Of a stretch of 64,000 nt of DNA, positions 1 to 64,000 are shown piece by piece (position 1 is the stretch's first letter; every line of letters begins with the position of its first letter). The notes under the pieces are model-generated. The model had not been told where the DNA came from and ran no database searches. It saw only the letters and a list, made by a program, of their open reading frames with translations. The stretch lies in NCBI GenBank assembly GCA_024228575.1, contig JAAETH010000231.1, positions 1-64,000 on the forward strand, given 5' to 3'. The stretch is from Actinomycetes bacterium (GTDB lineage: Bacteria > Actinomycetota > Acidimicrobiia > Acidimicrobiales > Poriferisodalaceae). The translations under genes were made by a program, and so were the position numbers.

Positions 1-152
1 TGAGCGACCCAGCGATGCCACGTCGACTCCGCAATCGCGAACTCGCGGCACACCTCCTCCAGATCCATCCCGCCGGCCATCAACTTGTGACCCTCAGCCA
101 GCTTGCGGATGATCTGTTCAGGCGTATGCCGCCTGCGCTTCCTAGAAGTCAT
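1..152 (-). CDS. IS3-family transposase OrfA, N-terminal fragment
   Basis: Reading leftward from the ATG at 152, 50 codons are open and run off the window edge. The product starts MTSRKRRRHTPEQIIRKLAE and continues through GMDLEEVCREFAIAEST to WHRW. This is the helix-turn-helix N-terminus of IS3-family OrfA: a basic start, PEQIIRKL, then a recognition helix ending in the invariant TxHRW. OrfA binds the IS ends, and in this family the full transposase is usually an OrfAB frameshift product. The ORF lies entirely inside the IS terminus at 232. Whether the element is intact is unknown because the rest is outside the window. Confidence 0.8.
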   Translation of the reverse strand, partial: MTSRKRRRHTPEQIIRKLAEGHKLMAGGMDLEEVCREFAIAESTWHRWVA

Positions 153-232
153 GGTAATGGTGTCCTATCGGCCCCACAACAGGGGGCATCAGACTCCCAC
201 AACACCTGGACCACTATCCGGGGGTCAGCTCA
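1..232 (-). mobile_element. IS3-family insertion sequence, one end only (continues beyond left edge)
   Basis: The minus strand from base 232 begins TGAGCTGACCCCC, the typical outer end of IS3-family elements (TGA..TG.CCCC), followed after 80 bases by the start of an OrfA-type transposase. Only the transposase-proximal end is in the window, so the second inverted repeat and any target duplication cannot be seen. The family assignment rests on the terminus plus the OrfA N-terminus; the exact subgroup is not resolved. Confidence 0.75.
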
Positions 233-581
233 ATAGACCCTCAATTGCAGATCGACCGTTTGATAGGCCGAGCTTGAGGGAATCGTCCAGGTTGGAGTGA
301 GAAAATTCGACCATGCAGATGACGGCGTGATACTGGCCGAGGCTGCAGTCAGAATCCAGATCCCAGAATCTGGACTGTCACGTTCGTTCTCGTCGTGCCC
401 AAGGGGATATAAACAGCTATCAGGGCCAGCCGAATCGTAACCGACGTATCGTCTGCGAATCTCGACCAACTCAACTGGCAGCCAGGCGATCCGCTGCCAC
501 CAGCCCCAGCGGGCAACTCCAAGCCAAACATGAACGAACCCGAGACCACTTTCGTAGCCTCGGGTTCGCATATGAATCTCT
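233..581. other. Gene-poor gap between IS end and tRNA-Glu
   Basis: This 349-base stretch has no gene I can support. A minus-strand reading frame of 113 codons starts at 571, but its stop codon is the first three bases of the IS terminus (230-232). It has a Trp-rich, unfamiliar translation and no recognisable motif, so it may be chance or the remnant of something interrupted by the IS. No convincing terminator or promoter was found. Confidence 0.4.
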
Positions 582-657
582 TGGTACCCCCAACGGGATT
601 TGAACCCGTGCCGCCACCTTGAGAGGGTGGTGTCCTAGGCCGCTAGACGATGGGGGC
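582..657 (-). tRNA. tRNA-Glu (CTC)
   Basis: The minus strand folds as a 76-nt tRNA. The acceptor is GCCCCCA paired with TGGGGGT (a G-U at the first pair), then discriminator A and an encoded CCA. The anticodon stem CCACC/GGTGG encloses the loop CTCTCAA, giving anticodon CTC for GAG codons. The T arm contains GGTTCAAATCC. It lies close to a tRNA-Gln and the glutamyl-tRNA synthetase gene on the same strand, so both tRNAs that GltX would charge are adjacent to it. Confidence 0.93.
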
Positions 658-733
658 TAGGTGCGATTGTTGGGCAAACAGGCCGCCCAACAGCCACGAC
701 ACTATAGCGGCGGACAGCCGCAACAGCGCTGAG

Positions 734-805
734 TTCGGGGAGGAGGACTTGAACCCCCAATGTCTGGACCAGAACCAGATGTGTTGCCAATTACACCATC
801 CCCGA
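734..805 (-). tRNA. tRNA-Gln (CTG)
   Basis: The minus strand gives a 72-nt tRNA with acceptor TCGGGGA paired to TCCCCGA, D arm GTGTAATTGGCAACAC, anticodon stem TCTGG/CCAGA and loop TTCTGGT. The anticodon is CTG, reading CAG. No CCA is encoded, unlike the neighbouring tRNA-Glu. The D-arm sequence is typical of bacterial tRNA-Gln. It sits between tRNA-Glu and gltX, which fits charging first with Glu and then transamidation by the GatCAB enzyme encoded later in the window. Confidence 0.93.
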
Positions 806-866
806 AGGATGTGACCTCGTCCGCGTTCGCGACCTCGGCGATGGGTGATGGTACTCGACCGAGCAG

Positions 867-2171
867 TCAGGTCAAACGTGTTCGCGCAGCTTCGATGCGG
901 CGAAGGCTCTCGTCTCGACCGAGCATCTCGAGGCTCTCGAACAGTGGCGGCCCGACGGTGCGTCCGGTGACGGCGACGCGCACCGGTGCTTGTGCCTTGC
1001 CGAGCTTGAGGCCGAGAGCTTCACCCGCCGCGAGGGTGGCTGCGTGCAGATCGTGCGACGTCCACTCGATGTCGGCGTAGGCGGTGACGACGGCGTCGAG
1101 CATCGGCAATGCAGTTTCGGTCGTCATGATCTTCTGCCACGAGGCCTCGTCGATCTCGGGATCGTCGAAGAACAGGAAGTCGACGATTCCTGGCGCCTCT
1201 TCCAGCAGCTTCGCCCGCTCTTGTAGCAGCGGGACAACACGGCGCAACGACTCATCGTCCACACCCGGACCCCACGGCTCGGCATCGATGTACGGACGAA
1301 TGGCGTCGGCAAGGTCGTCGACACTCATCGCTCTGATGTAGTCGCCGTTGATGGCCGTCAGCTTCTTCAGGTCGAACATCGCAGCAGAGGCGTTGATGTC
1401 CGTCAGCTCGAACAGCTCGACGATCTCGCTCATCGGCCTCACCTCGACATCGTCGGGGGGTCCCCAACCGAGCAAGGCCAGGTAGTTCGCCATGGCAGGG
1501 GCGATGATGCCTCTTTCGCGATAACTGGCCAGCGACACGTCGTCGCGACGCTTCGACAATTTCTTGCGCTTGTCGTTGACGATGAGTGGCAGGTGGGCGA
1601 ACACCGGTAGATCGGTCGCTCCGAGAGCCCGACGAAGCATGATGACCTTTGGTGTGACGTTGACCAGATCCTCACCCCTGACCACATGGGTGATGCCGAG
1701 ATCGAGGTCGTCGACAGCATTGGCGAGGAAAAACGTCGCCGATCCGTCGGAACGCCGAATGACAAAGTCCTCGACGTGTTCGTGTTCGAAGGTGACCGTG
1801 CCTCGCACAACGTCGTCCCAGGAGGTGGAGCCGGCATCGCCCACACGGAAACGGATTGCCCCATCGTCCTCGTAGGCCCTGCCATCGCCCACGAGACGAT
1901 CGATCGCCTCCTGATAGAGGTGGTCGCGCTGGCTCTGACGAACCGGCTCGCCATCCCAGTCGATCCCTAGCCACTCGAGAGACTCATAGATGTTGTCGAT
2001 CAGCTCTGGGCGGGCGAGTTCGGCGTTCGTGTCCTCGACCCTCAGTACGAGTTCACCACCGGTGTGCCGGGCATAGAGCCAATTGAACAGCGCTGTGCGC
2101 GCCGAGCCGAGGTGCAGGAACCCGGTCGGAGCGGGAGCGAAACGAAGACGTGGAACGACCTGATCAGTCAC
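867..2171 (-). CDS. gltX: Glutamyl-tRNA synthetase
   Basis: Class I aminoacyl-tRNA synthetase, 434 aa, attaching Glu to tRNA-Glu in the cytoplasm. The N-terminus reads RLRFAPAPTGFLHLGSARTA, containing the HIGH-equivalent HLGS; the KMSKS-equivalent KKLSKRR lies near residue 220. A C-terminal helical anticodon-binding region follows. It is somewhat shorter than the common 470-490 aa bacterial form, but no domain is obviously missing. tRNA-Gln and tRNA-Glu lie just downstream on the same strand. Because gatCAB is in the window and no glnS is seen, it probably also mischarges tRNA-Gln (a non-discriminating enzyme); that is inference. Confidence 0.95.
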   Translation of the reverse strand: MTDQVVPRLRFAPAPTGFLHLGSARTALFNWLYARHTGGELVLRVEDTNAELARPELIDNIYESLEWLGIDWDGEPVRQSQRDHLYQEAIDRLVGDGRAYEDDGAIRFRVGDAGSTSWDDVVRGTVTFEHEHVEDFVIRRSDGSATFFLANAVDDLDLGITHVVRGEDLVNVTPKVIMLRRALGATDLPVFAHLPLIVNDKRKKLSKRRDDVSLASYRERGIIAPAMANYLALLGWGPPDDVEVRPMSEIVELFELTDINASAAMFDLKKLTAINGDYIRAMSVDDLADAIRPYIDAEPWGPGVDDESLRRVVPLLQERAKLLEEAPGIVDFLFFDDPEIDEASWQKIMTTETALPMLDAVVTAYADIEWTSHDLHAATLAAGEALGLKLGKAQAPVRVAVTGRTVGPPLFESLEMLGRDESLRRIEAARTRLT

Positions 2172-2203
2172 GGGTTACGAGGCTACCCAGGATCGGGCCC
2201 AGG

Positions 2204-2566
2204 TCAGCCCTGCGTCAGCTCGTGCAGGTCGGCGCTGATCTCTCCGATGGCGGAACGGACGTAGTCGATCGTCCGGTTCTCGCCGATACGAGCCTTCCAT
2301 TGACGGCGTTTCATTCCCTGAAACTGCTCGACCAACAGCTCACACATTCTCTCGACGAGAGACGCGTCAATCGTCGCAGCGTCGGCCGAGCCCATGTCCG
2401 TGGCCAGCTGCTTGATCCTCTTGCGACACGACGACAACACCGGTGCCAAGTGATCGGGCACACCGCCTGGTACGCGGCGAGCGAGGGTCCTGAAGAAGAC
2501 GTCGATATCGACAGGAGTGAGGTGCGACAGGTACAACCCGTCGATGTGTTCGTCGCGTGTACTCAT
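2204..2566 (-). CDS. Uncharacterised 120-aa protein
   Basis: I do not recognise a family. The 120-aa product is mostly helical in appearance, with no signal peptide or membrane segment. It has a charged central stretch (SSCRKRIKQLATDMG) and ends IGEISADLHELTQG. It lies 32 bases upstream of gltX and 43 bases downstream of the TIGR03086-type gene on the same strand, so co-transcription with gltX is likely. Its compact operon position and lack of a better frame favour a real gene. Confidence 0.6.
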   Translation of the reverse strand: MSTRDEHIDGLYLSHLTPVDIDVFFRTLARRVPGGVPDHLAPVLSSCRKRIKQLATDMGSADAATIDASLVERMCELLVEQFQGMKRRQWKARIGENRTIDYVRSAIGEISADLHELTQG

Positions 2567-2609
2567 CAGAACCCCTCGATATTGGTCGGAGCGAACCCGT
2601 GTGGTTCAC

Positions 2610-3191
2610 TCAGTCAGCCTCTCGACCGAGCAGATTCAACACGCGCTCGAACGGATCGGCCGACGGTGACGAAACCACCGACGGTTCGAACAACAACGAG
2701 CCCGCAACAAATTGGTCGGCCTTGGGCAATACGTACGTTGCTACACCCTCCACCAGCTCGGGATCGAGCGACTCGTCGACGGTGATCGCCCTGGCCAGAT
2801 CCCAGGCATGCACCGCCATGTCGACCGTCCGCTGACGGATGTACTCGGCGGCAGAGGTCACCCCCGCCACGAGGTGGACCTCGGTACCGGCGCTCGAGTC
2901 GTCGACCGCATCGAGGGCGTCGAGTCGGGCGCCCTCCCACACATCGACCGGATCACCCTCGACCAGGTCGCCATCGAGGCCACCGATCGATTTCGGATGG
3001 TGACCCTGTAGCAGCAGCGGAACCCACATGCTCTCGGCGACGCAGTGGTTCACGAGGTCGTAGACATCCCACTCTTCGCACGGTGTCGACGCACCCCACC
3101 ACTCGGGCAGGATCTGCCGGACCCGAAAATCGAACTCGGCGTTGGCGATGCGATGCAGTCGGACCCAATGGTCGTGAGCGAACTCGGCCAT
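2610..3191 (-). CDS. TIGR03086-type / DinB-like putative metal-binding protein
   Basis: Soluble 193-aa protein of the actinobacterial TIGR03086 group, related to the DinB-like mycothiol-dependent maleylpyruvate isomerase fold. Typical family pieces are visible: STPCEEWDVYDLVNHCVAES near residues 35-55, where the His helps form the metal site, and RTVDMAVHAWDLARAI near 120-135. The family is usually predicted to bind a divalent metal within a four-helix bundle; reactions are known for very few members. It appears to be the first gene of a short minus-strand run ending in gltX. The specific function here is unknown. Confidence 0.75.
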   Translation of the reverse strand: MAEFAHDHWVRLHRIANAEFDFRVRQILPEWWGASTPCEEWDVYDLVNHCVAESMWVPLLLQGHHPKSIGGLDGDLVEGDPVDVWEGARLDALDAVDDSSAGTEVHLVAGVTSAAEYIRQRTVDMAVHAWDLARAITVDESLDPELVEGVATYVLPKADQFVAGSLLFEPSVVSSPSADPFERVLNLLGREAD

Positions 3192-3246
3192 ACCCGAACG
3201 CTATCGCCACATCCCGGAGCGTTGGCAACCTCGTTCTGAGGGGGGA

Positions 3247-4878
3247 TCAGTCTGTCGGGCGTCCGCTGCGGAGCAAGCCGTAGTACAACCCGTCGCGCAA
3301 CGCGAGCCAGCTGGCTTCGATGATGTTCTCGGACACGCCGATGGTCGTCCAGACCGTGTCGCCATCGGTCTGGTCGATCAGAACACGGGTGACGGCAGCG
3401 GTGGCGGCCGCAGAGTCGAGAACCCTGACCTTGTAGTCGATGAGGTGGATACCCGAGAGCTCGGGATAGAACTCGCCGATCGCCTGACGCAGCGCAGAAT
3501 CGAGTGAGTTGATCGGGCCATTGCCCTCGCCGACCGCAACCCGACGCTGCTCCTCGACCAGGACCTTGACCGTAGCTTCTGTGTCGAAACTTCGATCGAC
3601 ACGGCGGTCGGTGACGACCCGAAAGGACTCGACGTCGAACCAGTTGGGCGTCCAGCCGTTCGCTTCTCTCATGAGGATCTCGAGTGATGCGTCGGCCGCC
3701 TCGTAGTGATATCCCTCGTGCTCGAGACGTTTGAGCCGGTCGACGAGATCTGCAACAGCGGCACCATCGAGGGCAATGCCGAACTCGGCCGCCTTCAACT
3801 CGATGGTCGCCTTTCCGCTCAGGTCGGATACGAGGAAACGTGTGTGATTCCCGACATCGCTCGGGTCGACGTGTTCGTAGCTGTCGGCGCGCCTCGAGAT
3901 GGCGCTGGTGTGCAGTCCGGCCTTGTGGGCAAACGCCGACTTGCCAACATAGGGCTGCTGTGGCATCGGCGGCATGTTCAACAACTCGGCGACGTGGTGG
4001 CTGATGGAGGAGATCCTGTCCATACACCCCTCGGGCAAGGTCTCGATGCCCATCTTCAGTGTCAGGTTCGGGATGAGCTGGGTGTTGTCACAGTTGCCGG
4101 TGCGCTCGCCATAGCCGTTCATGGTTCCCTGAACCTGGGTGGCTCCCGCCCTCACGGCAGCGACGGCATTTGCCACAGCACAACCCGTGTCGTTCTGGGT
4201 GTGGATGCCGATGGTCAGGTCGCCGAAGTGAGAAACGACCCGGTCGACGATCGGTTCAACCTGGTGAGGAAGTGAGCCGCCATTGGTGTCGCACAGGACC
4301 AGGGCCGACGCGCCGTTGACCGCCGCCGCCTCGAGTACGCGGAGGGCAAATTCGGGGTTGCGCAGATAACCGTCGAAGAAGTGCTCGGCATCGAAGAACA
4401 CCCGGAGGCCTTCACCTGCCAGAAACTCGACCGATTCACCGACCATGGCCACGGCCTCGTCGAGTGTTGTTCGCAGAGCTTCGGTGACGTGATAGTCCCA
4501 CGACTTGCCAACGATGCATGCCGTACCGACGCCGGCCTCGGCCAACACACGAAGCGTCGGGTCGTCATCGACCTTGCCTGCAGGACGTCTGGTCGAGCCA
4601 AACGCGACCAGCTCGGCGGTCTCCAGCTTCAGCTCGTGGACGGCACGGTCGAAAAAGTCACGATCCTTGGGGTTGGCACCGGGGTAGCCGCCCTCGATCC
4701 AGCGTACGCCGAGGCGATCGAGCTGGCGAGCAACCCTGAGCTTGTCCTCGGATGTGACCGAAATCCCCTCGAACTGAACACCATCGCGAAGGGTCGTGTC
4801 GAAGATCTCGACCGCGGTGGGCCACGAAGTGTCGTGGCGCGGTGACCGGTCGACCGGCGGTGCCGGTTGATCAGCCAT
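3247..4878 (-). CDS. cimA: (R)-citramalate synthase
   Basis: 543-aa HMGL-like TIM-barrel enzyme condensing pyruvate and acetyl-CoA to citramalate, the first step of the threonine-independent route to isoleucine. The barrel opens with EIFDTTLRDGVQFEG (catalytic Arg in LRDG), and HTQNDTGCAVANA plus NGYGERTGNCD carry metal-binding and substrate residues. A C-terminal LeuA-type regulatory dimer domain follows (roughly residues 400-540). The frame is open further upstream, but the ATG at 4878 overlaps the ilvE stop (ATGGCTGA), giving the usual start and translational coupling. The long form with this sequence style fits the CimA group (TIGR00977) better than LeuA. Isoleucine feedback is expected from the family, not shown here. 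Confidence 0.9.
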   Translation of the reverse strand: MADQPAPPVDRSPRHDTSWPTAVEIFDTTLRDGVQFEGISVTSEDKLRVARQLDRLGVRWIEGGYPGANPKDRDFFDRAVHELKLETAELVAFGSTRRPAGKVDDDPTLRVLAEAGVGTACIVGKSWDYHVTEALRTTLDEAVAMVGESVEFLAGEGLRVFFDAEHFFDGYLRNPEFALRVLEAAAVNGASALVLCDTNGGSLPHQVEPIVDRVVSHFGDLTIGIHTQNDTGCAVANAVAAVRAGATQVQGTMNGYGERTGNCDNTQLIPNLTLKMGIETLPEGCMDRISSISHHVAELLNMPPMPQQPYVGKSAFAHKAGLHTSAISRRADSYEHVDPSDVGNHTRFLVSDLSGKATIELKAAEFGIALDGAAVADLVDRLKRLEHEGYHYEAADASLEILMREANGWTPNWFDVESFRVVTDRRVDRSFDTEATVKVLVEEQRRVAVGEGNGPINSLDSALRQAIGEFYPELSGIHLIDYKVRVLDSAAATAAVTRVLIDQTDGDTVWTTIGVSENIIEASWLALRDGLYYGLLRSGRPTD

Positions 4879-5791
4879 CGACGAGCTCGTTCCATCGTTC
4901 GTACTGGGGAAGCTCGCCCCTGACCGCCTTGAAGAACATCTCCTGGACGCGGGTGGTGATCGGGCCCCGATCGCCGATGACACGATCGTCGACCGAACGG
5001 ATCGGAACCACCTCTGCCGCAGTCCCTGACAAGAAGGCCTCATCCGCTGTGTACAGATCGGACCGCAACAAGTTCTGCTGGCGGTACTCGATATCCAGAT
5101 CGTTCGCGATGGTACGAACAGCGTCCTGGGTGATGCCCTCGAGAGCCCCGGCCGAAGTCGGCGGTGTGATGATGGCGTCGCGCTTCACGATGAACAGATT
5201 CTCGCCGGTGCACTCGCTGACATGACCCTGGGGTGAGAGCAGAATCGCCTCGTCGTAGCCGGCCCTGACAGCTGCGACCTTGGCCATCTGGGAGTTGATG
5301 TAGTGCCCGACACCCTTGGCCGCGGGTGGCATCGCGTTGGGATCGTGACGCTGCCACGACGAGATCATCATGTTGACGCCCTTGCTGAGGCTCTCCTCGC
5401 CGAGGTAGGCGCCCCAAGGCCAGACGGCGATCGACACGTTGACCGGGCAAGACAGTGGGTTGAGACCCATCTCGCCATAACCGAGATAGACGAGCGGTCT
5501 GATGTAACACGACGGAAGGCCATTGACCCGCACCGTCTCCTTGGTCGCATCCATCAGCTCATCGAACGTGAACGGGATATCGATGGCGAGGATCTTGCAG
5601 CTGTCGAAGAGGCGCTGAATGTGTTCGGCCAGACGAAAGACCGCTGTGCCCCTCGGTGTCTCATAGGCCCGGATGCCCTCGAAGGCTCCGTTTCCGTAGT
5701 GGAGCGTATGGGTCAAGATGTGGACCTTCGCGTCGTTCCAATCGACGAGTTCGCCGTCCATCCAGATCTTCTGCGATGGGGTGATGGGCAT
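4871..5791 (-). CDS. ilvE: Branched-chain amino acid aminotransferase
   Basis: 306-aa fold-type IV PLP enzyme that transfers the amino group between glutamate and the 2-oxo acids of Ile, Leu and Val. It has the class IV opening KIWMDGELVDWNDAKV, the conserved LHYGNGAFEGIRAY, the Schiff-base Lys at about residue 159 in PPAAKGVGHYINS, and the GITQDAVRTIAND phosphate-binding region. Length matches the family. It lies between leuB and cimA on one strand and overlaps the cimA start by 8 nt. Together the operon supplies precursors and the last step of branched-chain amino acid synthesis. Confidence 0.94.
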   Translation of the reverse strand: MPITPSQKIWMDGELVDWNDAKVHILTHTLHYGNGAFEGIRAYETPRGTAVFRLAEHIQRLFDSCKILAIDIPFTFDELMDATKETVRVNGLPSCYIRPLVYLGYGEMGLNPLSCPVNVSIAVWPWGAYLGEESLSKGVNMMISSWQRHDPNAMPPAAKGVGHYINSQMAKVAAVRAGYDEAILLSPQGHVSECTGENLFIVKRDAIITPPTSAGALEGITQDAVRTIANDLDIEYRQQNLLRSDLYTADEAFLSGTAAEVVPIRSVDDRVIGDRGPITTRVQEMFFKAVRGELPQYERWNELVDG

Positions 5792-5842
5792 CGGTACTCC
5801 TCAGTGCGTGGCCGGTTCGAGTTCAGTGTGAGGTTGGGTCTG

Positions 5843-6814
5843 TCACAACAATGCTGACAGACGCGAAGCGATGGTGGCAGTGTCGCCATCGTCGTCGACG
5901 GCGTCGCAGGCCGTGACGAGGCGGGCAGCGGCCCCGTGCTCGCCGAGGAAGTCGAGCATCATCGCTCCCGACAACACGGCGGCGACCGGATTTGCCAAGC
6001 CCTTTCCTGCGATGTCGGGGGCAGATCCGTGGACCGGCTCGAACAGCGAAGGACCCGTGCGGGCCGGGTTGAGGTTGGCCGACGCGGCTCGGCCGATGCC
6101 TCCCGAGACTGCACCACCGAGATCGGTGAGGATGTCGCCGAAGAGATTGTCGGTGACGATGACGTCGTAGCGGCCCGGGTCGTCAACAAAAAAGATGCAC
6201 GCTGCGTCGACATGGTTGTAGGCCGTCGTCACATCGGGATGTTCAGCGCCGACCTCGTCGAAGACCCGCTGCCACAGATCGCCGGCGAAGGTCAAAACGT
6301 TGGTCTTGTGCACAAGGGTGAGGTGTTTGCGAGGCCGAGACTCAGCAAGTGAGAACGCGTAACGAACACAACGCTCGACGCCCATCCGGGTGTTGACCGA
6401 ACCCTGGGTCGCAATCTCGTTCGGGGTTCCGTACCGGAGGAATCCACCCTCACCGGCGTAGGTACCCTCGGTGTTCTCGCGAATGACTACGAACTCGTGG
6501 TTCTCTCCGACGAACGGTCGCAGGTTGATGTAGAGGTCGAGGGCAAATCGCGCCTTCAACAACAGGCCACGCTCGATGACTCCAGGCGGTACCTCGGGTG
6601 TACCGACCGCTCCGAGGAGGATCGCGTCGTAGGCCCGGAGCTCGTCGAGGGTCTCGTCGGGCAGGACGGTGCCGTCCTTCAGATACCGCTCGCCGCCGAG
6701 GTCGAACTCGGTTGTGTCGAGGTGAACTCCGGCTTGTTCGATGAGTTGAACGGTGACATCGATTACTTCGGTTCCGATGCCGTCTCCGCCGATAACGGCG
6801 ACTCGATGGGACAC
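5843..6814 (-). CDS. leuB: 3-isopropylmalate dehydrogenase
   Basis: 323-aa beta-decarboxylating dehydrogenase using NAD+ and Mg2+. It oxidises 3-isopropylmalate in leucine synthesis and, in the citramalate route, 3-methylmalate to 2-oxobutyrate. Seen are the N-terminal [11 protein letters not shown], the substrate Arg region [26 protein letters not shown], the metal-binding [15 protein letters not shown] and the NAD-binding [14 protein letters not shown]. The start is a GTG at 6814 preceded by GGAGGA at 6818-6823 with a short spacer. It is the first gene of leuB-ilvE-cimA, diverging from greA. Confidence 0.94.
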
Positions 6815-6977
6815 GGTTCCTCCAGGTAGGTGGGCTCGGGGGCGCGGGGTCGACTCGTCAGTCTCGCACGCCCAGAATCGTCATCCTGCCACGACATCGC
6901 ACACCAGCCAACGCTCGGGCTGGGGATTGGGCCCATCGCTCCCGCGATTTGGCAGCTGCCCATCTATCATTGACCGG

Positions 6978-7448
6978 ATGGCCGATACCCATCGCATCTC
7001 CCAAGCGGCGTACGACCGCCTGGTCGCAGAACACAAGGACCTGACCGGGCGCGGACGGATCGACATCGCGGACAAGATCGAAGTGGCGCGCCTCATGGGC
7101 GACCTGAAGGAAAACGGCGACTACCACGCGGCCAAAGAAGAGCAGGGCAAGATGGAAGGCCGCATCGCCCAGCTTGCCTCGATCATCGACAACTCCGAGA
7201 TAATCGAGGTTGCCATCGCCGGCCGGGTCTCCCCCGGTTGTGTGGTCGAACTGCGCTACGAAGGCGACTCGTTCACCGAGAAGATGTTGTTCGGCAGCAT
7301 CGAGGAGAAACGCGACGGCCTCGACATCGTGTCACCGGGGTCGCCGCTGGGACAGGCGCTCGAAGGTGCAGCCGAAGGAGCGAAGGTCAGCTTTTCCGCA
7401 CCCAGCGGCGCCGAGATCAGCGTCGAGGTCGTCTCCGTAGGCCACTGA
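6978..7448 (+). CDS. greA: Transcription elongation factor GreA
   Basis: 156-aa factor that enters the RNA polymerase secondary channel and stimulates cleavage of backtracked transcripts. The N-terminal coiled coil contains the family signature GDLKENGDYHAAKEEQGKMEG, with the acidic tip residues needed to hold Mg2+; the C-terminal FKBP-like domain ends with SPLGQALEGAAEGAKVSF. The open frame extends upstream to 6753, but the ATG at 6978 gives the standard length and the upstream part overlaps the leuB promoter region. It is divergent from leuB. Confidence 0.94.
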   Translation: MADTHRISQAAYDRLVAEHKDLTGRGRIDIADKIEVARLMGDLKENGDYHAAKEEQGKMEGRIAQLASIIDNSEIIEVAIAGRVSPGCVVELRYEGDSFTEKMLFGSIEEKRDGLDIVSPGSPLGQALEGAAEGAKVSFSAPSGAEISVEVVSVGH

Positions 7449-7541
7449 GGTATTGCCCGGTCCCTAATCTCTGGGTTTTGGGAACCGATCGGACTTCATG
7501 GGCGTCAAAGAGATCGGCGCGGAGAATTCGACCCGATCCCC

Positions 7542-8450
7542 ATGGAGCACACCCAGATGAAGGCCGAAACCACCGGCGCGCGGCTACCGCGCCCGAACAC
7601 GCCCCGAATGGCGACCCTTCCACCCGGCCGCCCGATCGTCCTACCAGACCGAGGCATAGCCTTCGTTCGCGACGCACCGGGCCCTGCCGAGAGCACACCC
7701 GTCGTACTGCTGCACGGCTGGGCAGCGACGTCGGACCTGAACTGGTTCACCAGCTACGGAACCCTCACCGAACGGCACCGGGTCATCGCGATGGACCACC
7801 GCGGACACGGGCGCGGAATCAAGACCTCGCGGCGATTTCGTCTCAATGACTGCGCCGACGATGTCGCTGCCCTCCTCGACGTCCTCGAGATCGACAAGGC
7901 GATCATCGTCGGCTATTCGATGGGCGGAGCCGTCGCTCAACTGCTCTGGCGCAGACATCCCTCGCGGGTCGCCGGAATGGTCCTCTGCGCAACCGCCTTG
8001 TCGTTCAAGGAGACGGCAAAGGACCGCATGATGTTTGCTGCGGCCAGCCCGACCGCCGCTCTCGTGAAGGCAATCCCGACCTCGATGAGACGCAACGCCG
8101 CGATTCGCATCATGACCGGGCGTCAAGACCGCGACATCCGCCAATGGGCCCTGGCCGAAGTTGCGAACCACCGGTGGGTGCGAGTCCTCGAAGCGGGTAG
8201 CGAGATCGGATCGTTCGACAGCAGACGCTGGATTGGGTCCCTCGATGTTCCAGCAGCACAGGTGCTGACCCTCGACGATGACGTCATCACACCCGATCGC
8301 CAGCAGGCTGTGGGTACAGCGGTACCCCACGCAACCCTGCACCTCGTGCCGGGTGGACACGCTGCCGTCATCGATACCCCAGACCGGTTTGTTCCCGCGC
8401 TGGCCAGGGCGGTTCGCACCGTCGACTGTTCAGTCCGCGAGTCGCTCTGA
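7542..8450 (+). CDS. Alpha/beta hydrolase
   Basis: 302-aa alpha/beta hydrolase-fold protein. The oxyanion region is VVLLHGWAATSD, the nucleophile elbow is GYSMGG with Ser126, a late acid is likely in TLDDDVITP, and the catalytic His lies in VPGGHAAVIDTP. No signal peptide is seen, so it is probably cytoplasmic. An alternative ATG at 7557 would shorten it by five residues. Its 3' end overlaps the 3' end of the convergent IclR gene by 21 bases. The substrate cannot be told from sequence. Confidence 0.85.
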   Translation: MEHTQMKAETTGARLPRPNTPRMATLPPGRPIVLPDRGIAFVRDAPGPAESTPVVLLHGWAATSDLNWFTSYGTLTERHRVIAMDHRGHGRGIKTSRRFRLNDCADDVAALLDVLEIDKAIIVGYSMGGAVAQLLWRRHPSRVAGMVLCATALSFKETAKDRMMFAAASPTAALVKAIPTSMRRNAAIRIMTGRQDRDIRQWALAEVANHRWVRVLEAGSEIGSFDSRRWIGSLDVPAAQVLTLDDDVITPDRQQAVGTAVPHATLHLVPGGHAAVIDTPDRFVPALARAVRTVDCSVRESL

Positions 8451-9080
8451 GAGATCGACCGCCGCGGCCAACACGCTCTCGCCGTAGCGAAGGCCTGGTA
8501 CTTCACCGAGTCGTTCGATCGGCCCCGAGACACTGACGGCGGCCACCACCGAACCATCGGGAAGCAGCACCGGTGCCGACACAGCAGCGACTCCGGGGGC
8601 CCGCTCACCAACGCTCTGAACCCAGCCCTTCGGTTCGACGCGCCCCGACAAGGCAGCTCCAGCCGATCCCTTGTCCATTGGCAACCGAGATCCGACGGCC
8701 ACGACGGTACGCAACTCGTCCGGTGAGTCGAGGGCGAGCACACACACCCGCTGACCGCCTTCCTCGACATAGAGCTGCGTGCTCTCGCCGGATCGGTCGC
8801 GCAATATCTCGAGGACCGGTCGCGCAGCGCGCGACAGTGGAAGCCGCTCGGATGCCGTACGTCCCAAGGGAATGAGGCTCCAACCGAGCTCAAATCGCGA
8901 CTCGCCGCTACGCCGCAGGATCTGATGATCGACGAGTGCCGACAGCAGGCGATGTGTGGTCGCACGGCTGAAACCCGTCTCCTCGACCAGTTCGCCTAGC
9001 GTCTTCGGCGACGACTCAACCGCTCTGAGGAGGGTGAAGGACTTGTCGAGCACCCCCACACCACTTACAATCGTGTCCAC
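8430..9080 (-). CDS. ndgR: IclR-family regulator, NdgR/LtbR-like, divergent from leuCD
   Basis: 216-aa IclR-type transcription factor with an N-terminal winged helix-turn-helix (KTLGELVEETGFSRATTHRLL, residues about 26-46) and a C-terminal effector-binding GAF-like domain (SVSGPIERLG near the end). In Streptomyces (NdgR) and Corynebacterium (LtbR) an IclR protein lies divergent from leuCD and controls leucine and related pathways. The same arrangement is seen here with an 82-base shared upstream region. The symbol reflects that context and sequence style, not a proven orthology. The effector is unknown. Confidence 0.85.
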   Translation of the reverse strand: MDTIVSGVGVLDKSFTLLRAVESSPKTLGELVEETGFSRATTHRLLSALVDHQILRRSGESRFELGWSLIPLGRTASERLPLSRAARPVLEILRDRSGESTQLYVEEGGQRVCVLALDSPDELRTVVAVGSRLPMDKGSAGAALSGRVEPKGWVQSVGERAPGVAAVSAPVLLPDGSVVAAVSVSGPIERLGEVPGLRYGESVLAAAVDLSERLAD

Positions 9081-9104
9081 AAAGCGAGACTACCGTCCTA
9101 TTAT
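9076..9104 (+). promoter_or_regulatory. Candidate leuC promoter
   Basis: TCCACA at 9076-9081 (4 of 6 matches to TTGACA) and TATTAT at 9099-9104 (close to TATAAT) are separated by 17 bases, upstream of leuC and inside the gap shared with the divergent IclR gene. The spacing is right and this is the only plausible sigma-70-type pair I found in the gap. The evidence is sequence only. Confidence 0.4.
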
Positions 9105-9116
9105 TTGAGACTGCAA
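9105..9116. promoter_or_regulatory. Candidate IclR-type operator
   Basis: TTGAGACTGCAA at 9105-9116 is an imperfect palindrome of TTG-N6-CAA form. It lies directly after the candidate leuC -10 element and between the divergent regulator and leuC. A regulator bound here would cover the transcription start. IclR-family operators are commonly short palindromes in such divergent gaps; that this one is used is inference. Confidence 0.35.
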
Positions 9117-9162
9117 CGGTAATCTCCAGAAGTGGTGATCTCGAGCAACCCAGGAGCTTGGA

Positions 9163-10560
9163 ATGGGAAGAACACTCAGCGAGAAGGTCTGGGACCAACA
9201 TCTGGTCCACTCTGACAGCGACCAGGACCTTCTCTACATCGATCTCCACCTCATCCACGAGGTGACATCGCCGCAGGCCTTCGATGGGCTGCGCATGTCG
9301 GGCCGCCGGGTCCGCAGGCCAGACCTCACCGTGGCGACCGAGGATCACAATGTTCCGACGGCCGACATCGACCGGCCCATCGCAGATCCGGTCAGCGCCA
9401 AACAAGTCGACACCCTGCGGGTCAACACATCCGAGTTCGGCGTCCGCAACTACCCCATGGGCGACCCGGGCCACGGCATCGTTCACGTCATCGGCCCAGA
9501 GCAGGGTCTGACCCAACCCGGTATGACCATCGTGTGTGGCGACAGCCATACCGCCACACACGGCGCGTTCGGCGCAATCGCCTTCGGCATCGGAACGAGC
9601 GAGGTCGAACATGTGCTGGCCACCCAGACCCTGCCCCAGCGCAGGCCCAAGACGATGGCCATCACCGTCGACGGCGAACTTCCCCCAGATGCGACCGCCA
9701 AGGACGTAGTACTCGCCATCATCGGTCACATCGGTACGGGTGGTGGCATCGGCTCGATCATCGAGTACCGCGGCCCGGTCATCGAAGCCCTCTCGATGGA
9801 AGGGCGCATGACCGTGTGCAACATGTCGATCGAGGCGGGGGCCAAGGCGGGCTTGATCGCTCCCGACCACAAGACCTTCGAGTACCTGGCGGGCCGCTCC
9901 CACGCCCCCGAGGGAGACGTTTGGAGTAGTGCCATCGAGGCCTGGTCACAACTGCGCACTGACGACGATGCAGTCTTCGACTCCGAGGTTGTCCTCGACG
10001 GCGCCGATATCGCCCCTCACCTCACCTGGGGAACCAATCCCGCCCAGGTCACCCGCATCGATGGCACCGTTCCGTCCCCTGACAGTTTCGACGATCCCGC
10101 CGCCAGAGACGCAGCCACCAGAGCACTCGAATACATGGGCATCGAGGCCGGTCAGGCAATCCGCGACATATCGGTCGACACGGTGTTCATCGGATCGTGC
10201 ACCAACTCGCGCATCGAGGATCTTCGTTCAGCGGCTGAAGTCGCAAGAGGCAGACAGGTCGCTGCGGGCATTCGCACCCTCATCGTTCCGGGATCTCACG
10301 CTGTGAAGCGCCAAGCAGAGGCAGAAGGACTCGACGAGATCTTCACCGCTGCCGGTTTCGACTGGCGCGAGCCGGGCTGCAGCATGTGCCTCGCTATGAA
10401 CCCCGACAAGCTCTCACCCGGGGAACGCAGCGCGAGCACGTCGAACCGCAACTTCGAAGGCCGTCAGGGACGCGGCGGGCGAACCCATTTGGTCTCCCCT
10501 GCCGTCGCCGCGGCAACCGCCATCAGCGGTCACTTCGCACTTCCCTCAGATCTCGACTGA
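9163..10560 (+). CDS. leuC: 3-isopropylmalate dehydratase large subunit
   Basis: 465-aa aconitase-family subunit that, with LeuD, isomerises 2-isopropylmalate to 3-isopropylmalate (and citramalate to 3-methylmalate in the CimA route). It starts [13 protein letters not shown], has [21 protein letters not shown], and supplies the [4Fe-4S] ligands Cys346 (GSCTNS), Cys406 and Cys409 (GCSMCLAMN). Length is standard. AGGAG lies before the ATG. leuD follows 17 bases downstream, and the divergent IclR gene is the likely regulator. Confidence 0.95.
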
Positions 10561-10577
10561 AGAAACGGAGCCATCTA

Positions 10578-11174
10578 ATGAAAGCCGTACACATCGTCAC
10601 CGGCACCGCGGTGCCCCTCGACCGTTCCGATGTCGACACAGACCAGATCATTCCCAGCGACTGGTTGAAGCGAGTCGAGCGGACGGGCTTCGAGAAGGGC
10701 CTATTCTCGGAATGGCGCGACGACCGCGACTTCGTCCTGAACGACGAGAGGTTTGCAGGAGCGAACATCCTGGTCGCCGGCATCAACTTCGGAACCGGTT
10801 CGTCTCGCGAACACGCCGTTTGGGCGATCCAACAGTACGGCTTCGGCGCGGTCATCTCGCCGCGATTCGCCGACATCTTCAGGAACAACTGCACAAAAAA
10901 CGGTCTCGTTCCCGTCGTGGTCGACCCAGAACTCGGTGCGCGGCTACTCGAGGAAGTAGCAGCCAATCCCGAACTCGAGATCACCGTGGACGTGGAGCGT
11001 CTGCGCCTCGAAGTTCCAGTCTTGGGGATCGACGTCGAGTTTCCCCTCGACTCGTCAACCCAGGAGAGATTCCTACAAGGTCTCGACGACATCGACCTGA
11101 CATTGCGCCACAGCGGCTCGATCGATGATTTCGAGTCAAGGCGACCAGATTGGCTGTCGGGCGCGAAATCGTAA
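10578..11174 (+). CDS. leuD: 3-isopropylmalate dehydratase small subunit
   Basis: 198-aa swivelling-domain subunit of isopropylmalate isomerase. It begins MKAVHIVTGTAVPLDRSDVDTDQIIPS, with the typical GINFGTGSSREHAVWAI loop around residues 70-85 and ISPRFADIFRNNCTKNGLVPV. The reading frame is open from 10386, inside leuC, but the ATG at 10578 has a GGAG nearby (10567-10570) and gives the standard N-terminus. It is co-transcribed with leuC. Confidence 0.95.
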   Translation: MKAVHIVTGTAVPLDRSDVDTDQIIPSDWLKRVERTGFEKGLFSEWRDDRDFVLNDERFAGANILVAGINFGTGSSREHAVWAIQQYGFGAVISPRFADIFRNNCTKNGLVPVVVDPELGARLLEEVAANPELEITVDVERLRLEVPVLGIDVEFPLDSSTQERFLQGLDDIDLTLRHSGSIDDFESRRPDWLSGAKS

Positions 11175-11238
11175 TCTGACGGGCTCCGTTGCCGACGTGC
11201 ATTTCGACCAACCCGGCTCGATAGGCACAAAGACCCTC

Positions 11239-13341
11239 ATGACCAACGACGCAGTCGAACTGAGCTTCTTCAGCAACGCAATCCTGCGTCGCTGGTATCT
11301 GCCCGTGGGCTTGGCCTTCTTGGGCCTCGCCGTCGGGTTTGTCCTGCGGCCCGCACCGAGCGAACTCAACGAGGCGCAGACCAAGGTGTTGATCAGGCCC
11401 GTAACGGACGGCGTCCTGAACTCGGACTTCAGGGTCGACCAGCTCATCAACGAGGACACCGAGGCCGAGATCGCCGGTTCGGACCTCGTGGCTCAGAACG
11501 CCATCGAGGCACTCGGAGCCGAGGCACCCATCGGAATCGGAATCGACGACATCGACGACAATCTCAGCGTCAACGTTCGCACCGACTCTCAGATCGTCGT
11601 CTTCCGCTACACCGACGAGAATCCCGACGTGGCCGCTGCCCTTGTCGACGGCATCGCCAACGCATACCTCGCCGCCCGTTCGAACGCCGCCCTGGCCGAG
11701 CGCGACCGCCAGGCTGCCGTACTGGCTCAGGCCATGGCGGACAACACCCGCGATCTGACCCAGGCAAACCTCGTCATCGATACGGCCGATCGCGAAGCCA
11801 CCGACCGTGCCGAACTCGAGAAACGAATTGCTACTCTCGAGGAAGAGGTTGCCGTCGCCCAACTGAGCGGCGACGACAACACACCAACCGGCGATCCGAT
11901 CAGCCCCCTCATAGCCGAGCTCGCAGCCCTACCGGACACAGTCAGCGCCGCCCAACTCGCTTCTGCCCGCACCAGCCAGTCGTTGATAGGTGGCCAGATC
12001 GCCGACCTGCGACAAGCGCTCGTCGCCCTCTCGACCCTCGAGATCGACCCAGGTGTCGTTCTCGAGGCGGCGAGGCCAGGCTCCCCGGTGACGAGCAACG
12101 CCGGACCGTTGCTCATGGCGATCGCCGGTCTCACCGGCCTGCTGCTCGGCTTCGTATTGGCTGTTGCTTTCGAACGCTCCGCGGCGATTCGCTCGGCCAC
12201 GACACCTGGCGGATCTCCATACGCCGACCCGGCCCCAGGTGCCGGACCTCCTCCGGAAGGATTCCAACGCCAGCCGGGCGAGACCATCCACCTGACGCCC
12301 ACACCACAGTTCACCTTCGAGGAATCACCACCTGCCCCGACCAGCCCACCACCACCCGTTCCGACGCCGGACATGGCCATGGCCGGCACGGCCGCGGCTC
12401 CCCCATATGCGGTACCCGAACAAGCCCCGCAGACGGAGCAGGTCGGGTTCATCGATGCGGTCGCGACAACTCCGATCACAGAGTTCGAACCCGAGACATT
12501 CGATCTTGCGCCTGAACCCGAACCGCTCCCCGAACCACTCCCCGAACCGCTCGAGGTCGCGCAACCGCCCGAACCACTCCCCGAACCGCTCGAGGTCGCG
12601 CAACCGCCCGAACCACTCCCCGAGCCGCTCGAGGTCGCGCAACCGCCCGAACCGGCGGACGACCCCATCGCCGAGCAACCGGTGGCTCCTTTCCCGCCGG
12701 AGGCCTCGGCCGTTCCCGCCCATGCGACCGGTCTTCCAGTTCTCGCCGACATCCCCAAGATCTCGCGTTCGGCACAGGAGCCGATCGTCGCCACCGATCC
12801 CGGAAGCGAGCCAGCCACAGCGCTGCGCCGGCTTGCGGGCATCATCGTCAACGACTCGGCAGGGCTCACGACCCCGTCGGTGTTCGTCACGTCGGCGCGT
12901 CCCGAGGAGGGGCGGACCACAATCGCTGCCAACCTCGCCACCGCCATGAGGCTTGACGGGCACGAGGTCATCCTGGTCACCGATGCGCACGAAAGTGTCA
13001 TCGCCCCGGGCGTTCACGTTCTCCCTCCCGGGATGAGAGTCGGCCCCGACGACCAGTTCCCGAGTGATGAAAGGCTCGCAACCCTGCTCGAAGAAGCTCG
13101 CCAGCTGGTCGACATCGTGATCATCGATGGTCCGCCGACCCTGACCGATGCGGAGGCCATCCGGATCGCTGCGTTGTGCGACAGGGCAGTTCTGGTTGGC
13201 GTCAGCGGCCGTACGACAACAACGGACGTCACCGACTCGGCTCGCATCATCGGCGAGGCCGGCACAAGGGTCATCGGTCTCACAACCACCGTGCGTCCCT
13301 CCTGGATCACGAGGCGATTCGGAGACCGCTCCGTTTCCTGA
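11239..13341 (+). CDS. Wzz/chain-length-type membrane protein with degenerate BY-kinase-like domain
   Basis: 700-aa protein. A Wzz-type N-terminus has one membrane segment at about residues 19-36, a mainly acidic external region, and a second membrane segment near 288-311. A Pro/Glu-rich linker of about 200 residues follows, holding three copies of a 13-residue unit. The C-terminal 180 residues resemble the ATPase domain of bacterial tyrosine kinases (Wzc/CapB): VTSARPEEGRTTIAANLA, VILVTDAH and VDIVIIDGPP. The Walker A Lys is Arg, the A' motif lacks its second Asp, and there is no C-terminal Tyr cluster, so kinase activity is doubtful. The frame is open to 11125, but the ATG at 11239 gives the usual short cytoplasmic N-terminus. 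It opens the polysaccharide cluster. Confidence 0.8.
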   Translation: MTNDAVELSFFSNAILRRWYLPVGLAFLGLAVGFVLRPAPSELNEAQTKVLIRPVTDGVLNSDFRVDQLINEDTEAEIAGSDLVAQNAIEALGAEAPIGIGIDDIDDNLSVNVRTDSQIVVFRYTDENPDVAAALVDGIANAYLAARSNAALAERDRQAAVLAQAMADNTRDLTQANLVIDTADREATDRAELEKRIATLEEEVAVAQLSGDDNTPTGDPISPLIAELAALPDTVSAAQLASARTSQSLIGGQIADLRQALVALSTLEIDPGVVLEAARPGSPVTSNAGPLLMAIAGLTGLLLGFVLAVAFERSAAIRSATTPGGSPYADPAPGAGPPPEGFQRQPGETIHLTPTPQFTFEESPPAPTSPPPPVPTPDMAMAGTAAAPPYAVPEQAPQTEQVGFIDAVATTPITEFEPETFDLAPEPEPLPEPLPEPLEVAQPPEPLPEPLEVAQPPEPLPEPLEVAQPPEPADDPIAEQPVAPFPPEASAVPAHATGLPVLADIPKISRSAQEPIVATDPGSEPATALRRLAGIIVNDSAGLTTPSVFVTSARPEEGRTTIAANLATAMRLDGHEVILVTDAHESVIAPGVHVLPPGMRVGPDDQFPSDERLATLLEEARQLVDIVIIDGPPTLTDAEAIRIAALCDRAVLVGVSGRTTTTDVTDSARIIGEAGTRVIGLTTTVRPSWITRRFGDRSVS
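12541..12657 (+). repeat. Three tandem 39-bp units inside the chain-length gene
   Basis: Two near-perfect 39-bp copies (12541-12579, 12580-12618) and a third that diverges in its last bases (12619-12657) encode PEPLEVAQPPEPL units. A shorter PEPLPEPL run precedes them. The repeats are in frame, so copy-number changes would alter linker length without breaking the protein. Confidence 0.85.
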
Positions 13342-13459
13342 CCTCAACAAGATGGCAGCGTCACGAGCACGCCGGGCACAGGCCCGCATCTCGACCTCAC
13401 AAATGTTCACCAGGCGCCGATTGGAAGCCACTGTTCGACACGCCGAGGTCCGTCTTGCC

Positions 13460-13909
13460 ATGAAAATGCTCCTGGTCTCCTCTAATGGAGGACACTTGCA
13501 TCAGCTGCTCGCACTCCGCTCTTGGTGGGAACAACACGACCGAGTTTGGGCCACCGCCGAGAAACCAGACGCCGAGTCGCTGCTGGAGGGCGAACGAGTG
13601 GTGTGGTCGAACCACCCGACCACACGCAACGCGCCGAACATGGTCCGCAACTTCTTCCTCGCCAATCGGGTGATCTCGAACTTCAAACCCGACGTTGTCG
13701 TATCGACCGGTGCCGGTGTCGCTCCACCATTCTTTCTCGCAGCCAAGATGCGTAGGATCAGCACGGTGTACCTCGAGGTCTATGACCGTCTCGATTCGCG
13801 CACGATGGCCGGAAGCATGTGTTATCCAATGAGCGATCGATTCCTGTTGCAGTGGGAAGAGCAGCGCAGCCTCTATCCGCGGGGGATCGTCGTTGGGCGG
13901 GTCCTGTGA
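13460..13909 (+). CDS. PssD/Alg14-like glycosyltransferase membrane-anchor subunit
   Basis: 149-aa Alg14/PssD-type protein, the acceptor-side half of a split GT-B glycosyltransferase. It begins MKMLLVSSNGGHLHQLLAL, the family hallmark, and has PDVVVSTGAGVAPPFFLAAKM and TVYLEVYDRLDSRT. The ATG at 13460 is chosen because the family starts right before the first strand; the frame is open further upstream. Its stop overlaps the next start in TGATG, so the two halves are co-translated. The sugar transferred is unknown. Confidence 0.85.
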   Translation: MKMLLVSSNGGHLHQLLALRSWWEQHDRVWATAEKPDAESLLEGERVVWSNHPTTRNAPNMVRNFFLANRVISNFKPDVVVSTGAGVAPPFFLAAKMRRISTVYLEVYDRLDSRTMAGSMCYPMSDRFLLQWEEQRSLYPRGIVVGRVL

Positions 13910-14487
13910 TGTCGTCTCGTCCAGTTCAGACCAATGGAGTGGTCCCGATTCAGGCGACACCACCGTCGAAGCAGGTGACACGACGACTTCTGATGTCGCT
14001 CGGCACCGACCTGCACCCATTCGATCGCGCGATCGAATGGTTCGATACTTGGATCGAGAAACCCCGCACCCAGAAAGTCGAGGTGTTGGTGCAACGCGGC
14101 TACTCGAAGGCCGGCACCGCACCGGCGGTCGAATACCTCGCTTTCAACGACTTCGTTCGCGAGCTCGAGGAGGCCGACATCGTGGTGACACACGGTGGTC
14201 CCGGCTCCATCGTCGAGTGTCGCCGTGCCGGCAAGTTGCCGATCGTCATCCCGCGCGACCCCACACTCGGCGAACACATCGACAACCATCAACAGCTGTT
14301 CTGCGAGCGCATGGCAGCAGCAGGCCAGATCCTGGTCGCCCGCACCGAGTCCGATTTCCAAGAACTGCTCGATGACATGGTGTTGAATCCTCAGACCCTT
14401 CCGCCCCAGGACCAGCGCCACGTCGACACAACCGTCCGACGAGTCGGGCAAATCGTCGACCGGCTGGTGGCCGGTCGAAGGCGGTGA
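13909..14487 (+). CDS. PssE/Alg13-like glycosyltransferase catalytic subunit
   Basis: 192-aa protein with the C-terminal domain of family 28 glycosyltransferases, matching Alg13/PssE. The nucleotide-sugar-binding signature is ADIVVTHGGPGSIVECRRAGK followed by VIPRDPTLGEHIDNHQ. It pairs with the upstream PssD-like protein, which it overlaps, to make one functional enzyme adding a sugar to a lipid-linked chain. The N-terminus, about 30 residues longer than typical, has no recognisable feature. Confidence 0.85.
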   Translation: MSSRPVQTNGVVPIQATPPSKQVTRRLLMSLGTDLHPFDRAIEWFDTWIEKPRTQKVEVLVQRGYSKAGTAPAVEYLAFNDFVRELEEADIVVTHGGPGSIVECRRAGKLPIVIPRDPTLGEHIDNHQQLFCERMAAAGQILVARTESDFQELLDDMVLNPQTLPPQDQRHVDTTVRRVGQIVDRLVAGRRR

Positions 14488-15482
14488 TTCAGGTGGTTGC
14501 CGACACGTCGACAGCCACGAAGCCCTGGGGGGGCAAGGTGTCGAACGACCCCGTCCGGATCCTGTTCCTGGCCGGCCTCGGTCGATCGGGTTCGACCATC
14601 GTCGCCAACGTGTTGGGCCAACACTCAAACGCTGTGTCGATAGGCGAGCTCGTTCACCTGTGGGCCCGAGGTCTGGCCGACAACGAACTCTGCGGCTGCG
14701 CAAAACCGCTCCAGGAATGTGAATTCTGGACGAGGGTCGGCGAACTCGCCTTCGGCGGGTGGAGCCAGCTCGATCTCGACGAAGTCATGTCGTTGCAGGG
14801 CAGGGTCGATCGCAACCGCTACATACCCCTGATGGTCTTCCCCAAACTGCACCCCCGCAGGGCGCTCGACCAGCAGCGTTACACGGACATCTTGCTTCGG
14901 ATCTACCGCGCCATTCGAGATGTCAGCGGCGCCGAGGTGATCGTCGACTCGACAAAACACGTCTCGTACGCGTACCTGTTGTCTCAGATCGAGGGCATCG
15001 ACGTCAGCGTCGCCCACCTGGTCAGGGAGAGCCAGGGAGTTGCGTACAGCTGGGCCAAGACCATCGAACGCCCCGAGGTGACCAGCGGTCATGACGAGAT
15101 GCCTCGATACAGCCCGGCACGCACCAGCTCGAAGTGGCTCAGCTACAACCTCATGTTGCACGGGCTCAGGGCGGTCGGCACACCCCGACGACTCGTTCGC
15201 TACGAGGATGCCATGAGAGATCCCCGAGCCCAGATCGCACTGCTGATGGAGTTCGCAGGCCTCGTACCACTCGAGCTCGACCACATCGGCGACGGGTGGG
15301 TCGAGCTCACCGCAACCCACACCGTTGCGGGAAACCCCAGCAGGTTCAACCACGGTCGAGTCGACCTGAGGCTCGACCGAGCCTGGGTGGACATGATGGA
15401 GGAACGGGACAAGAGGATCGTCGGTGCTCTCACCTGGCCTCTGAGCACCGCCTACGGATACCGGAAACAAGACAACCGATGA
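14484..15482 (+). CDS. Sulfotransferase-family protein
   Basis: 332-aa PAPS-dependent sulfotransferase-like protein. The 5'-phosphosulfate loop is LAGLGRSGSTIVANVLG (residues 29-45) and a likely 3'-phosphate segment is around VIVDSTKHVSYAY and HLVRESQGVAYSW. Three Cys in NELCGCAKPLQEC are a common feature of this bacterial subgroup. The start is a GTG at 14484 overlapping the previous stop (GTGA), so it is translationally coupled to the glycosyltransferase. The context suggests it sulfates a sugar of the surface polysaccharide; the acceptor is unknown. Confidence 0.8.
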   Translation: MIQVVADTSTATKPWGGKVSNDPVRILFLAGLGRSGSTIVANVLGQHSNAVSIGELVHLWARGLADNELCGCAKPLQECEFWTRVGELAFGGWSQLDLDEVMSLQGRVDRNRYIPLMVFPKLHPRRALDQQRYTDILLRIYRAIRDVSGAEVIVDSTKHVSYAYLLSQIEGIDVSVAHLVRESQGVAYSWAKTIERPEVTSGHDEMPRYSPARTSSKWLSYNLMLHGLRAVGTPRRLVRYEDAMRDPRAQIALLMEFAGLVPLELDHIGDGWVELTATHTVAGNPSRFNHGRVDLRLDRAWVDMMEERDKRIVGALTWPLSTAYGYRKQDNR

Positions 15483-16405
15483 CAAACCAAACGATGCCCA
15501 CCAACATTGACGTCACAGTCATCGTCCCGACACGCGACCGGCCGGAGCTTCTGCGCAAGACGCTCGCTGCCATTCGCGACCAGGACTTTGAAGGTGTCGT
15601 CGAGTCACTCGTGGTGTTCGACCGAACCGAGGTCGACACATCTCTCGAGTCCGACAACCCGACCAGGCCCGTGCGCACCGTCTCAAACCAGCGCAAGCCC
15701 GGACTGGCCGGAGGCCGAAACACCGGGCTCGAGATGGCGGCGGGTCGTTTCATCGCATTCTGCGACGACGACGACACATGGGCGACCGACAAGCTGAGCC
15801 AGCAGATGAGGGTGCTCGTAGCAGGCCCGATGCGCATGGCCGTCGGGGTCATCGACGTTCACTTCGAGGGAACGACCACCCGACGCGCTCCGGACATGTC
15901 ACGCATCACGTTCACCGACCTCCTTCGCTCTCGTATCGTCGAGGCCCACCCGTCCTCGTTCGTGTTCGATCGAACCCTCATCGACGAGGTCGGTCTTGTC
16001 GACGAAGCCCTGCCGGGCAGCTACGCCGAGGACTACGAGTACCTGCTGCGCATTGCCCGCGTGACAGACATCGCCGTCGTGCCCAACGCCGTCGTCGACG
16101 TCTTGTGGCACACCGCCAGCTTCTTCGTTGAGAACTGGCAGACGCGTATCGATGCCCTCACCTACCTGCTCGCCGCCTATCCCGAGTTCGACGGCGACGG
16201 CATCGGTCGAGCTCGCATCGAAGGACAGATCGCGTTTGCCCATGCCGCCATCGGCAATCGAGCGGATGCTCGCCACTGGGCGAAACGTACGCTCAAGTCC
16301 TCATGGCGCGAGAAGAGGGCGTACCTGGCGTTGCTCGTCAGCACCGGTGTGGTTTCGGCGGACACCGTCGTGGCGCGCATCCAGCGGTTCGGTAGGGGAA
16401 TCTGA
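15479..16405 (+). CDS. Family 2 glycosyltransferase
   Basis: 308-aa GT-A glycosyltransferase. It has DVTVIVPTRDRPELLRKTL at residues 10-28, NTGLEMAAGRFIAFCDDDDTW with the metal-binding DXD around residues 95-98, and a C-terminal YAEDYEYLLRIAR acceptor/acid region. No membrane anchor is predicted. The ATG at 15479 overlaps the upstream stop as ATGA; the open frame extends earlier but only as an antisense-style shadow of the sulfotransferase gene. It would add one sugar residue in repeat-unit assembly; specificity cannot be told. Confidence 0.88.
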   Translation: MTNQTMPTNIDVTVIVPTRDRPELLRKTLAAIRDQDFEGVVESLVVFDRTEVDTSLESDNPTRPVRTVSNQRKPGLAGGRNTGLEMAAGRFIAFCDDDDTWATDKLSQQMRVLVAGPMRMAVGVIDVHFEGTTTRRAPDMSRITFTDLLRSRIVEAHPSSFVFDRTLIDEVGLVDEALPGSYAEDYEYLLRIARVTDIAVVPNAVVDVLWHTASFFVENWQTRIDALTYLLAAYPEFDGDGIGRARIEGQIAFAHAAIGNRADARHWAKRTLKSSWREKRAYLALLVSTGVVSADTVVARIQRFGRGI

Positions 16406-16407
16406 CC

Positions 16408-17718
16408 ATGGCGCCACCTCGCGCCAAGTCGCGGTCGTGGCCACTGACCCTGCTGATCGTCGGCATGCCGTTGTGGTGGGCCCTGGGCCTCAGCGGGCTG
16501 ATCTGGATGATCGCCGCCCTGCCCATGGCCATCATCACCCTTGGGAGAACACCCATTCGCGCTCCTCGCGGGTTTGGTCTCTACATGCTCTTTCTCACCT
16601 GGGTGTTCGTTTCGATGAGCCAGGCAGAAGGACTGCGGTTCATCAGCGTCGGCTACCGGCTGGTCTTGTACATAGCGACCGCCGTTGTCTTCTTGTACGT
16701 GTACAACCTGTCCCACGAGGAACTACCGCGCACCCGCGTCCTGAAGCTCGCCGTCGTCTACATGATCTACTCCGTTGCAGGTGGCTATCTGGCTCTGATC
16801 CTGCACGACCTCGAGTTCACCTCGGTGGTCGAACGATTGCTTCCGGCCGCCGTGCGATCGAACGAGTACGCGAGCAGCCTGGTTCACCCGCGGTTCGCCC
16901 AAAACCACGAGTTTCTGGGATTCCCGCTCTATCGACCGACCGTACCCTTCACATTCACCAACGAGTGGGGCTCTGGAGTTGCGCTTCTGACTCCGCTGTT
17001 CATCGCCGCATTTGCGGGCCTTGATCGCAGGTGGCGCTCGGCAATCGTCGTAACCGGTTTCGCAGCCCTGATCCCGATCGTCATCTCGGTCAACCGGGGC
17101 CTGTGGCTCACCTTGCTGATTGCCGTCGGATACGGCGCAGTCATGCTGGCCAGCCGCGGCGACATCAAGTACTTCAAGGGCCTCGTCGGCCTCGGCGCCG
17201 CCATCGCCGTAGTGCTGCTGCTGACTCCACTGGGAGGGCTGGTGTCGGGCCGCATCGCCAACGGCCATTCCGACGAAGGCCGCATGACCCTGTACGGCCA
17301 GGTGATCGACCAGATACAGGACTCGCCGTGGGTCGGCTATGGCGCACCCCGAGTCAACGAGGAACGGCCGAACCTCCCAGCGGTCGGCACTCACGGACAG
17401 TTCTGGACCGTTCTCTACAGCCACGGCATCCCCGGGGCCCTGCTGTATGTTTCGTTCTCGCTCGGTCTGGCCTGGCGCACCCTGAAGGGCCAGGATCGGG
17501 TCGGCGTCTGGATACACGTCACAACTGCGCTCGTACCGATCCTCATGTGGTTCTACGAGCTGATCAATCAACCGATCTTCCTCGTGTTCGTAGCCGGAGC
17601 GATCGCTCTTCGCGGAGTCCCGCCCGCGTCGACACCATCCACATCAGAAGCAGTGGCCCCATCCTCAATTCCTCAACCGCATCAGCCGACGGGAACCCAC
17701 AAGCCCGCAAGGACCTGA
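16408..17718 (+). CDS. O-antigen ligase/polymerase (Wzy-like) membrane protein
   Basis: 436-aa polytopic protein with about ten to twelve hydrophobic segments. It has the Wzy_C-type periplasmic loop: NRGLWLTLLIAVGYG, then GRMTLYGQVIDQIQDSPWVGYG and THGQFWTVLYSHGIPGALLY. That pattern marks O-antigen ligase/polymerase proteins, which join glycan repeat units on the outer face of the membrane. It begins two bases after the glycosyltransferase stop. Polymerase is more likely than ligase in a Gram-positive setting with a flippase and chain-length protein; this is inference. Confidence 0.83.
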   Translation: MAPPRAKSRSWPLTLLIVGMPLWWALGLSGLIWMIAALPMAIITLGRTPIRAPRGFGLYMLFLTWVFVSMSQAEGLRFISVGYRLVLYIATAVVFLYVYNLSHEELPRTRVLKLAVVYMIYSVAGGYLALILHDLEFTSVVERLLPAAVRSNEYASSLVHPRFAQNHEFLGFPLYRPTVPFTFTNEWGSGVALLTPLFIAAFAGLDRRWRSAIVVTGFAALIPIVISVNRGLWLTLLIAVGYGAVMLASRGDIKYFKGLVGLGAAIAVVLLLTPLGGLVSGRIANGHSDEGRMTLYGQVIDQIQDSPWVGYGAPRVNEERPNLPAVGTHGQFWTVLYSHGIPGALLYVSFSLGLAWRTLKGQDRVGVWIHVTTALVPILMWFYELINQPIFLVFVAGAIALRGVPPASTPSTSEAVAPSSIPQPHQPTGTHKPART

Positions 17719-17721
17719 ACG

Positions 17722-19920
17722 TTGATCAGCACCGTGAGTGAACAACAGATCCAGAACCAGAACCTCTCGTGGATTGTCGACATCCTGCGTGGTGGCGACG
17801 GCACCGTTGTGACCTCGCGTGGGCACTGCCCACAGGGCCATGTCGAACTGGAACGGTTCACGGTGTATCCGAGCGCCTCCCAACCCCGCATGCTCATCAG
17901 CGGAGCCTCCCGAGTGGTCCGAACTGCCGTGCTCCGGCGCGCGGCATCACGAAACGAGGCTTCTTTTCTCAAGGCACTCACCCGACAGGTCAGCGCCAGC
18001 GCAGCACGCCTGGGTATCGACCACCTCGCTCTCGGGCCCGATCTCGTGCTGAGCGCACCAGTCGATGAGGCGGCCGAACGCAGCGAGTATCGCGAGCCCC
18101 GCATCTTGACCGAGTACCTCGAGACCGCGATCGACGACCACGAGTTGTGCATCGCTGTCAGCCTCGGCCCACTGCGCCCGAACCGCAAGCCGGTCCTTCA
18201 ACTGATGGATCGCAGCGGAGCTCTCGTCGCCTACGCAAAGATCGGATGGGACTCATCGACCCGCGAGATGGTCGAGTCCGAAGCGGCGACCCTCGCGAAC
18301 CTCGACGCGCATGTGTTCCGCGATCTGACGATCCCAAAGCTGCTGCACTTCAGCCGTTGGCGCGACCTGTCGGTTCTCATCACAGCACCTCTGACCAACG
18401 ACGGCCCCTCTGCTCCCTCTTCAAGCCTGGTTCTCAGTGGCCTGGTCGAGGTCGCATCGTTGACACCTCCCGAACCGCACGCCCTCGCCGATGCCCCTTG
18501 GACCCGGCGTCAGATTGCCAGAGCCGAGGCGCTCGGCGGTCCCGGAGCGGAGCTTGTCGAAACGATTGAACGCTGCGTTTCGGCCCATGGCGACCGAGTC
18601 GTCGCCTTTGGAACATCGCACGGCGACTGGTCTCCGTGGAACATGCGCCGCCTCGGACGACGCCTCGGCGTTTGGGATTGGGAACGTTCGTCGACCGACG
18701 CTCCCATCGGCCTCGACCTCGTGCACTATCACTTCCAGCGCGCATTCCACGAGAGCGGACGCTCGGTCGCCGGCGGGCTCGATGTCGTTCGACAGGTCGT
18801 CCCATCAGAACTCGCAGAACTCGGTATCGACGGTGACGAGCACGACCTCATCACCGTGCTCTACATGATCGAACTCGCGCTCAGATACTCCGAGTCGTCT
18901 CTCATCAGCGATGCAGAACTGACCCGCACCCGCAAGGAATTGACCGTGGAGTTGCATCACCACATCCCAAGGGTTGGCGGCTCCACAGAAGACCGTCGCA
19001 GCCAACGGCACGATCCGCCGACACCCGACAAGGGTCGCCTATTCACCCGCCGAATGCTCGGTGGTTCGGGTGTACCCACCCCTGTGCGCAACGCCGTCAG
19101 GAACACTGCCAAGAGCTACGGACGCGCCACCTCGAAGTACCGCATGCTGCCAACCGCCTACATCATCGGCGCCCAGCGCTGCGGTACAACATCGATCTTC
19201 AGGTATCTCACCCAACACCGCGCTGTAACGGGCCCGATGCTCGAGAAGGGTGTCCACTTCTTCGACACCAACTACACGGGTGACCTCGACTGGTACCGGT
19301 CACACTTCCCTACAGAGCGACGCGCACGACTGACCCGCCAGATCAATGGCTGTGACCTGACCGTGCTCGAGGCGTCGCCCTACTACTTGTTCCATCCTCT
19401 CGTTCCCGAGCGGATCCACGCTGCGACACCCGAGGCACGATTCATCGTGCTGGTTCGCGATCCTGTGGAGCGGGCCCTCTCCCATCACAACCACGAGGCG
19501 AAGCGCGGATTCGAGCCCGAGGACTTCGCCACCGCCCTAGACCTCGAACCGAGCCGATTGGCGGGTGAGGTGGAGCGCATGATCGCTGACCCCCTGTATG
19601 TCAGCTACGCCCACCAGCACCACACCTACACCGCCAGAGGCCACTACATCGAGCAGATCGACCGCTACGACATCCTGTTCGGCAGAACGAACGTGAAGGT
19701 GGTCCGCACGACCGACCTCGAGACGAACCCAGCCGAGGTCGTCGACGACATTCTCGGGTTCCTCGGGGTGCCGCTCATGGGCGACATCTCGTTTCAGCGC
19801 TACAACGTCAGACGGTACGCATCGATGGACGACGAGATCCGCGACCGATTGACCGCCGAATTCGCCGAGTCCGATACCGCCCTTGCAGAGCGGCTGGGCA
19901 GAACCGACCTCTGGGGCTGA
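17722..19920 (+). CDS. Phosphotransferase (APH-fold) - sulfotransferase fusion protein
   Basis: 732-aa two-domain protein. Residues about 100-420 look like an APH/choline-kinase fold: Lys173 in VAYAKIGW, Glu185 or 187 in VESEAATL, catalytic HGDWSPWN (300-307) and metal Asp319 in VWDWERS, all present. Residues about 475-732 are a heparan-type sulfotransferase: P-loop GAQRCGTTSIF (483-493), EKGVHFFD, ASPYYLFHP and 3'-phosphate motif VRDPVERALSHH. The frame is continuous. It could phosphorylate and sulfate the same glycan or a lipid-linked precursor; that pairing is inference. It begins four bases after the Wzy-like gene. Confidence 0.78.
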   Translation: MISTVSEQQIQNQNLSWIVDILRGGDGTVVTSRGHCPQGHVELERFTVYPSASQPRMLISGASRVVRTAVLRRAASRNEASFLKALTRQVSASAARLGIDHLALGPDLVLSAPVDEAAERSEYREPRILTEYLETAIDDHELCIAVSLGPLRPNRKPVLQLMDRSGALVAYAKIGWDSSTREMVESEAATLANLDAHVFRDLTIPKLLHFSRWRDLSVLITAPLTNDGPSAPSSSLVLSGLVEVASLTPPEPHALADAPWTRRQIARAEALGGPGAELVETIERCVSAHGDRVVAFGTSHGDWSPWNMRRLGRRLGVWDWERSSTDAPIGLDLVHYHFQRAFHESGRSVAGGLDVVRQVVPSELAELGIDGDEHDLITVLYMIELALRYSESSLISDAELTRTRKELTVELHHHIPRVGGSTEDRRSQRHDPPTPDKGRLFTRRMLGGSGVPTPVRNAVRNTAKSYGRATSKYRMLPTAYIIGAQRCGTTSIFRYLTQHRAVTGPMLEKGVHFFDTNYTGDLDWYRSHFPTERRARLTRQINGCDLTVLEASPYYLFHPLVPERIHAATPEARFIVLVRDPVERALSHHNHEAKRGFEPEDFATALDLEPSRLAGEVERMIADPLYVSYAHQHHTYTARGHYIEQIDRYDILFGRTNVKVVRTTDLETNPAEVVDDILGFLGVPLMGDISFQRYNVRRYASMDDEIRDRLTAEFAESDTALAERLGRTDLWG

Positions 19921-19921
19921 G

Positions 19922-21424
19922 GTGCTCGAGACAACGGCCACGCGTCCCGAGGACGCGTCGGAACAGTCCTCCCTGGCGCGCTCCGGGCTGATCGCGTTCG
20001 CTGGATCGGTCGTGAACGGGTTGGCCGCGTTCCTGGTCATCGTCGCCATCACGAACGTTCTCGACGACAAGACCTCGAGCGGCTTGGTCTTCACCGCCAT
20101 CGCCCTGTTCAACATCGTGTTTGCGGTGGCTGCTCTGGGTGCCGACGTGGGTCTGGTCCGCTTCACGGCCCAGAACCGTTCATCGGCCGTCGCGTTGCTG
20201 AAGACGGCCGCCATCCCTGCCCTGATGTCGAGCTGTCTGATGGCCGCTGCGATCGCAGTAGCCAGGCATCCGATCGCGAACATATTGTCCGCCAACGACT
20301 CGGACACGCTCGCTCAGATCCTCCTCGGCATGACTCCGTTTGTGCCTTTGGCGACTCTGGCTACCGTCATCCTGGCCGGCACGCGCGGACTGGGAACCAT
20401 GACACCGACCGCCCTCGCAGATCGAATCGGGAAACCCATCTCCCAACTCGCTCTGGTCGTATTCGTTTCACTGCTCGGCGCCGGACCCGCTGGCATCGGT
20501 CTCGCCTGGTCGGTCTCGTTCGCGGTCTCGTTTGCCCTGGCTGTCTGGTGGTTCTGGCACCTCACATCCGGTCGAGAATCCGATTTGGCCGTCACGCGCG
20601 AGGAGTACTGGGACTTCACAGCACCCCAGGCAGCCACGAACGTGCTGTACGTGTTGTTGCGCTGGGCCGATGTCTTGCTCGTTGCAGCATTGGCGGGCGA
20701 AGGCCCAGCCGCCATCTATACAGCAGTCTCGAGGCTCCTGATCGCCGGGAACTTCGTCAACGGCGCCATTGTCCAAGCCATCTCGCCACTCGTCAGCAAG
20801 GCGCTCGGCGACAACAACAGACGTGGCGCCGACGATCTGCTGAAGACCGGTACCGCCTGGCTGGTCGCCGCTGTGTGGCCCGGCTATTTGATCTTGGCCC
20901 TCGTCGGGGGCCCGCTGCTCGTCACCCTCTTCGGGGATGGATACTCGACCGGTGCAACAGCGCTGACCGTGTTGAGCTTCGCGATGATGGTCGCCTCCGG
21001 ATCGGGTCCCATCGAAGCTGTGCTGCTGATGGACGGGGGATCGAGGTTGTCCCTCATCAACAACCTCGCCGCGGTCACCGTGATGTTGACGGTCGACGCG
21101 TTGTTGATCCCCGAGCTCGGGGTCCGGGGCGCGGCCATCGGCTGGGGCGCAGGGCTCATGATCACGAACGTGGTCCCGTTGATCCAGGTGCACCGACGGC
21201 TCGGCATCAGCCCATTTGGAAGGGCACACCTCGTCGCCTCCGCCGTCGGCCTGGCATGTGTGGGTGGTCCCGCAGCACTCCTGCGCCTGACGGGAGCGGC
21301 AACCCTCCTCTCGGTCCTGGGCGTCGCCGTGGTCGGTTACGCCCTTCACTTGGCCCTCCTGTCGAGGTTCTCGACAATCCTGAAGCTCGATCAGTTGGTG
21401 TCGGCGGTCAAGTCAAGAGGCTGA
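19922..21424 (+). CDS. Polysaccharide flippase (Wzx/MATE-like, MOP superfamily)
   Basis: About 500-aa integral membrane protein with roughly twelve to fourteen hydrophobic helices, in the style of Wzx/MurJ flippases that move undecaprenyl-linked repeat units across the membrane. Early segment GLIAFAGSVVNGLAAFLVIV and later GNFVNGAIVQAISPLVSKALGD are typical of the superfamily. The start is uncertain: a GTG at 19922 sits two bases after the upstream stop, while an ATG at 19883 would overlap the sulfotransferase end by 38 nt. I chose the GTG. It completes the set of assembly genes. Confidence 0.83.
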   Translation: MLETTATRPEDASEQSSLARSGLIAFAGSVVNGLAAFLVIVAITNVLDDKTSSGLVFTAIALFNIVFAVAALGADVGLVRFTAQNRSSAVALLKTAAIPALMSSCLMAAAIAVARHPIANILSANDSDTLAQILLGMTPFVPLATLATVILAGTRGLGTMTPTALADRIGKPISQLALVVFVSLLGAGPAGIGLAWSVSFAVSFALAVWWFWHLTSGRESDLAVTREEYWDFTAPQAATNVLYVLLRWADVLLVAALAGEGPAAIYTAVSRLLIAGNFVNGAIVQAISPLVSKALGDNNRRGADDLLKTGTAWLVAAVWPGYLILALVGGPLLVTLFGDGYSTGATALTVLSFAMMVASGSGPIEAVLLMDGGSRLSLINNLAAVTVMLTVDALLIPELGVRGAAIGWGAGLMITNVVPLIQVHRRLGISPFGRAHLVASAVGLACVGGPAALLRLTGAATLLSVLGVAVVGYALHLALLSRFSTILKLDQLVSAVKSRG

Positions 21425-21488
21425 ACCTCTCCGGCGGTCCTGCGCTTGTCCAACGCTCCGCATCGAAGATCGCTCGAGCCGGCGATAC

Positions 21489-22499
21489 TCAGTTGAACCA
21501 GGGATCCTGGCTGATCGTCACCCACGCTTCGAGGGCATCGCCAGACGTGTCGAGACGCCAATCGGGACCACCGAGCGTGCGGAAATCCTTGTCGAAGTAC
21601 ACGAAGGCATCAATCTCGGGGAACCGCGTGCGCAAGGTCGCCGGAATCGAGAGGATCCAATCGGCTTTTGCCCCCGGTTCTGCTTCGGCCACACCCGTCT
21701 CGCCAACGATGATCGGAAGCCCGCGGGGCACCGCCCAGTCGTAGAAGTCTGCGAATATCGGCTCGAGGCCGATCCAATCCGGAGAGGTGGTTGTGGTCGC
21801 CCAGTTGTATCCGTCGGCGCAGAGCCAGTCGACCCGGTCGTCCCCGGGGTACCAAGGCATCGGGTCGCCCCCGTTCCAGAACAACGCCTCGTTTGGGCAC
21901 CATACGAACTCGGCGTTGGTCGCGCCTTCCTCGTCGAACAGTCCGCGGATGTGATTCCACGCCGCTACATAGTCGGCCCCAGAGTGAACCCACTCCCTGC
22001 GGCGCTGGCCATCCATTTCCCACAGCCAACGCATCAGTACCGGTTCACCGAGATCGCGTACCGCTCTCGCTTGGGTGCGGATCCACTCGTCGTGCCGGCC
22101 GTTCCAGATCTCGATCGTGTCGGTGCCGTTCCACGAGATCATCAGGATACGGCCTCCCTCGAGAAGCATGAGGTCGTCCGGGGTCGGGATCGCCTTGTCC
22201 CACGAGTGGAAAACATGAGCAATGTCGTACTGGCGTCCCGCCAATTCCTCGAGAAACGGCCACCGCGATTCGCGCTCGCGTTGGGTCAAGCCAGTCGATA
22301 TCCCGAGCAACGCACCCTCACCCAACCGGTCGGAGATTGGAACAGCGGGCAGACCCGAGGCCGTTGTCTGAGGAATCGATACCACCGGCTCTGTCACGAC
22401 CGAAAGAGACGTGGTGACCCGGCCTGATGAACCGGTCGAGCCGGTCGAACACGCCGCGAGGACCATCAGGAAGGCCGACACGGCCAATCGAGCGCGCAT
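21489..22499 (-). CDS. GH26-like secreted glycoside hydrolase lipoprotein
   Basis: 336-aa lipoprotein. The signal peptide ends in a lipobox LAAC with Cys17, then a Ser/Thr-rich linker of about 40 residues, then a (beta/alpha)8 domain like family 26 mannanases. Likely catalytic residues are Glu161 (VLMRWLWEMDG, acid/base) and Glu267 (LPIIVGETGVAE, nucleophile), with typical aromatic subsite residues around WCPNEALFWNG and WLCADGYNW. It faces the polysaccharide cluster from the opposite strand, 64 bases away. A role in trimming or releasing the glycan made there is attractive but unproved. Confidence 0.78.
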   Translation of the reverse strand: MRARLAVSAFLMVLAACSTGSTGSSGRVTTSLSVVTEPVVSIPQTTASGLPAVPISDRLGEGALLGISTGLTQRERESRWPFLEELAGRQYDIAHVFHSWDKAIPTPDDLMLLEGGRILMISWNGTDTIEIWNGRHDEWIRTQARAVRDLGEPVLMRWLWEMDGQRRREWVHSGADYVAAWNHIRGLFDEEGATNAEFVWCPNEALFWNGGDPMPWYPGDDRVDWLCADGYNWATTTTSPDWIGLEPIFADFYDWAVPRGLPIIVGETGVAEAEPGAKADWILSIPATLRTRFPEIDAFVYFDKDFRTLGGPDWRLDTSGDALEAWVTISQDPWFN

Positions 22500-22547
22500 G
22501 CTCAGACTGTCGGGCCAATGGTCGATTGGTCAAGTACGGTCAACGTC

Positions 22548-22925
22548 ATGGCCAAGATCATCCGGGTAGTCGTCCTCGTCATCCTCGGCACCTTGATCGT
22601 CCGACTGTTGCGCAGGTCCGACGGGCCGCAATCGTTGCCCACGATGCGACCGGTTGGTTCGCCGCAATCTGTGGCCGACGGCGCGAGGGTAGTCGATGCA
22701 CCTGCAGGCCCCACCGCACCGGCCGCGAAATCGCCCGATCAGGCGAGCCCGTGGGTCGATTCCCTCGACGGATCGTGCCCAGACTCACACCCGGTGAAAC
22801 TGAAGCTCTCCAGCGGCATCTACCACGTCGCCGGACAACACAACTATGGGCGCACGAACGCCGATCGCTGCTACTGCGACGAACAAGCGGCCGAAACCGA
22901 CGGGTTCAGGGCGTCAAAGGTCTGA
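22548..22925 (+). CDS. Small membrane-anchored protein with sunset-like domain
   Basis: 125-aa protein. An N-terminal membrane helix (AKIIRVVVLVILGTLIVRLL) is followed by a short Pro/Ala linker and a C-terminal domain of about 50 residues reading SCPDSHPVKLKLSSGIYHV, then GQHNYGRTNADRCYCDEQAA and DGFRASK. The CP.SHP.K ... YHVpG ... Y.RT ... C pattern matches the sunset domain often found attached to secreted nucleases and small actinobacterial proteins. The function is unknown. The ATG at 22548 is preferred over an earlier in-frame start at 22518 because the helix begins right after it. Confidence 0.68.
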   Translation: MAKIIRVVVLVILGTLIVRLLRRSDGPQSLPTMRPVGSPQSVADGARVVDAPAGPTAPAAKSPDQASPWVDSLDGSCPDSHPVKLKLSSGIYHVAGQHNYGRTNADRCYCDEQAAETDGFRASKV

Positions 22926-22931
22926 GCGGCC

Positions 22932-24131
22932 CTATCGGCTCGCCGCGACAAACTCGGCAATCCGCCCAACACCTTCGATGATGTTCTCGTCGCTGGTCGC
23001 AAACGAGAAGCGTGCATAACCGGGAGCAGCGAACGCCTCACCCGGCACAAACGCCACCTTTGCCTGCTCGAGGATGAGGTCGGCAAGATCGAGGGTAGAG
23101 TCGGCCTTGCGGCCCGAGAACTCTCGCCCGATGAGACCCTCGAACGACGGAAACGCGTAGAAGGCTCCCTCGGGCTCGAGACACTCGACCCCGTCGATTT
23201 CGTTCAACATCGAGTGGATGATCCCGCGACGTCGATCAAACGCCAGACTCATCTCGACCACGGCCTCGAGCGAGCCAGAAACCGCGGCCAATGCCGCTAC
23301 CTGACTGACGTTGGCAACATTGCTCGTGGCATGTGACTGGAGGTTCGTCGCAGCCTTGATGACAGTAGACGGTCCGATCATCCAGCCGACGCGCCAACCG
23401 GTCATCGCATAGGTCTTCGCCACCCCGTTCAGCACGACGCACCTATCGACGATCTCGGGTGCGACGACCGGCATCGAAGCGTGGACAGCGTCGCCGTAGA
23501 CGAGGTGCTCATAGATCTCGTCGGTGATGACCCAGATGCCGTGTTCGTGTGCCCAGGCACCGATGGAGGCGATCTCGTCGCGCGGATAGACGGCGCCGGT
23601 CGGGTTCGAGGGAGAAACGAACACGATGGCCTTGGTTCGTTCGGTGCGAACCGCCTCGAGCTGATCGACTGTGACCCGGAACCCCGAAGCTGCTGTCGTG
23701 GAGACCACGACAGGCACACCGCCGGCAAGCCTGATCGGTTCTGGGTAGGTGGTCCAGAACGGTGCGGGAAGAATCACCTCGTCGCCGGGGTCGACGAGAG
23801 CGAGCATGGTGTTGAACACGGCGTGTTTGCCGCCATTGGTGATGAGGATGTTCGCCGGATCGACCTCGAGGCCCGAATCTCGCATCGTCTTCGCCGCGAC
23901 GGCTTCCTTCAGCTCGGGCAGACCACCGGCAGGGCTGTACCGGTGGTTCTTGGGGTCGCGACAGGCCGCGGCGGCTGCCTCGACAATGTGACCAGGGGTT
24001 GCGAAATCGGGTTCACCGGTACCGAAACCGATCACGGGTTCGCCTGCGGCCTTCAGGGCCTTGGCCTTGGCGTCCACTGCGAGGGTGGCCGAGGGGGCGA
24101 TGGCCGACAGGGCGGCGGAGACTCCAGACAC
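22932..24131 (-). CDS. aspC: Aspartate aminotransferase (class I, actinobacterial type)
   Basis: 399-aa class I PLP aminotransferase, interconverting aspartate/oxaloacetate with glutamate/2-oxoglutarate. It opens [20 protein letters not shown], typical of the Ib subgroup, has [22 protein letters not shown], and the Schiff-base Lys239 in [17 protein letters not shown]; the Arg near the C-terminus is in YARFSFATS. The GTG at 24131 with AAGGA upstream gives the standard N-terminus; the longer open frame to 24182 is rejected. It follows algH on the same strand. Confidence 0.92.
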
Positions 24132-24210
24132 GAGATGTCCTTGGGTTGGTGGATGTCGACCCAAACGATACCCCCGCACCACACACCATCGAGCCCGATT
24201 TGAAGGTCGC

Positions 24211-24720
24211 CTAGTTCACGCTGAAGTCGTCTGGCAGGTGTTTGTACCAGCGGCGCCTGTCATTCTGACGCGCAACCACTTCGTACCATCTCTGCAAAGG
24301 AACCGGGCCGAACACATCTGCTGCGTCTGCGGGGACCACCCACCAGACTTCATCGGCCACCTCCGCCTCGAGCTGACCAGGCTCCCACCCGGCATAGCCG
24401 CGATAGATTTTCAGGGGCACACCGTCGATGACTTCGTCGAGATCGGCAGGCATCAGCTCGCCCGCATCTCCGAGGGTCACACCGAGAACACCCCTGGCTT
24501 CGACCGGTCCACCGATGCTGATTGTTGCTTCGGGTCCAACGAGCGGTTCGAGGCCTGGTATCAGCGAGGCCACCAATTCGTCACCGGGTCTGTTCAACAC
24601 CACACCTGCAGACCCGTGTTGACCGTGATCGAGCAACAACACGACCGTGCGATAGAACACCGGCTCGTCGATCAGCGGCGTGGCGATGAGGAGGCGTCCT
24701 GCCTGAGGCTGCACAGGCAA
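24211..24720 (-). CDS. algH: YqgE/AlgH family protein
   Basis: 169-aa cytoplasmic protein of the UPF0301/DUF179 family. The hallmark sequence [26 protein letters not shown] lies at residues 7-32, then [11 protein letters not shown] and the family's central [12 protein letters not shown]. The family is widespread and its molecular role is still unclear; AlgH was named from alginate regulation in Pseudomonas. Length is typical. It lies 79 bases upstream of aspC on the same strand. Confidence 0.9.
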
Positions 24721-24882
24721 ATGGTTTCACATCCCAGGACCACTGTCGGACGCTTCGACACGTGAACCGCGATCGGCACCTCGGCCGTCCCCCCGCCGGG
24801 ATTCGCCACCGCTGTAGAAAGCTGCGGCAAAGTAGCGCTGCGGCAAGGCTCATGCCGAAACGATGCCCGCCGATGGTAGACC

Positions 24883-26046
24883 GTGGGTTTCCAAAGGCCT
24901 TCGGATAGTTGGCTACATCACCTGACACTCATGGCGTGTGCTTTGGTTGTCGGATTGTTCACGTTCGCGTCGATGACGGGGACCGGTTCAGCCTCCGAGT
25001 ATCAAACAGACGACACACAGATGACCAGCTCGCGGTCGACGACCGATGTGGCTGACGACAGCTTCGGGGCGACTCTGCCCACAGCCTCGGGCACGGTAAT
25101 TGCCGAGGGTGGCGAGGAATCGCCCGACCTCGAGCCTCCGGCAGCAGACGCAGCGTCGAACGATGGATTCGAACAACCCACCAGCCCAGATCACACATCA
25201 CCCTCGACCGATGGACCAGTGGTCGTGCCCGGCGATCCCGTCGACGTTCCGATTCCTCCAGCCTCACGGTTCGTCGGATCGCAACGCGCTGTCGAGCTGT
25301 TGACCACAGCCGGAGGCGCCGATCCGACCGAAGCCGCCATCGAGATTCTCGCATCGAGTGGTCCCCTCGGCGAGTACCTTGCAACGAACCCGGTCACGCG
25401 GTCGCGTCTACAAGCAGCACTCGATGGTGCCCGGTTGGTCTCGGCCATCGACTACGCCGACCGGATCACCGCCGCCGTCAACTCGACTCTCGACACCCTT
25501 GCCGCCGACCACGCCCAGGCAGGCACGGGCCTTTGTCTGGTCGTCGGGCCTGGTCCCACGTGCGACCAGGTCGCGGACCTGAACTACACGTTCAGCGCCA
25601 CACCGCAGCGTTGGCGGGTCGATGAAATCGTCGATCGCTACGGTTCGGACTCGTCGGCCCAAGCCATCGGTCCCATTGCAGATCTGCACTTCACCGGCAA
25701 TATGTGGAACCTCGTGCGCGAGGCGCACAACGTCTCCATAACAGCCGAGCTTCGCAATGCGTGGATCGTCGCCGGGGCGGAAATCTCTCCCAGCACCACA
25801 CAGCTGACAGCAAATCTCGTGTTCTTGAGTGCCTATGTGGACGCAGCGAGAGCCCAATGGCCAGACACCTGGACACGATTGATCGACGATGGCGTCGACA
25901 CACATTTTGCCTCTACTTGGAACCGTATCGTCGACGCCTACGCGACCACCGACTCGGCCTTTTGGAACGTCGCGTTCTTGCACGACACGAGCGCCGTACA
26001 GGAATTCACCGGCGGAGCCGCGGGTATTCGCCGCGCCCCGACGTGA
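24883..26046 (+). CDS. Secreted protein of unknown function
   Basis: 387-aa product with a likely signal peptide: hydrophobic core HLTLMACALVVGLFTFASM, cleavage near GSAS. An unstructured acidic Ser/Thr/Pro stretch follows to about residue 130, then a mostly helical domain with one Cys pair (GLCLVVGPGPTC). No family was recognised. The GTG at 24883 is the chosen start; an in-frame ATG at 24931 would still leave a hydrophobic N-terminus. It is divergent from algH and convergent with ilvC, so it is probably its own transcription unit. Confidence 0.65.
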   Translation: MGFQRPSDSWLHHLTLMACALVVGLFTFASMTGTGSASEYQTDDTQMTSSRSTTDVADDSFGATLPTASGTVIAEGGEESPDLEPPAADAASNDGFEQPTSPDHTSPSTDGPVVVPGDPVDVPIPPASRFVGSQRAVELLTTAGGADPTEAAIEILASSGPLGEYLATNPVTRSRLQAALDGARLVSAIDYADRITAAVNSTLDTLAADHAQAGTGLCLVVGPGPTCDQVADLNYTFSATPQRWRVDEIVDRYGSDSSAQAIGPIADLHFTGNMWNLVREAHNVSITAELRNAWIVAGAEISPSTTQLTANLVFLSAYVDAARAQWPDTWTRLIDDGVDTHFASTWNRIVDAYATTDSAFWNVAFLHDTSAVQEFTGGAAGIRRAPT

Positions 26047-26050
26047 ACCT

Positions 26051-27085
26051 TCAATCGACTGCGCCACCGGAGGTTGCGGTGATGTCGGCCTTGCCGGCCG
26101 AGATCCACGGCATCATGGCTCGCAGTTCCTTGCCGACCGCTTCGATCGGGTGGTTCATGCCTTCTTCGCGCATTCTCAGGTAGTTGGCGCGACCGGTCCG
26201 GTTCTCAGAGACCCACTCATCTGCGAAGGTACCGTCCTGAATCTCGGCGAGGATCTTCTTCATCTCCTTGCGAGTCTCGTCGGTGATGATCCGCGGACCG
26301 CGGGTCAGGTCGCCGTATTCGGCGGTGTCGGAGATCGAGAATCGCATACCGGCGATGCCGGCCTCGTAGATGAAGTCGACGATGAGCTTCACCTCGTGCA
26401 AGGTCTCGAAGTACGCCGACTCCGGCTGGTACCCCGCCTCGACGAGGGTGTCGTAGCCCGCGCGGATGAGTTCGGTCAAGCCACCACAGAGCACGACCTG
26501 TTCGCCGAATAGATCGGTCTCGGTCTCCTCGGCGAAAGTGGTCTCGAGCACGCCTCCACGGGTGCCACCGATGCCCTTGGCATAGGCAAGGCCGATGGAC
26601 TTGGCGTCACCGGTCGGATCCTGGTGAACGGCGATGAGCGACGGAACCCCGCCCCCCTCGACGTAGGTACGGCGCACATTGTGACCGGGCCCCTTCGGGG
26701 CGATCATGATGACGTTCACATCGTCGGGCACTGTGATGTAGCCGAAGTGGATGTTGAAACCATGCGAGAAGGCGACGGTCATGCCAGGTGACAGGTTCGG
26801 AGCGACCGACTCATCGTAGATACGCGCCTGCTCGGTGTCGGGCAGGGCCATCATGATCAGGTCCGACGCAGCGGTCGCGTCGGCGACCGACATCACCGTC
26901 AGCCCCTCGGCCTCGGCCTTGGCCTTGGACGACGAACCTTCGCGCAGGCCGACGATGACGTTCACCCCGCTGTCGCGCAGGTTCAGGGCGTGGGCATGAC
27001 CCTGCGAGCCATACCCGAGGATGCCCACGGTCTTGGCGCCGAGCAAGCCTAGATCGGCATCGTCGTCGTAGTAGATGGTTGCCAT
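26051..27085 (-). CDS. ilvC: Ketol-acid reductoisomerase
   Basis: 344-aa class I KARI. It isomerises and reduces 2-acetolactate or 2-aceto-2-hydroxybutyrate in Val/Leu/Ile synthesis using NADPH and Mg2+. Rossmann motif [18 protein letters not shown] is at residues 18-36, the cofactor loop is [17 protein letters not shown] (Arg and Ser typical of NADPH preference), and metal residues lie in [13 protein letters not shown] and [15 protein letters not shown]. Length is standard. It is the last gene of ilvBNC, 36 bases after ilvN. Confidence 0.95.
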
Positions 27086-27121
27086 TGAATCGACTCCTGG
27101 TTTGTCGTGGTTTGAGGCGTG

Positions 27122-27628
27122 TTATTCGTCCGAATTGCGAAGACGCGGAAGCGCCACCCGTCCGGTTCTCTGGATATGGGTGATCCCGAACTGTTGCATC
27201 AACTCCTCGCACTCGTCGAGGCGCTCGGGCGAGGCCGAGAAGCTGAAAGTGATGTGCCCATCATCGAAATCGAGAGCGTAGCCACCGAACCGAAGGGCGG
27301 TCTGAAGAACGTCGTGGGGTCTATCGCCCTTCTCGACGGTCAGCAACATCAGCTCGCGCTCGACAGCATCGGTGGGCTTGAGCTCCTCGATGCGAACGAC
27401 GTTGATCAGCTTGTCGAGTTGTTTGACAATCTGCTCGAGTGGAGCTGAGGCGAGATCGACGACAATTGTGACGCGACTGAGATCGAAATCGTTGGTCGGG
27501 GCAACCGCCAGAGAGTGGATGTTGAACCCGCGACGAGCGAAGAGGCTCGCTATCCGGGCCAGCACCCCCGCCTTGTTCTCAACGAGAGCGCTGACGATGT
27601 GGAGCCGCTGCAATGGATGTGCGTTCAT
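27122..27628 (-). CDS. ilvN: Acetolactate synthase small (regulatory) subunit
   Basis: 168-aa regulatory subunit with an N-terminal ACT domain (IVSALVENKAGVLARIASLF, then RRGFNIHSLAV) and the C-terminal ALS_ss domain. It binds valine and tunes the catalytic subunit; the ACT residues before GFNIHSL are those usually involved in effector binding. It overlaps the ilvB stop by four nucleotides (ATGA). Length matches the actinobacterial form. Confidence 0.94.
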   Translation of the reverse strand: MNAHPLQRLHIVSALVENKAGVLARIASLFARRGFNIHSLAVAPTNDFDLSRVTIVVDLASAPLEQIVKQLDKLINVVRIEELKPTDAVERELMLLTVEKGDRPHDVLQTALRFGGYALDFDDGHITFSFSASPERLDECEELMQQFGITHIQRTGRVALPRLRNSDE

Positions 27629-29382
27629 GACGGTGCAACCCCTGATTTACCAAGCTCTGCGTCGCCCTCCGGGCCGAGAATGACGACATCGTTGCTGCCG
27701 CCGGCTGGAACCATCGGGTAGACCTTCTCGAACTCGTCGACCCGGAAATCGACGACCACCGGCCGGTCGTTGATCGCGTTGGCCTGCTCGATCACCGATT
27801 CGACCTCGTCGGCCTTCTCCGCACGCAACCCGACACAACCCATGGCCTCGGCGAGCTTCGCGTAGTCGGGTAGGTCCTGGGACAGATACACCTCGCTGTA
27901 GCGCTCTTCATAGAAGAGCTCCTGCCATTGGCGCACCATGCCGAGATATGCGTTGTTCAAGATGGCGATCTTCACCGGTATGCGCTCTGCAGCCGCAGTG
28001 ATGAGCTCCTGGAATGTCATCTGGAAGCAGCCGTCGCCGTCGATGGCCCAGACCGTGGCATCGGGGCGGCCGGCCTTGGCCCCAACAGCCGCGGGCACGG
28101 CATATCCCATGGTCCCGAGCCCACCAGAGTTGACCCAGCTGTACGGCTTGTTGAAGCGCCAGAACTGGCTGGCCCACATCTGGTGCTGACCGACACCAGC
28201 AACAACGATGGTGCCCTCGGGGGCCATCTCGTTGAGCTTCTCGAGGCAGTACTGAGGCTTCAGCGGGAACCCACTCTCGGACTGCTCGTACTTGAACGGA
28301 TGGGTCTCCTGCCAGCCGCTGACGGTCGACTTCCACGGGTCGAGATCGACGGCCCCGATTCCGCCACTTCTCAGTTCGGCGTTGATCGCCTCGATGACGA
28401 GGCGGGCATCGCCGATGATCGACACGTCGGGTTGACGCACCTTGCCGTGTTCGGCCGGGTCGATGTCGACGTGCACAACCTTGGCGTGTGGGGCGAACGC
28501 ATCGACCTTGCCCGTGACCCGGTCGTCGAAACGAGAGCCGAACGCCAGCAGCAGATCGGCTTGCTGCAGGGCTGTGATGGCAGCGTATGCGCCGTGCATG
28601 CCGGGCATCCCGAAACACAGGGGGTGGTCATCGGGAAGTGCGCCACGGGCCATCAGTGTCGTGACCGTGGGTATCTGCGCCATGTCGACGAACTCTCGAA
28701 GCGCCTCGACCGCACGAGCCTTCATGATGCCGCCGCCCGCGTAGACGACCGGACGCTGCGCCGCCCTGATCAGTTCGACGGCCTCGGAGATCTCGGCGGG
28801 ATCGACCCCGAGACTGGGCTGATAGCCGGGAAGGGATATCCCCTCGCCCCAGGTCTGCTCCCAGGCGACGTCCCAGTCGATCTCCATGTTGGCTATGTCT
28901 TTTGGCAGATCCAGCAGTACCGGTCCGGGTCGTCCGGTGGTAGCGATGTGAAACGCCTCTTGCACGAGTCGCGGAATGTCGGCCGGGTCGGTGATGAGCT
29001 CGTTGTGTTTGGTGACCGACCGTGTGATGCCAACCGTGTCGCACTCCTGGAAGGCGTCGGTTCCTATGTTCGAGAAGGCGACCTGCCCCGTGATGGCAAC
29101 CATCGGGACCGAGTCCATGTACGCGTCCATGAGGGGGGTGACGATGTTCGTAGCAGCCGGGCCGCTGGTGACGATGACAACACCGGGCTTGCCGGTGACG
29201 GTCGCATATCCCGAGGCCATGTGTCCGGCACCTTGTTCGTGACGAACGAGGACGTGGCGAATGGGTGATTCGATGATCGGGTCGTAGACCGGAAGGATCG
29301 CCCCTCCGGGCAGGCCGAATACAACCTCAACACCGCTGAGTTCCAGGCTCTTGATCAGGGCTTGGGCACCGGTGATTCGCAT
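27625..29382 (-). CDS. ilvB: Acetolactate synthase large (catalytic) subunit
   Basis: 585-aa ThDP enzyme making 2-acetolactate from two pyruvates, or 2-aceto-2-hydroxybutyrate from pyruvate and 2-oxobutyrate. Seen are the catalytic Glu in VRHEQGAGHMASGYA, the FAD-binding middle domain, and the ThDP motif GDGCFQMTFQEL to AILNNAYLGM. The ATG at 29382 (MRITGAQALIKSLEL) is chosen over the open frame reaching 29466, because that upstream part is the attenuator and terminator described separately. No strong ribosome binding site is seen. It is the first structural gene of ilvBNC. Confidence 0.95.
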   Translation of the reverse strand: MRITGAQALIKSLELSGVEVVFGLPGGAILPVYDPIIESPIRHVLVRHEQGAGHMASGYATVTGKPGVVIVTSGPAATNIVTPLMDAYMDSVPMVAITGQVAFSNIGTDAFQECDTVGITRSVTKHNELITDPADIPRLVQEAFHIATTGRPGPVLLDLPKDIANMEIDWDVAWEQTWGEGISLPGYQPSLGVDPAEISEAVELIRAAQRPVVYAGGGIMKARAVEALREFVDMAQIPTVTTLMARGALPDDHPLCFGMPGMHGAYAAITALQQADLLLAFGSRFDDRVTGKVDAFAPHAKVVHVDIDPAEHGKVRQPDVSIIGDARLVIEAINAELRSGGIGAVDLDPWKSTVSGWQETHPFKYEQSESGFPLKPQYCLEKLNEMAPEGTIVVAGVGQHQMWASQFWRFNKPYSWVNSGGLGTMGYAVPAAVGAKAGRPDATVWAIDGDGCFQMTFQELITAAAERIPVKIAILNNAYLGMVRQWQELFYEERYSEVYLSQDLPDYAKLAEAMGCVGLRAEKADEVESVIEQANAINDRPVVVDFRVDEFEKVYPMVPAGGSNDVVILGPEGDAELGKSGVAPS

Positions 29383-29428
29383 CGGTTTGGCTTTCTGTTC
29401 GCTGAAGGGGGTGACTGTGGCCGGACAC

Positions 29429-29453
29429 AAAAAGACCTCCCCGGAGGGAGGTC
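29429..29453 (-). terminator. Intrinsic terminator of the ilvB attenuator
   Basis: On the minus strand the stem GACCTCCC/GGGAGGTC (8 bp, loop TCCG) is followed immediately by TTTTT at 29433-29429. It lies about 46 bases before the ilvB ATG and downstream of the leader peptide. A Rho-independent terminator inside a leader, upstream of its own structural gene, is the classic attenuator layout. Confidence 0.85.
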
Positions 29454-29457
29454 GAAC

Positions 29458-29483
29458 AGCACACACGGAGGCCCGCGTGTGCT
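29458..29483 (-). promoter_or_regulatory. Upstream leader hairpin of the ilvB attenuator
   Basis: AGCACAC at 29458-29464 pairs with GTGTGCT at 29477-29483; a further three pairs form after one mismatch. The hairpin begins at the leader-peptide stop codon and ends four bases before the terminator stem. Ribosome position on the leader would decide whether it forms; its exact role (pause, anti-terminator or spacer) is inference. The layout resembles ilvBNC attenuators of other Actinobacteria. Confidence 0.6.
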
Positions 29484-29535
29484 AGTTGAGTACTACGACG
29501 ATGAAGAGGTCGCGCCGCGCCACATGCACAGTCAT
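29482..29535 (-). CDS. ilvB leader peptide
   Basis: A 17-codon frame from ATG at 29535 to TAG at 29482 encodes MTVHVARRDLFIVVVLN. Six of the eight residues from position 10 to 17 are Leu, Ile or Val, the products of the pathway, and the stop codon lies at the base of the first leader hairpin. Ribosome stalling on these codons when branched-chain aminoacyl-tRNAs run short would favour read-through into ilvBNC. In-frame GTGs at 29529 and 29523 are alternative starts. This peptide is too short for ordinary gene callers. Confidence 0.8.
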   Translation of the reverse strand: MTVHVARRDLFIVVVLN

Positions 29536-29556
29536 CTCGCATAGTCTGCCCATCCG

Positions 29557-30726
29557 ATGGGCCCGAAGCAACTCGAATTGTCGGCTCTGAGCAAGATCGG
29601 AGCCTGCTTCCTCGCATGGATCGCTGTCGCGGCATGGCTGGCACCCATCACAGATGTGTCGCTACAGGTACCAGACGGTCATGTCAGCTCGGTCGCGGCC
29701 GCTCTCGACCGGACCTGTCCGGCCTCGCCTCGGATCGAGTTGCTCAACACCCCGTCACCCTTGGTGTTTCGCACCGTAATGGAGGTCGAAGAGCCGACCG
29801 CAATCGCCGTGCGGGCCGGCTCGATCGTGATCGGTTCGCGTGGCGGGATCGTTCGCGAGTGGCTTGCGGGCGAAACCGAGCCCCTAACGTTGCTCGACCT
29901 CTCCGACGACACGTCGCGCGACGCGGATCAAGGCCTGCTCGACATCGGCTGGCTCGAGGATGTTCTCCTCGTTCTGCGTACCGACTCGGCGGGCGCCACG
30001 GTTCTGACCGCCCACGAAGACGACCCCGGGTCAACGACAGGAGTTGTCTTGTTGAGGGTCGAGCAGCCAGATCCGCGCCATAACGGAGGGGGCCTGGCCA
30101 TCCTCGACGGGGGTGAGGTAGCGATCGGCATCGGCGACGGTGGCCTTCAGGGAGATCCGAACTCGAATGCCGGAAACCCCAATTCTGCGCTCGGGAAGAT
30201 CCTCCGGGGAAGGGTCGATCTCGAAGCGGGCCGCCTGATCCCATCCGGTGACCGAGATTCGCTGGTCTGGGTGAGCGGTGTCAGGAATCCGCATCGCATT
30301 TGGGCCGGAGACGACGGCGTCAGCGTTTGGATCACCGACGTCGGCGAGAACTGCCGCGAGGAGGTGAACCGGGTTCTGCTTTCCGAACCAACCTACGACC
30401 TCGGCTGGAACTCGCGCGAGGGCGACATCGACTTCGTAGCCGACCCATGGCGTATCACAACCGATCCGCTGGCCGCCTACGGCCACACGGAGGGGCGATG
30501 TGCCGTGATCGGTGGCACCCCCGCCCCCGACAACCTCGCTGCGCTGGGCGTCGGACCGGCCTCGATCGTCGCCGACATGTGCACGGGCGAGCTGTTCATG
30601 GTCGACTCGATGCGGATGTCAGCCCTGCCGGGCGCCGCCCAATCCCCGGTCGCTCTCGCATCGGACGGGCTGGGTGGAGTGTTGATAGCCGAACTCGGTG
30701 GACGCGTTCGGAGGCTCGAGTCGTGA
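29557..30726 (+). CDS. PQQ-dependent sugar dehydrogenase-like (sorbosone/glucose dehydrogenase family)
   Basis: 389-aa product with an N-terminal hydrophobic signal (KIGACFLAWIAVAAWLAP), probably exported. The six-bladed propeller of the GSDH family is shown by NGGGLAILDGGEVAIGIGDG, NAGNPNSALGKILRG, SGVRNPHRIWAG and ITDVGENCREEVN. Known members oxidise aldose sugars with PQQ, but many homologues have unknown substrates and no PQQ genes are in the window. It starts divergently only 22 bases from the ilvB leader-peptide start and overlaps the next gene by GTGA. Confidence 0.82.
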   Translation: MGPKQLELSALSKIGACFLAWIAVAAWLAPITDVSLQVPDGHVSSVAAALDRTCPASPRIELLNTPSPLVFRTVMEVEEPTAIAVRAGSIVIGSRGGIVREWLAGETEPLTLLDLSDDTSRDADQGLLDIGWLEDVLLVLRTDSAGATVLTAHEDDPGSTTGVVLLRVEQPDPRHNGGGLAILDGGEVAIGIGDGGLQGDPNSNAGNPNSALGKILRGRVDLEAGRLIPSGDRDSLVWVSGVRNPHRIWAGDDGVSVWITDVGENCREEVNRVLLSEPTYDLGWNSREGDIDFVADPWRITTDPLAAYGHTEGRCAVIGGTPAPDNLAALGVGPASIVADMCTGELFMVDSMRMSALPGAAQSPVALASDGLGGVLIAELGGRVRRLES

Positions 30727-32039
30727 AACTGCATCTGCGTTCCGAACACGACCGAGACATCCTTCGGCTCGCCATACCGGCATTCGGATCGCTCGTGGCT
30801 GCGCCCCTGTACATCCTCACAGACACGGCGATTGTCGGCCGGATCGGAACCCCCGAACTCGCCGGCCTCGCCCTCGCTTCCGCAGTGCTCCTCACCCTGG
30901 TGAATCTGCTGGTGTTCCTGGCATACGGAACGACGGGCACAGTCGGCAGGGCGATAGGGGCCGGCGACGAAGATCGCGCTGCGAACCTCGGAATGCAGTC
31001 GCTGTGGCTGGGCTTGCTGATGGGCGCCATCATCGGTATTGCCCTGGCCCTTGCTGCCGCACCGCTGCTCGAGCTGTTCCACGCCGAGAACGACGTCATC
31101 GACCACGCGACCACCTACCTGCGCATCAGCTGCGTCGGTGTCCCGGCACTGCTCACATCGATGGCGGGCACCGGTTACCTCCGCGGGCTCCAGGACACGA
31201 GGACACCCCTGGTAGTGGCGATAGGGACGGCGCTACTGAACGGTGGTATCGAAGTCTGGTTCGTCTTCGGACTCGACTGGGGCGTCGCCGGCTCGGCCTG
31301 GTCGACGGTCATCGCAGAGTTCGCTGCCGCGGCCACATACACCTACATGGTTGTCCGCACGGTGCGCGGCCGGAACCAATCGGTCGCCCCGTCGGTCACC
31401 GACATGTGGGCGGCCAGCCGCGGAGGTCTCAACCTGGTCGCACGGACCGCCGCCCTGCGTGGTGCGTTCATCCTGGCGATCCTCATCGCAGCCACCAAGG
31501 GCACTACCGCCCTCGCCGCTCACGAGATCGCGATCCAGATCTGGATGACCCTTGCGCTCGCACTCGACGCAGTGGCGATAGCCGGTCAGGCGCTGGTGGC
31601 CCGCCACCTCGGGGCCGGCGACACCGCCACAGCCCGCTCGGCGTCGGCTCGCATGATCCAGTTGGCCTTCACCTTCGGTGTCGTCGCTGGGCTGGCTCTC
31701 ACGCTGGGCGCAAACCCACTCGCGCGGCTGTTCACCAGCGATGTCGCCGTGATCGACCTCACTGCGTTCCTGCTGATCCACGTCGCTGTGATGCAACCGA
31801 TCGGCGGTCACGTGTTCGCCCTCGACGGCATCTTGATCGGGGCGGGCGACCTCTCGTTTCTTGCGAAGGCGATGTGGTTCTCCACCCTGGTGTTCATGTG
31901 TGCCGCTTCGATCGTGTGGACCAGCGATCTTGGAATCGGTTGGCTCTGGGCGAGCCTCACACTGTTCATGGCCGTGCGGGCGGTAACCCTACACCTGCGA
32001 TACCGGGCCGACAGCTGGTTGGTCACCGGTGCCCCGTAG
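30723..32039 (+). CDS. MATE family (DinF-like) efflux transporter
   Basis: 438-aa integral membrane protein with about twelve helices in two halves. N-half motif LAIPAFGSLVAAPLYILTDT then AIVGRIGTPELAGLALA, and FLAYGTTGTVGRAIGAGDED, are DinF/MATE signatures; the C-half repeats the pattern (HEIAIQIWMTLALALDAV, QALVARHLGAGD). Such proteins export drugs or metabolites with a cation gradient. The GTG at 30723 overlaps the previous stop and gives the expected N-terminus; the earlier in-frame opening lies inside the dehydrogenase gene. Confidence 0.88.
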   Translation: MKLHLRSEHDRDILRLAIPAFGSLVAAPLYILTDTAIVGRIGTPELAGLALASAVLLTLVNLLVFLAYGTTGTVGRAIGAGDEDRAANLGMQSLWLGLLMGAIIGIALALAAAPLLELFHAENDVIDHATTYLRISCVGVPALLTSMAGTGYLRGLQDTRTPLVVAIGTALLNGGIEVWFVFGLDWGVAGSAWSTVIAEFAAAATYTYMVVRTVRGRNQSVAPSVTDMWAASRGGLNLVARTAALRGAFILAILIAATKGTTALAAHEIAIQIWMTLALALDAVAIAGQALVARHLGAGDTATARSASARMIQLAFTFGVVAGLALTLGANPLARLFTSDVAVIDLTAFLLIHVAVMQPIGGHVFALDGILIGAGDLSFLAKAMWFSTLVFMCAASIVWTSDLGIGWLWASLTLFMAVRAVTLHLRYRADSWLVTGAP

Positions 32040-32071
32040 GCCCTTTGGGCTCCGGCGACTGTCCCGTGACC

Positions 32072-33382
32072 TCAGTCGTGGTGGTCGAGGATGTGGGCCT
32101 GATGCAGGAACCCGTGAACACTGAAGTGATGAATCGCTTCGTCGTGATGCGGAGGGAAGACGATCGCTGCGGCAATCGCTCCGGCCAAACAACCAACCCC
32201 GCAGATGGCAAACGCGAGTCCGAAGTTCCCCATGTCTCCCAACTGACCGCCGAGGATCGGAAACACGATTCCACCGACCCCATAGGCCAAGAAGACATAG
32301 GGATAGTTCTCGCCGACCCGTGAGTTGCCGAACTCGTCAGCTGTCAGGGCTGGGAACAGGGCGAAGTTACCACCGAAGTTGAACCCGATCAACGTGGCAC
32401 CCAGATACAGCAGGTACTGGTTGCCCGCCATTCCGATGAAGGCCAGAAGGAAGACTCCCTGACTCGCTGCCATCGCTACCACCGAGCGCTTGCGCCCCAA
32501 CTTGTCGCTGAGCATTCCCCAGACAATGCGACCAACACCGTTGGCGAGACTGAAGAACACCGCCATGGCCGTACCCGAGATGGCGCTCGCCTCCGACTCG
32601 CTGTATCCGGCCTCCTGCAGCGCTTCCATCGGATACAACTTCATGAGCCCGATGGACATCAGCCCAGCCCCGGCAGACACGGCGAACGTGAGGGCGATGA
32701 GATGGAATTGGGGTGTCAACAACATCTCGGTCGGCTCGTAGTTCTCCCCTCCAGAACCCGCTATCTGCTCGGGAGGTTCGAATCCAGCTGGTGTCCAGCC
32801 CTTTGGCGGCATCGTCATCCACGTTGAGCCGATCAACACGATGACCGCAAAGGCGATGCCGTAGATCACAAAGGTCGTTCCCAATCCACGGTCCGATATC
32901 AGCGAACCCCACGCCCCTGCCAACTTGACCCAACCCATGGCTCCAAACCCGAAGCCGGCAACCGCCAAACCCGTGATCAACCCCTTGTAGTCGGGGAACC
33001 ACCTCATACCGACCGCAATCGGGACCACATAGGCCAGACCGATACCTGCTCCTCCGACCAGGCCGATGCCCAGCATCACCAACCAGAAGTTGGTGCCACC
33101 CGTCACCCCGGCAAATCCGTAGCCGAGACCGAGGGTCAATCCGCCGGCGATGGCCAAGGTTCGCGGGCCCCAGTCCTTGAGCTTTCGCCCGGCAAACACC
33201 ATCACCACGGCAAACGATGCCAGACCCACAGCGAACACGATCTGGGTCTCGAGCTTGCTCCAGCCCTCGTCGCGCAGTTCGGGGGTGAACACAGACCAGG
33301 CATAGATCGCACCGAGACAGAGCTGAATCAACACTGCACCGACCACCACGAGCCAGCGCCTGGGGGCGATATCCGCCGCCAT
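32072..33382 (-). CDS. OFA-type MFS transporter (oxalate/formate antiporter family)
   Basis: 436-aa twelve-helix MFS protein. The opening RRWLVVVGAVLIQLCLGAIYAW followed by SVFTP is characteristic of the OFA subfamily, as are GGAGIGLAYVVPIAVGMRWFPDYKGLITGLAVAG and GRIVWGMLSDKLGRKRS. Known members exchange oxalate/formate or carry other small carboxylates; the substrate here is unknown. The C-terminus is His-rich (HHDEAIHHFSVHGFLHQAH), which may be chance or a metal-sensitive tail. Confidence 0.85.
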   Translation of the reverse strand: MAADIAPRRWLVVVGAVLIQLCLGAIYAWSVFTPELRDEGWSKLETQIVFAVGLASFAVVMVFAGRKLKDWGPRTLAIAGGLTLGLGYGFAGVTGGTNFWLVMLGIGLVGGAGIGLAYVVPIAVGMRWFPDYKGLITGLAVAGFGFGAMGWVKLAGAWGSLISDRGLGTTFVIYGIAFAVIVLIGSTWMTMPPKGWTPAGFEPPEQIAGSGGENYEPTEMLLTPQFHLIALTFAVSAGAGLMSIGLMKLYPMEALQEAGYSESEASAISGTAMAVFFSLANGVGRIVWGMLSDKLGRKRSVVAMAASQGVFLLAFIGMAGNQYLLYLGATLIGFNFGGNFALFPALTADEFGNSRVGENYPYVFLAYGVGGIVFPILGGQLGDMGNFGLAFAICGVGCLAGAIAAAIVFPPHHDEAIHHFSVHGFLHQAHILDHHD

Positions 33383-33557
33383 TTCGCCGTCCTTTCGTCA
33401 GGTTTCGAAGGCAACGGCCGAAACGCCGGAGTCCTTCGATTGCGTCTCCACCGAGCATAGGTCTCTCACGAACAATCCGAGACAAACCCCATATCCACGA
33501 CCTGGAGCGGCCGACTTCGTACTCTGTTGTTGCACAAGCTCACCGGAGGACCCGTCC

Positions 33558-33968
33558 ATGACCGCCATTTCATGCATCGAAGGCATCGGCCCGAGGTACG
33601 CAAAGAAGCTCTCGGAGAACGGAGTCAGCTCGTGCGAGAAGCTCCTAGCGGCCGGAACAACCCGTAAGGGACGCAAGGAACTCGCCACTCTTTGCGGAAT
33701 CGACGAGAAACGAATCCTGGGCTGGGTGAACCGTGCCGACCTGTTCAGGGTCCGCGGAGTATCCACCCAGTACAGCGATCTACTCGAAGCGGCGGGAGTT
33801 GACACCGTCAAGGAGCTCAGGCGTCGGCGGGCGGACAACCTCACCGAGGCCATGGTCGCAGCCAACGCTCGCCGCAAGAACAAGCTCGTACGCCAGGTGC
33901 CCGTCGAGTCGCAGGTTCAGCGTTGGATCGACCACGCCAAGGAACTCGAAGCGATCGTCAAGTACTGA
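33558..33968 (+). CDS. DUF4332 (helix-hairpin-helix-like) protein
   Basis: 136-aa protein with tandem helix-hairpin-helix-like motifs typical of DUF4332: IEGIGPRYAKKLSENGVSS near the start and RVRGVSTQYSDLLEAAGVDT in the middle, each of the form GIG..ya..L...Gv.t. Such motifs often bind DNA non-specifically, but no function is established for this family. The C-terminus is basic (RRRRADNL, NARRKNKLVR). It is convergent with gatB, with five bases between the stops. Confidence 0.82.
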   Translation: MTAISCIEGIGPRYAKKLSENGVSSCEKLLAAGTTRKGRKELATLCGIDEKRILGWVNRADLFRVRGVSTQYSDLLEAAGVDTVKELRRRRADNLTEAMVAANARRKNKLVRQVPVESQVQRWIDHAKELEAIVKY

Positions 33969-33973
33969 AGCGT

Positions 33974-35386
33974 CTAACCACGCTTTTTGCGAAGTAGCGC
34001 CGAGACTGCCTTGCCGTCTGCCTGCCCCTTCGTCGCCTTCATCACGTAGCCCACGAAAGCGCCCTGAACCCGGTCTTCACCGGCGAGGAACTTCTCCCAG
34101 GCCTCGGAGTCGGCGGCGATCGCTTCGTCGACGAGCTTCTCGAGTTCGTCACCGGCCATCGCCTCGAAGCCATGGGAGGCAGCGATCGCGACCGGGTCAC
34201 CCCCGGCCGAGACCAGATCGCCAAGGACCACCTTGGCCTGAGTGGCGGTCAGGTCACCACCGGTCTCCATCACCACCAGGGCGGCGAACGCCTTCGCCGA
34301 CAGTCGACCGGCACCCTCCGACAGGTTGTTGACAGCGTGGGTCGCTGCCCTGCCGGCATCTGCACCCGCTTCGACCGCCGCTATGAACAACTCGTCGAGA
34401 TCGCGCCCGACGATGAGAGCCGAGTGTTCCGGCGATGTTCCGGCCGATTCGGCAACGAGGCGGCGCCGCTGTGCCGGCAGTACAGGCAACGATGCTCGAA
34501 TCGTCTCTACCCACTCCGTCTCGGGAGCAAGGGGTACAAGATCGGGCTCGTCGAAATAGCGATAATCGTGTGAGTCTTCCTTGGTGCGCAAGGTGTGTGT
34601 GCGTCCGTCGTCCTCATTCCAGTGACGGGTCTCCTGGACAGGCTCCTCGCCCGCCTCGTACAGGTCGACATGTCGCCTGGCTTCGTACTCGATTGCACGA
34701 CCGAGCGAACGAAACGAGTTGACGTTCTTGATCTCGCAGCGGGTTCGTAGTTCATCGGCCCCGACCGGGCGCACGCTGACGTTGGCGTCGACACGCATCG
34801 AACCCTCCTCGAGGCGAGCGTCCGACGTGGCCGTGGCGACAAGAATTGCTCTGAGTTCCTCGGCGTAGACCTTCGCCTGTTCGGCCGACCGGATGTCGGG
34901 GTGACTCACGATCTCGAGCAACGGCACCCCGGCTCGGTTGTAGTCGATCTTCGAGTAGTCGGCACCCGTGACCCTGCCGGTCGAGCCGCCGATATGGGTC
35001 GATTTTCCTGCATCCTCTTCGAGGTGCGCCCGCTCGATTCGTACCTCCGAACCGTCGGGAAGCTCCAACAGACCGTCTACACAGATCGGACGGTCGAACT
35101 GGCTGGTCTGGAAGTTCTTCGTCATGTCCGGGTAGAAGTAGTTCTTCCTGGCAAACACCGAAGGCTGGATCCGACAACCCACCGCGAGCCCCAGCTTGAT
35201 CGCCAACTCGACCGCCTTGCGGTTGAGCACCGGCAATACTCCGGGAAGTCCAAGACACACCGGTGAAACGTTTGTGTTCGGCTCGTCGCCGAAACGATTC
35301 GGGGCGGGCGAAAACAGCTTCGTCTCGGTGGCAAGCTCGACGTGAACCTCGAGCCCGATGACGGTTTCCCATTCGACCTGGCTCAT
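33974..35386 (-). CDS. gatB: Asp/Glu-tRNA amidotransferase subunit B
   Basis: 470-aa GatB, which binds the misacylated tRNA and, with GatA and GatC, converts Glu-tRNA-Gln (and Asp-tRNA-Asn) to the amide. The cradle domain starts [20 protein letters not shown], contains [14 protein letters not shown] and [16 protein letters not shown] (kinase-site region), and ends with the YqeY-like tail. Its start overlaps the gatA stop by ATGA. Length is standard. Confidence 0.95.
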
Positions 35387-36816
35387 CGGATCAAACCTTC
35401 TTGCGCTCCGAGACGTTCGATGGCCGCGGCCATCCGAAACATCACCTGCTCGCCGCCTGGAGGTGCCAATACCTGGACACCGACCGGTAGGCCGTGGGCA
35501 CCCGACCCGAACGGGACAGACATGGCAGGATCACCGCCGAGATTGCTCGGAATCGTGCACACATCACACTTGTACATGGCCAGCGGGTCGGACTTGTCGC
35601 CGAATTCGAAAGCCACGCTCGGAGCTGTCGCCGAGATCAGAACATCGACGTTCTCGTAGGCTGCGTCGAAATCGCGTCGCACGAGAGTGCGAAGTTTCTG
35701 CGCCTTGCCGTAGAACGCGTCGTAGTACCCGGCGGACAGGGCGTAGGTACCCAACATGATGCGCGCCTTGACCTCGTCGCCAAATCCGGCGGTGCGAGTG
35801 TTGACCATCATCTCGTGGACATCGTCGCCATCGATCCGCAGCCCGTACCTGACACCGTCGAACCGTGCGAGATTCGACGATGCCTCGGCAGGGGCGATCA
35901 GGTAGTAGGCCGTCAGGCCGTAGGTGACAGCCGGGACCGATACCTCGACAACATCTGCACCAGCCGAAGCCAGAAGCTCGAGGGCGGCATCGACCCGGAC
36001 CTGAACGTCGGTGTCGGCAGCGGCGTTCAGCTCCTTGACCACACCAATCTTCAGCCCATCGATGCCGAGCCCCAGTTGCGAGGTCAAATCGAGGGGCGCC
36101 CGCTCGATCGACGTCGAATCGAATTTGTCGTGACCACTGATGACCTCGAGGGTCGCCGCAGCATCGGCGACCGAGTTGGCGAGCGGCCCGATCTGGTCCA
36201 GCGAGGACGCAAACGCGACCAGCCCGAACCGCGACACCGCACCATAGGTCGGCTTGACCCCGACAACACCACACATGGCTGCGGGCTGACGAATCGATCC
36301 GCCGGTGTCGGACCCCAACGCCACCGGGACAAACCTCGCAGCAACCGCCGCGGCGCTACCACCGGAACTGCCACCGGGCACACGCGAAAGATCGTGCGGG
36401 TTGCGGGTCGGGCCGAACGCAGAATTTTCGGTGGACGAACCCATCGCGAACTCGTCGAGGTTGGTCTTGCCGACCAAGACGGCACCGGCCGCTGCGAGTC
36501 GTTCGACCACAGTGGCGTCGTAGGGTGGACGCCAATCGGACAGAATCCGCGACGAACATGTTGTGGGCACACCCCTGGTGCACATGTTGTCCTTCAGCGC
36601 GATCGGCACACCGGCAAGAGGTCCGGGATCGCGTCCATCGGCAACAGCAGCATCGATACCCTCGGCCTGATGCCTCGCTAGATCGCGAGTGACCAGATTG
36701 AAGGCGTGGACCTCGTCCTCGGAGGTGTCAATCCGGCCGAGGTGTTCATCGAGGACATCGACCGCAGTACGTTCGCCCGACCGCACCTCGGCCGCAATCG
36801 ACAACGCGAAGCTCAT
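35383..36816 (-). CDS. gatA: Asp/Glu-tRNA amidotransferase subunit A
   Basis: 477-aa amidase-signature subunit that hydrolyses glutamine to ammonia for transfer to Glu-tRNA. Catalytic Lys is in [14 protein letters not shown], and the Ser pair in [14 protein letters not shown] and [12 protein letters not shown] completes the Ser-cisSer-Lys triad. The ATG at 36816 ([16 protein letters not shown]) gives the normal length; the open frame to 36957 overlaps gatC and is rejected. It is flanked by gatC and gatB on one strand. Confidence 0.95.
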
Positions 36817-36838
36817 CGTGCAACCTTCGCCCTCTGGT

Positions 36839-37141
36839 TCATTGTTCAGCCCCGAGGATTGCGGGCACCACGAAGAATCCGTCGTCGGACTGTGGGGCCT
36901 GCGCCAACACCTCATCGCGGTCGAGCGCCATCGCCCGCACGTCGTCGCGCATGACATTACCCAATGGCAAGGGGTGCACCATCGGGTCGACGTCCGTGAG
37001 GTCGAGGGCTTCTATCTCGGCGGCGTGGTCCAAGATGCTCGCGAGGTGTTCGGTGAAATGGTCGAGAGCTGCCTCGTCGAGGTCGAGTCTCGCCAGATGG
37101 GCAACGTGTGCAACCTCTGGCCTGGAGATCCGTTCTGTCAC
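36839..37141 (-). CDS. gatC: Asp/Glu-tRNA amidotransferase subunit C
   Basis: 100-aa scaffold subunit that wraps around GatA and contacts GatB. It shows the family pattern [19 protein letters not shown] at the N-terminus and [15 protein letters not shown] in the middle, ending [12 protein letters not shown]. The frame is open upstream, but the GTG at 37141 (AAGGGA upstream at good spacing) gives the standard size. It heads the gatCAB operon. Confidence 0.92.
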
Positions 37142-37306
37142 GAATCGTTCCCTTCGTTTCTTGTTGGTCGCAAACGGGTACATGGTCGATGGAGGTGAAC
37201 GGCCACACCTACGGCTCCGAAGTGAGACCGGTTCCCTCGGGCGGCACACTGTGATGATATCGGTGGACTCATCGAGCCTGTCCGCTCCAGCACCAGAGGA
37301 TCTGAA

Positions 37307-37720
37307 ATGCCCCACACGTTCCTGTCAGACGAATGGATCGAGGCAGTGGTTGGCCTTCAGACCGAATACCTGGGCCGGATCGCAGCGCCAGAACAATCGA
37401 TCGTGATGAACCAGGTGATCAACGACGTGCCGTTCGGGACGGGCACGCTGTACCTCCACGTCGACACCAGGTCGGGTGTCGCCGAGGTCGATCATGGCCA
37501 CACCGACGAAGCAGACGTGACCATCACCACCGACTACGACACCGCCAAGACCCTGTTCATGACGAGCAACCCACAAGAGATCATGATGGCCTTCATGTCC
37601 GGCCGGGTTCTCATCGAAGGAGACATGGCCAAATTGCTCGTCGTCCAGGGCGACACTGTCGAACCCGACGATGCCCAGCGCGAGGTCGCCGAGAAGCTCC
37701 GTTCCCTCACTGCCGACTAG
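37307..37720 (+). CDS. SCP2 sterol-binding domain protein
   Basis: 137-aa soluble protein with the SCP2 fold: the strand pattern GTLYLHVDTRSGVAEV, EADVTITTDYDTAKTLFMT and the helix AFMSGRVLIEGDMAKLLVVQG are typical. Members bind lipids or acyl-CoA in a hydrophobic tunnel; the ligand in actinobacterial stand-alone forms is unknown. It is divergent from gatC across a 165-base gap with no visible other gene. Confidence 0.78.
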   Translation: MPHTFLSDEWIEAVVGLQTEYLGRIAAPEQSIVMNQVINDVPFGTGTLYLHVDTRSGVAEVDHGHTDEADVTITTDYDTAKTLFMTSNPQEIMMAFMSGRVLIEGDMAKLLVVQGDTVEPDDAQREVAEKLRSLTAD

Positions 37721-37755
37721 TGGGTATGCGCCCAGGGATCGCTGCCGACCAGCGC

Positions 37756-39234
37756 CTACTCCCTGGGCGTCGAGACGACAAATACGGCAGCCACAAACGC
37801 AAACGAAGCGACGACCGCTCCGACGAGATACGAACGCGAGAACGAGTCGAGGACGCCCACAGAACCCTCCGCCGCCAGCTGCACCGACTGCATGACCTCG
37901 ATGCCGATCACCACCCCGATCTGGGCTGCCATCTGCTGGGCAGCACCGGCGACACCAAAATCGGCCTCGTCTACCGCGTTCGCCACAGACGCCGACAACG
38001 CCGGACCGGCCGAACCCAACCCGAACCCCGACAGTGCGAGGCCGGCGATGATCCACATCTCGTCCCTTCGCGACGCGCCGAAGGCGAGCATCAACATCGA
38101 GACGACGATCGCCACCGCACCGATCATTGCGTTGACGCGCTCGCCGATCTTGAGGGCCACCCAGCCCATCAGCGGTCCCATCAACGAGAACGTCAGCGGC
38201 CTGGCGATGGTGAACATTCCGGCGCGGGTGGCCGTGAAACCGAACGCCGCCTCATTCTGCAATAGCAACGGCGTCAAGATGAAGCCGCCCATGTAGGCGA
38301 AGTTCATCGTCGCCTGAGCGCCTATCGGGGCCGCGACGTTTCGCAGCTTGAGGTATCGCGGCGGGAACAGGGGCGCAGGACTTCGCTGCTCGATCGACCA
38401 GAACCACATGGCACATGTGGGAACACCGGCCAGAGCGACGAGAACGGCCGGTGAACTCCAGCCCCAGGCCGACGCGCGGTTCACCGCAGCGAGCAGGAGG
38501 CCGAGGACAGCACCGAGAGCGATTGCTCCCCTCCAGTCGAACGTGATGTCGTCTTCGCGCGCCGTCTCCGGAAGAACGAGAGCAGCAATGAGGACGGCGA
38601 CGATGGACAGTGGTGCCTGGAACACGAAGATCCAACGCCAGTTGTAGTGATCGACGATCGGGCCACCGAACACAACACCGAGAACCGGAGCACCCGCCGC
38701 GACCATGGACCAGTAACCCATTGCCTGAACCCGACGTTCTGGCTCGAAGACCCGGTTGATCATGGCCATTGCCGACGGGCCCGTCGCTGCACCACCGATA
38801 GCACCTAGAACTCGGAACGAGATGAGTGACCACTCGTTCCAACTCAGCGCAATCAGCAGGGCGAACACGGCGGCAACCGACATCGACCACAGGTAGACAC
38901 GGCGATGACCGAGGATGTCGCCGGCACGACCCAGCGCCGGCCCAACAAGGGCGAAAGCGAGGATCGGCCCCGTGATGACCCACGAGACCACCGATTCCGA
39001 AGCATCGAACTCGGCGGCGATATCGCGAATGGCCACACCCAGAATTGTCACCGTGAACGTGACCGAGAACATTCCCGACAACGCCACGCCCAGCACGTAG
39101 GTGCCGTAGCGCGGGCTCTTCTCGAGCCGCCCGGCCACCCGCCGCCTGAACAGCAGGGGCCACGGAACAGAGGTGACCGGTGTCGCTCCAGCCGCGCCTA
39201 CACGAAGCCGATGAAACTGATCTCTTGGGCCCAC
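37756..39234 (-). CDS. MFS exporter, EmrB/QacA (DHA2) type
   Basis: About 492-aa membrane protein with fourteen predicted helices. It has the DHA2 pattern LGVAIRDIAAEFDASESVVSW after helix 1, GRAGDILGHRRVYLWS (motif A) and SMVAAGAPVLGVVFGGPIVD (motif C, antiporter). The start is unclear: the open frame begins with about 40 residues of unlikely cytoplasmic sequence, and a later start near KSPRYGTYVLGV is possible. Substrate unknown. It lies between the SCP2 gene and the PASTA kinase. Confidence 0.85.
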   Translation of the reverse strand: MGPRDQFHRLRVGAAGATPVTSVPWPLLFRRRVAGRLEKSPRYGTYVLGVALSGMFSVTFTVTILGVAIRDIAAEFDASESVVSWVITGPILAFALVGPALGRAGDILGHRRVYLWSMSVAAVFALLIALSWNEWSLISFRVLGAIGGAATGPSAMAMINRVFEPERRVQAMGYWSMVAAGAPVLGVVFGGPIVDHYNWRWIFVFQAPLSIVAVLIAALVLPETAREDDITFDWRGAIALGAVLGLLLAAVNRASAWGWSSPAVLVALAGVPTCAMWFWSIEQRSPAPLFPPRYLKLRNVAAPIGAQATMNFAYMGGFILTPLLLQNEAAFGFTATRAGMFTIARPLTFSLMGPLMGWVALKIGERVNAMIGAVAIVVSMLMLAFGASRRDEMWIIAGLALSGFGLGSAGPALSASVANAVDEADFGVAGAAQQMAAQIGVVIGIEVMQSVQLAAEGSVGVLDSFSRSYLVGAVVASFAFVAAVFVVSTPRE

Positions 39235-39243
39235 GAATACGAA

Positions 39244-41232
39244 CTATCGCGGGGCCCAGAAGTCGACCGAAGCGCCCGGCTTGAGCAAGGTGCCCGGCTT
39301 GGGGTCCGTCTCTTCCACGATGTTGCCCCCGCCGGCCACGCTGGCTCTTTCGAGGCCCACGGCCTCGAGCGCGGCGGTCGCCTCCTCGATGGTCATCCCG
39401 GAAACGTCGGGGACAGATCTGCGGTCGGGCCCCTTCGAAACGGTTATCGAAACGATGGTGTCGCGTGCGACCTCGATGCTCGGCGAGATGCTCTGGCTGA
39501 TGACTGTTCCGTCGGGGTCGGTTTCGGAGAACTGAGGTTCGGCTTCGGTCAGGCCCAGTCTCAGCTGGGCCAGGGTCGCCGCGGCTTCCTCGCGTGTGCG
39601 CCCCACAAGATCGGGTACTGCACGAGGCACCGGCCCGCTCGACACCACGAGATCGAACGAAACACCGGGCTCTAGCAGGCGACCAGGCTCGACCAGGTCT
39701 CCGTCGATGGTTGCCTGCATGACCACACCGACGGAGACGACCTCATCGAAGCGGGGTTCACGACTGACCACACCAAAATCTCGCGACTCGAGGCGCTTCG
39801 TCGCGGCAGCCACGTCCAGGCCGACGAGCCACGGGACCATCGTCAGTCTTGGCCCGATGACAACATCGACCGAGAGACCGAATCCAGCCGGGATCTGTGA
39901 ACCAGCGCTCGGCGACTGCCGGATAACGGTTCCCTTGTCGAATTTGTCGCTGCGAACCTGCTCCTCGTCGAGCACCCAATCGTTGGCTTCGGACAATGTC
40001 CGCACGTCGGCGATCGTCTCACCTCGCAGGTTGCCGAGTTCGACGAGCGGCGTGGCGGGAGTTTCAACCGTCGACACCGAGTACATGGTCGCGGCGACAA
40101 CGGCTGCCAGAACTACGGCTGCGCCGGACAGCCACCAGCCGCGACGGCTGCTGGTTGCACCGGCCGATTGTCGCCGCGGTTCGACAGCCCCGTCGTCGGG
40201 CGAAAACCGCTCGATGCGGTCGTCGTCGAACACCTCGATCCCGAGGTCGGCAAACGATTCGGCGGGTGTGGTCGGCTCGGACCCCGTGACCGGCAGGGTC
40301 TTGTCCGAGACGGGCGCTTGCCACTGTGCCGAATCCGGATCGACCGAGTCGAGCGCATCGACGTTCAGCAGTGCGCCGGCGAGGGGCAGAGCTCCGGGTG
40401 CTTCGAAATCTTCGGTCGCCGTGACCAGATCGCGCATCAACTCGATCGCTGTTGGGCGTTCGTCGACCTCGACGGATCCAGCCCGGCGCAGTGGCTCGGC
40501 CGCAGCACCGAAGTCGTCGGGCACAACAAGTGGATGTAGACACCGGTAGGCCAGGAGCTCGATCGGATCGTCACTTGGCCCCGGTACCTCACCCGTGACG
40601 GCTTCGACCAGAGACACCGCAAGGCTGTAGGCGTCGGTCCGGCCATCGGCCGTACCGGGTCGGCTCCGCTCGGGAGCCGCATACCGAAGGGTGCCCAGAA
40701 CGGCCGAGTCTGGTTCTGTCAGTCCGGTGTCGCCAAGCACCTGCACGAGGCCAAAGTCGGCCACTCGCAGGCGTCCGCCCCTGTCGAAGAGCAGGTTCGC
40801 CGGCTTCACGTCTCGATGAACCATGCCCCGCTGATGGGCTGCACTCAACCCGCTGGTGGCCTCGAGCGCGACCTTGACAGCTTGAGCCGGTGTCAACAGA
40901 TGGCCGGCAGCGATGAGACCATGCAGACTTCCGCCTCCGAGGTATTCGGTGACGAGGAACGGGCCTATCTCGGACTCGCCCCAATCGTGTACGGCGACGA
41001 CGTGTGGATGGCTGAACGACGCCGACGATCGAGCTTCATGCTCGAATCGGGCGATGAACCCAGATTGACTCAGCAACGCCGGCTGCAGCACCTTCACTGC
41101 GACCCTACGCCGAAGGCGAAGGTCGTCAGCCAGATAGACGTGCGCCGAACCGCCGGTGCCCATCTGGGCGACCAGGCGATATCGCCCGTCGAGCACCAAC
41201 GGAGAGCTTCGATCGGTTCGAGTGGTCGCCAT
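39244..41232 (-). CDS. Ser/Thr protein kinase with PASTA repeats (PknB-like)
   Basis: 662-aa receptor kinase. The cytoplasmic Hanks-type domain, residues about 15-275, has P-loop MGTGGSAHVYLA, Lys47 in VAVKVL, HRDVKPAN with Asp141, DFG with Asp159 and the APE region YAAPERS. A juxtamembrane linker leads to a membrane helix near residues 366-388, followed by about four PASTA repeats ending PKPGTLLKPGASVDFW. PASTA kinases sense muropeptides or lipid II and regulate cell division and wall synthesis. Activation-loop Thr residues are in VLGTLRYA. It lies downstream of ligA, so its regulatory partners are not obvious here. Confidence 0.93.
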   Translation of the reverse strand: MATTRTDRSSPLVLDGRYRLVAQMGTGGSAHVYLADDLRLRRRVAVKVLQPALLSQSGFIARFEHEARSSASFSHPHVVAVHDWGESEIGPFLVTEYLGGGSLHGLIAAGHLLTPAQAVKVALEATSGLSAAHQRGMVHRDVKPANLLFDRGGRLRVADFGLVQVLGDTGLTEPDSAVLGTLRYAAPERSRPGTADGRTDAYSLAVSLVEAVTGEVPGPSDDPIELLAYRCLHPLVVPDDFGAAAEPLRRAGSVEVDERPTAIELMRDLVTATEDFEAPGALPLAGALLNVDALDSVDPDSAQWQAPVSDKTLPVTGSEPTTPAESFADLGIEVFDDDRIERFSPDDGAVEPRRQSAGATSSRRGWWLSGAAVVLAAVVAATMYSVSTVETPATPLVELGNLRGETIADVRTLSEANDWVLDEEQVRSDKFDKGTVIRQSPSAGSQIPAGFGLSVDVVIGPRLTMVPWLVGLDVAAATKRLESRDFGVVSREPRFDEVVSVGVVMQATIDGDLVEPGRLLEPGVSFDLVVSSGPVPRAVPDLVGRTREEAAATLAQLRLGLTEAEPQFSETDPDGTVISQSISPSIEVARDTIVSITVSKGPDRRSVPDVSGMTIEEATAALEAVGLERASVAGGGNIVEETDPKPGTLLKPGASVDFWAPR

Positions 41233-41324
41233 CGATATCCGACAGTACCGCTCGAGCCGAAGAAATCGTCACCATCGGTGTGGACGGTCCACTCAGGGTC
41301 GGCTCGAAGTGATCGCGCACATCG

Positions 41325-44303
<2,979 letters not shown>

Positions 44304-44324
<21 letters not shown>

Positions 44325-45362
44325 ACACGAGCCCAACGCAGCGACAGCACCGCCGAGCACGACCTCGTCGCGGTAGAAGACCACCGATTGGCCCGGGGCA
44401 ACCCTGCGTCTCGGGACATCCCAGAACAGCTGTCCCGACCCGTCGAGTGTTGCGCTATGAGATTCGCCGTGGGCGGACACCTGGGCCAACACCGGCCCGA
44501 TGACCGCCTCGGCCACCCAACGATGATCGGCCAGCCGAACCGCATTGGTTTCCAGCTGCTCGGCCGGCCCGACCACGACGCGCCGTGATGGCAGGTCGAC
44601 ATCGAGGGCGTACCGCCGCTCGGTTGATCCGCCCAGATCGAGACCCCTTCGCTGACCGATAGTGATCAGCTCGATCGCTTCGGTGCTGCCGACCACGGTG
44701 CCGTCGATGTCGACGAGTTCGCCCGCATGGAGGACCATCCGTTCGCCGAGGAACCGCGAACGACCTTCAGTCGAGGTGATGAAGCAGACGTCTTGGCTCT
44801 CGGGTTTGTGCGCCGTGCGTAGGCCCAGCTTCGCTGCCCGGTCGCGCACGTCTGCTTTTGTCATGTCGCCGAGCGGGAACTCACATCGAGCGAGCACCTC
44901 CTCGTCGATCATGTGCAATACGTATGATTGATCCTTCGTATCGTCGACAGACCTGGCGAGGCGAGGACGCCCGGCTACGTCGACCTTGCGGACGTGGTGA
45001 CCGGTGACCAGCACGTCGAACCCCAGCAGATCGGACCGCTCGACCAACCGGTGGAACTTGATGTGGCGGTTGCACTCGATGCAGGGGTTGGGAGTGAGGC
45101 CCGCGCCATGGGCTTCGACGTAGGGGGTCACGACCACCTCGTCGAACGAATCGGCGTAGTTGAAGACGTGGTGCACGATCCCGAGCTGTTGGGCCACGCG
45201 GCGGGCGTCGTCGACATCGGACACCGAACAACAACCCGAATCCGAGTCACCGCCCCACAAACGAAGCGTCACCCCCTCGACCTCGTAGCCAGATTCGACC
45301 ATCAGCGCCGCGGCGACCGACGAGTCGACACCTCCGGACATAGCGACGAGAGCGCGCTTCAC
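44304..45362 (-). CDS. mnmA: tRNA-specific 2-thiouridylase MnmA
   Basis: 352-aa enzyme that thiolates uridine 34 of tRNA-Glu, -Gln and -Lys. The PP-loop is MSGGVDSSVAA at residues 8-18; catalytic Cys94 (NPCIECN) and Cys193 (SQDVCFI) form the thiolation pair; THE C-terminal beta barrel contains ITIGQRRGLDLG. The GTG at 45362 overlaps the upstream cysteine desulfurase stop (GTGA), so sulfur donor and acceptor are translationally coupled. Length is standard. Confidence 0.94.
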
Positions 45363-46507
45363 GCTCGACCACTCCCGTCGGATGCGGCGCGCAGCGTCTC
45401 GATGGCCGGTGGCAGAACTTCGAGAAGCCTGTCGATCTGGGCATTGTCCGAACCATGCGACATCGAGAGCCTCAGGGCGCCCGTTGCTTGAGCGACCGAA
45501 CGACCCATGGCGAGGAGCACGTGCGATGGGTTCAGGGCACCACTGGCACACGACGAAGCAGCCGAGGCCATGACACCCTCACGATCGAGAAGGATCAATA
45601 GATCCTCGCTGTTGACCGACGTGGTCAGGTGACAGATACCGGGAACGCGGGCTTCGGCACCAACGGTCGCCTCGACACCTTCGATTGCGATCGCTCCGGC
45701 GACGAGACGGTCCGAAAGTGCGCTCACACGAGCTGCCTGTGAAGCTCGATCGCGCGTGGTGGCGAGGAGAGCCGCTGCGAAGCCCACAGCACCGGCGACA
45801 TTCTGGGTTCCCGACCGGCGCTCATGTTCCTGACCGCCACCGAGCAACATGGGCCGTGGTGTTGCGCTGGCTGAAACGACCAGAACACCGACACCTTTCG
45901 GGCCGCCGATCTTGTGGCCGGCCAGACTGAGAGCATCGACCTTCGCGTAGACGTCGACAAGATCGAGCCAGTTGGCTGCCTGGACGGCATCACAATGGAG
46001 GATGGCCTGAGGAGCCGACGATCTGACGACGTCGGAGATCGAGGCAAGATCTGCGATGGTCCCTGTCTCGTTGTTGACGGCCATCACCGACACGAGTCCG
46101 ACGCTCGGGTCGAGGGATGCGGCCAGGTGTTCGAGATCGACCCGACCGGTGGAATCAACTCGAACGATTCGTCCATCCAGATGCTCGACCGGATCGAGCA
46201 CTGCATGGTGCTCGGTAGCTGGGCAGACCGGAGTTGGGTATTCCTGGGAAACGAAGCCGCGTACTGCGAGATTGTCCGACTCGGTTCCCCCGCTCGTGAA
46301 CACGACATCGTGAGGGCTCGAACCGACCACCTCAGCGACTCGGTCACGGGCCTCCTCGAGTGCACGCCGGGCGTCGCGGGCCACCCGATGCGCTCCCGAC
46401 GGGTTGCCGAAGTGATCGCGAAGGTACGGAACCATCACATCGAACACCTCGGTCCGCAGCGGCGTCGAAGCGGCATGATCGAGGTAACAAAGATCGTCGG
46501 AGGCCAC
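45359..46507 (-). CDS. Cysteine desulfurase (IscS/NifS family)
   Basis: 382-aa PLP enzyme that takes sulfur from cysteine and passes it on as persulfide. YLDHAASTPLRTEV opens the fold, FTSGGTESDNLAV and HHAVLDPVE bind PLP, Lys199 (LSLAGHKIGGPKG) forms the aldimine, and the active Cys320 lies in a short loop SSCASGALNPSHVL, typical of the IscS-like class. The open frame extends far upstream across the RDD gene; the GTG at 46507 gives the normal N-terminus. The GTGA overlap with mnmA points to tRNA thiolation as one main use. Confidence 0.93.
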   Translation of the reverse strand: MASDDLCYLDHAASTPLRTEVFDVMVPYLRDHFGNPSGAHRVARDARRALEEARDRVAEVVGSSPHDVVFTSGGTESDNLAVRGFVSQEYPTPVCPATEHHAVLDPVEHLDGRIVRVDSTGRVDLEHLAASLDPSVGLVSVMAVNNETGTIADLASISDVVRSSAPQAILHCDAVQAANWLDLVDVYAKVDALSLAGHKIGGPKGVGVLVVSASATPRPMLLGGGQEHERRSGTQNVAGAVGFAAALLATTRDRASQAARVSALSDRLVAGAIAIEGVEATVGAEARVPGICHLTTSVNSEDLLILLDREGVMASAASSCASGALNPSHVLLAMGRSVAQATGALRLSMSHGSDNAQIDRLLEVLPPAIETLRAASDGSGRA

Positions 46508-46536
46508 TCCGACAGCGTATTGGGAACGGTGGTGCC

Positions 46537-47448
46537 TCAGCCGGGAGCGGTGAAGCCGCCGACCACCGCTGGTGCTGAAGAACCCGTATCGGTTGCGAGT
46601 GTCCGTCTGGGACGGGCTTCGGCTCGCGATCGCCCCCGCACCGAGAAGGTGTCGATTCGGTTTCCCCCAGACTGAGCCCACACACCGATGACCGTCCGCA
46701 GGAACGGATCGATCCGCATGCCAGGGCGCCACACCCCTCCGAGACGGGCATCGATGTGATTGCGCACTCGCGAGCCGAGATCGGATTGTGCTCCCTCGCG
46801 CATCTCGGATCCGCGCCGCAACAACTCGACAGCGAGCAGGACATCGGCCTTGGTCAGTCGAGCCAGGTCGATTTGTGCAGCAACCTCTTCGTATCCGGCG
46901 GGAATGATGGCCGGACCCGCTTGCACAAGCGATTTGTCGGCGAGTTTCACCACCATTGTTCCCGCTGCCTGATCTCCCAGGCGCTGGCTTCGCGACGACA
47001 CAAGAATCGAGACAACACCACCGAACCCGGCGGTCACAGGCCCATCGACCAGGAACATCATCGCCCTGATCGCCGCGTTGCGGAAGCGGACCGGGCCACC
47101 ATCGGTGCGAATCACGCGAGTGCCCGTCGCCCTGTGACCGAGCGTTCGACCTGCACCGAAGACCTCGAAGGCGACCGGGTACCCGAACAGGATCAGGAAT
47201 GTGATCACGACCCATGCGGCGATGACAACCCACGTCGGGGTCGCCAACGCGACGAGGCCCAACACAAGCCCCGACACCATCAGGGCTACCGACATCAAGG
47301 CCAGATCGACCAGACGACCAATCGTTCTCGTAGCGATGCCCGTGGGCCGAAACTCGAGCAGCACACCCTCGGGCGTCACCACGCTGACCGCCCCTGGGAC
47401 GGCGCTGGCGCCGAACCTGCGATCACCCTCCACTCGCCCCATGGACAC
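46537..47448 (-). CDS. RDD family membrane protein
   Basis: 303-aa protein with the RDD motif set: TRTIGRLVDLALMSVALMVSG, VVITFLILFGYPVAFEVFGAGRTLGHRATGTRV and FRNAAIRAMMFLVDGPV, giving about four membrane helices in residues 30-160. A soluble C-terminal half of about 140 residues follows. RDD proteins may carry ions or lipids, but functions are little known. The gene starts with GTG at 47448 (an ATG two codons in is an alternative) and is divergent from the SpoIIM-like gene. This pair neighbours the MoxR/DUF58 operon in many Actinobacteria. Confidence 0.85.
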   Translation of the reverse strand: MSMGRVEGDRRFGASAVPGAVSVVTPEGVLLEFRPTGIATRTIGRLVDLALMSVALMVSGLVLGLVALATPTWVVIAAWVVITFLILFGYPVAFEVFGAGRTLGHRATGTRVIRTDGGPVRFRNAAIRAMMFLVDGPVTAGFGGVVSILVSSRSQRLGDQAAGTMVVKLADKSLVQAGPAIIPAGYEEVAAQIDLARLTKADVLLAVELLRRGSEMREGAQSDLGSRVRNHIDARLGGVWRPGMRIDPFLRTVIGVWAQSGGNRIDTFSVRGRSRAEARPRRTLATDTGSSAPAVVGGFTAPG

Positions 47449-47481
47449 AAGGTACTCGTCACCGCCGTATCGTTGGTCGCG

Positions 47482-48474
47482 GTGGACGTCGCATCATTCG
47501 TTGAACAACACCGCCCCCAGTGGGACAGGCTCGAGGAACTGTCGCGCCGCGCCGGCACTCGCAACTCACAACTCGCCGGCACGGAGGTAGACGAACTGAT
47601 CGAGCTCTACCACCGGACGTCGGCCGATCTCTCCGAGCTCAGGACACACCTACCGGATCCGATGCTCATCGGGTCGCTGACCGAACTCGTCGGTCTCGCG
47701 AACGGCGCCATCTACGGGTCGCGGACATCTGCGATACGCGCCCTACGGTCGTTCCTCAGCGTCACACTTCCTGCAGCGGTGTGGGCTCACCGCTACCGAA
47801 TCCTGTTGTCGGCGATCGTCTTGATTGCACCAGCACTGGCATTCGGCACCTGGATTGCGAACTCCGACGCCGCACTTCAGGCGTCGGCACCGTCCTATGT
47901 GCGCGAGGCCCTCGTCGAGGAGGAATTCGAGGACTACTACTCCTCAGCCCCAGCTGGCCAGTTCTCGACCGAGGTGTTCATCAACAACGTCCAGGTCGCT
48001 TTCCTGGCCTTCGCCCTTGGCATCACGCTCGGCCTCGGAAGCCTGTGGGTCCTGGCATTCAACGGGGCCAATGTGGGAGTGGTCGCCGGAATGATGCACG
48101 CCGCCGGGAGCGGGTCGTTGTTCTGGGGGCTGATCCTTCCCCACGGCCTTCTCGAGATCTCGGCGATAGTCGTCGCTGGTGGTGCTGGTTTGGGCCTCGG
48201 CTGGAGCATCATCTCGCCGGGCGATCGAACAAGAGCACAGTCGTTGGCCGACGAAGGTCAGCGCGCTGCTGTGATCGTGCTCGGCCTGATCCCCGTGTTC
48301 GGGGTGGCGGCATTGATAGAAGCATTTGTGACCCCGTCCCCGCTTTCGACCACAGCACGAGTGCTCATCGGGATCGCTGCCTTCGTCGCATTCTGGACCT
48401 GGGTTCTGCCTTGGGGGCGCGCCGCCGCAACCATTGGCGCTTCCGGACGCTTCGGCGATGTCCTCGCAGGCTGA
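47482..48474 (+). CDS. SpoIIM-family (stage II sporulation protein M-like) membrane protein
   Basis: About 330-aa polytopic protein. After a soluble, helical N-terminus (FVEQHRPQWDRLEELSRR) there are about five membrane segments with the SpoIIM patterns VFINNVQVAFLAFALGITLGLGS and GLILPHGLLEISAIVVAGGAGL. Despite the name, this family occurs in non-sporulating Actinobacteria and is thought to act in envelope processes. The GTG at 47482 is the chosen start; a TTG at 47473 is possible. It is divergent from the RDD gene and convergent with the DUF58 gene. Confidence 0.85.
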   Translation: MDVASFVEQHRPQWDRLEELSRRAGTRNSQLAGTEVDELIELYHRTSADLSELRTHLPDPMLIGSLTELVGLANGAIYGSRTSAIRALRSFLSVTLPAAVWAHRYRILLSAIVLIAPALAFGTWIANSDAALQASAPSYVREALVEEEFEDYYSSAPAGQFSTEVFINNVQVAFLAFALGITLGLGSLWVLAFNGANVGVVAGMMHAAGSGSLFWGLILPHGLLEISAIVVAGGAGLGLGWSIISPGDRTRAQSLADEGQRAAVIVLGLIPVFGVAALIEAFVTPSPLSTTARVLIGIAAFVAFWTWVLPWGRAAATIGASGRFGDVLAG

Positions 48475-48488
48475 GTCCGCTCGGGCCG

Positions 48489-49799
48489 CTATCGGCCCAT
48501 CGCCTTCTTGGTCAGGTAGTGATCGACCAGGGCGGGTCCGAGGCGCCCGGCTTCGGCGTCGATCACCTTGGCTCCCATCGCTCGAAGGGCAATCGTGGCC
48601 GTGGCCCGATGGCTCACCGCTGCGGCCGCCGCTGCGACTAGATGGGCCTCAGCGGGCTCGCCGGGCACCGTGTCGAGCCACTCGTTGACCTCCGATGCGA
48701 CGACCGAGCCGACGACGACGTCGTGTCGCAGCGAGAGGGCACGAACCGCTGCTCCAAGCGACGCTTCCACGACCGCTGGGGCAAGATCGGTGAGCAGCAC
48801 CACGGTCACCCGCCTGCGGAACCTGGCGAGAACCTCCGCCGCCATGGCTGCGTAGTCGGACTCGCCGAGCACGGGCTCGAGATCGAACATCTCCTCGGTG
48901 AAGCGCCGCAGGTGAGCCATTCCCCGGCTCGGAGCGACGATGTCGTGGACGTTGGCGTCGAAGGTCACCAGCGATACCAGATCGCCCATGCGGTCGGTCA
49001 CAGATGCCAGAGCCATGACAGCATCCATCGCGTGTTCGAGCCTCGTGACACCACCTGCTCGAGCGGCCATGAGCCGGCCGTTGTCGAGAATGATCAGCAG
49101 TGTCTCGTGTTGCTCCGCCCGATACTGCCTCACGATCGTCCTGCCGGCGCGTGCCGTGGCAGCCCAGTCGATGTTGCGGAACTGGTCGTCTGGTGAGTAG
49201 TCGCGCAGCTGGTCGAACTCGGTACCCCCGCCAAAAGCCCTGACCGAACGCGATCCGATGTCGAGCAGGCGTGCACGCTGCATTCTCAGCTCGACCTCAC
49301 GCTTGCTGTGGAAGGCCGGTACCACCCTGATCGTGTCGGCGATCGTTCGGCCGCGCTGTCGTGCACCAACTCGCATCGGCCCGAACGTGCGAACCGTCAC
49401 CGACTCCAGCTCGAAGCGACCCCTTCGAGACGGCCTGATGTCCACCAGAGCGGTTCCGCGTTCGTCGGGGGTCAGCGACATCACAAACCGCCGCGGAGCA
49501 CCAAATGAGGGAAACAGGCTGTCGGCAACCGCGAGGTCGGCCCGGCGCGCGCCGCGGTTCGTCACCACCCACGACACGACCCCTACCGTGTCGACCACCA
49601 CCGATCTGGGTGCGTCACGCTCGATCTCGATGTGTTCGGGATCGACGGCGAAAAGGGCATCGACCACAACGGCCACAAGCAGGACCACCGACGCGAGCCC
49701 AGCACCGGTCGCCCAACTGTTCGCCTTCCAAGCGACCAGCATGGCGACCGGAGTTGCAGCAACACCGAAGAGCCAGGCTCGGGGCCCGATGACGATCAC
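48489..49799 (-). CDS. DUF58 domain protein (vWA-like, MoxR-associated)
   Basis: 436-aa protein. Two N-terminal membrane helices precede a large domain bearing the DUF58 core GGTEFDQLRDYSPDDQFRNI followed by DWAATARAGRTIVRQY, which leads directly into a vWA-type MIDAS candidate, IILDNGRLM. DUF58 proteins are regular partners of MoxR AAA+ ATPases, where the vWA domain is thought to present clients for metal-dependent assembly or envelope stability. It is the last gene of a five-gene run, overlapping moxR by four nucleotides. Confidence 0.88.
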   Translation of the reverse strand: MIVIGPRAWLFGVAATPVAMLVAWKANSWATGAGLASVVLLVAVVVDALFAVDPEHIEIERDAPRSVVVDTVGVVSWVVTNRGARRADLAVADSLFPSFGAPRRFVMSLTPDERGTALVDIRPSRRGRFELESVTVRTFGPMRVGARQRGRTIADTIRVVPAFHSKREVELRMQRARLLDIGSRSVRAFGGGTEFDQLRDYSPDDQFRNIDWAATARAGRTIVRQYRAEQHETLLIILDNGRLMAARAGGVTRLEHAMDAVMALASVTDRMGDLVSLVTFDANVHDIVAPSRGMAHLRRFTEEMFDLEPVLGESDYAAMAAEVLARFRRRVTVVLLTDLAPAVVEASLGAAVRALSLRHDVVVGSVVASEVNEWLDTVPGEPAEAHLVAAAAAAVSHRATATIALRAMGAKVIDAEAGRLGPALVDHYLTKKAMGR

Positions 49800-50782
49800 C
49801 GAGGAACCGGAACCGCGGAGAGGATGTCGCCGAGAACGTCGTCGGGAGTCGATCCGTCGAGGACCACATCGGCGCGCAAACGAACCCTGTGCCGGAGGGC
49901 CGGGCGCGCCATCGCTTGAACCTCGTCCGGCGAAACAAACGAACGTCCACTCATCCAGGTCCAGGCCTTGGCAGCGTGCAGCAACATCGATGCGCCACGG
50001 GGCGATACACCCAACTCGACTGCGCCATCCGAGCGCGTGGCTCTGGCCAGATCGACGATGTAGGTCAGGATGCGATCGTCGACCCCGATCCTTTGGATCT
50101 CGGCTCTGGCGGCGGCCAGATCGGCAGGGCCAGCCGCCCGGCTGACACCGGCCGCGGCCGGGTCGCGCATGTCGACACCGTCGTGGTGGCGGCGCATGAT
50201 GTCGATCTCGTCGGCCTGGCTCGGATAGTCGACCAGCAACAGGAACAGGAAGCGGTCGAGCTGAGCCTCCGGTAACGGATACGTACCTTCGTGTTCGATC
50301 GGATTCTGCGTGGCGATGACGATGAACGGGTCCGGCAACGGGCGGGTCGCACCGCCGGTCGAAACCTGTCGTTCCTGCATCGACTCGAGGAGCGCGGCCT
50401 GGGTTTTGGGTGGGGTCCGGTTCAGCTCGTCAGCGAGGAGGAGGTTCGTGAACACCGGTCCGTGCCTGAAGACAAAATCCGCCTTACCCGGCTCGAGCAC
50501 GAGCTGGCCTGTCAGGTCGCTGGGCATCAGGTCCGGAGTGAACTGAACTCGGCGTGTGTCCAGATCGAGCGCATGGGCCAACGTCGACACGGTCAGCGTC
50601 TTCGCGACCCCGGGCACACCCTCGAGGAGGACGTGTCCTTCGACGAGCATCGCTGTCAAGATGCCCGTCACGACACCCTGCTGGCCGACGATCACCTTGC
50701 CAATCTCATCGCGCACTGCCGCCATTGCGTCTCGTGCGCTCGAGCCGCCGCCCGTGACACCTTCCGCATCGCTGAACGTCAT
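49796..50782 (-). CDS. MoxR-family AAA+ ATPase
   Basis: 328-aa AAA+ protein. Walker A is LLEGVPGVAKTLTV, Walker B is LLLADELNRTPPKTQAALLESM, sensor 1 is VIATQNPIEHEGTY and the sensor 2 region SPRGASMLLHAAKAW. MoxR ATPases act as chaperone-like remodellers together with vWA partners. The partners here are the DUF58 protein downstream and the DUF4350/DUF4129 membrane proteins upstream, all joined by 4-nt overlaps. Confidence 0.93.
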   Translation of the reverse strand: MTFSDAEGVTGGGSSARDAMAAVRDEIGKVIVGQQGVVTGILTAMLVEGHVLLEGVPGVAKTLTVSTLAHALDLDTRRVQFTPDLMPSDLTGQLVLEPGKADFVFRHGPVFTNLLLADELNRTPPKTQAALLESMQERQVSTGGATRPLPDPFIVIATQNPIEHEGTYPLPEAQLDRFLFLLLVDYPSQADEIDIMRRHHDGVDMRDPAAAGVSRAAGPADLAAARAEIQRIGVDDRILTYIVDLARATRSDGAVELGVSPRGASMLLHAAKAWTWMSGRSFVSPDEVQAMARPALRHRVRLRADVVLDGSTPDDVLGDILSAVPVPR

Positions 50783-51900
50783 GTCGTTCTCCGTTTCGAG
50801 GCCTTGTCGCCCGCTGAAGTTCGTGTGGCACCGGTGATGACCCGCCTGGCCTCGACCGCCGCCGCTATTCGACGCACGTAGGCGTCATCGTCGTCTGGCC
50901 GATTGGTCCCCAACGCCTCGATCACCACATCGACCTGGTCGTGTCCGGCCCGAACCCTTGCAGCAATCGAAGCCGCATCGGTCTCGTCGGTCGAGATCCG
51001 CCAGCGTCTGGCCAGATCTGATCTGACGAGTGTCGACATACGTGCAGCCCCGACCGCGGTCGCGTCGGTGCGTTCGTAGAGGCGGGCCGTCGCTCGGGTC
51101 AGCTCGGTCGCATCGATCTCGACCGCGTCGGATTCCAGGACGGGTGCCCCGAGACGCCGCCCTCTCGACAGTGTGAATGCGGCCGCCACAACAACAACCA
51201 TGGCTACCAGGGCCCACACCACAGGACTGACCAGGTCCATGAGGTCGCGGCCGCCCTCCCCGATCGCTCCCACACGGCTGGTCGCAACAACACGGATGGG
51301 GCCGTCGGTCAATGCGAGGACACCAACGACAAGAGCGGCGTGATCATCCTCCGCAAGCCATTGGTTGGTGAACGGACGCGCCGACCCGACCGCGACGATA
51401 CGTCCCTCGCCGGCCTCAGCGCTGACCACGAGCCAGCCATCGCCCACAGCAAAACAGTGCTGCGAGCCAGCGGGCGCACCGATGCCCTGCACGACACCGA
51501 TCGTCAGGTTCGCGACCCCGGCGAGGGGCTCGACAGCGCAGTGAACCTCGCCGTCGATGACGTCGACATCGGCCAGCTCGACGAGACGATCGTCGGGTTC
51601 CAGCAACACCACAGTTCCGCCGGACTCGACGTATTCGCGGATCTGGTCGACCTCGACATCTTCCATGACCTCGGGATCCACCAACACGGTCACTGCCCTG
51701 CGGTCGTCGAATTGCCCGACGCTGACATCGCGACCGACGTCCTCGGCAAGCAGCCACGCCGCCCTGGTGCCGCTGCCGATCGTGCTTCGGGGGTCGAGGG
51801 GCGGCCCGGCGACACGACCGTCGTCGCGTCCCCACAGAACGGCTGCTCCCGCGACGATGACAACAACTGCCATGACGACACCGACCGCAGATCGACTCAT
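50779..51900 (-). CDS. DUF4350 domain membrane protein
   Basis: 373-aa protein with an N-terminal membrane helix (VGVVMAVVVIVAGAAVLW), an external DUF4350 domain of about 190 residues with the typical STIGSGTRAAWLLAEDVGRDV and FTNQWLAEDDHAALV, and a second membrane helix (DLVSPVVWALVAMVVVVAAA) near residue 225. A cytoplasmic C-terminus follows. The family is nearly always found next to MoxR/DUF58/DUF4129 genes; its biochemical role is unknown. It overlaps both neighbours by four nucleotides. Confidence 0.85.
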   Translation of the reverse strand: MSRSAVGVVMAVVVIVAGAAVLWGRDDGRVAGPPLDPRSTIGSGTRAAWLLAEDVGRDVSVGQFDDRRAVTVLVDPEVMEDVEVDQIREYVESGGTVVLLEPDDRLVELADVDVIDGEVHCAVEPLAGVANLTIGVVQGIGAPAGSQHCFAVGDGWLVVSAEAGEGRIVAVGSARPFTNQWLAEDDHAALVVGVLALTDGPIRVVATSRVGAIGEGGRDLMDLVSPVVWALVAMVVVVAAAFTLSRGRRLGAPVLESDAVEIDATELTRATARLYERTDATAVGAARMSTLVRSDLARRWRISTDETDAASIAARVRAGHDQVDVVIEALGTNRPDDDDAYVRRIAAAVEARRVITGATRTSAGDKASKRRTT

Positions 51901-52520
51901 CTACGTTTCCCGCTCGACGAGATCGCCTCGGACCATCGCTTCGCCTGCTCGACCTCGGAGCGATGAGCGTCGTGTTGGCCGTACCAAACCGCATCGAAGA
52001 CGTCGGTCAGCTCGCCCATCGGCTCGGCCGCGACGTCGTTTCCGACCGCCTCATCGCGCCACTCTCGACTCGTCGAACCTGGGATTTCGCGGATGATCTT
52101 GTCGTCGGCCAGGCCCGCCATCGTCGCCCGATAGTGACATCGGAGAGCGAGGTCCCATCGGTCGGCTTGCTCGTGGGCTGTGGCACGATCTGCCCACTCG
52201 CGTGCGGACAGCCGGCGGGTCGTGTTTGTCGAGATCTTGTCGTCGGTCTCCGAGGAGTCCGTCCTCCGCCACTTCCCGACCGCCCGAACCAGCACAACCA
52301 CCAGCACAGCGATCAATATCAGCCCGAGCAACCCTCCGATACCGCTCCCCACTCCACCGAGGCCAAGCGTTGAGAAGATCGGCTCGAGAACATCGGCGAT
52401 GCGGTCACCGATCCAGTTCAAGGCCCTATCGAGTGGTGACGGTCCAGGATCGGTGAATTCGGGGCGTTCGAGAATCTGCTCGGCTCGCTGCCGCAGCTCA
52501 TCCGTATCTTGGTCGATCAC
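51897..52520 (-). CDS. DUF4129 domain membrane protein
   Basis: 207-aa protein: a short N-terminal external part (LRQRAEQILERPEF), a membrane helix (GGLLGLILIAVLVVVLVRAVG), then the DUF4129 cytoplasmic domain with AREWADRATAHEQADRWDLALRC and GSTSREWRDEAVGN. The family lies beside MoxR operons; in some proteins it is fused to transglutaminase-like domains, but not here. The open frame runs to 52940, yet the GTG at 52520 overlapping the upstream stop gives the normal size. Confidence 0.84.
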   Translation of the reverse strand: MIDQDTDELRQRAEQILERPEFTDPGPSPLDRALNWIGDRIADVLEPIFSTLGLGGVGSGIGGLLGLILIAVLVVVLVRAVGKWRRTDSSETDDKISTNTTRRLSAREWADRATAHEQADRWDLALRCHYRATMAGLADDKIIREIPGSTSREWRDEAVGNDVAAEPMGELTDVFDAVWYGQHDAHRSEVEQAKRWSEAISSSGKRR

Positions 52521-53326
52521 GCCAGCGCCCTCAACTTGACGTCGAGATCGAGACCCTCTCGCCGAACCCTCAAGTCGATGTAAGTATGCACCGCCGCACC
52601 GGCCGTGATCGCGGCGATGACCATGGCGGCGAACGCCTGGTAGATGATCGAGGCGATCGCTGCGGCTCGTCCACTCAGGAATTGTTCGGTCAAGAAGGTG
52701 GGCGTCGCAGCGAGAGCAAGACCGACCAAGAGGCTCAGAACACCGGTGACAACAACAACGGTGAACACACGCCCCCTGGCTCCCTTGGTCAGCTCCATGC
52801 ACCGCTTCGGAATCTGGAAGACACCTATCGGCTCGCCCGCGGCGATCGGAATGGCCACCGTCAAGATGACCATGGCGATGACCCCACCAATTCCGAAGGC
52901 GAGCGAGCCGACCGCCTCGATCACGTGAACTACAACCCACGCGGTTGCGATCCTGGGAAGGGCCTTCAGCGACACGACCAACACGTCGCGCGGTCCCATC
53001 GCAACGCCCAACAGCTCGGCGATCGTCAAGCGCGTGACGCCGTAGGCGAGGACGGCCAGCCCCAACGAGCTCAGCGCCAGTTGAACGAAGATGATGCGCT
53101 CATCGACGAAACCGTCGTTGCGCATCATCAAGATCCGCGGGTCGATGGATCCGTACTCGTTTGCCGTGTACTCGATGCCGACGGTGAGGCCGACCAGCAC
53201 TCCGGGAAGTACGGCCAGGGCCATGAGGACGCCGAAATCCACGAACCGGCGCCGGAGCAGAATCGCGGCGTCGTCGATGATCTCGAGGGCGCCGCGAGGG
53301 CGAAGAGACTCCACCAGCCGATCCAC
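52517..53326 (-). CDS. Polytopic membrane protein heading the MoxR operon
   Basis: 269-aa protein with about six hydrophobic segments and no recognised family beyond resemblance to glycerophosphoryl-diester phosphodiesterase-type membrane domains (DUF7544/DUF7847-like), which often occur in this operon. The amphipathic N-terminus reads LRPRGALEIIDDAAILLRRR. The start is a GTG at 53326 without a strong ribosome binding site. Its stop overlaps the DUF4129 start, making it the first gene of a five-gene coupled operon. Confidence 0.75.
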   Translation of the reverse strand: MDRLVESLRPRGALEIIDDAAILLRRRFVDFGVLMALAVLPGVLVGLTVGIEYTANEYGSIDPRILMMRNDGFVDERIIFVQLALSSLGLAVLAYGVTRLTIAELLGVAMGPRDVLVVSLKALPRIATAWVVVHVIEAVGSLAFGIGGVIAMVILTVAIPIAAGEPIGVFQIPKRCMELTKGARGRVFTVVVVTGVLSLLVGLALAATPTFLTEQFLSGRAAAIASIIYQAFAAMVIAAITAGAAVHTYIDLRVRREGLDLDVKLRALA

Positions 53327-53477
53327 CTCGACGACTGTATACGTGCCAGGCTGTCAGGGTGGCCGACCAGAACCCGCAGCCATACGGCAAATCGTTCGCC
53401 AACCGGTACTACGCGGCGTGCGCCGGCAACGCTCACACACATGTCGACGTCTGTGTTCCATCACAACTGGAGAGAAG

Positions 53478-54641
53478 TTGAGAGCCCACGCTTCGATCGA
53501 AATCGATGCAAACACCAGCGAGGTCTGGCTCGAACTGAGCGACCTGGCCAGCCATGTCGCCTGGATCAACGCGCTCGAGACGCTCGACTTCGTCAGCGAC
53601 GATCACCGCGGCGAAGGTGTTGTGTTCGATGTCGAGGTCGGCATCGGGCCACTCAAGGTCAAGGGGCGTATGACCGTCGACCGTTGGGACACCGGCGTGG
53701 CGATCTCGGTCGTTCAGGAAGGCAGCGTCCCAGGAAACGCATCGGTGGTCCTGACCCAAAGAGGAAACCGAACCCGCCTCTCGTGGGACGAACACTTCGA
53801 GCTTCCCTGGTGGCTGGGCGGGACGGCCGGCGCCTTCGCCACCCGTTGGATTCGCTCACGGGCGATGAGGCGCGACCTCGCCAGGTTTCGCATCCGCGTC
53901 CAGCAGCGAAACCCGACGACCGAAGACGAGCCCGATGCCGTCGTCGGATCATTGGTCGGAAGCGGCCGTCACGGCGACGTTCACGACTTCGGGCGCAATC
54001 GGGTCATCAGGCGCAACCGCAATCGGGCTTCGCTGTCGGCAGAGCGCGATCTCATGAAGTGGGTGTTCGATCACGGATATCCCGTTCCCCGTGTTCACGA
54101 ACACCCGGACGAGACTGCCATTGTGATGGATCGCGTAGACGGCCCGAGCATGCTCGACGACCTCACGGCGCGCCCATGGAAACTGGGCGAACATGCTCAC
54201 ACCCTCGCCCAGCTACACGAGTTGCTGGACCAGGTCCCGGTGCCGCCCGATCGTCTCGCGTTCAAGGGGGAAGGACTCGTCCATCTCGATCTGCACCCGG
54301 GCAACATCTTGCTCTCGAGTGACGGACCGATGGTCATCAATTGGGCCAACGCGGGCGTCGGCCAGCGCGGCCTCGACAGGGCGATGACCTGGGTGCTCAT
54401 GAAGACGGACAACGTCGAGGGCAACCTCGCATACCGCGGCGCCATTCTGGCGGTGCGAGAAAGGATCGCCCGGCGGTACCGCGACGCCGTGGGCGCAGAC
54501 GTCGTGTCAGCGAACGCCACGAATGCGGCCGAGCTGAGAATGCTCGACGCCAACCTGCGACGCGACGAAGCAGATGCCGTGTTCAGGCTCGCACGATCGT
54601 TGCAGAACCGGCCCACCCACAGCCGCACCGACGACGTCTGA
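53478..54641 (+). CDS. SRPBCC domain - APH-like kinase fusion protein
   Basis: 387-aa protein. Residues 1-145 are an SRPBCC/polyketide-cyclase-like lipid-binding fold (ASIEIDANTSEVWLELSDLASH near the start, MTVDRWDTGVAISVVQEG). Residues about 155-380 match the actinobacterial APH-like kinase group: GSGRHGDVHDFG, MDRVDGPSMLDDL, catalytic HLDLHPGNIL with Asp271 and Asn276. The metal-binding Asp expected in VIDWTNA is Asn288 here (codon AAT), so phosphotransfer may be impaired. The TTG at 53478 preceded by GGAGAG is the chosen start. The two domains are in one continuous frame. Confidence 0.75.
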   Translation: MRAHASIEIDANTSEVWLELSDLASHVAWINALETLDFVSDDHRGEGVVFDVEVGIGPLKVKGRMTVDRWDTGVAISVVQEGSVPGNASVVLTQRGNRTRLSWDEHFELPWWLGGTAGAFATRWIRSRAMRRDLARFRIRVQQRNPTTEDEPDAVVGSLVGSGRHGDVHDFGRNRVIRRNRNRASLSAERDLMKWVFDHGYPVPRVHEHPDETAIVMDRVDGPSMLDDLTARPWKLGEHAHTLAQLHELLDQVPVPPDRLAFKGEGLVHLDLHPGNILLSSDGPMVINWANAGVGQRGLDRAMTWVLMKTDNVEGNLAYRGAILAVRERIARRYRDAVGADVVSANATNAAELRMLDANLRRDEADAVFRLARSLQNRPTHSRTDDV

Positions 54642-54652
54642 ACCCTTCGCCG

Positions 54653-55429
54653 TCAGCGGCCGGTGAAGTCGGCTTTGCCGGGGCCGTGCTCCAGGAACGA
54701 TTTGACACCGATTTGGCTGTCCTCGGTCCCGAACACCTCCTCGAAGAGCGCAAGCTCGATATCGAGCCCACCCGCGAGAGTCTGATCGAGGCCATCGTCG
54801 ATGGCTTGTTTGGACAGGGCCTGCGCCACCACCGCACCACCGGCCAGGCCGGCGGCATATGTGATCGCCTCGTCGAGCACACTCGCCGGATCACAAATGC
54901 GATCGGCCAACCCGATACGAAATGCTTCTTCTGCGTCGACCATGCGACCGCTGGCGATGATGTCCTTGCTTCGCGACGCTCCGACCAGACGCGTGAGCCT
55001 CTGGGTGCCGCCACCACCCGGGATGATTCCAAGCAGGATCTCGGGTTGACCGAAACGGGCATCGGACGCAGCGAACCTCATGTCACACGCGAGTGACAGC
55101 TCACACCCCCCGCCCAGGGCAACACCGTTCACGGCGGCGATCGTCATTCTCGGAATCGCGGCGAGAGCGTCGAGCGCAGCACGGAACGCACCGCCCACCT
55201 CGCGGGCGCGTTCGGGACCACCGAACTCGCCGATGTCGGCGCCTGCGGCGAAGACCCGCGGGCCACCGGTCAGGACGACGGCGCCCGGAGGGTTCTCTGT
55301 GAGGTCGTTGGCCACCGTCAACAGCTGTCCGAGCAGCTCGGAGTTCAGGGCATTCACTTTCGGGCGATCGAGCGTTATGACAGCGACGCCATCGTCGCGC
55401 CGCTCGACGGAAACAAGATTCTCGGACAC
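54653..55429 (-). CDS. Enoyl-CoA hydratase/isomerase family protein
   Basis: 258-aa crotonase-fold protein. VAVITLDRPKVNALNSELL opens the fold, oxyanion-hole segments are AAGADIGEFGG and NGVALGGGCELSLACD, and GIIPGGGGTQRLTRLVG holds the second catalytic position. It could hydrate enoyl-CoA in fatty acid or amino acid breakdown; the substrate is open. A GGAGGAG stretch precedes the GTG at 55429, which sets the start. It lies 32 bases downstream of a NifU-like gene. Confidence 0.88.
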   Translation of the reverse strand: MSENLVSVERRDDGVAVITLDRPKVNALNSELLGQLLTVANDLTENPPGAVVLTGGPRVFAAGADIGEFGGPERAREVGGAFRAALDALAAIPRMTIAAVNGVALGGGCELSLACDMRFAASDARFGQPEILLGIIPGGGGTQRLTRLVGASRSKDIIASGRMVDAEEAFRIGLADRICDPASVLDEAITYAAGLAGGAVVAQALSKQAIDDGLDQTLAGGLDIELALFEEVFGTEDSQIGVKSFLEHGPGKADFTGR

Positions 55430-55461
55430 TGGTGCTCCTCCACTATCGAATTGGGCAGAGA

Positions 55462-55758
55462 CTAGATGCTGAGGCCCTTGAGTTCGAAGGTCATCTCTTC
55501 CATGGGCGGCAGCAGCGACTTGTTGACCACCGAAGTGACTCCGGGAACGCGCTGCATGAGTACCCGTTCGACGCCGAGCTTCAGATCCTGTTCCGACATC
55601 GGACAGTCGCCACAAGCACCGAGAAGCTCGACGGTGACCAGGCCGGTCTCGGCGTCGACCTCCACGAGTTCGATGTCACCACCATCGGCTTGCATCGCCG
55701 GCCTGATGATCTTCATGACCTTCTCGACCTGTGCGCGCATGTCGTCACCGTCGGTCAT
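55462..55758 (-). CDS. NifU C-terminal domain (Nfu-like) Fe-S protein
   Basis: 98-aa protein consisting of one NifU C-terminal domain: RPAMQADGGDIELVEVD followed by the CxxC pair Cys49 and Cys52 in LLGACGDCPMSEQDL. Two copies share a [4Fe-4S] cluster and pass it to apo-proteins. LeuC in this window is one possible client, but nothing shows a specific partner. GAGGAGG lies just before the ATG at 55758. Length is normal for stand-alone Nfu. Confidence 0.9.
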   Translation of the reverse strand: MTDGDDMRAQVEKVMKIIRPAMQADGGDIELVEVDAETGLVTVELLGACGDCPMSEQDLKLGVERVLMQRVPGVTSVVNKSLLPPMEEMTFELKGLSI

Positions 55759-55805
55759 CGAGCCTCCTCATGAGTTCGGACGTATTCAACACCTGAAACC
55801 GGCGA

Positions 55806-57053
55806 CTATTCCCGCTCGATGTCGGCACCGACCGCTCGGAGGCTACCCACCAGATCGGTATAGCCGCGGTCGATGTGGTCGACGCCGGTGATCTCGGTGC
55901 GGCCTGAGGCGGCCAAGCCGGCCACCACAAGCGCTGCGCCAGCACGAATGTCGTGGGCCCTCACCGGTGCACCAGAGAGCCTCTCGCGACCTCTCACCAC
56001 GGCGTGGTGGCCTTCTGTTCTGATCTCGGCTCCCATTCTGCGCAACTCGTCTACGTACCGGAAACGGCCACCGAAGATGTTCTCGGTCACGATGCCGACA
56101 CCATTGGCGACCGCGAGCATCGACACGACGAAGGGCTTGTAGTCGGTCGCGACGCCCGGGTAGGGCAGTGTTGCCACATCGACGGCATCGAGCCGGCCGT
56201 CGACCGCTGCCCAAATCCCCGTCTGGGTCCGACAGATCTGCATGCCCATGTCCGACAGCTTTCGCAGCAGCATTTCCATATGGTCGGATCGTGCTCCCGC
56301 AAGGGTGAGCTCGCCGCCTGCAACACCGAGCGCCGCCAGGAAGGTCGCAGCCTCGATCCGATCTGGCACGACCGAGTGGTTCGTGGCGTGAAGTTCCTCC
56401 GTGCCCTCGACCACGATCGTCGAGGTGCCTGCTCCCGAGATGCAGGCTCCCATGGCGCCGAGAAACTCGGCTAGATCTGCGATCTCGGGTTCTCGGGCTG
56501 CATTCTCGATGGTCGTCTCGCCCTTGGCGAGCACCGCCGCCATCAGCAAGTTCTCGGTCGCCCCGACACTCGGGTACTCGAGCAGGACTTCGGTTCCCAG
56601 GAGCTGGTCGGCTCTGCCCTCGATATTTCCGTGTCTTGTATCGAACTCTGCGCCGAGATGACGAAGGGCGTCGAGGTGCATGTCGATCGGCCGAGGACCA
56701 AAATCGTCACCGCCGGGAAGGGCCACCCTGGCGAAGCCATTGCGTGCCAGCAGCGGGCCCAACACCACAATCGATGCCCGCATACGTTCGACCAGCTCGT
56801 AGGGTGCCTCGGGCCGAACGATCTCCGGAACCAGAATGCGACAAACAGGTGGTGCCAATTCAACTTCGGCACCCATCGCCTCGAGCAGCTCGGCCATCAA
56901 GGCGACGTCGACGATGCCAGGCACGTTGGTCAGTTCATATTCACCGGCAGCCAGCAGGGACGCGGCCATCAGCTTCAGCACCGAGTTCTTGGCACCGTGT
57001 ATGGGAACCTCTCCCTCGAGGGGTCCACTCTCGCTCACGACGATGCGATCCAT
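55806..57053 (-). CDS. murA: UDP-N-acetylglucosamine 1-carboxyvinyltransferase, Asp-type
   Basis: 415-aa enzyme of the first peptidoglycan step, moving enolpyruvate from PEP to UDP-GlcNAc. It has GAKNSVLKLMAASLLA at residues 20-35, and the active-site loop LPGGDDFGPRPIDMHLDAL where Asp116 replaces the usual Cys. Asp at this site is known from mycobacteria and some others and makes MurA insensitive to fosfomycin. The C-terminal domain ends with DHIDRGYTDLVG. The frame is open to 57542, but the ATG at 57053 gives the standard N-terminus. Confidence 0.94.
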   Translation of the reverse strand: MDRIVVSESGPLEGEVPIHGAKNSVLKLMAASLLAAGEYELTNVPGIVDVALMAELLEAMGAEVELAPPVCRILVPEIVRPEAPYELVERMRASIVVLGPLLARNGFARVALPGGDDFGPRPIDMHLDALRHLGAEFDTRHGNIEGRADQLLGTEVLLEYPSVGATENLLMAAVLAKGETTIENAAREPEIADLAEFLGAMGACISGAGTSTIVVEGTEELHATNHSVVPDRIEAATFLAALGVAGGELTLAGARSDHMEMLLRKLSDMGMQICRTQTGIWAAVDGRLDAVDVATLPYPGVATDYKPFVVSMLAVANGVGIVTENIFGGRFRYVDELRRMGAEIRTEGHHAVVRGRERLSGAPVRAHDIRAGAALVVAGLAASGRTEITGVDHIDRGYTDLVGSLRAVGADIERE

Positions 57054-57107
57054 GTCCACCAGTATGTTGCCTCCAGGCCGCCGCGTCACCCGCGGGCCAA
57101 CTATCAA

Positions 57108-58601
57108 ATGCCAAGACTGACCATCAAACATACGGATGACCCAGCCGAGCTGGATCACATACACGTCGAGCGTGACGATGTAGTCCTCGAGCGCCTTGTC
57201 GCGCCGGGGCATTTCGAACTCGCCGAAGGGCCATTCAACCACTACCAACGGCTGATCGAGCCCGACGACAACGGCCATGTCACAGAACACATCCGATACG
57301 AGCTGGCAATCCCCTGGTTCGGATGGGCCTTCGCCTTGCTGACACGGCGAGCACTGCGTCGACGCCCCGACGAAGCGGGCCGGCAGCCCTGGTGGGCGCC
57401 ACCCCAACGGCTCGACGCCAGGGCATCGACCATGCTCGGAATCCTCGCCGCTGCCGCCGTCCTGACCGGGTATCTCGGAACACTGTTGGGCCAGACGCTC
57501 ACCTTTGTCGCCGACGAATTCGAGCTGAGCCGAACAGATCAAGGGATCGTCAGCGCATGGGGTCGCCTCGGAACACTCCTTGCCATCGGCGTGGTCGCTC
57601 TCGCAGACAGGCAGGGGCGACGCAAGATAGCCGTACTCGCAACAGCGGCAGGTGCCATCGGGGCAGTCGCAACCGCCGCGGCTCCCAATGCCTTCGGCTT
57701 CGTGGCGGCACAGGTGGTGATGCGGACCTTCAGCGCCGCATTGGGGACAGTCATCCTGGTCTACGCCGTCGAGGAGATGCCGGCCGGGGCAAGGGCCTAC
57801 GCTCTCAGCCTCATGGGTATGGCATCAGCGCTCGGCGCCGGAATGGTGCTCTGGGTTCTGCCGATCGCCGATCTGGCGACCGAGGCGTGGCGGATCGCTT
57901 TTGTTCCGCCCGTCCTGGCCCTGCCTCTGGCCTGGAGCTTTCACCGCAATCTTCCCGAGAGCAAGTGGTATCGCTCCGGCTCGTGTGAGGCGAAGTTGTC
58001 GGACCGCATCGGTCCGCTGCTCGTCCTCGCGGCCATCACGTTCTCGATCGCCCTGTACCTGGCCCCCGCCGATCAGTTCCGCAACGAGTTCCTACGCGAC
58101 GAACGGGGCTTCAGCGCTGGCCAGATCACCCTCTTCGTGCTCACGACGGCCACACCGGGTGGACTCGGACTGTTGATAGCGGGACGTATGGCCGACACGG
58201 TGGGACGCAAGGTCGTGCTCGCAGTGGCGACTGCCCTCGGCCTCGGGGCTCTGACCCTTGTCTTCAACACGACCGGGGTCGCGATGTGGCTGCTCGCACT
58301 CGCAGCAGCAATCTTCTCGAGCGGGTTGTTGCCATCGCTGGGCGTCTACCGTGGCGAACTGTTCCCTAGCAATGTCCGCAACCGAGCGGTCGGATGGATA
58401 AGTGCCTCTGGCGTAGCCGGAGCCGTCTGCGGTCTGGCCTTGACCGGTTGGTTGAGCGATCGGTGGGGTTCGATCGGATCTGTCATCGCCGTGTTGTGGC
58501 TGGCGCCACTCGCAGGCCTGGTGTTGGCGCTGGTCGCCCTGCCCGAGACGATCGGACGCTCGCTCGAGGAACTCAATCCCGAGGACTATTCGCCCAGCTG
58601 A
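57108..58601 (+). CDS. MFS transporter with N-terminal soluble extension
   Basis: 497-aa protein. Residues 1-105 are hydrophilic and include GPFNHYQRLIEPDDNGHVTE and YELAIPWFGWAFALLTRRALRRR, which resemble the tail of SRPBCC-type domains found on some actinobacterial MFS proteins. The rest has twelve helices with MFS motif A (ALADRQGRRKIAV and its second-half copy GRMADTVGRKVVLAV) and a sugar-porter-like end ALPETIGRSLEELNP. The ATG at 57108 is preferred; the open frame upstream overlaps murA antisense. Substrate unknown. Confidence 0.82.
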   Translation: MPRLTIKHTDDPAELDHIHVERDDVVLERLVAPGHFELAEGPFNHYQRLIEPDDNGHVTEHIRYELAIPWFGWAFALLTRRALRRRPDEAGRQPWWAPPQRLDARASTMLGILAAAAVLTGYLGTLLGQTLTFVADEFELSRTDQGIVSAWGRLGTLLAIGVVALADRQGRRKIAVLATAAGAIGAVATAAAPNAFGFVAAQVVMRTFSAALGTVILVYAVEEMPAGARAYALSLMGMASALGAGMVLWVLPIADLATEAWRIAFVPPVLALPLAWSFHRNLPESKWYRSGSCEAKLSDRIGPLLVLAAITFSIALYLAPADQFRNEFLRDERGFSAGQITLFVLTTATPGGLGLLIAGRMADTVGRKVVLAVATALGLGALTLVFNTTGVAMWLLALAAAIFSSGLLPSLGVYRGELFPSNVRNRAVGWISASGVAGAVCGLALTGWLSDRWGSIGSVIAVLWLAPLAGLVLALVALPETIGRSLEELNPEDYSPS

Positions 58602-59173
58602 TCGATCCAGGTAGCCACCTGATCGACGATGTCGCGACGATGGTCGATTCGTTTGGGATCGTGGCCACCGCCAGAGAGCCATCGCGTCGTGGGAGTGCAC
58701 CCGAGACGATCGAAGTGTTGCTCGAACTCGGCGGGACGTCCGAACCTGTCGTTGTCGCTCGAGATGAACAGTGTTGGGACCGAAACGTGATTCCAGTGAT
58801 CGATCCTCAGATTGTCCGGCGCCCCGGGTGGGTGCAACGGATAGCTGAGAAGCAGGAGGCCGGCCACATCGAGGCCGTCTGCCACAGCCATCGAGCAGAC
58901 CCGCCCACCCATGCTCCTCCCACCGATCACCATCGCCGTCGTCTCGATTCCCAGACCGTTGGCGGTAGCCCGAACAGCCCGGGTCAGTTCGCCGACGAGG
59001 CGATCGGCTCGACCCGACGACCGCTTGCCGGCTCGCCGGTACTCGAACTCGTACCGGGTGACCGACAGTGCGCTGCTCGCCTCGAGCTCGGACTCGAGTT
59101 GCACCAGGGTCTGGTGGTCGCAGCTGCCTCCACTGCCGGGTGTGAGAAGGAGGGCCTTTGCAGGCGAGTTCAT
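58586..59173 (-). CDS. KANL3/Tex30-type alpha/beta hydrolase
   Basis: 195-aa small alpha/beta hydrolase: ALLLTPGSGGSCDHQTL forms the oxyanion region, the nucleophile elbow is IGGRSMGGRVCS with Ser87, SSDNDRFG likely carries the acid, and GGGHDPKR the His. This compact form matches the KANL3/Tex30-like family. The ATG at 59173 overlaps the upstream L-2-hydroxyglutarate oxidase stop (ATGA), so they are co-translated. Substrate unknown. The stop overlaps the end of the convergent MFS gene by 16 bases. Confidence 0.82.
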   Translation of the reverse strand: MNSPAKALLLTPGSGGSCDHQTLVQLESELEASSALSVTRYEFEYRRAGKRSSGRADRLVGELTRAVRATANGLGIETTAMVIGGRSMGGRVCSMAVADGLDVAGLLLLSYPLHPPGAPDNLRIDHWNHVSVPTLFISSDNDRFGRPAEFEQHFDRLGCTPTTRWLSGGGHDPKRIDHRRDIVDQVATWIDQLGE

Positions 59174-60390
59174 CGCCGGGCGTCGACCCGCTCGACGATG
59201 TTTCGGGCGATCTCCAGCGACGCCGTGGCGGCGGGTGACGGGGCGTTCAGGACGTGGACGGCGTGTGTGGTTTCGGCGATCGCGAAGTCGTCGACCAGCT
59301 CGCCGGTCGGCCTCAGAGCCTGTGCACGGACACCGGCGTGCGACGGTGTCAGATCGTCGGACTCGATCTCGGGGACCAGCCGTTGGAGCGCCTTGACGAA
59401 GGCCCGCTTGTTGAGCGAGCGCCAAACCTCGCCGGCACCCGTCTTCCAGTACTTGCGGCCCAGGCGCCACAAACCGGCGTCGGTTGCGTGATCTCGAAGC
59501 TGCCGCAACGAGACGTCTCGCCATGTGTAGCCCTCCCTGGCGAGGGCAAGAACGGCGTTGGGTCCGGCGTGAATCGATCCATCGATCATGCGCGTCAGGT
59601 GCACACCAAGAAAGGGGAAGCTCGGGTCGGGAACGGGGTAGATCAGATTCCTGACGAGCGAGCGCCTGGGGCCACGAATCTCGTAGTACTCGCCGCGGAA
59701 CGGGACGATGTGAGTCCCATCGTCGATGGCGTCGTCGCGTTCGGCGACCAGGTCGCTCTGTAGGCCGGCGCAGTTGATCAGCAGGTTCGCTTCAACCGAA
59801 CCCCTTGATGTCTCAACGGCAACTCCGCCACCCTTGCGATCGCCGATCGTTTCGACGTCAACACCGGTGAGCACAGCCCCGCCCGCTTCTTCCACCAGGC
59901 GTGCCAACACCTGACAGACCTGGCTGTAGTCGACGATTCCGGTCGAGGGCACGTGCACCGCGCGGATTCCCGCCGCGTGAGGCTCGAAGTCGGCGAGCTC
60001 ATCGGCGCCGATCATGGTGGCATCGATGCCGTTCTCGCCGGCGCGCCTGAACAGGTCGTCGAGGCGTCCGAGTTCACTCTCGTCAATGGCGACGATGACC
60101 TTGCCGCAGACATCGTGAGCGATGTCGTTGTCCTCGCAGAATCTGACCATCTCGGTGCGACCCGCAACCGCCGTGCGGGCCTTGAGCGAACCAGGCTTGT
60201 AGTACACACCCGAATGCAAGACACCACTGTTGTGACCGGTCTGATGTGCTGCGAGCGTCGCCTCCTTCTCGAGCACCAGAACGGTGCGCGAAGGATCGGT
60301 CGCCAGCAATCGGTGGGCGGTGGACAGCCCGACGATGCCTGCACCGACGACGATGATGTCGACGGTTGATGGAAGGGTCGTGTCGGTCAC
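59170..60390 (-). CDS. lhgO: L-2-hydroxyglutarate oxidase/dehydrogenase (LhgO family)
   Basis: 406-aa FAD enzyme of the DAO family that oxidises L-2-hydroxyglutarate to 2-oxoglutarate. The dinucleotide motif VDIIVVGAGIVGLSTAHRLL is at residues 10-29; the LhgO hallmarks HQTGHNSGVLHSGVYYKPGS and VPFRGEYYEIRG follow, and the C-terminus has LTPSHAGVRAQAL. The GTG at 60390 is the chosen start; an earlier in-frame start at 60459 would add residues of unlikely sequence. The hydrolase downstream may act in the same route, but this is not known. Confidence 0.88.
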   Translation of the reverse strand: MTDTTLPSTVDIIVVGAGIVGLSTAHRLLATDPSRTVLVLEKEATLAAHQTGHNSGVLHSGVYYKPGSLKARTAVAGRTEMVRFCEDNDIAHDVCGKVIVAIDESELGRLDDLFRRAGENGIDATMIGADELADFEPHAAGIRAVHVPSTGIVDYSQVCQVLARLVEEAGGAVLTGVDVETIGDRKGGGVAVETSRGSVEANLLINCAGLQSDLVAERDDAIDDGTHIVPFRGEYYEIRGPRRSLVRNLIYPVPDPSFPFLGVHLTRMIDGSIHAGPNAVLALAREGYTWRDVSLRQLRDHATDAGLWRLGRKYWKTGAGEVWRSLNKRAFVKALQRLVPEIESDDLTPSHAGVRAQALRPTGELVDDFAIAETTHAVHVLNAPSPAATASLEIARNIVERVDARR

Positions 60391-60544
60391 TGGCTCGAGC
60401 TCCTTTGGCCAAGAGAATTCGACGTCCAACGTTAGCGCTGCGGCAATGCGCGGACTCACATAGATGAATCAGGTGCTGGCGGTGCCGACGGGAAGAGGGC
60501 AAGATCTGAATCATACGGATTGCTCAAGCCCCCGGAGACCCGAC

Positions 60545-61540
60545 ATGAACGAATCCAGCCGCGAAGCACCTGATCGCAACCTGGCGATGGAACTCGTCCG
60601 AACGACCGAAGCCGCCGCTCTCGCTGCAGCCCGGTGGATGGGCCGTGGCGACAAGATCGGCGCCGATGGATCTGCCGTCGACGCCATGCGCATAGTCCTT
60701 CAGAGTGTTCCGATGGCCGGGCTCGTGGTCATAGGTGAGGGCGAGAAGGACGAAGCCCCCATGCTCTATAACGGTGAGGAGATCGGCGACGGGACCGGCG
60801 CAAGAACCGACATTGCGGTCGACCCGATCGACGGCACGACGCTGGCGGCACTGGGCCGAAGCGGTGCGATCTCCGTCATCGCCGTCTCGCCGCGTGGCAG
60901 CATGTACGACCCCGGTCCCTGCGTCTACATGGAGAAGATCGCAACGGGTCCCGCGGCCCGCGACGCCATCGATATCAACAAGACCGCCACCGAGAACGTC
61001 GAAGCGGTCGCCGAAGCCCTCGGAAAGGACATCCGCGACGTGGCGGTAGTCATCCTCGATCGCGATCGGCACGGTGACCTCATCCGCGAAGTTCGCGAAA
61101 CCGGCGCACGTATTCGCCTGATTCCCGACGGCGACGTCGCCGGTGCCATCGCAACGGCGGAACCCGGCGCGGGAGCCGATCTGTTGCTGGGTATTGGCGG
61201 AACCCCCGAAGGTGTCATCACAGCCGCAGCTCTCAAGTGTATGGGCGGAGCGATTCAGGGACGCCTGTGGCCCCGCAACGAGAGGGAGAAGGCCACCGCC
61301 GTCGCTGCCGGATACGACCTCGGCCAGATCCTCGATGAGAACACACTGGTCGACAGCGACGATGTCTTCTTTGCCGCCACCGGCATCACCGACGGAGACC
61401 TGCTTCGCGGGGTTCGTTTCAGCAGCGACGGTGCCACGACAGACTCGTTGGTGATGCGATCGAAGTCGGGCACTGTTCGTCGCGACATAGCGCAGCACAA
61501 GCTCTCGAAACTTCGCCGCTACTCATCGGTCGACTACTGA
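60545..61540 (+). CDS. glpX: Fructose-1,6-bisphosphatase class II
   Basis: 331-aa Li-sensitive-type phosphatase that removes the 1-phosphate of fructose 1,6-bisphosphate in gluconeogenesis. Metal-binding and catalytic elements are [34 protein letters not shown] and [12 protein letters not shown]; sugar-binding [20 protein letters not shown] follows. Class II is the main FBPase in Actinobacteria. The ATG at 60545 with GGAG upstream sets the start. hisI follows 26 bases later. Confidence 0.95.
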
Positions 61541-61566
61541 CAATGTTGCGACGGTAGATTCATCGA

Positions 61567-61974
61567 ATGAGTTCAGCGTTAGAAGATGGTCTCGAGCTCT
61601 CGCTCGACTGGGAAAAGGTCGCGAAGATCGGTCGCGACGGCCACCAGGTCATTCCAGTTGTACTTCAAGATGCCGACACTCTCGAGGTGTTGTTCATCGG
61701 CTACGCGAACCAACAGGCCTTCGAAGCCACGCTCGATCGTCAGAGTGCTGTCCTGTACTCGACTTCGCGCAACGAGATCTGGCACAAGGGAGCCACCTCG
61801 GGCGACACCCTCTCGCTGATCGATGTCCGCGTCAACTGTGAGCAGAACTCCCTGCTCTACCTCGTGAGGCGCGACGGCGACGGGGCCTGCCACACACGCG
61901 ACGAAGCAGGCGTGACCCGCCCCGGGTGTTACTACCGGGCGGTCACCGACAGCCAGAACATGTCGTTCGTGTGA
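61567..61974 (+). CDS. hisI: Phosphoribosyl-AMP cyclohydrolase, variant Mg site
   Basis: 135-aa HisI-family enzyme, expected to open the adenine ring of PR-AMP in histidine synthesis. IWHKGATSGDTLSLIDVRV and ACHTR and GCYYR match the family, and the three Zn-ligand Cys positions are present. The Mg-binding stretch that reads DCDxD in characterised enzymes is NCEQN here, so the three Asp are N, E, N. Such variants may form a natural subgroup, but function should not be assumed. No other his genes are in the window; it is 26 bases after glpX. Confidence 0.8.
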   Translation: MSSALEDGLELSLDWEKVAKIGRDGHQVIPVVLQDADTLEVLFIGYANQQAFEATLDRQSAVLYSTSRNEIWHKGATSGDTLSLIDVRVNCEQNSLLYLVRRDGDGACHTRDEAGVTRPGCYYRAVTDSQNMSFV

Positions 61975-62113
61975 TGCCGGACGGTGTTTCTCGAATTCCC
62001 CCAACGGCGCAACGGTTCAACGATGGAACGGCCATGCGCTCTAGTGCGAGTCGGCTTCCGGACCTACCGCTTCGGTCGCCCACCGCCGACCTGAGTATCG
62101 ACACAGAGCACAC

Positions 62114-62506
62114 GTGAACCCGAACGACCTGTTCGCCACCGATGCCGCAGCAGCGGCACTTGGCATCGAGTTCATCGACGGCGGCCCAGGCCACACCGAA
62201 CTCGCCATGACCGTCACGACCGCGATGCTCAACATCGCAGATACCTGTCACGGCGGGGTCTTGTTCACCCTGGCCGATTCCGCGATGCAGATAACATCGA
62301 ACGCCGGCGAGGCGGTCGCTTTCGCTAGTACCGCGAACATGCACTACATCGCGCCGGCGCGGTCCGGGGACAGGCTCACGGCCTCGGTGGGTGAACGTCT
62401 GAGACGTGGAAAGGTCACGTATCACACCGGCACGATCATGGGACCACACGGCGTGGTCGCCCTGTTCGACGGCACCACCATCGATGTCGCCGTTGAATCG
62501 ACTTGA
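62114..62506 (+). CDS. PaaI-family hotdog thioesterase
   Basis: 130-aa single hotdog-domain protein. The HGGVLFTLADSAM loop at residues 36-48 carries the family's Asp, and ANMHYIAPARSGDRLTASV and GRKVTYHTGTI-like strands complete the fold. Members hydrolyse aryl- or acyl-CoA thioesters, often in phenylacetate breakdown, but no paa genes are near. The GTG at 62114 is the best start. It is 139 bases after hisI and convergent with livG. Confidence 0.83.
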   Translation: MNPNDLFATDAAAAALGIEFIDGGPGHTELAMTVTTAMLNIADTCHGGVLFTLADSAMQITSNAGEAVAFASTANMHYIAPARSGDRLTASVGERLRRGKVTYHTGTIMGPHGVVALFDGTTIDVAVEST

Positions 62507-62546
62507 CGCTGTTCGCGCCGGTCTCGGGCTGGCCGGCGGTCGAAAC

Positions 62547-63356
62547 CTATTGAGATGTGTCTTGTGAAACCTGGGCCATCTCGCTGCCCAGATAGGCGGA
62601 GATGACGGCGGGATCGCTCTGAACCTCGGCCGGTGTTCCTTCGGAGATCTGCTGACCGAAGTCGAGCACCATGATGCGATCGGCCAAATCCATGACCAGA
62701 CCCATGTCGTGCTCGACGAGGATCATGGCGATGCCGAGCTCGCGCTGGATGTCGAGAATGAACCGGGCCATGTCCTCGGTTTCCTCGAGGTTCATTCCCG
62801 CCACGGGCTCGTCGAGCAAGAGCAACTCGGGCTCCATCGCCAGTGCGCGACCGAGCTCGACCCGCTTCTGGAATCCGTAGGGAAGCAGAGCGACGGGGTG
62901 TTTGCGCCACTGTTCGATCTCGAGGAAGTCGATTATGTCCTCGACACGTCGACGATTCTCCATCTCTTCACGCTTGGCATTGCCGAGCCAAATGGAACCC
63001 GCAAGCCACGAGTTCGTCATGCGGATGTGGCGGCCTGTCAACAGGTTGTCGATGACCGTCATCTGGGCGAACAACTCGATGTTTTGGAATGTGCGGGCGA
63101 TGCCCATGCGGGCCACGGCATCGGGCCGTATTCCCATGATCGAGTCGCCCTTCCAGCGGATATCGCCCTCCTGGGGGCGGTACACCTGCGAGATGGTGTT
63201 GAAGATCGATGTCTTGCCAGCGCCGTTTGGGCCGATGATCGAGAACAACTCGCCATCGTTCACCTTGAACGACACATCGTTGATGGCTGTGACGCCACCA
63301 AATCGAAGCGTGATGTTGTCGACCTCGAGCAGCGGGGTCGTGTTGCTATCTGACAT
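62547..63356 (-). CDS. livG: Branched-chain amino acid-type ABC transporter ATPase (LivG-like)
   Basis: 269-aa ATPase. Walker A is IGPNGAGKTS at residues 41-50, the LivG-typical long insert includes IARTFQNIELFAQMTVIDNLLTGRH and SWLAG, the signature is YGFQKRVELGRAL in place of LSGGQ, and Walker B is LLLLDEPVAGM. It powers uptake by a HAAT-family importer of branched-chain amino acids, amides or urea. It lies 15 bases downstream of livF; the permease and binding-protein genes must lie beyond the window. Confidence 0.9.
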   Translation of the reverse strand: MSDSNTTPLLEVDNITLRFGGVTAINDVSFKVNDGELFSIIGPNGAGKTSIFNTISQVYRPQEGDIRWKGDSIMGIRPDAVARMGIARTFQNIELFAQMTVIDNLLTGRHIRMTNSWLAGSIWLGNAKREEMENRRRVEDIIDFLEIEQWRKHPVALLPYGFQKRVELGRALAMEPELLLLDEPVAGMNLEETEDMARFILDIQRELGIAMILVEHDMGLVMDLADRIMVLDFGQQISEGTPAEVQSDPAVISAYLGSEMAQVSQDTSQ

Positions 63357-63371
63357 GCGTACTCCCGGTAC

Positions 63372-64000
63372 TCACGAAGCCCAGCGCTTGCGGCGCTTGT
63401 AGTGTTTCACGTCCCTGAACGACTTCTTCTCGCCTTCCTCGCCGTGAAGCCCGAGGTAGAACTCCTGGACATCCTCGTCGGCAAGGAGCTTCTTGGCATC
63501 GCCGTCCATGACGACCTTGCCGTTCTCCATGATGTAGCCGTAGTTGGCGATGGAGAGCGCCATGATGGCGTTCTGTTCGATGAGCAGGACACTGGTGCCC
63601 TGCTTGTTGATCTCGACGATGACGTCGCGGACCTGCTCGACCAGTAGAGGGGCAAGACCCAGCGAGGGTTCGTCGAGGATGAGCAGCCTTGGTTCAGCCA
63701 TCAGCGCACGGCCGATGGCCAGCATCTGTTGTTCACCACCGGAGAGATATCCGGCCGTTTGGTCGTGACGTTCGAGCAGACGAGGGAACAACTCCATGAC
63801 CCGGCCATAGTTCGCCGACTCTTTGGACCTGTTCGTGTAGGCGCCCGTCGCAAGGTTCTCGTCGACGGTCAGCTCCGCGAAGATGCGCCTTCCCTCCATG
63901 ACCTGGGAGATGCCACCCTTGACTATCGTGGCGGGGTTTCCATCGGTGATGTCGGCCCCGTTCCATTTGATGGAGCCCTTGGTGGCCTTGCCTTCGTGAA
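63372..64000 (-). CDS. livF: Branched-chain amino acid-type ABC transporter ATPase (LivF-like), 5' end missing
   Basis: About 209 codons are visible, running off the right edge, so the Walker A region is not seen. Visible are KGGISQVMEGRRIFAELTVDENL (Q-loop region), signature YLSGGEQQMLAIGRAL, Walker B RLLILDEPSLGLAP and the switch His-region equivalent LLIEQNAIMAL. A non-typical basic C-terminal tail of about 20 residues follows (SFRDVKHYKRRKRW). It is the partner of the LivG-like ATPase 15 bases downstream. Confidence 0.9.
   Translation of the reverse strand, partial: HEGKATKGSIKWNGADITDGNPATIVKGGISQVMEGRRIFAELTVDENLATGAYTNRSKESANYGRVMELFPRLLERHDQTAGYLSGGEQQMLAIGRALMAEPRLLILDEPSLGLAPLLVEQVRDVIVEINKQGTSVLLIEQNAIMALSIANYGYIMENGKVVMDGDAKKLLADEDVQEFYLGLHGEEGEKKSFRDVKHYKRRKRWAS

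Follow-up and report, generated by a model that had tools for sequence, protein, structure and literature searches.

The window, that is, the whole stretch of 64,000 nucleotides that was analyzed, from an actinomycete of the family Poriferisodalaceae, encodes a single protein in which an N-terminal cap, a kinase domain of the APH fold and a PAPS-type sulfotransferase follow one another. Computation established the folds of the two halves, the intactness of the kinase and PAPS motifs, the conservation of the fusion and the location of the gene in an exopolysaccharide cluster. We consider it somewhat probable that the protein is bifunctional and adds both phosphate and sulfate to a lipid-linked repeat unit before export, in a Wzx/Wzy pathway of sulfated exopolysaccharide synthesis. 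The gene and the features of its product are as follows.

17722-19920, forward strand: fused kinase-sulfotransferase gene, an uninterrupted open frame of 732 amino acids plus stop
17755-18096, forward strand: N-terminal cap, residues about 12-125, made up in the AlphaFold model of a helix, three strands, two helices and a further strand, with conserved P50, P55 and R56
18097-18972, forward strand: APH-fold kinase domain, residues about 126-417, from Foldseek and from Pfam APH matches in 16 of 48 members
18238-18240, forward strand: Lys173, the ATP-binding lysine, invariant in 62 homologues
18619-18642, forward strand: HGDWSPWN catalytic loop, residues 300-307, with H300, D302 and N307 invariant and G301 in 61 of 62 homologues
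18676-18684, forward strand: Asp319-Trp-Glu321, metal-binding motif, with D319 and E321 invariant in 62 homologues
18973-19101, forward strand: junction between the domains, residues about 418-460, from the full-length model, 53-74% identical among fused homologues
19102-19917, forward strand: PAPS sulfotransferase domain, residues about 461-732, from Pfam, phmmer against the PDB and Foldseek (3RNL and 1VKJ)
19168-19200, forward strand: 5'-phosphosulfate-binding loop GAQRCGTTSIF, residues 483-493, with G483, R486 and G488 invariant in 49 homologues
19243-19266, forward strand: EKGVHFFD, residues 508-515, with Gly510 in place of the catalytic Glu90 of 3-OST-1 in the alignment to 1VKJ
19453-19482, forward strand: VRDPVERALS, 3'-phosphate-binding motif, residues 578-587, with R579, P581, R584 and S587 in 48 of the 48 homologues that cover the site

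The frame, for which TTG at 17722 and GTG at 17734 are the candidate start codons, begins just after the end of the upstream Wzy-like gene (17718) and closes with the stop codon at 19918-19920. Upon re-reading, K173, HGDWSPWN, D319, GAQRCGTTSIF, EKGVHFFD and VRDPVERALS were all found at the positions listed, as described in the initial annotation together with the single open frame; the kinase-then-sulfotransferase order claimed there agrees with Pfam, Foldseek and the models of both halves. A membrane segment is absent (the hydropathy over 19 residues reaches at most 1.39), so both ATP and PAPS would be accessible to the protein. In the full-length AlphaFold model (pTM 0.62), both halves fold and residues 423-451 of the junction, with confidence below 50, are disordered, and the model therefore does not define how the two domains are positioned with respect to each other. 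The latter part of the junction resembles the N-terminus of stand-alone sulfotransferase homologues.

The first half of the protein has a kinase-like APH fold with intact catalytic motifs. Its AlphaFold model, obtained with 48 sequences (pLDDT 90.5, pTM 0.90), shows the two-lobed APH architecture, and the top Foldseek matches in the PDB are fructosamine-3-kinase, APH(2'') and APH(3') (E about 4e-7), together with homoserine kinase, with a probability of 1.00 for the fructosamine-3-kinase and APH matches; mycobacterial maltokinase is found further down the list. The Pfam APH profile (PF01636) gives the window protein 19.3 bits, a weak match below the cut-off of 23.2, and matches 16 of 48 relatives at E<=0.1 (best E 3e-10). 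No NCBIfam family covers the kinase half. A PDB profile search with the kinase alignment produced weak matches to choline kinase (E 0.013) and WbdD (E 0.1), so the fold assignment depends on the model. A kinase-like fold was found, then, in the first 440 residues, the part on whose kinase nature the initial annotation had staked its reading. Across the 62 homologues, which are roughly 25-30% identical, the invariant columns comprise K173, E187, H300, D302, N307, D319, E321, G330, D332 and R388. The protein thus shares the fold and all catalytic motifs with APH/choline kinase-like kinases (PF01636; fructosamine-3-kinase, APH(2''), homoserine kinase) and differs from them in falling below the Pfam cut-off, in its additional N-terminal cap and in its exopolysaccharide context.

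The second half is matched above cut-off by two Pfam families, Sulfotransfer_3 (PF13469, E 1.3e-11) and Sulfotransfer_1 (PF00685, E 9.3e-11), with bit scores of 45.6 and 42.0. The best PDB match by phmmer is 3RNL (E 2.3e-22), and the closest proteins, both by sequence and by model, are 3RNL and the heparan 3-O-sulfotransferases. The fold, the phosphosulfate-binding loop and the 3'-phosphate motif are common to this half, 3RNL and the heparan sulfate 3-O- and N-sulfotransferases, whereas the catalytic glutamate of the heparan 3-OST/NDST subgroup (Glu184 in 3-OST-3, Glu90 in 3-OST-1; PMC8341778) is absent. In the alignment to 3-OST-1 (1VKJ), ENEVHFFD lies over EKGVHFFD, and the column of Gly510 holds glycine in 46 and serine in 3 of 49 homologues. 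The neighboring positions are largely kept among the same homologues (Lys509 in 48, His512 in 43, Asp515 in 43), and the 3-OST-3 equivalents of His512 and Asp515, His186 and Asp189, are essential (PMC8341778). Because glutamate is replaced by glycine, the equivalents of essential 3-OST-3 residues, His512 among them, are present, and the bases of sulfotransferases are either His or Glu according to a review (PMC11625862), a histidine is likely to act as the base in this half. The label "heparan-type" given in the initial annotation holds for the fold and the PAPS motifs and fails for the catalytic glutamate; a heparan substrate is not implied.

The fused gene belongs to a compact cluster (11197-21424) flanked by leucine/isoleucine biosynthesis genes, and is accompanied by the following genes.

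11197-13341, forward strand: Wzc-like chain-length/tyrosine-kinase protein, from sub-threshold NCBIfam matches to exopolysaccharide tyrosine kinases
13421-13909, forward strand: PssD/Alg14-like glycosyltransferase subunit, from Pfam Alg14 (on a longer frame from 13148) and the gene call
13993-14487, forward strand: PssE-like glycosyltransferase subunit, from Pfam Glyco_tran_28_C and NCBIfam PssE
14484-15482, forward strand: second sulfotransferase (ST2), from Pfam PF13469
15494-16405, forward strand: GT2 glycosyltransferase, from Pfam PF00535
16408-17718, forward strand: Wzy-like polymerase (O-antigen ligase family), from Pfam PF04932
19883-21424, forward strand: Wzx-like flippase, from Pfam PF01943 and PF13440, true start possibly further in
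21489-22499, reverse strand: GH26-like protein, from a weak match to Pfam PF02156, with homologues recurring beside the pair in other loci

This Wzx/Wzy exopolysaccharide context bears out the surface-glycan setting suggested in the initial annotation. A kinase and a sulfotransferase beside Wzy and Wzx are found in the window, in about 50 loci and in Actinoplanes couchii, and in most loci the pair has homologues of Wzc, PssD/E, ST2, GT2, Wzy and Wzx as neighbors. The GH26-like gene is convergent with the window cluster. ST2 is 83% identical in locus L038 and is widely kept beside the kinase/sulfotransferase pair. In A. couchii, Phytohabitans and Dactylosporangium, the PAPS-synthesis gene adjoins the cluster; in the window's genome it is not beside the cluster and lies on another contig, where a pair of neighboring APS-kinase domains, each in its own frame (G000:C72:63463-64535), is the likely PAPS source. 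In Phytohabitans, Dactylosporangium, A. couchii and Asanoa (L041, L042, L044 and G704:C56), the sole strong APS-kinase match of the genome is located in the cluster or no more than several kb from it, and these bacteria may therefore produce PAPS chiefly for this polymer.

The identical domain order was detected in five genomes of three genera, all from the window's family, at 49-73% identity to the window protein. Besides the window, the unbroken fused frame recurs in four genomes, where the initial annotation had proposed to look for it: G664 (73%; its contig is that of L038, Acidimicrobiales bacterium HKST-UBA10), G666 (58%), G668 (49%) and G672 (54%; incomplete, as the gene runs off the contig end). 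The protein is missing from most of the other genomes of the family that were sampled. Between the window and L038, dN is 0.17-0.26 and dS 1.06-1.80 across the cap, kinase and sulfotransferase, the latter values being near saturation, so that only the direction (dN well below dS) is meaningful. In both the kinase and the sulfotransferase domain trees, the fused proteins group together in a single clade (support 1.0 and 0.999), and a single fusion event would therefore fit both trees; the fusion is also considered an old one. Two trivial explanations were considered and rejected: an assembly error, which the initial annotation had contemplated should the homologues always be two genes, is ruled out by the fusion being common to five genomes, and a chance open frame by the 49-73% identity of homologues together with dN well below dS.

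Elsewhere in Actinomycetota, the halves are encoded by two genes of a conserved Wzx/Wzy exopolysaccharide cluster, which are usually direct neighbors with the kinase preceding the sulfotransferase. Among 60 loci, a set that includes a few loci from near-identical genomes, the two genes are adjacent in this order in 36, on one strand and apart in 8, and fused in 1 (L038); in the other 15, a same-strand sulfotransferase of this type was not found in the stretch examined, which counts against the reading favored below. At the order level (298 genomes), the sulfotransferase occurs in 37 of 37 genomes with the kinase versus 11 of 261 without it (Fisher p 9e-38, with genomes treated as independent despite their relatedness); in the phylum sample, the kinase is present in 24 of 396 genomes. 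The mirror-tree correlation between kinase and sulfotransferase (r 0.87) is not counted alone as evidence, because shared species history accounts for much of it. The two genes overlap in A. couchii, from the start of the sulfotransferase to the stop of the kinase. In locus L065 (4831-6990; G077:C66), kinase and sulfotransferase are in frame with a single TAG stop between them, one step short of fusion. Two kinase copies are found in G345, in one cluster (L146, G345:C5), and in G548, in two separate clusters (L144 and L145). Kinase relatives in four loci from Geodermatophilaceae metagenome-assembled genomes (L053, L058, L059 and L062), near which no genes of the window cluster were detected, may belong to another pathway.

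The genetics of what is likely the two-gene version is available from Actinoplanes missouriensis. In a study published in 2026, the wps-1 cluster of this species was described to encode WpsK (Wzz), WpsJ (Wzy), WpsI (protein kinase-like, IPR011009), WpsH (heparan-type sulfotransferase), WpsG (Wzx), WpsF (methyltransferase), WpsE (GH26) and WpsB (a second sulfotransferase), with AMIS_7390 (ATP sulfurylase/APS kinase) adjoining it; that the polymer is sulfated is the prediction of the authors (PMC13390465). The gene order in the congener A. couchii, Wzz-Wzy-kinase-sulfotransferase-Wzx-methyltransferase-GH26, preceded by an APS-kinase match at a distance of about 180 bases from Wzz (on L044), corresponds to that of wps-1 plus AMIS_7390, and it is by this gene order that WpsI and WpsH are considered the likely separate-gene equivalents of the fused halves. 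As in the window, a kinase-fold protein and a heparan-type sulfotransferase are encoded between Wzy and Wzx, and a GH26 protein and a second sulfotransferase accompany them. The systems differ in that WpsI and WpsH are two proteins rather than one, the PAPS-synthesis gene of wps-1 is next door rather than on another contig, and the window cluster has PssD/PssE, while a methyltransferase was not found in it. Deletion of wpsH or wpsI results in squashed sporangia, as do deletions of wpsG, wpsJ, wpsK or the whole cluster; deletion of AMIS_7390 is likewise severe, whereas loss of wpsB causes only a mild defect (PMC13390465). Since the wpsH and wpsI knockouts resemble loss of the flippase or polymerase, these data suggest that the predicted phosphate and sulfate modifications are needed for export or polymerization and are not an optional decoration. 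Sequestration of the undecaprenyl carrier, raised by the wps-1 authors (PMC13390465), is another possible reason for the phenotype.

Under the reading that we favor, the fused enzyme would be cytoplasmic and serve the Wzx/Wzy-dependent synthesis of a sulfated exopolysaccharide. With ATP as donor of the gamma-phosphate, the kinase half would phosphorylate a hydroxyl group on the repeat unit while this is being built on undecaprenyl; the sulfotransferase half would transfer sulfate from PAPS to the same unit, and the modified unit would then be flipped by Wzx and polymerized by Wzy. Modification in the cytoplasm before flipping is the simplest scheme because the protein has no membrane segment, uses ATP and PAPS as donors and is encoded between the Wzy and Wzx genes. 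We infer catalytic activity, a lipid-linked glycan as acceptor and the order of the steps, and co-location and fusion suggest that both halves share this acceptor. Against this reading stand the absence of the standard catalytic glutamate from the sulfotransferase and the fact that the top fold matches of the kinase are small-molecule kinases, which leaves room for a soluble substrate. The kinase half might accordingly act on a free sugar or a soluble pathway precursor, like N-acetylhexosamine 1-kinase, maltokinase or glucosamine kinase, with the fusion tying only expression or localization. We regard this as fairly unlikely, although the nearest folds include maltokinase 4U94 (405 columns aligned, together with the cap region), a cap precedes the APH-like kinase in both mycobacterial maltokinase and actinobacterial glucosamine kinase (PMC4306142, PMC6520443), and fusion or complex formation of such a kinase with a pathway partner, comparable to the window fusion, is known for TreS-Mak (PMC4306142). 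However, the kinase fits 4U94 poorly overall (TM 0.33), the constant partner is a sulfotransferase rather than a nucleotidyltransferase or a sugar-supply gene, and the published knockout phenotype is the same as that of core assembly genes. The glucosamine-kinase signature Q-x2-RE-x2-YA-x3-LP-x-W (PMC6520443) was not found in the window protein by eye, and no Pfam match to a maltokinase cap or glucosamine-kinase profile was obtained at E<=0.1.

Three further explanations were considered. Both halves could be active in one pathway and yet modify different sugars or work at different stages, with phosphate serving, for instance, as a chain-end or export signal and sulfate being placed on another residue. 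The flexible linker does not force a shared site, and 11 genomes of the order have this sulfotransferase type without the kinase. The bifunctional E. coli O9a protein WbdD provides a precedent: as a kinase and methyltransferase it caps the O9a chains, combining in one protein a glycan kinase and a second group transferase acting on a polyprenol-linked polysaccharide (PMC3482155). WbdD, however, has a methyltransferase instead of a sulfotransferase, the opposite domain order and a chain-terminating role, and such capping belongs to ABC-transporter pathways, whereas the window cluster is of the Wzx/Wzy type; we hold this division of labor to be improbable. A regulatory protein kinase that targets assembly proteins would agree with the annotation of WpsI as protein kinase-like and with the fold superfamily shared with protein kinases, yet it appears quite improbable, given that IPR011009 denotes this superfamily and not a function, and that the motifs and best fold matches are those of the APH small-molecule class. 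Finally, the initial annotation had offered a kinase half for acceptor binding only. That role is unlikely because the catalytic residues (K173, E187, H300, D302, N307, D319, E321) are invariant in 62 homologues, and a dead kinase that binds the acceptor for the sulfotransferase is very improbable, as binding alone would not demand invariant Lys, Glu, HGD, Asn and DxE.

With respect to novelty, the initial annotation had noted no described enzyme with this domain order. A kinase-sulfotransferase fusion was indeed not found in Pfam, NCBIfam or the open-access literature, which is weak evidence of absence, but the pair of functions has been published as the adjacent genes wpsI and wpsH (PMC13390465). 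The fusion may be new as a gene architecture, the pairing of the functions in separate genes being already on record, and it probably does no more than fix a partnership otherwise made by two coupled genes. Sulfated polysaccharides are thought to be rare among bacteria other than cyanobacteria (PMC13390465), and no description of a phosphorylation step in the assembly of such polysaccharides was found in the papers retrieved. We advance only tentatively, as a proposal that may well prove wrong, that a single enzyme, and an actinobacterial family of gene pairs behind it, modifies one and the same lipid-linked repeat unit with both phosphate and sulfate, that phosphorylation is required in the assembly of sulfated polysaccharide in bacteria and that the sulfotransferase uses a base other than glutamate. 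The fused protein offers one soluble target for probing both activities and their order, and the fusion itself is strong evidence that a kinase otherwise labeled "phosphotransferase" or "protein kinase" works with a sulfotransferase in an exopolysaccharide pathway that is widespread among actinobacteria.
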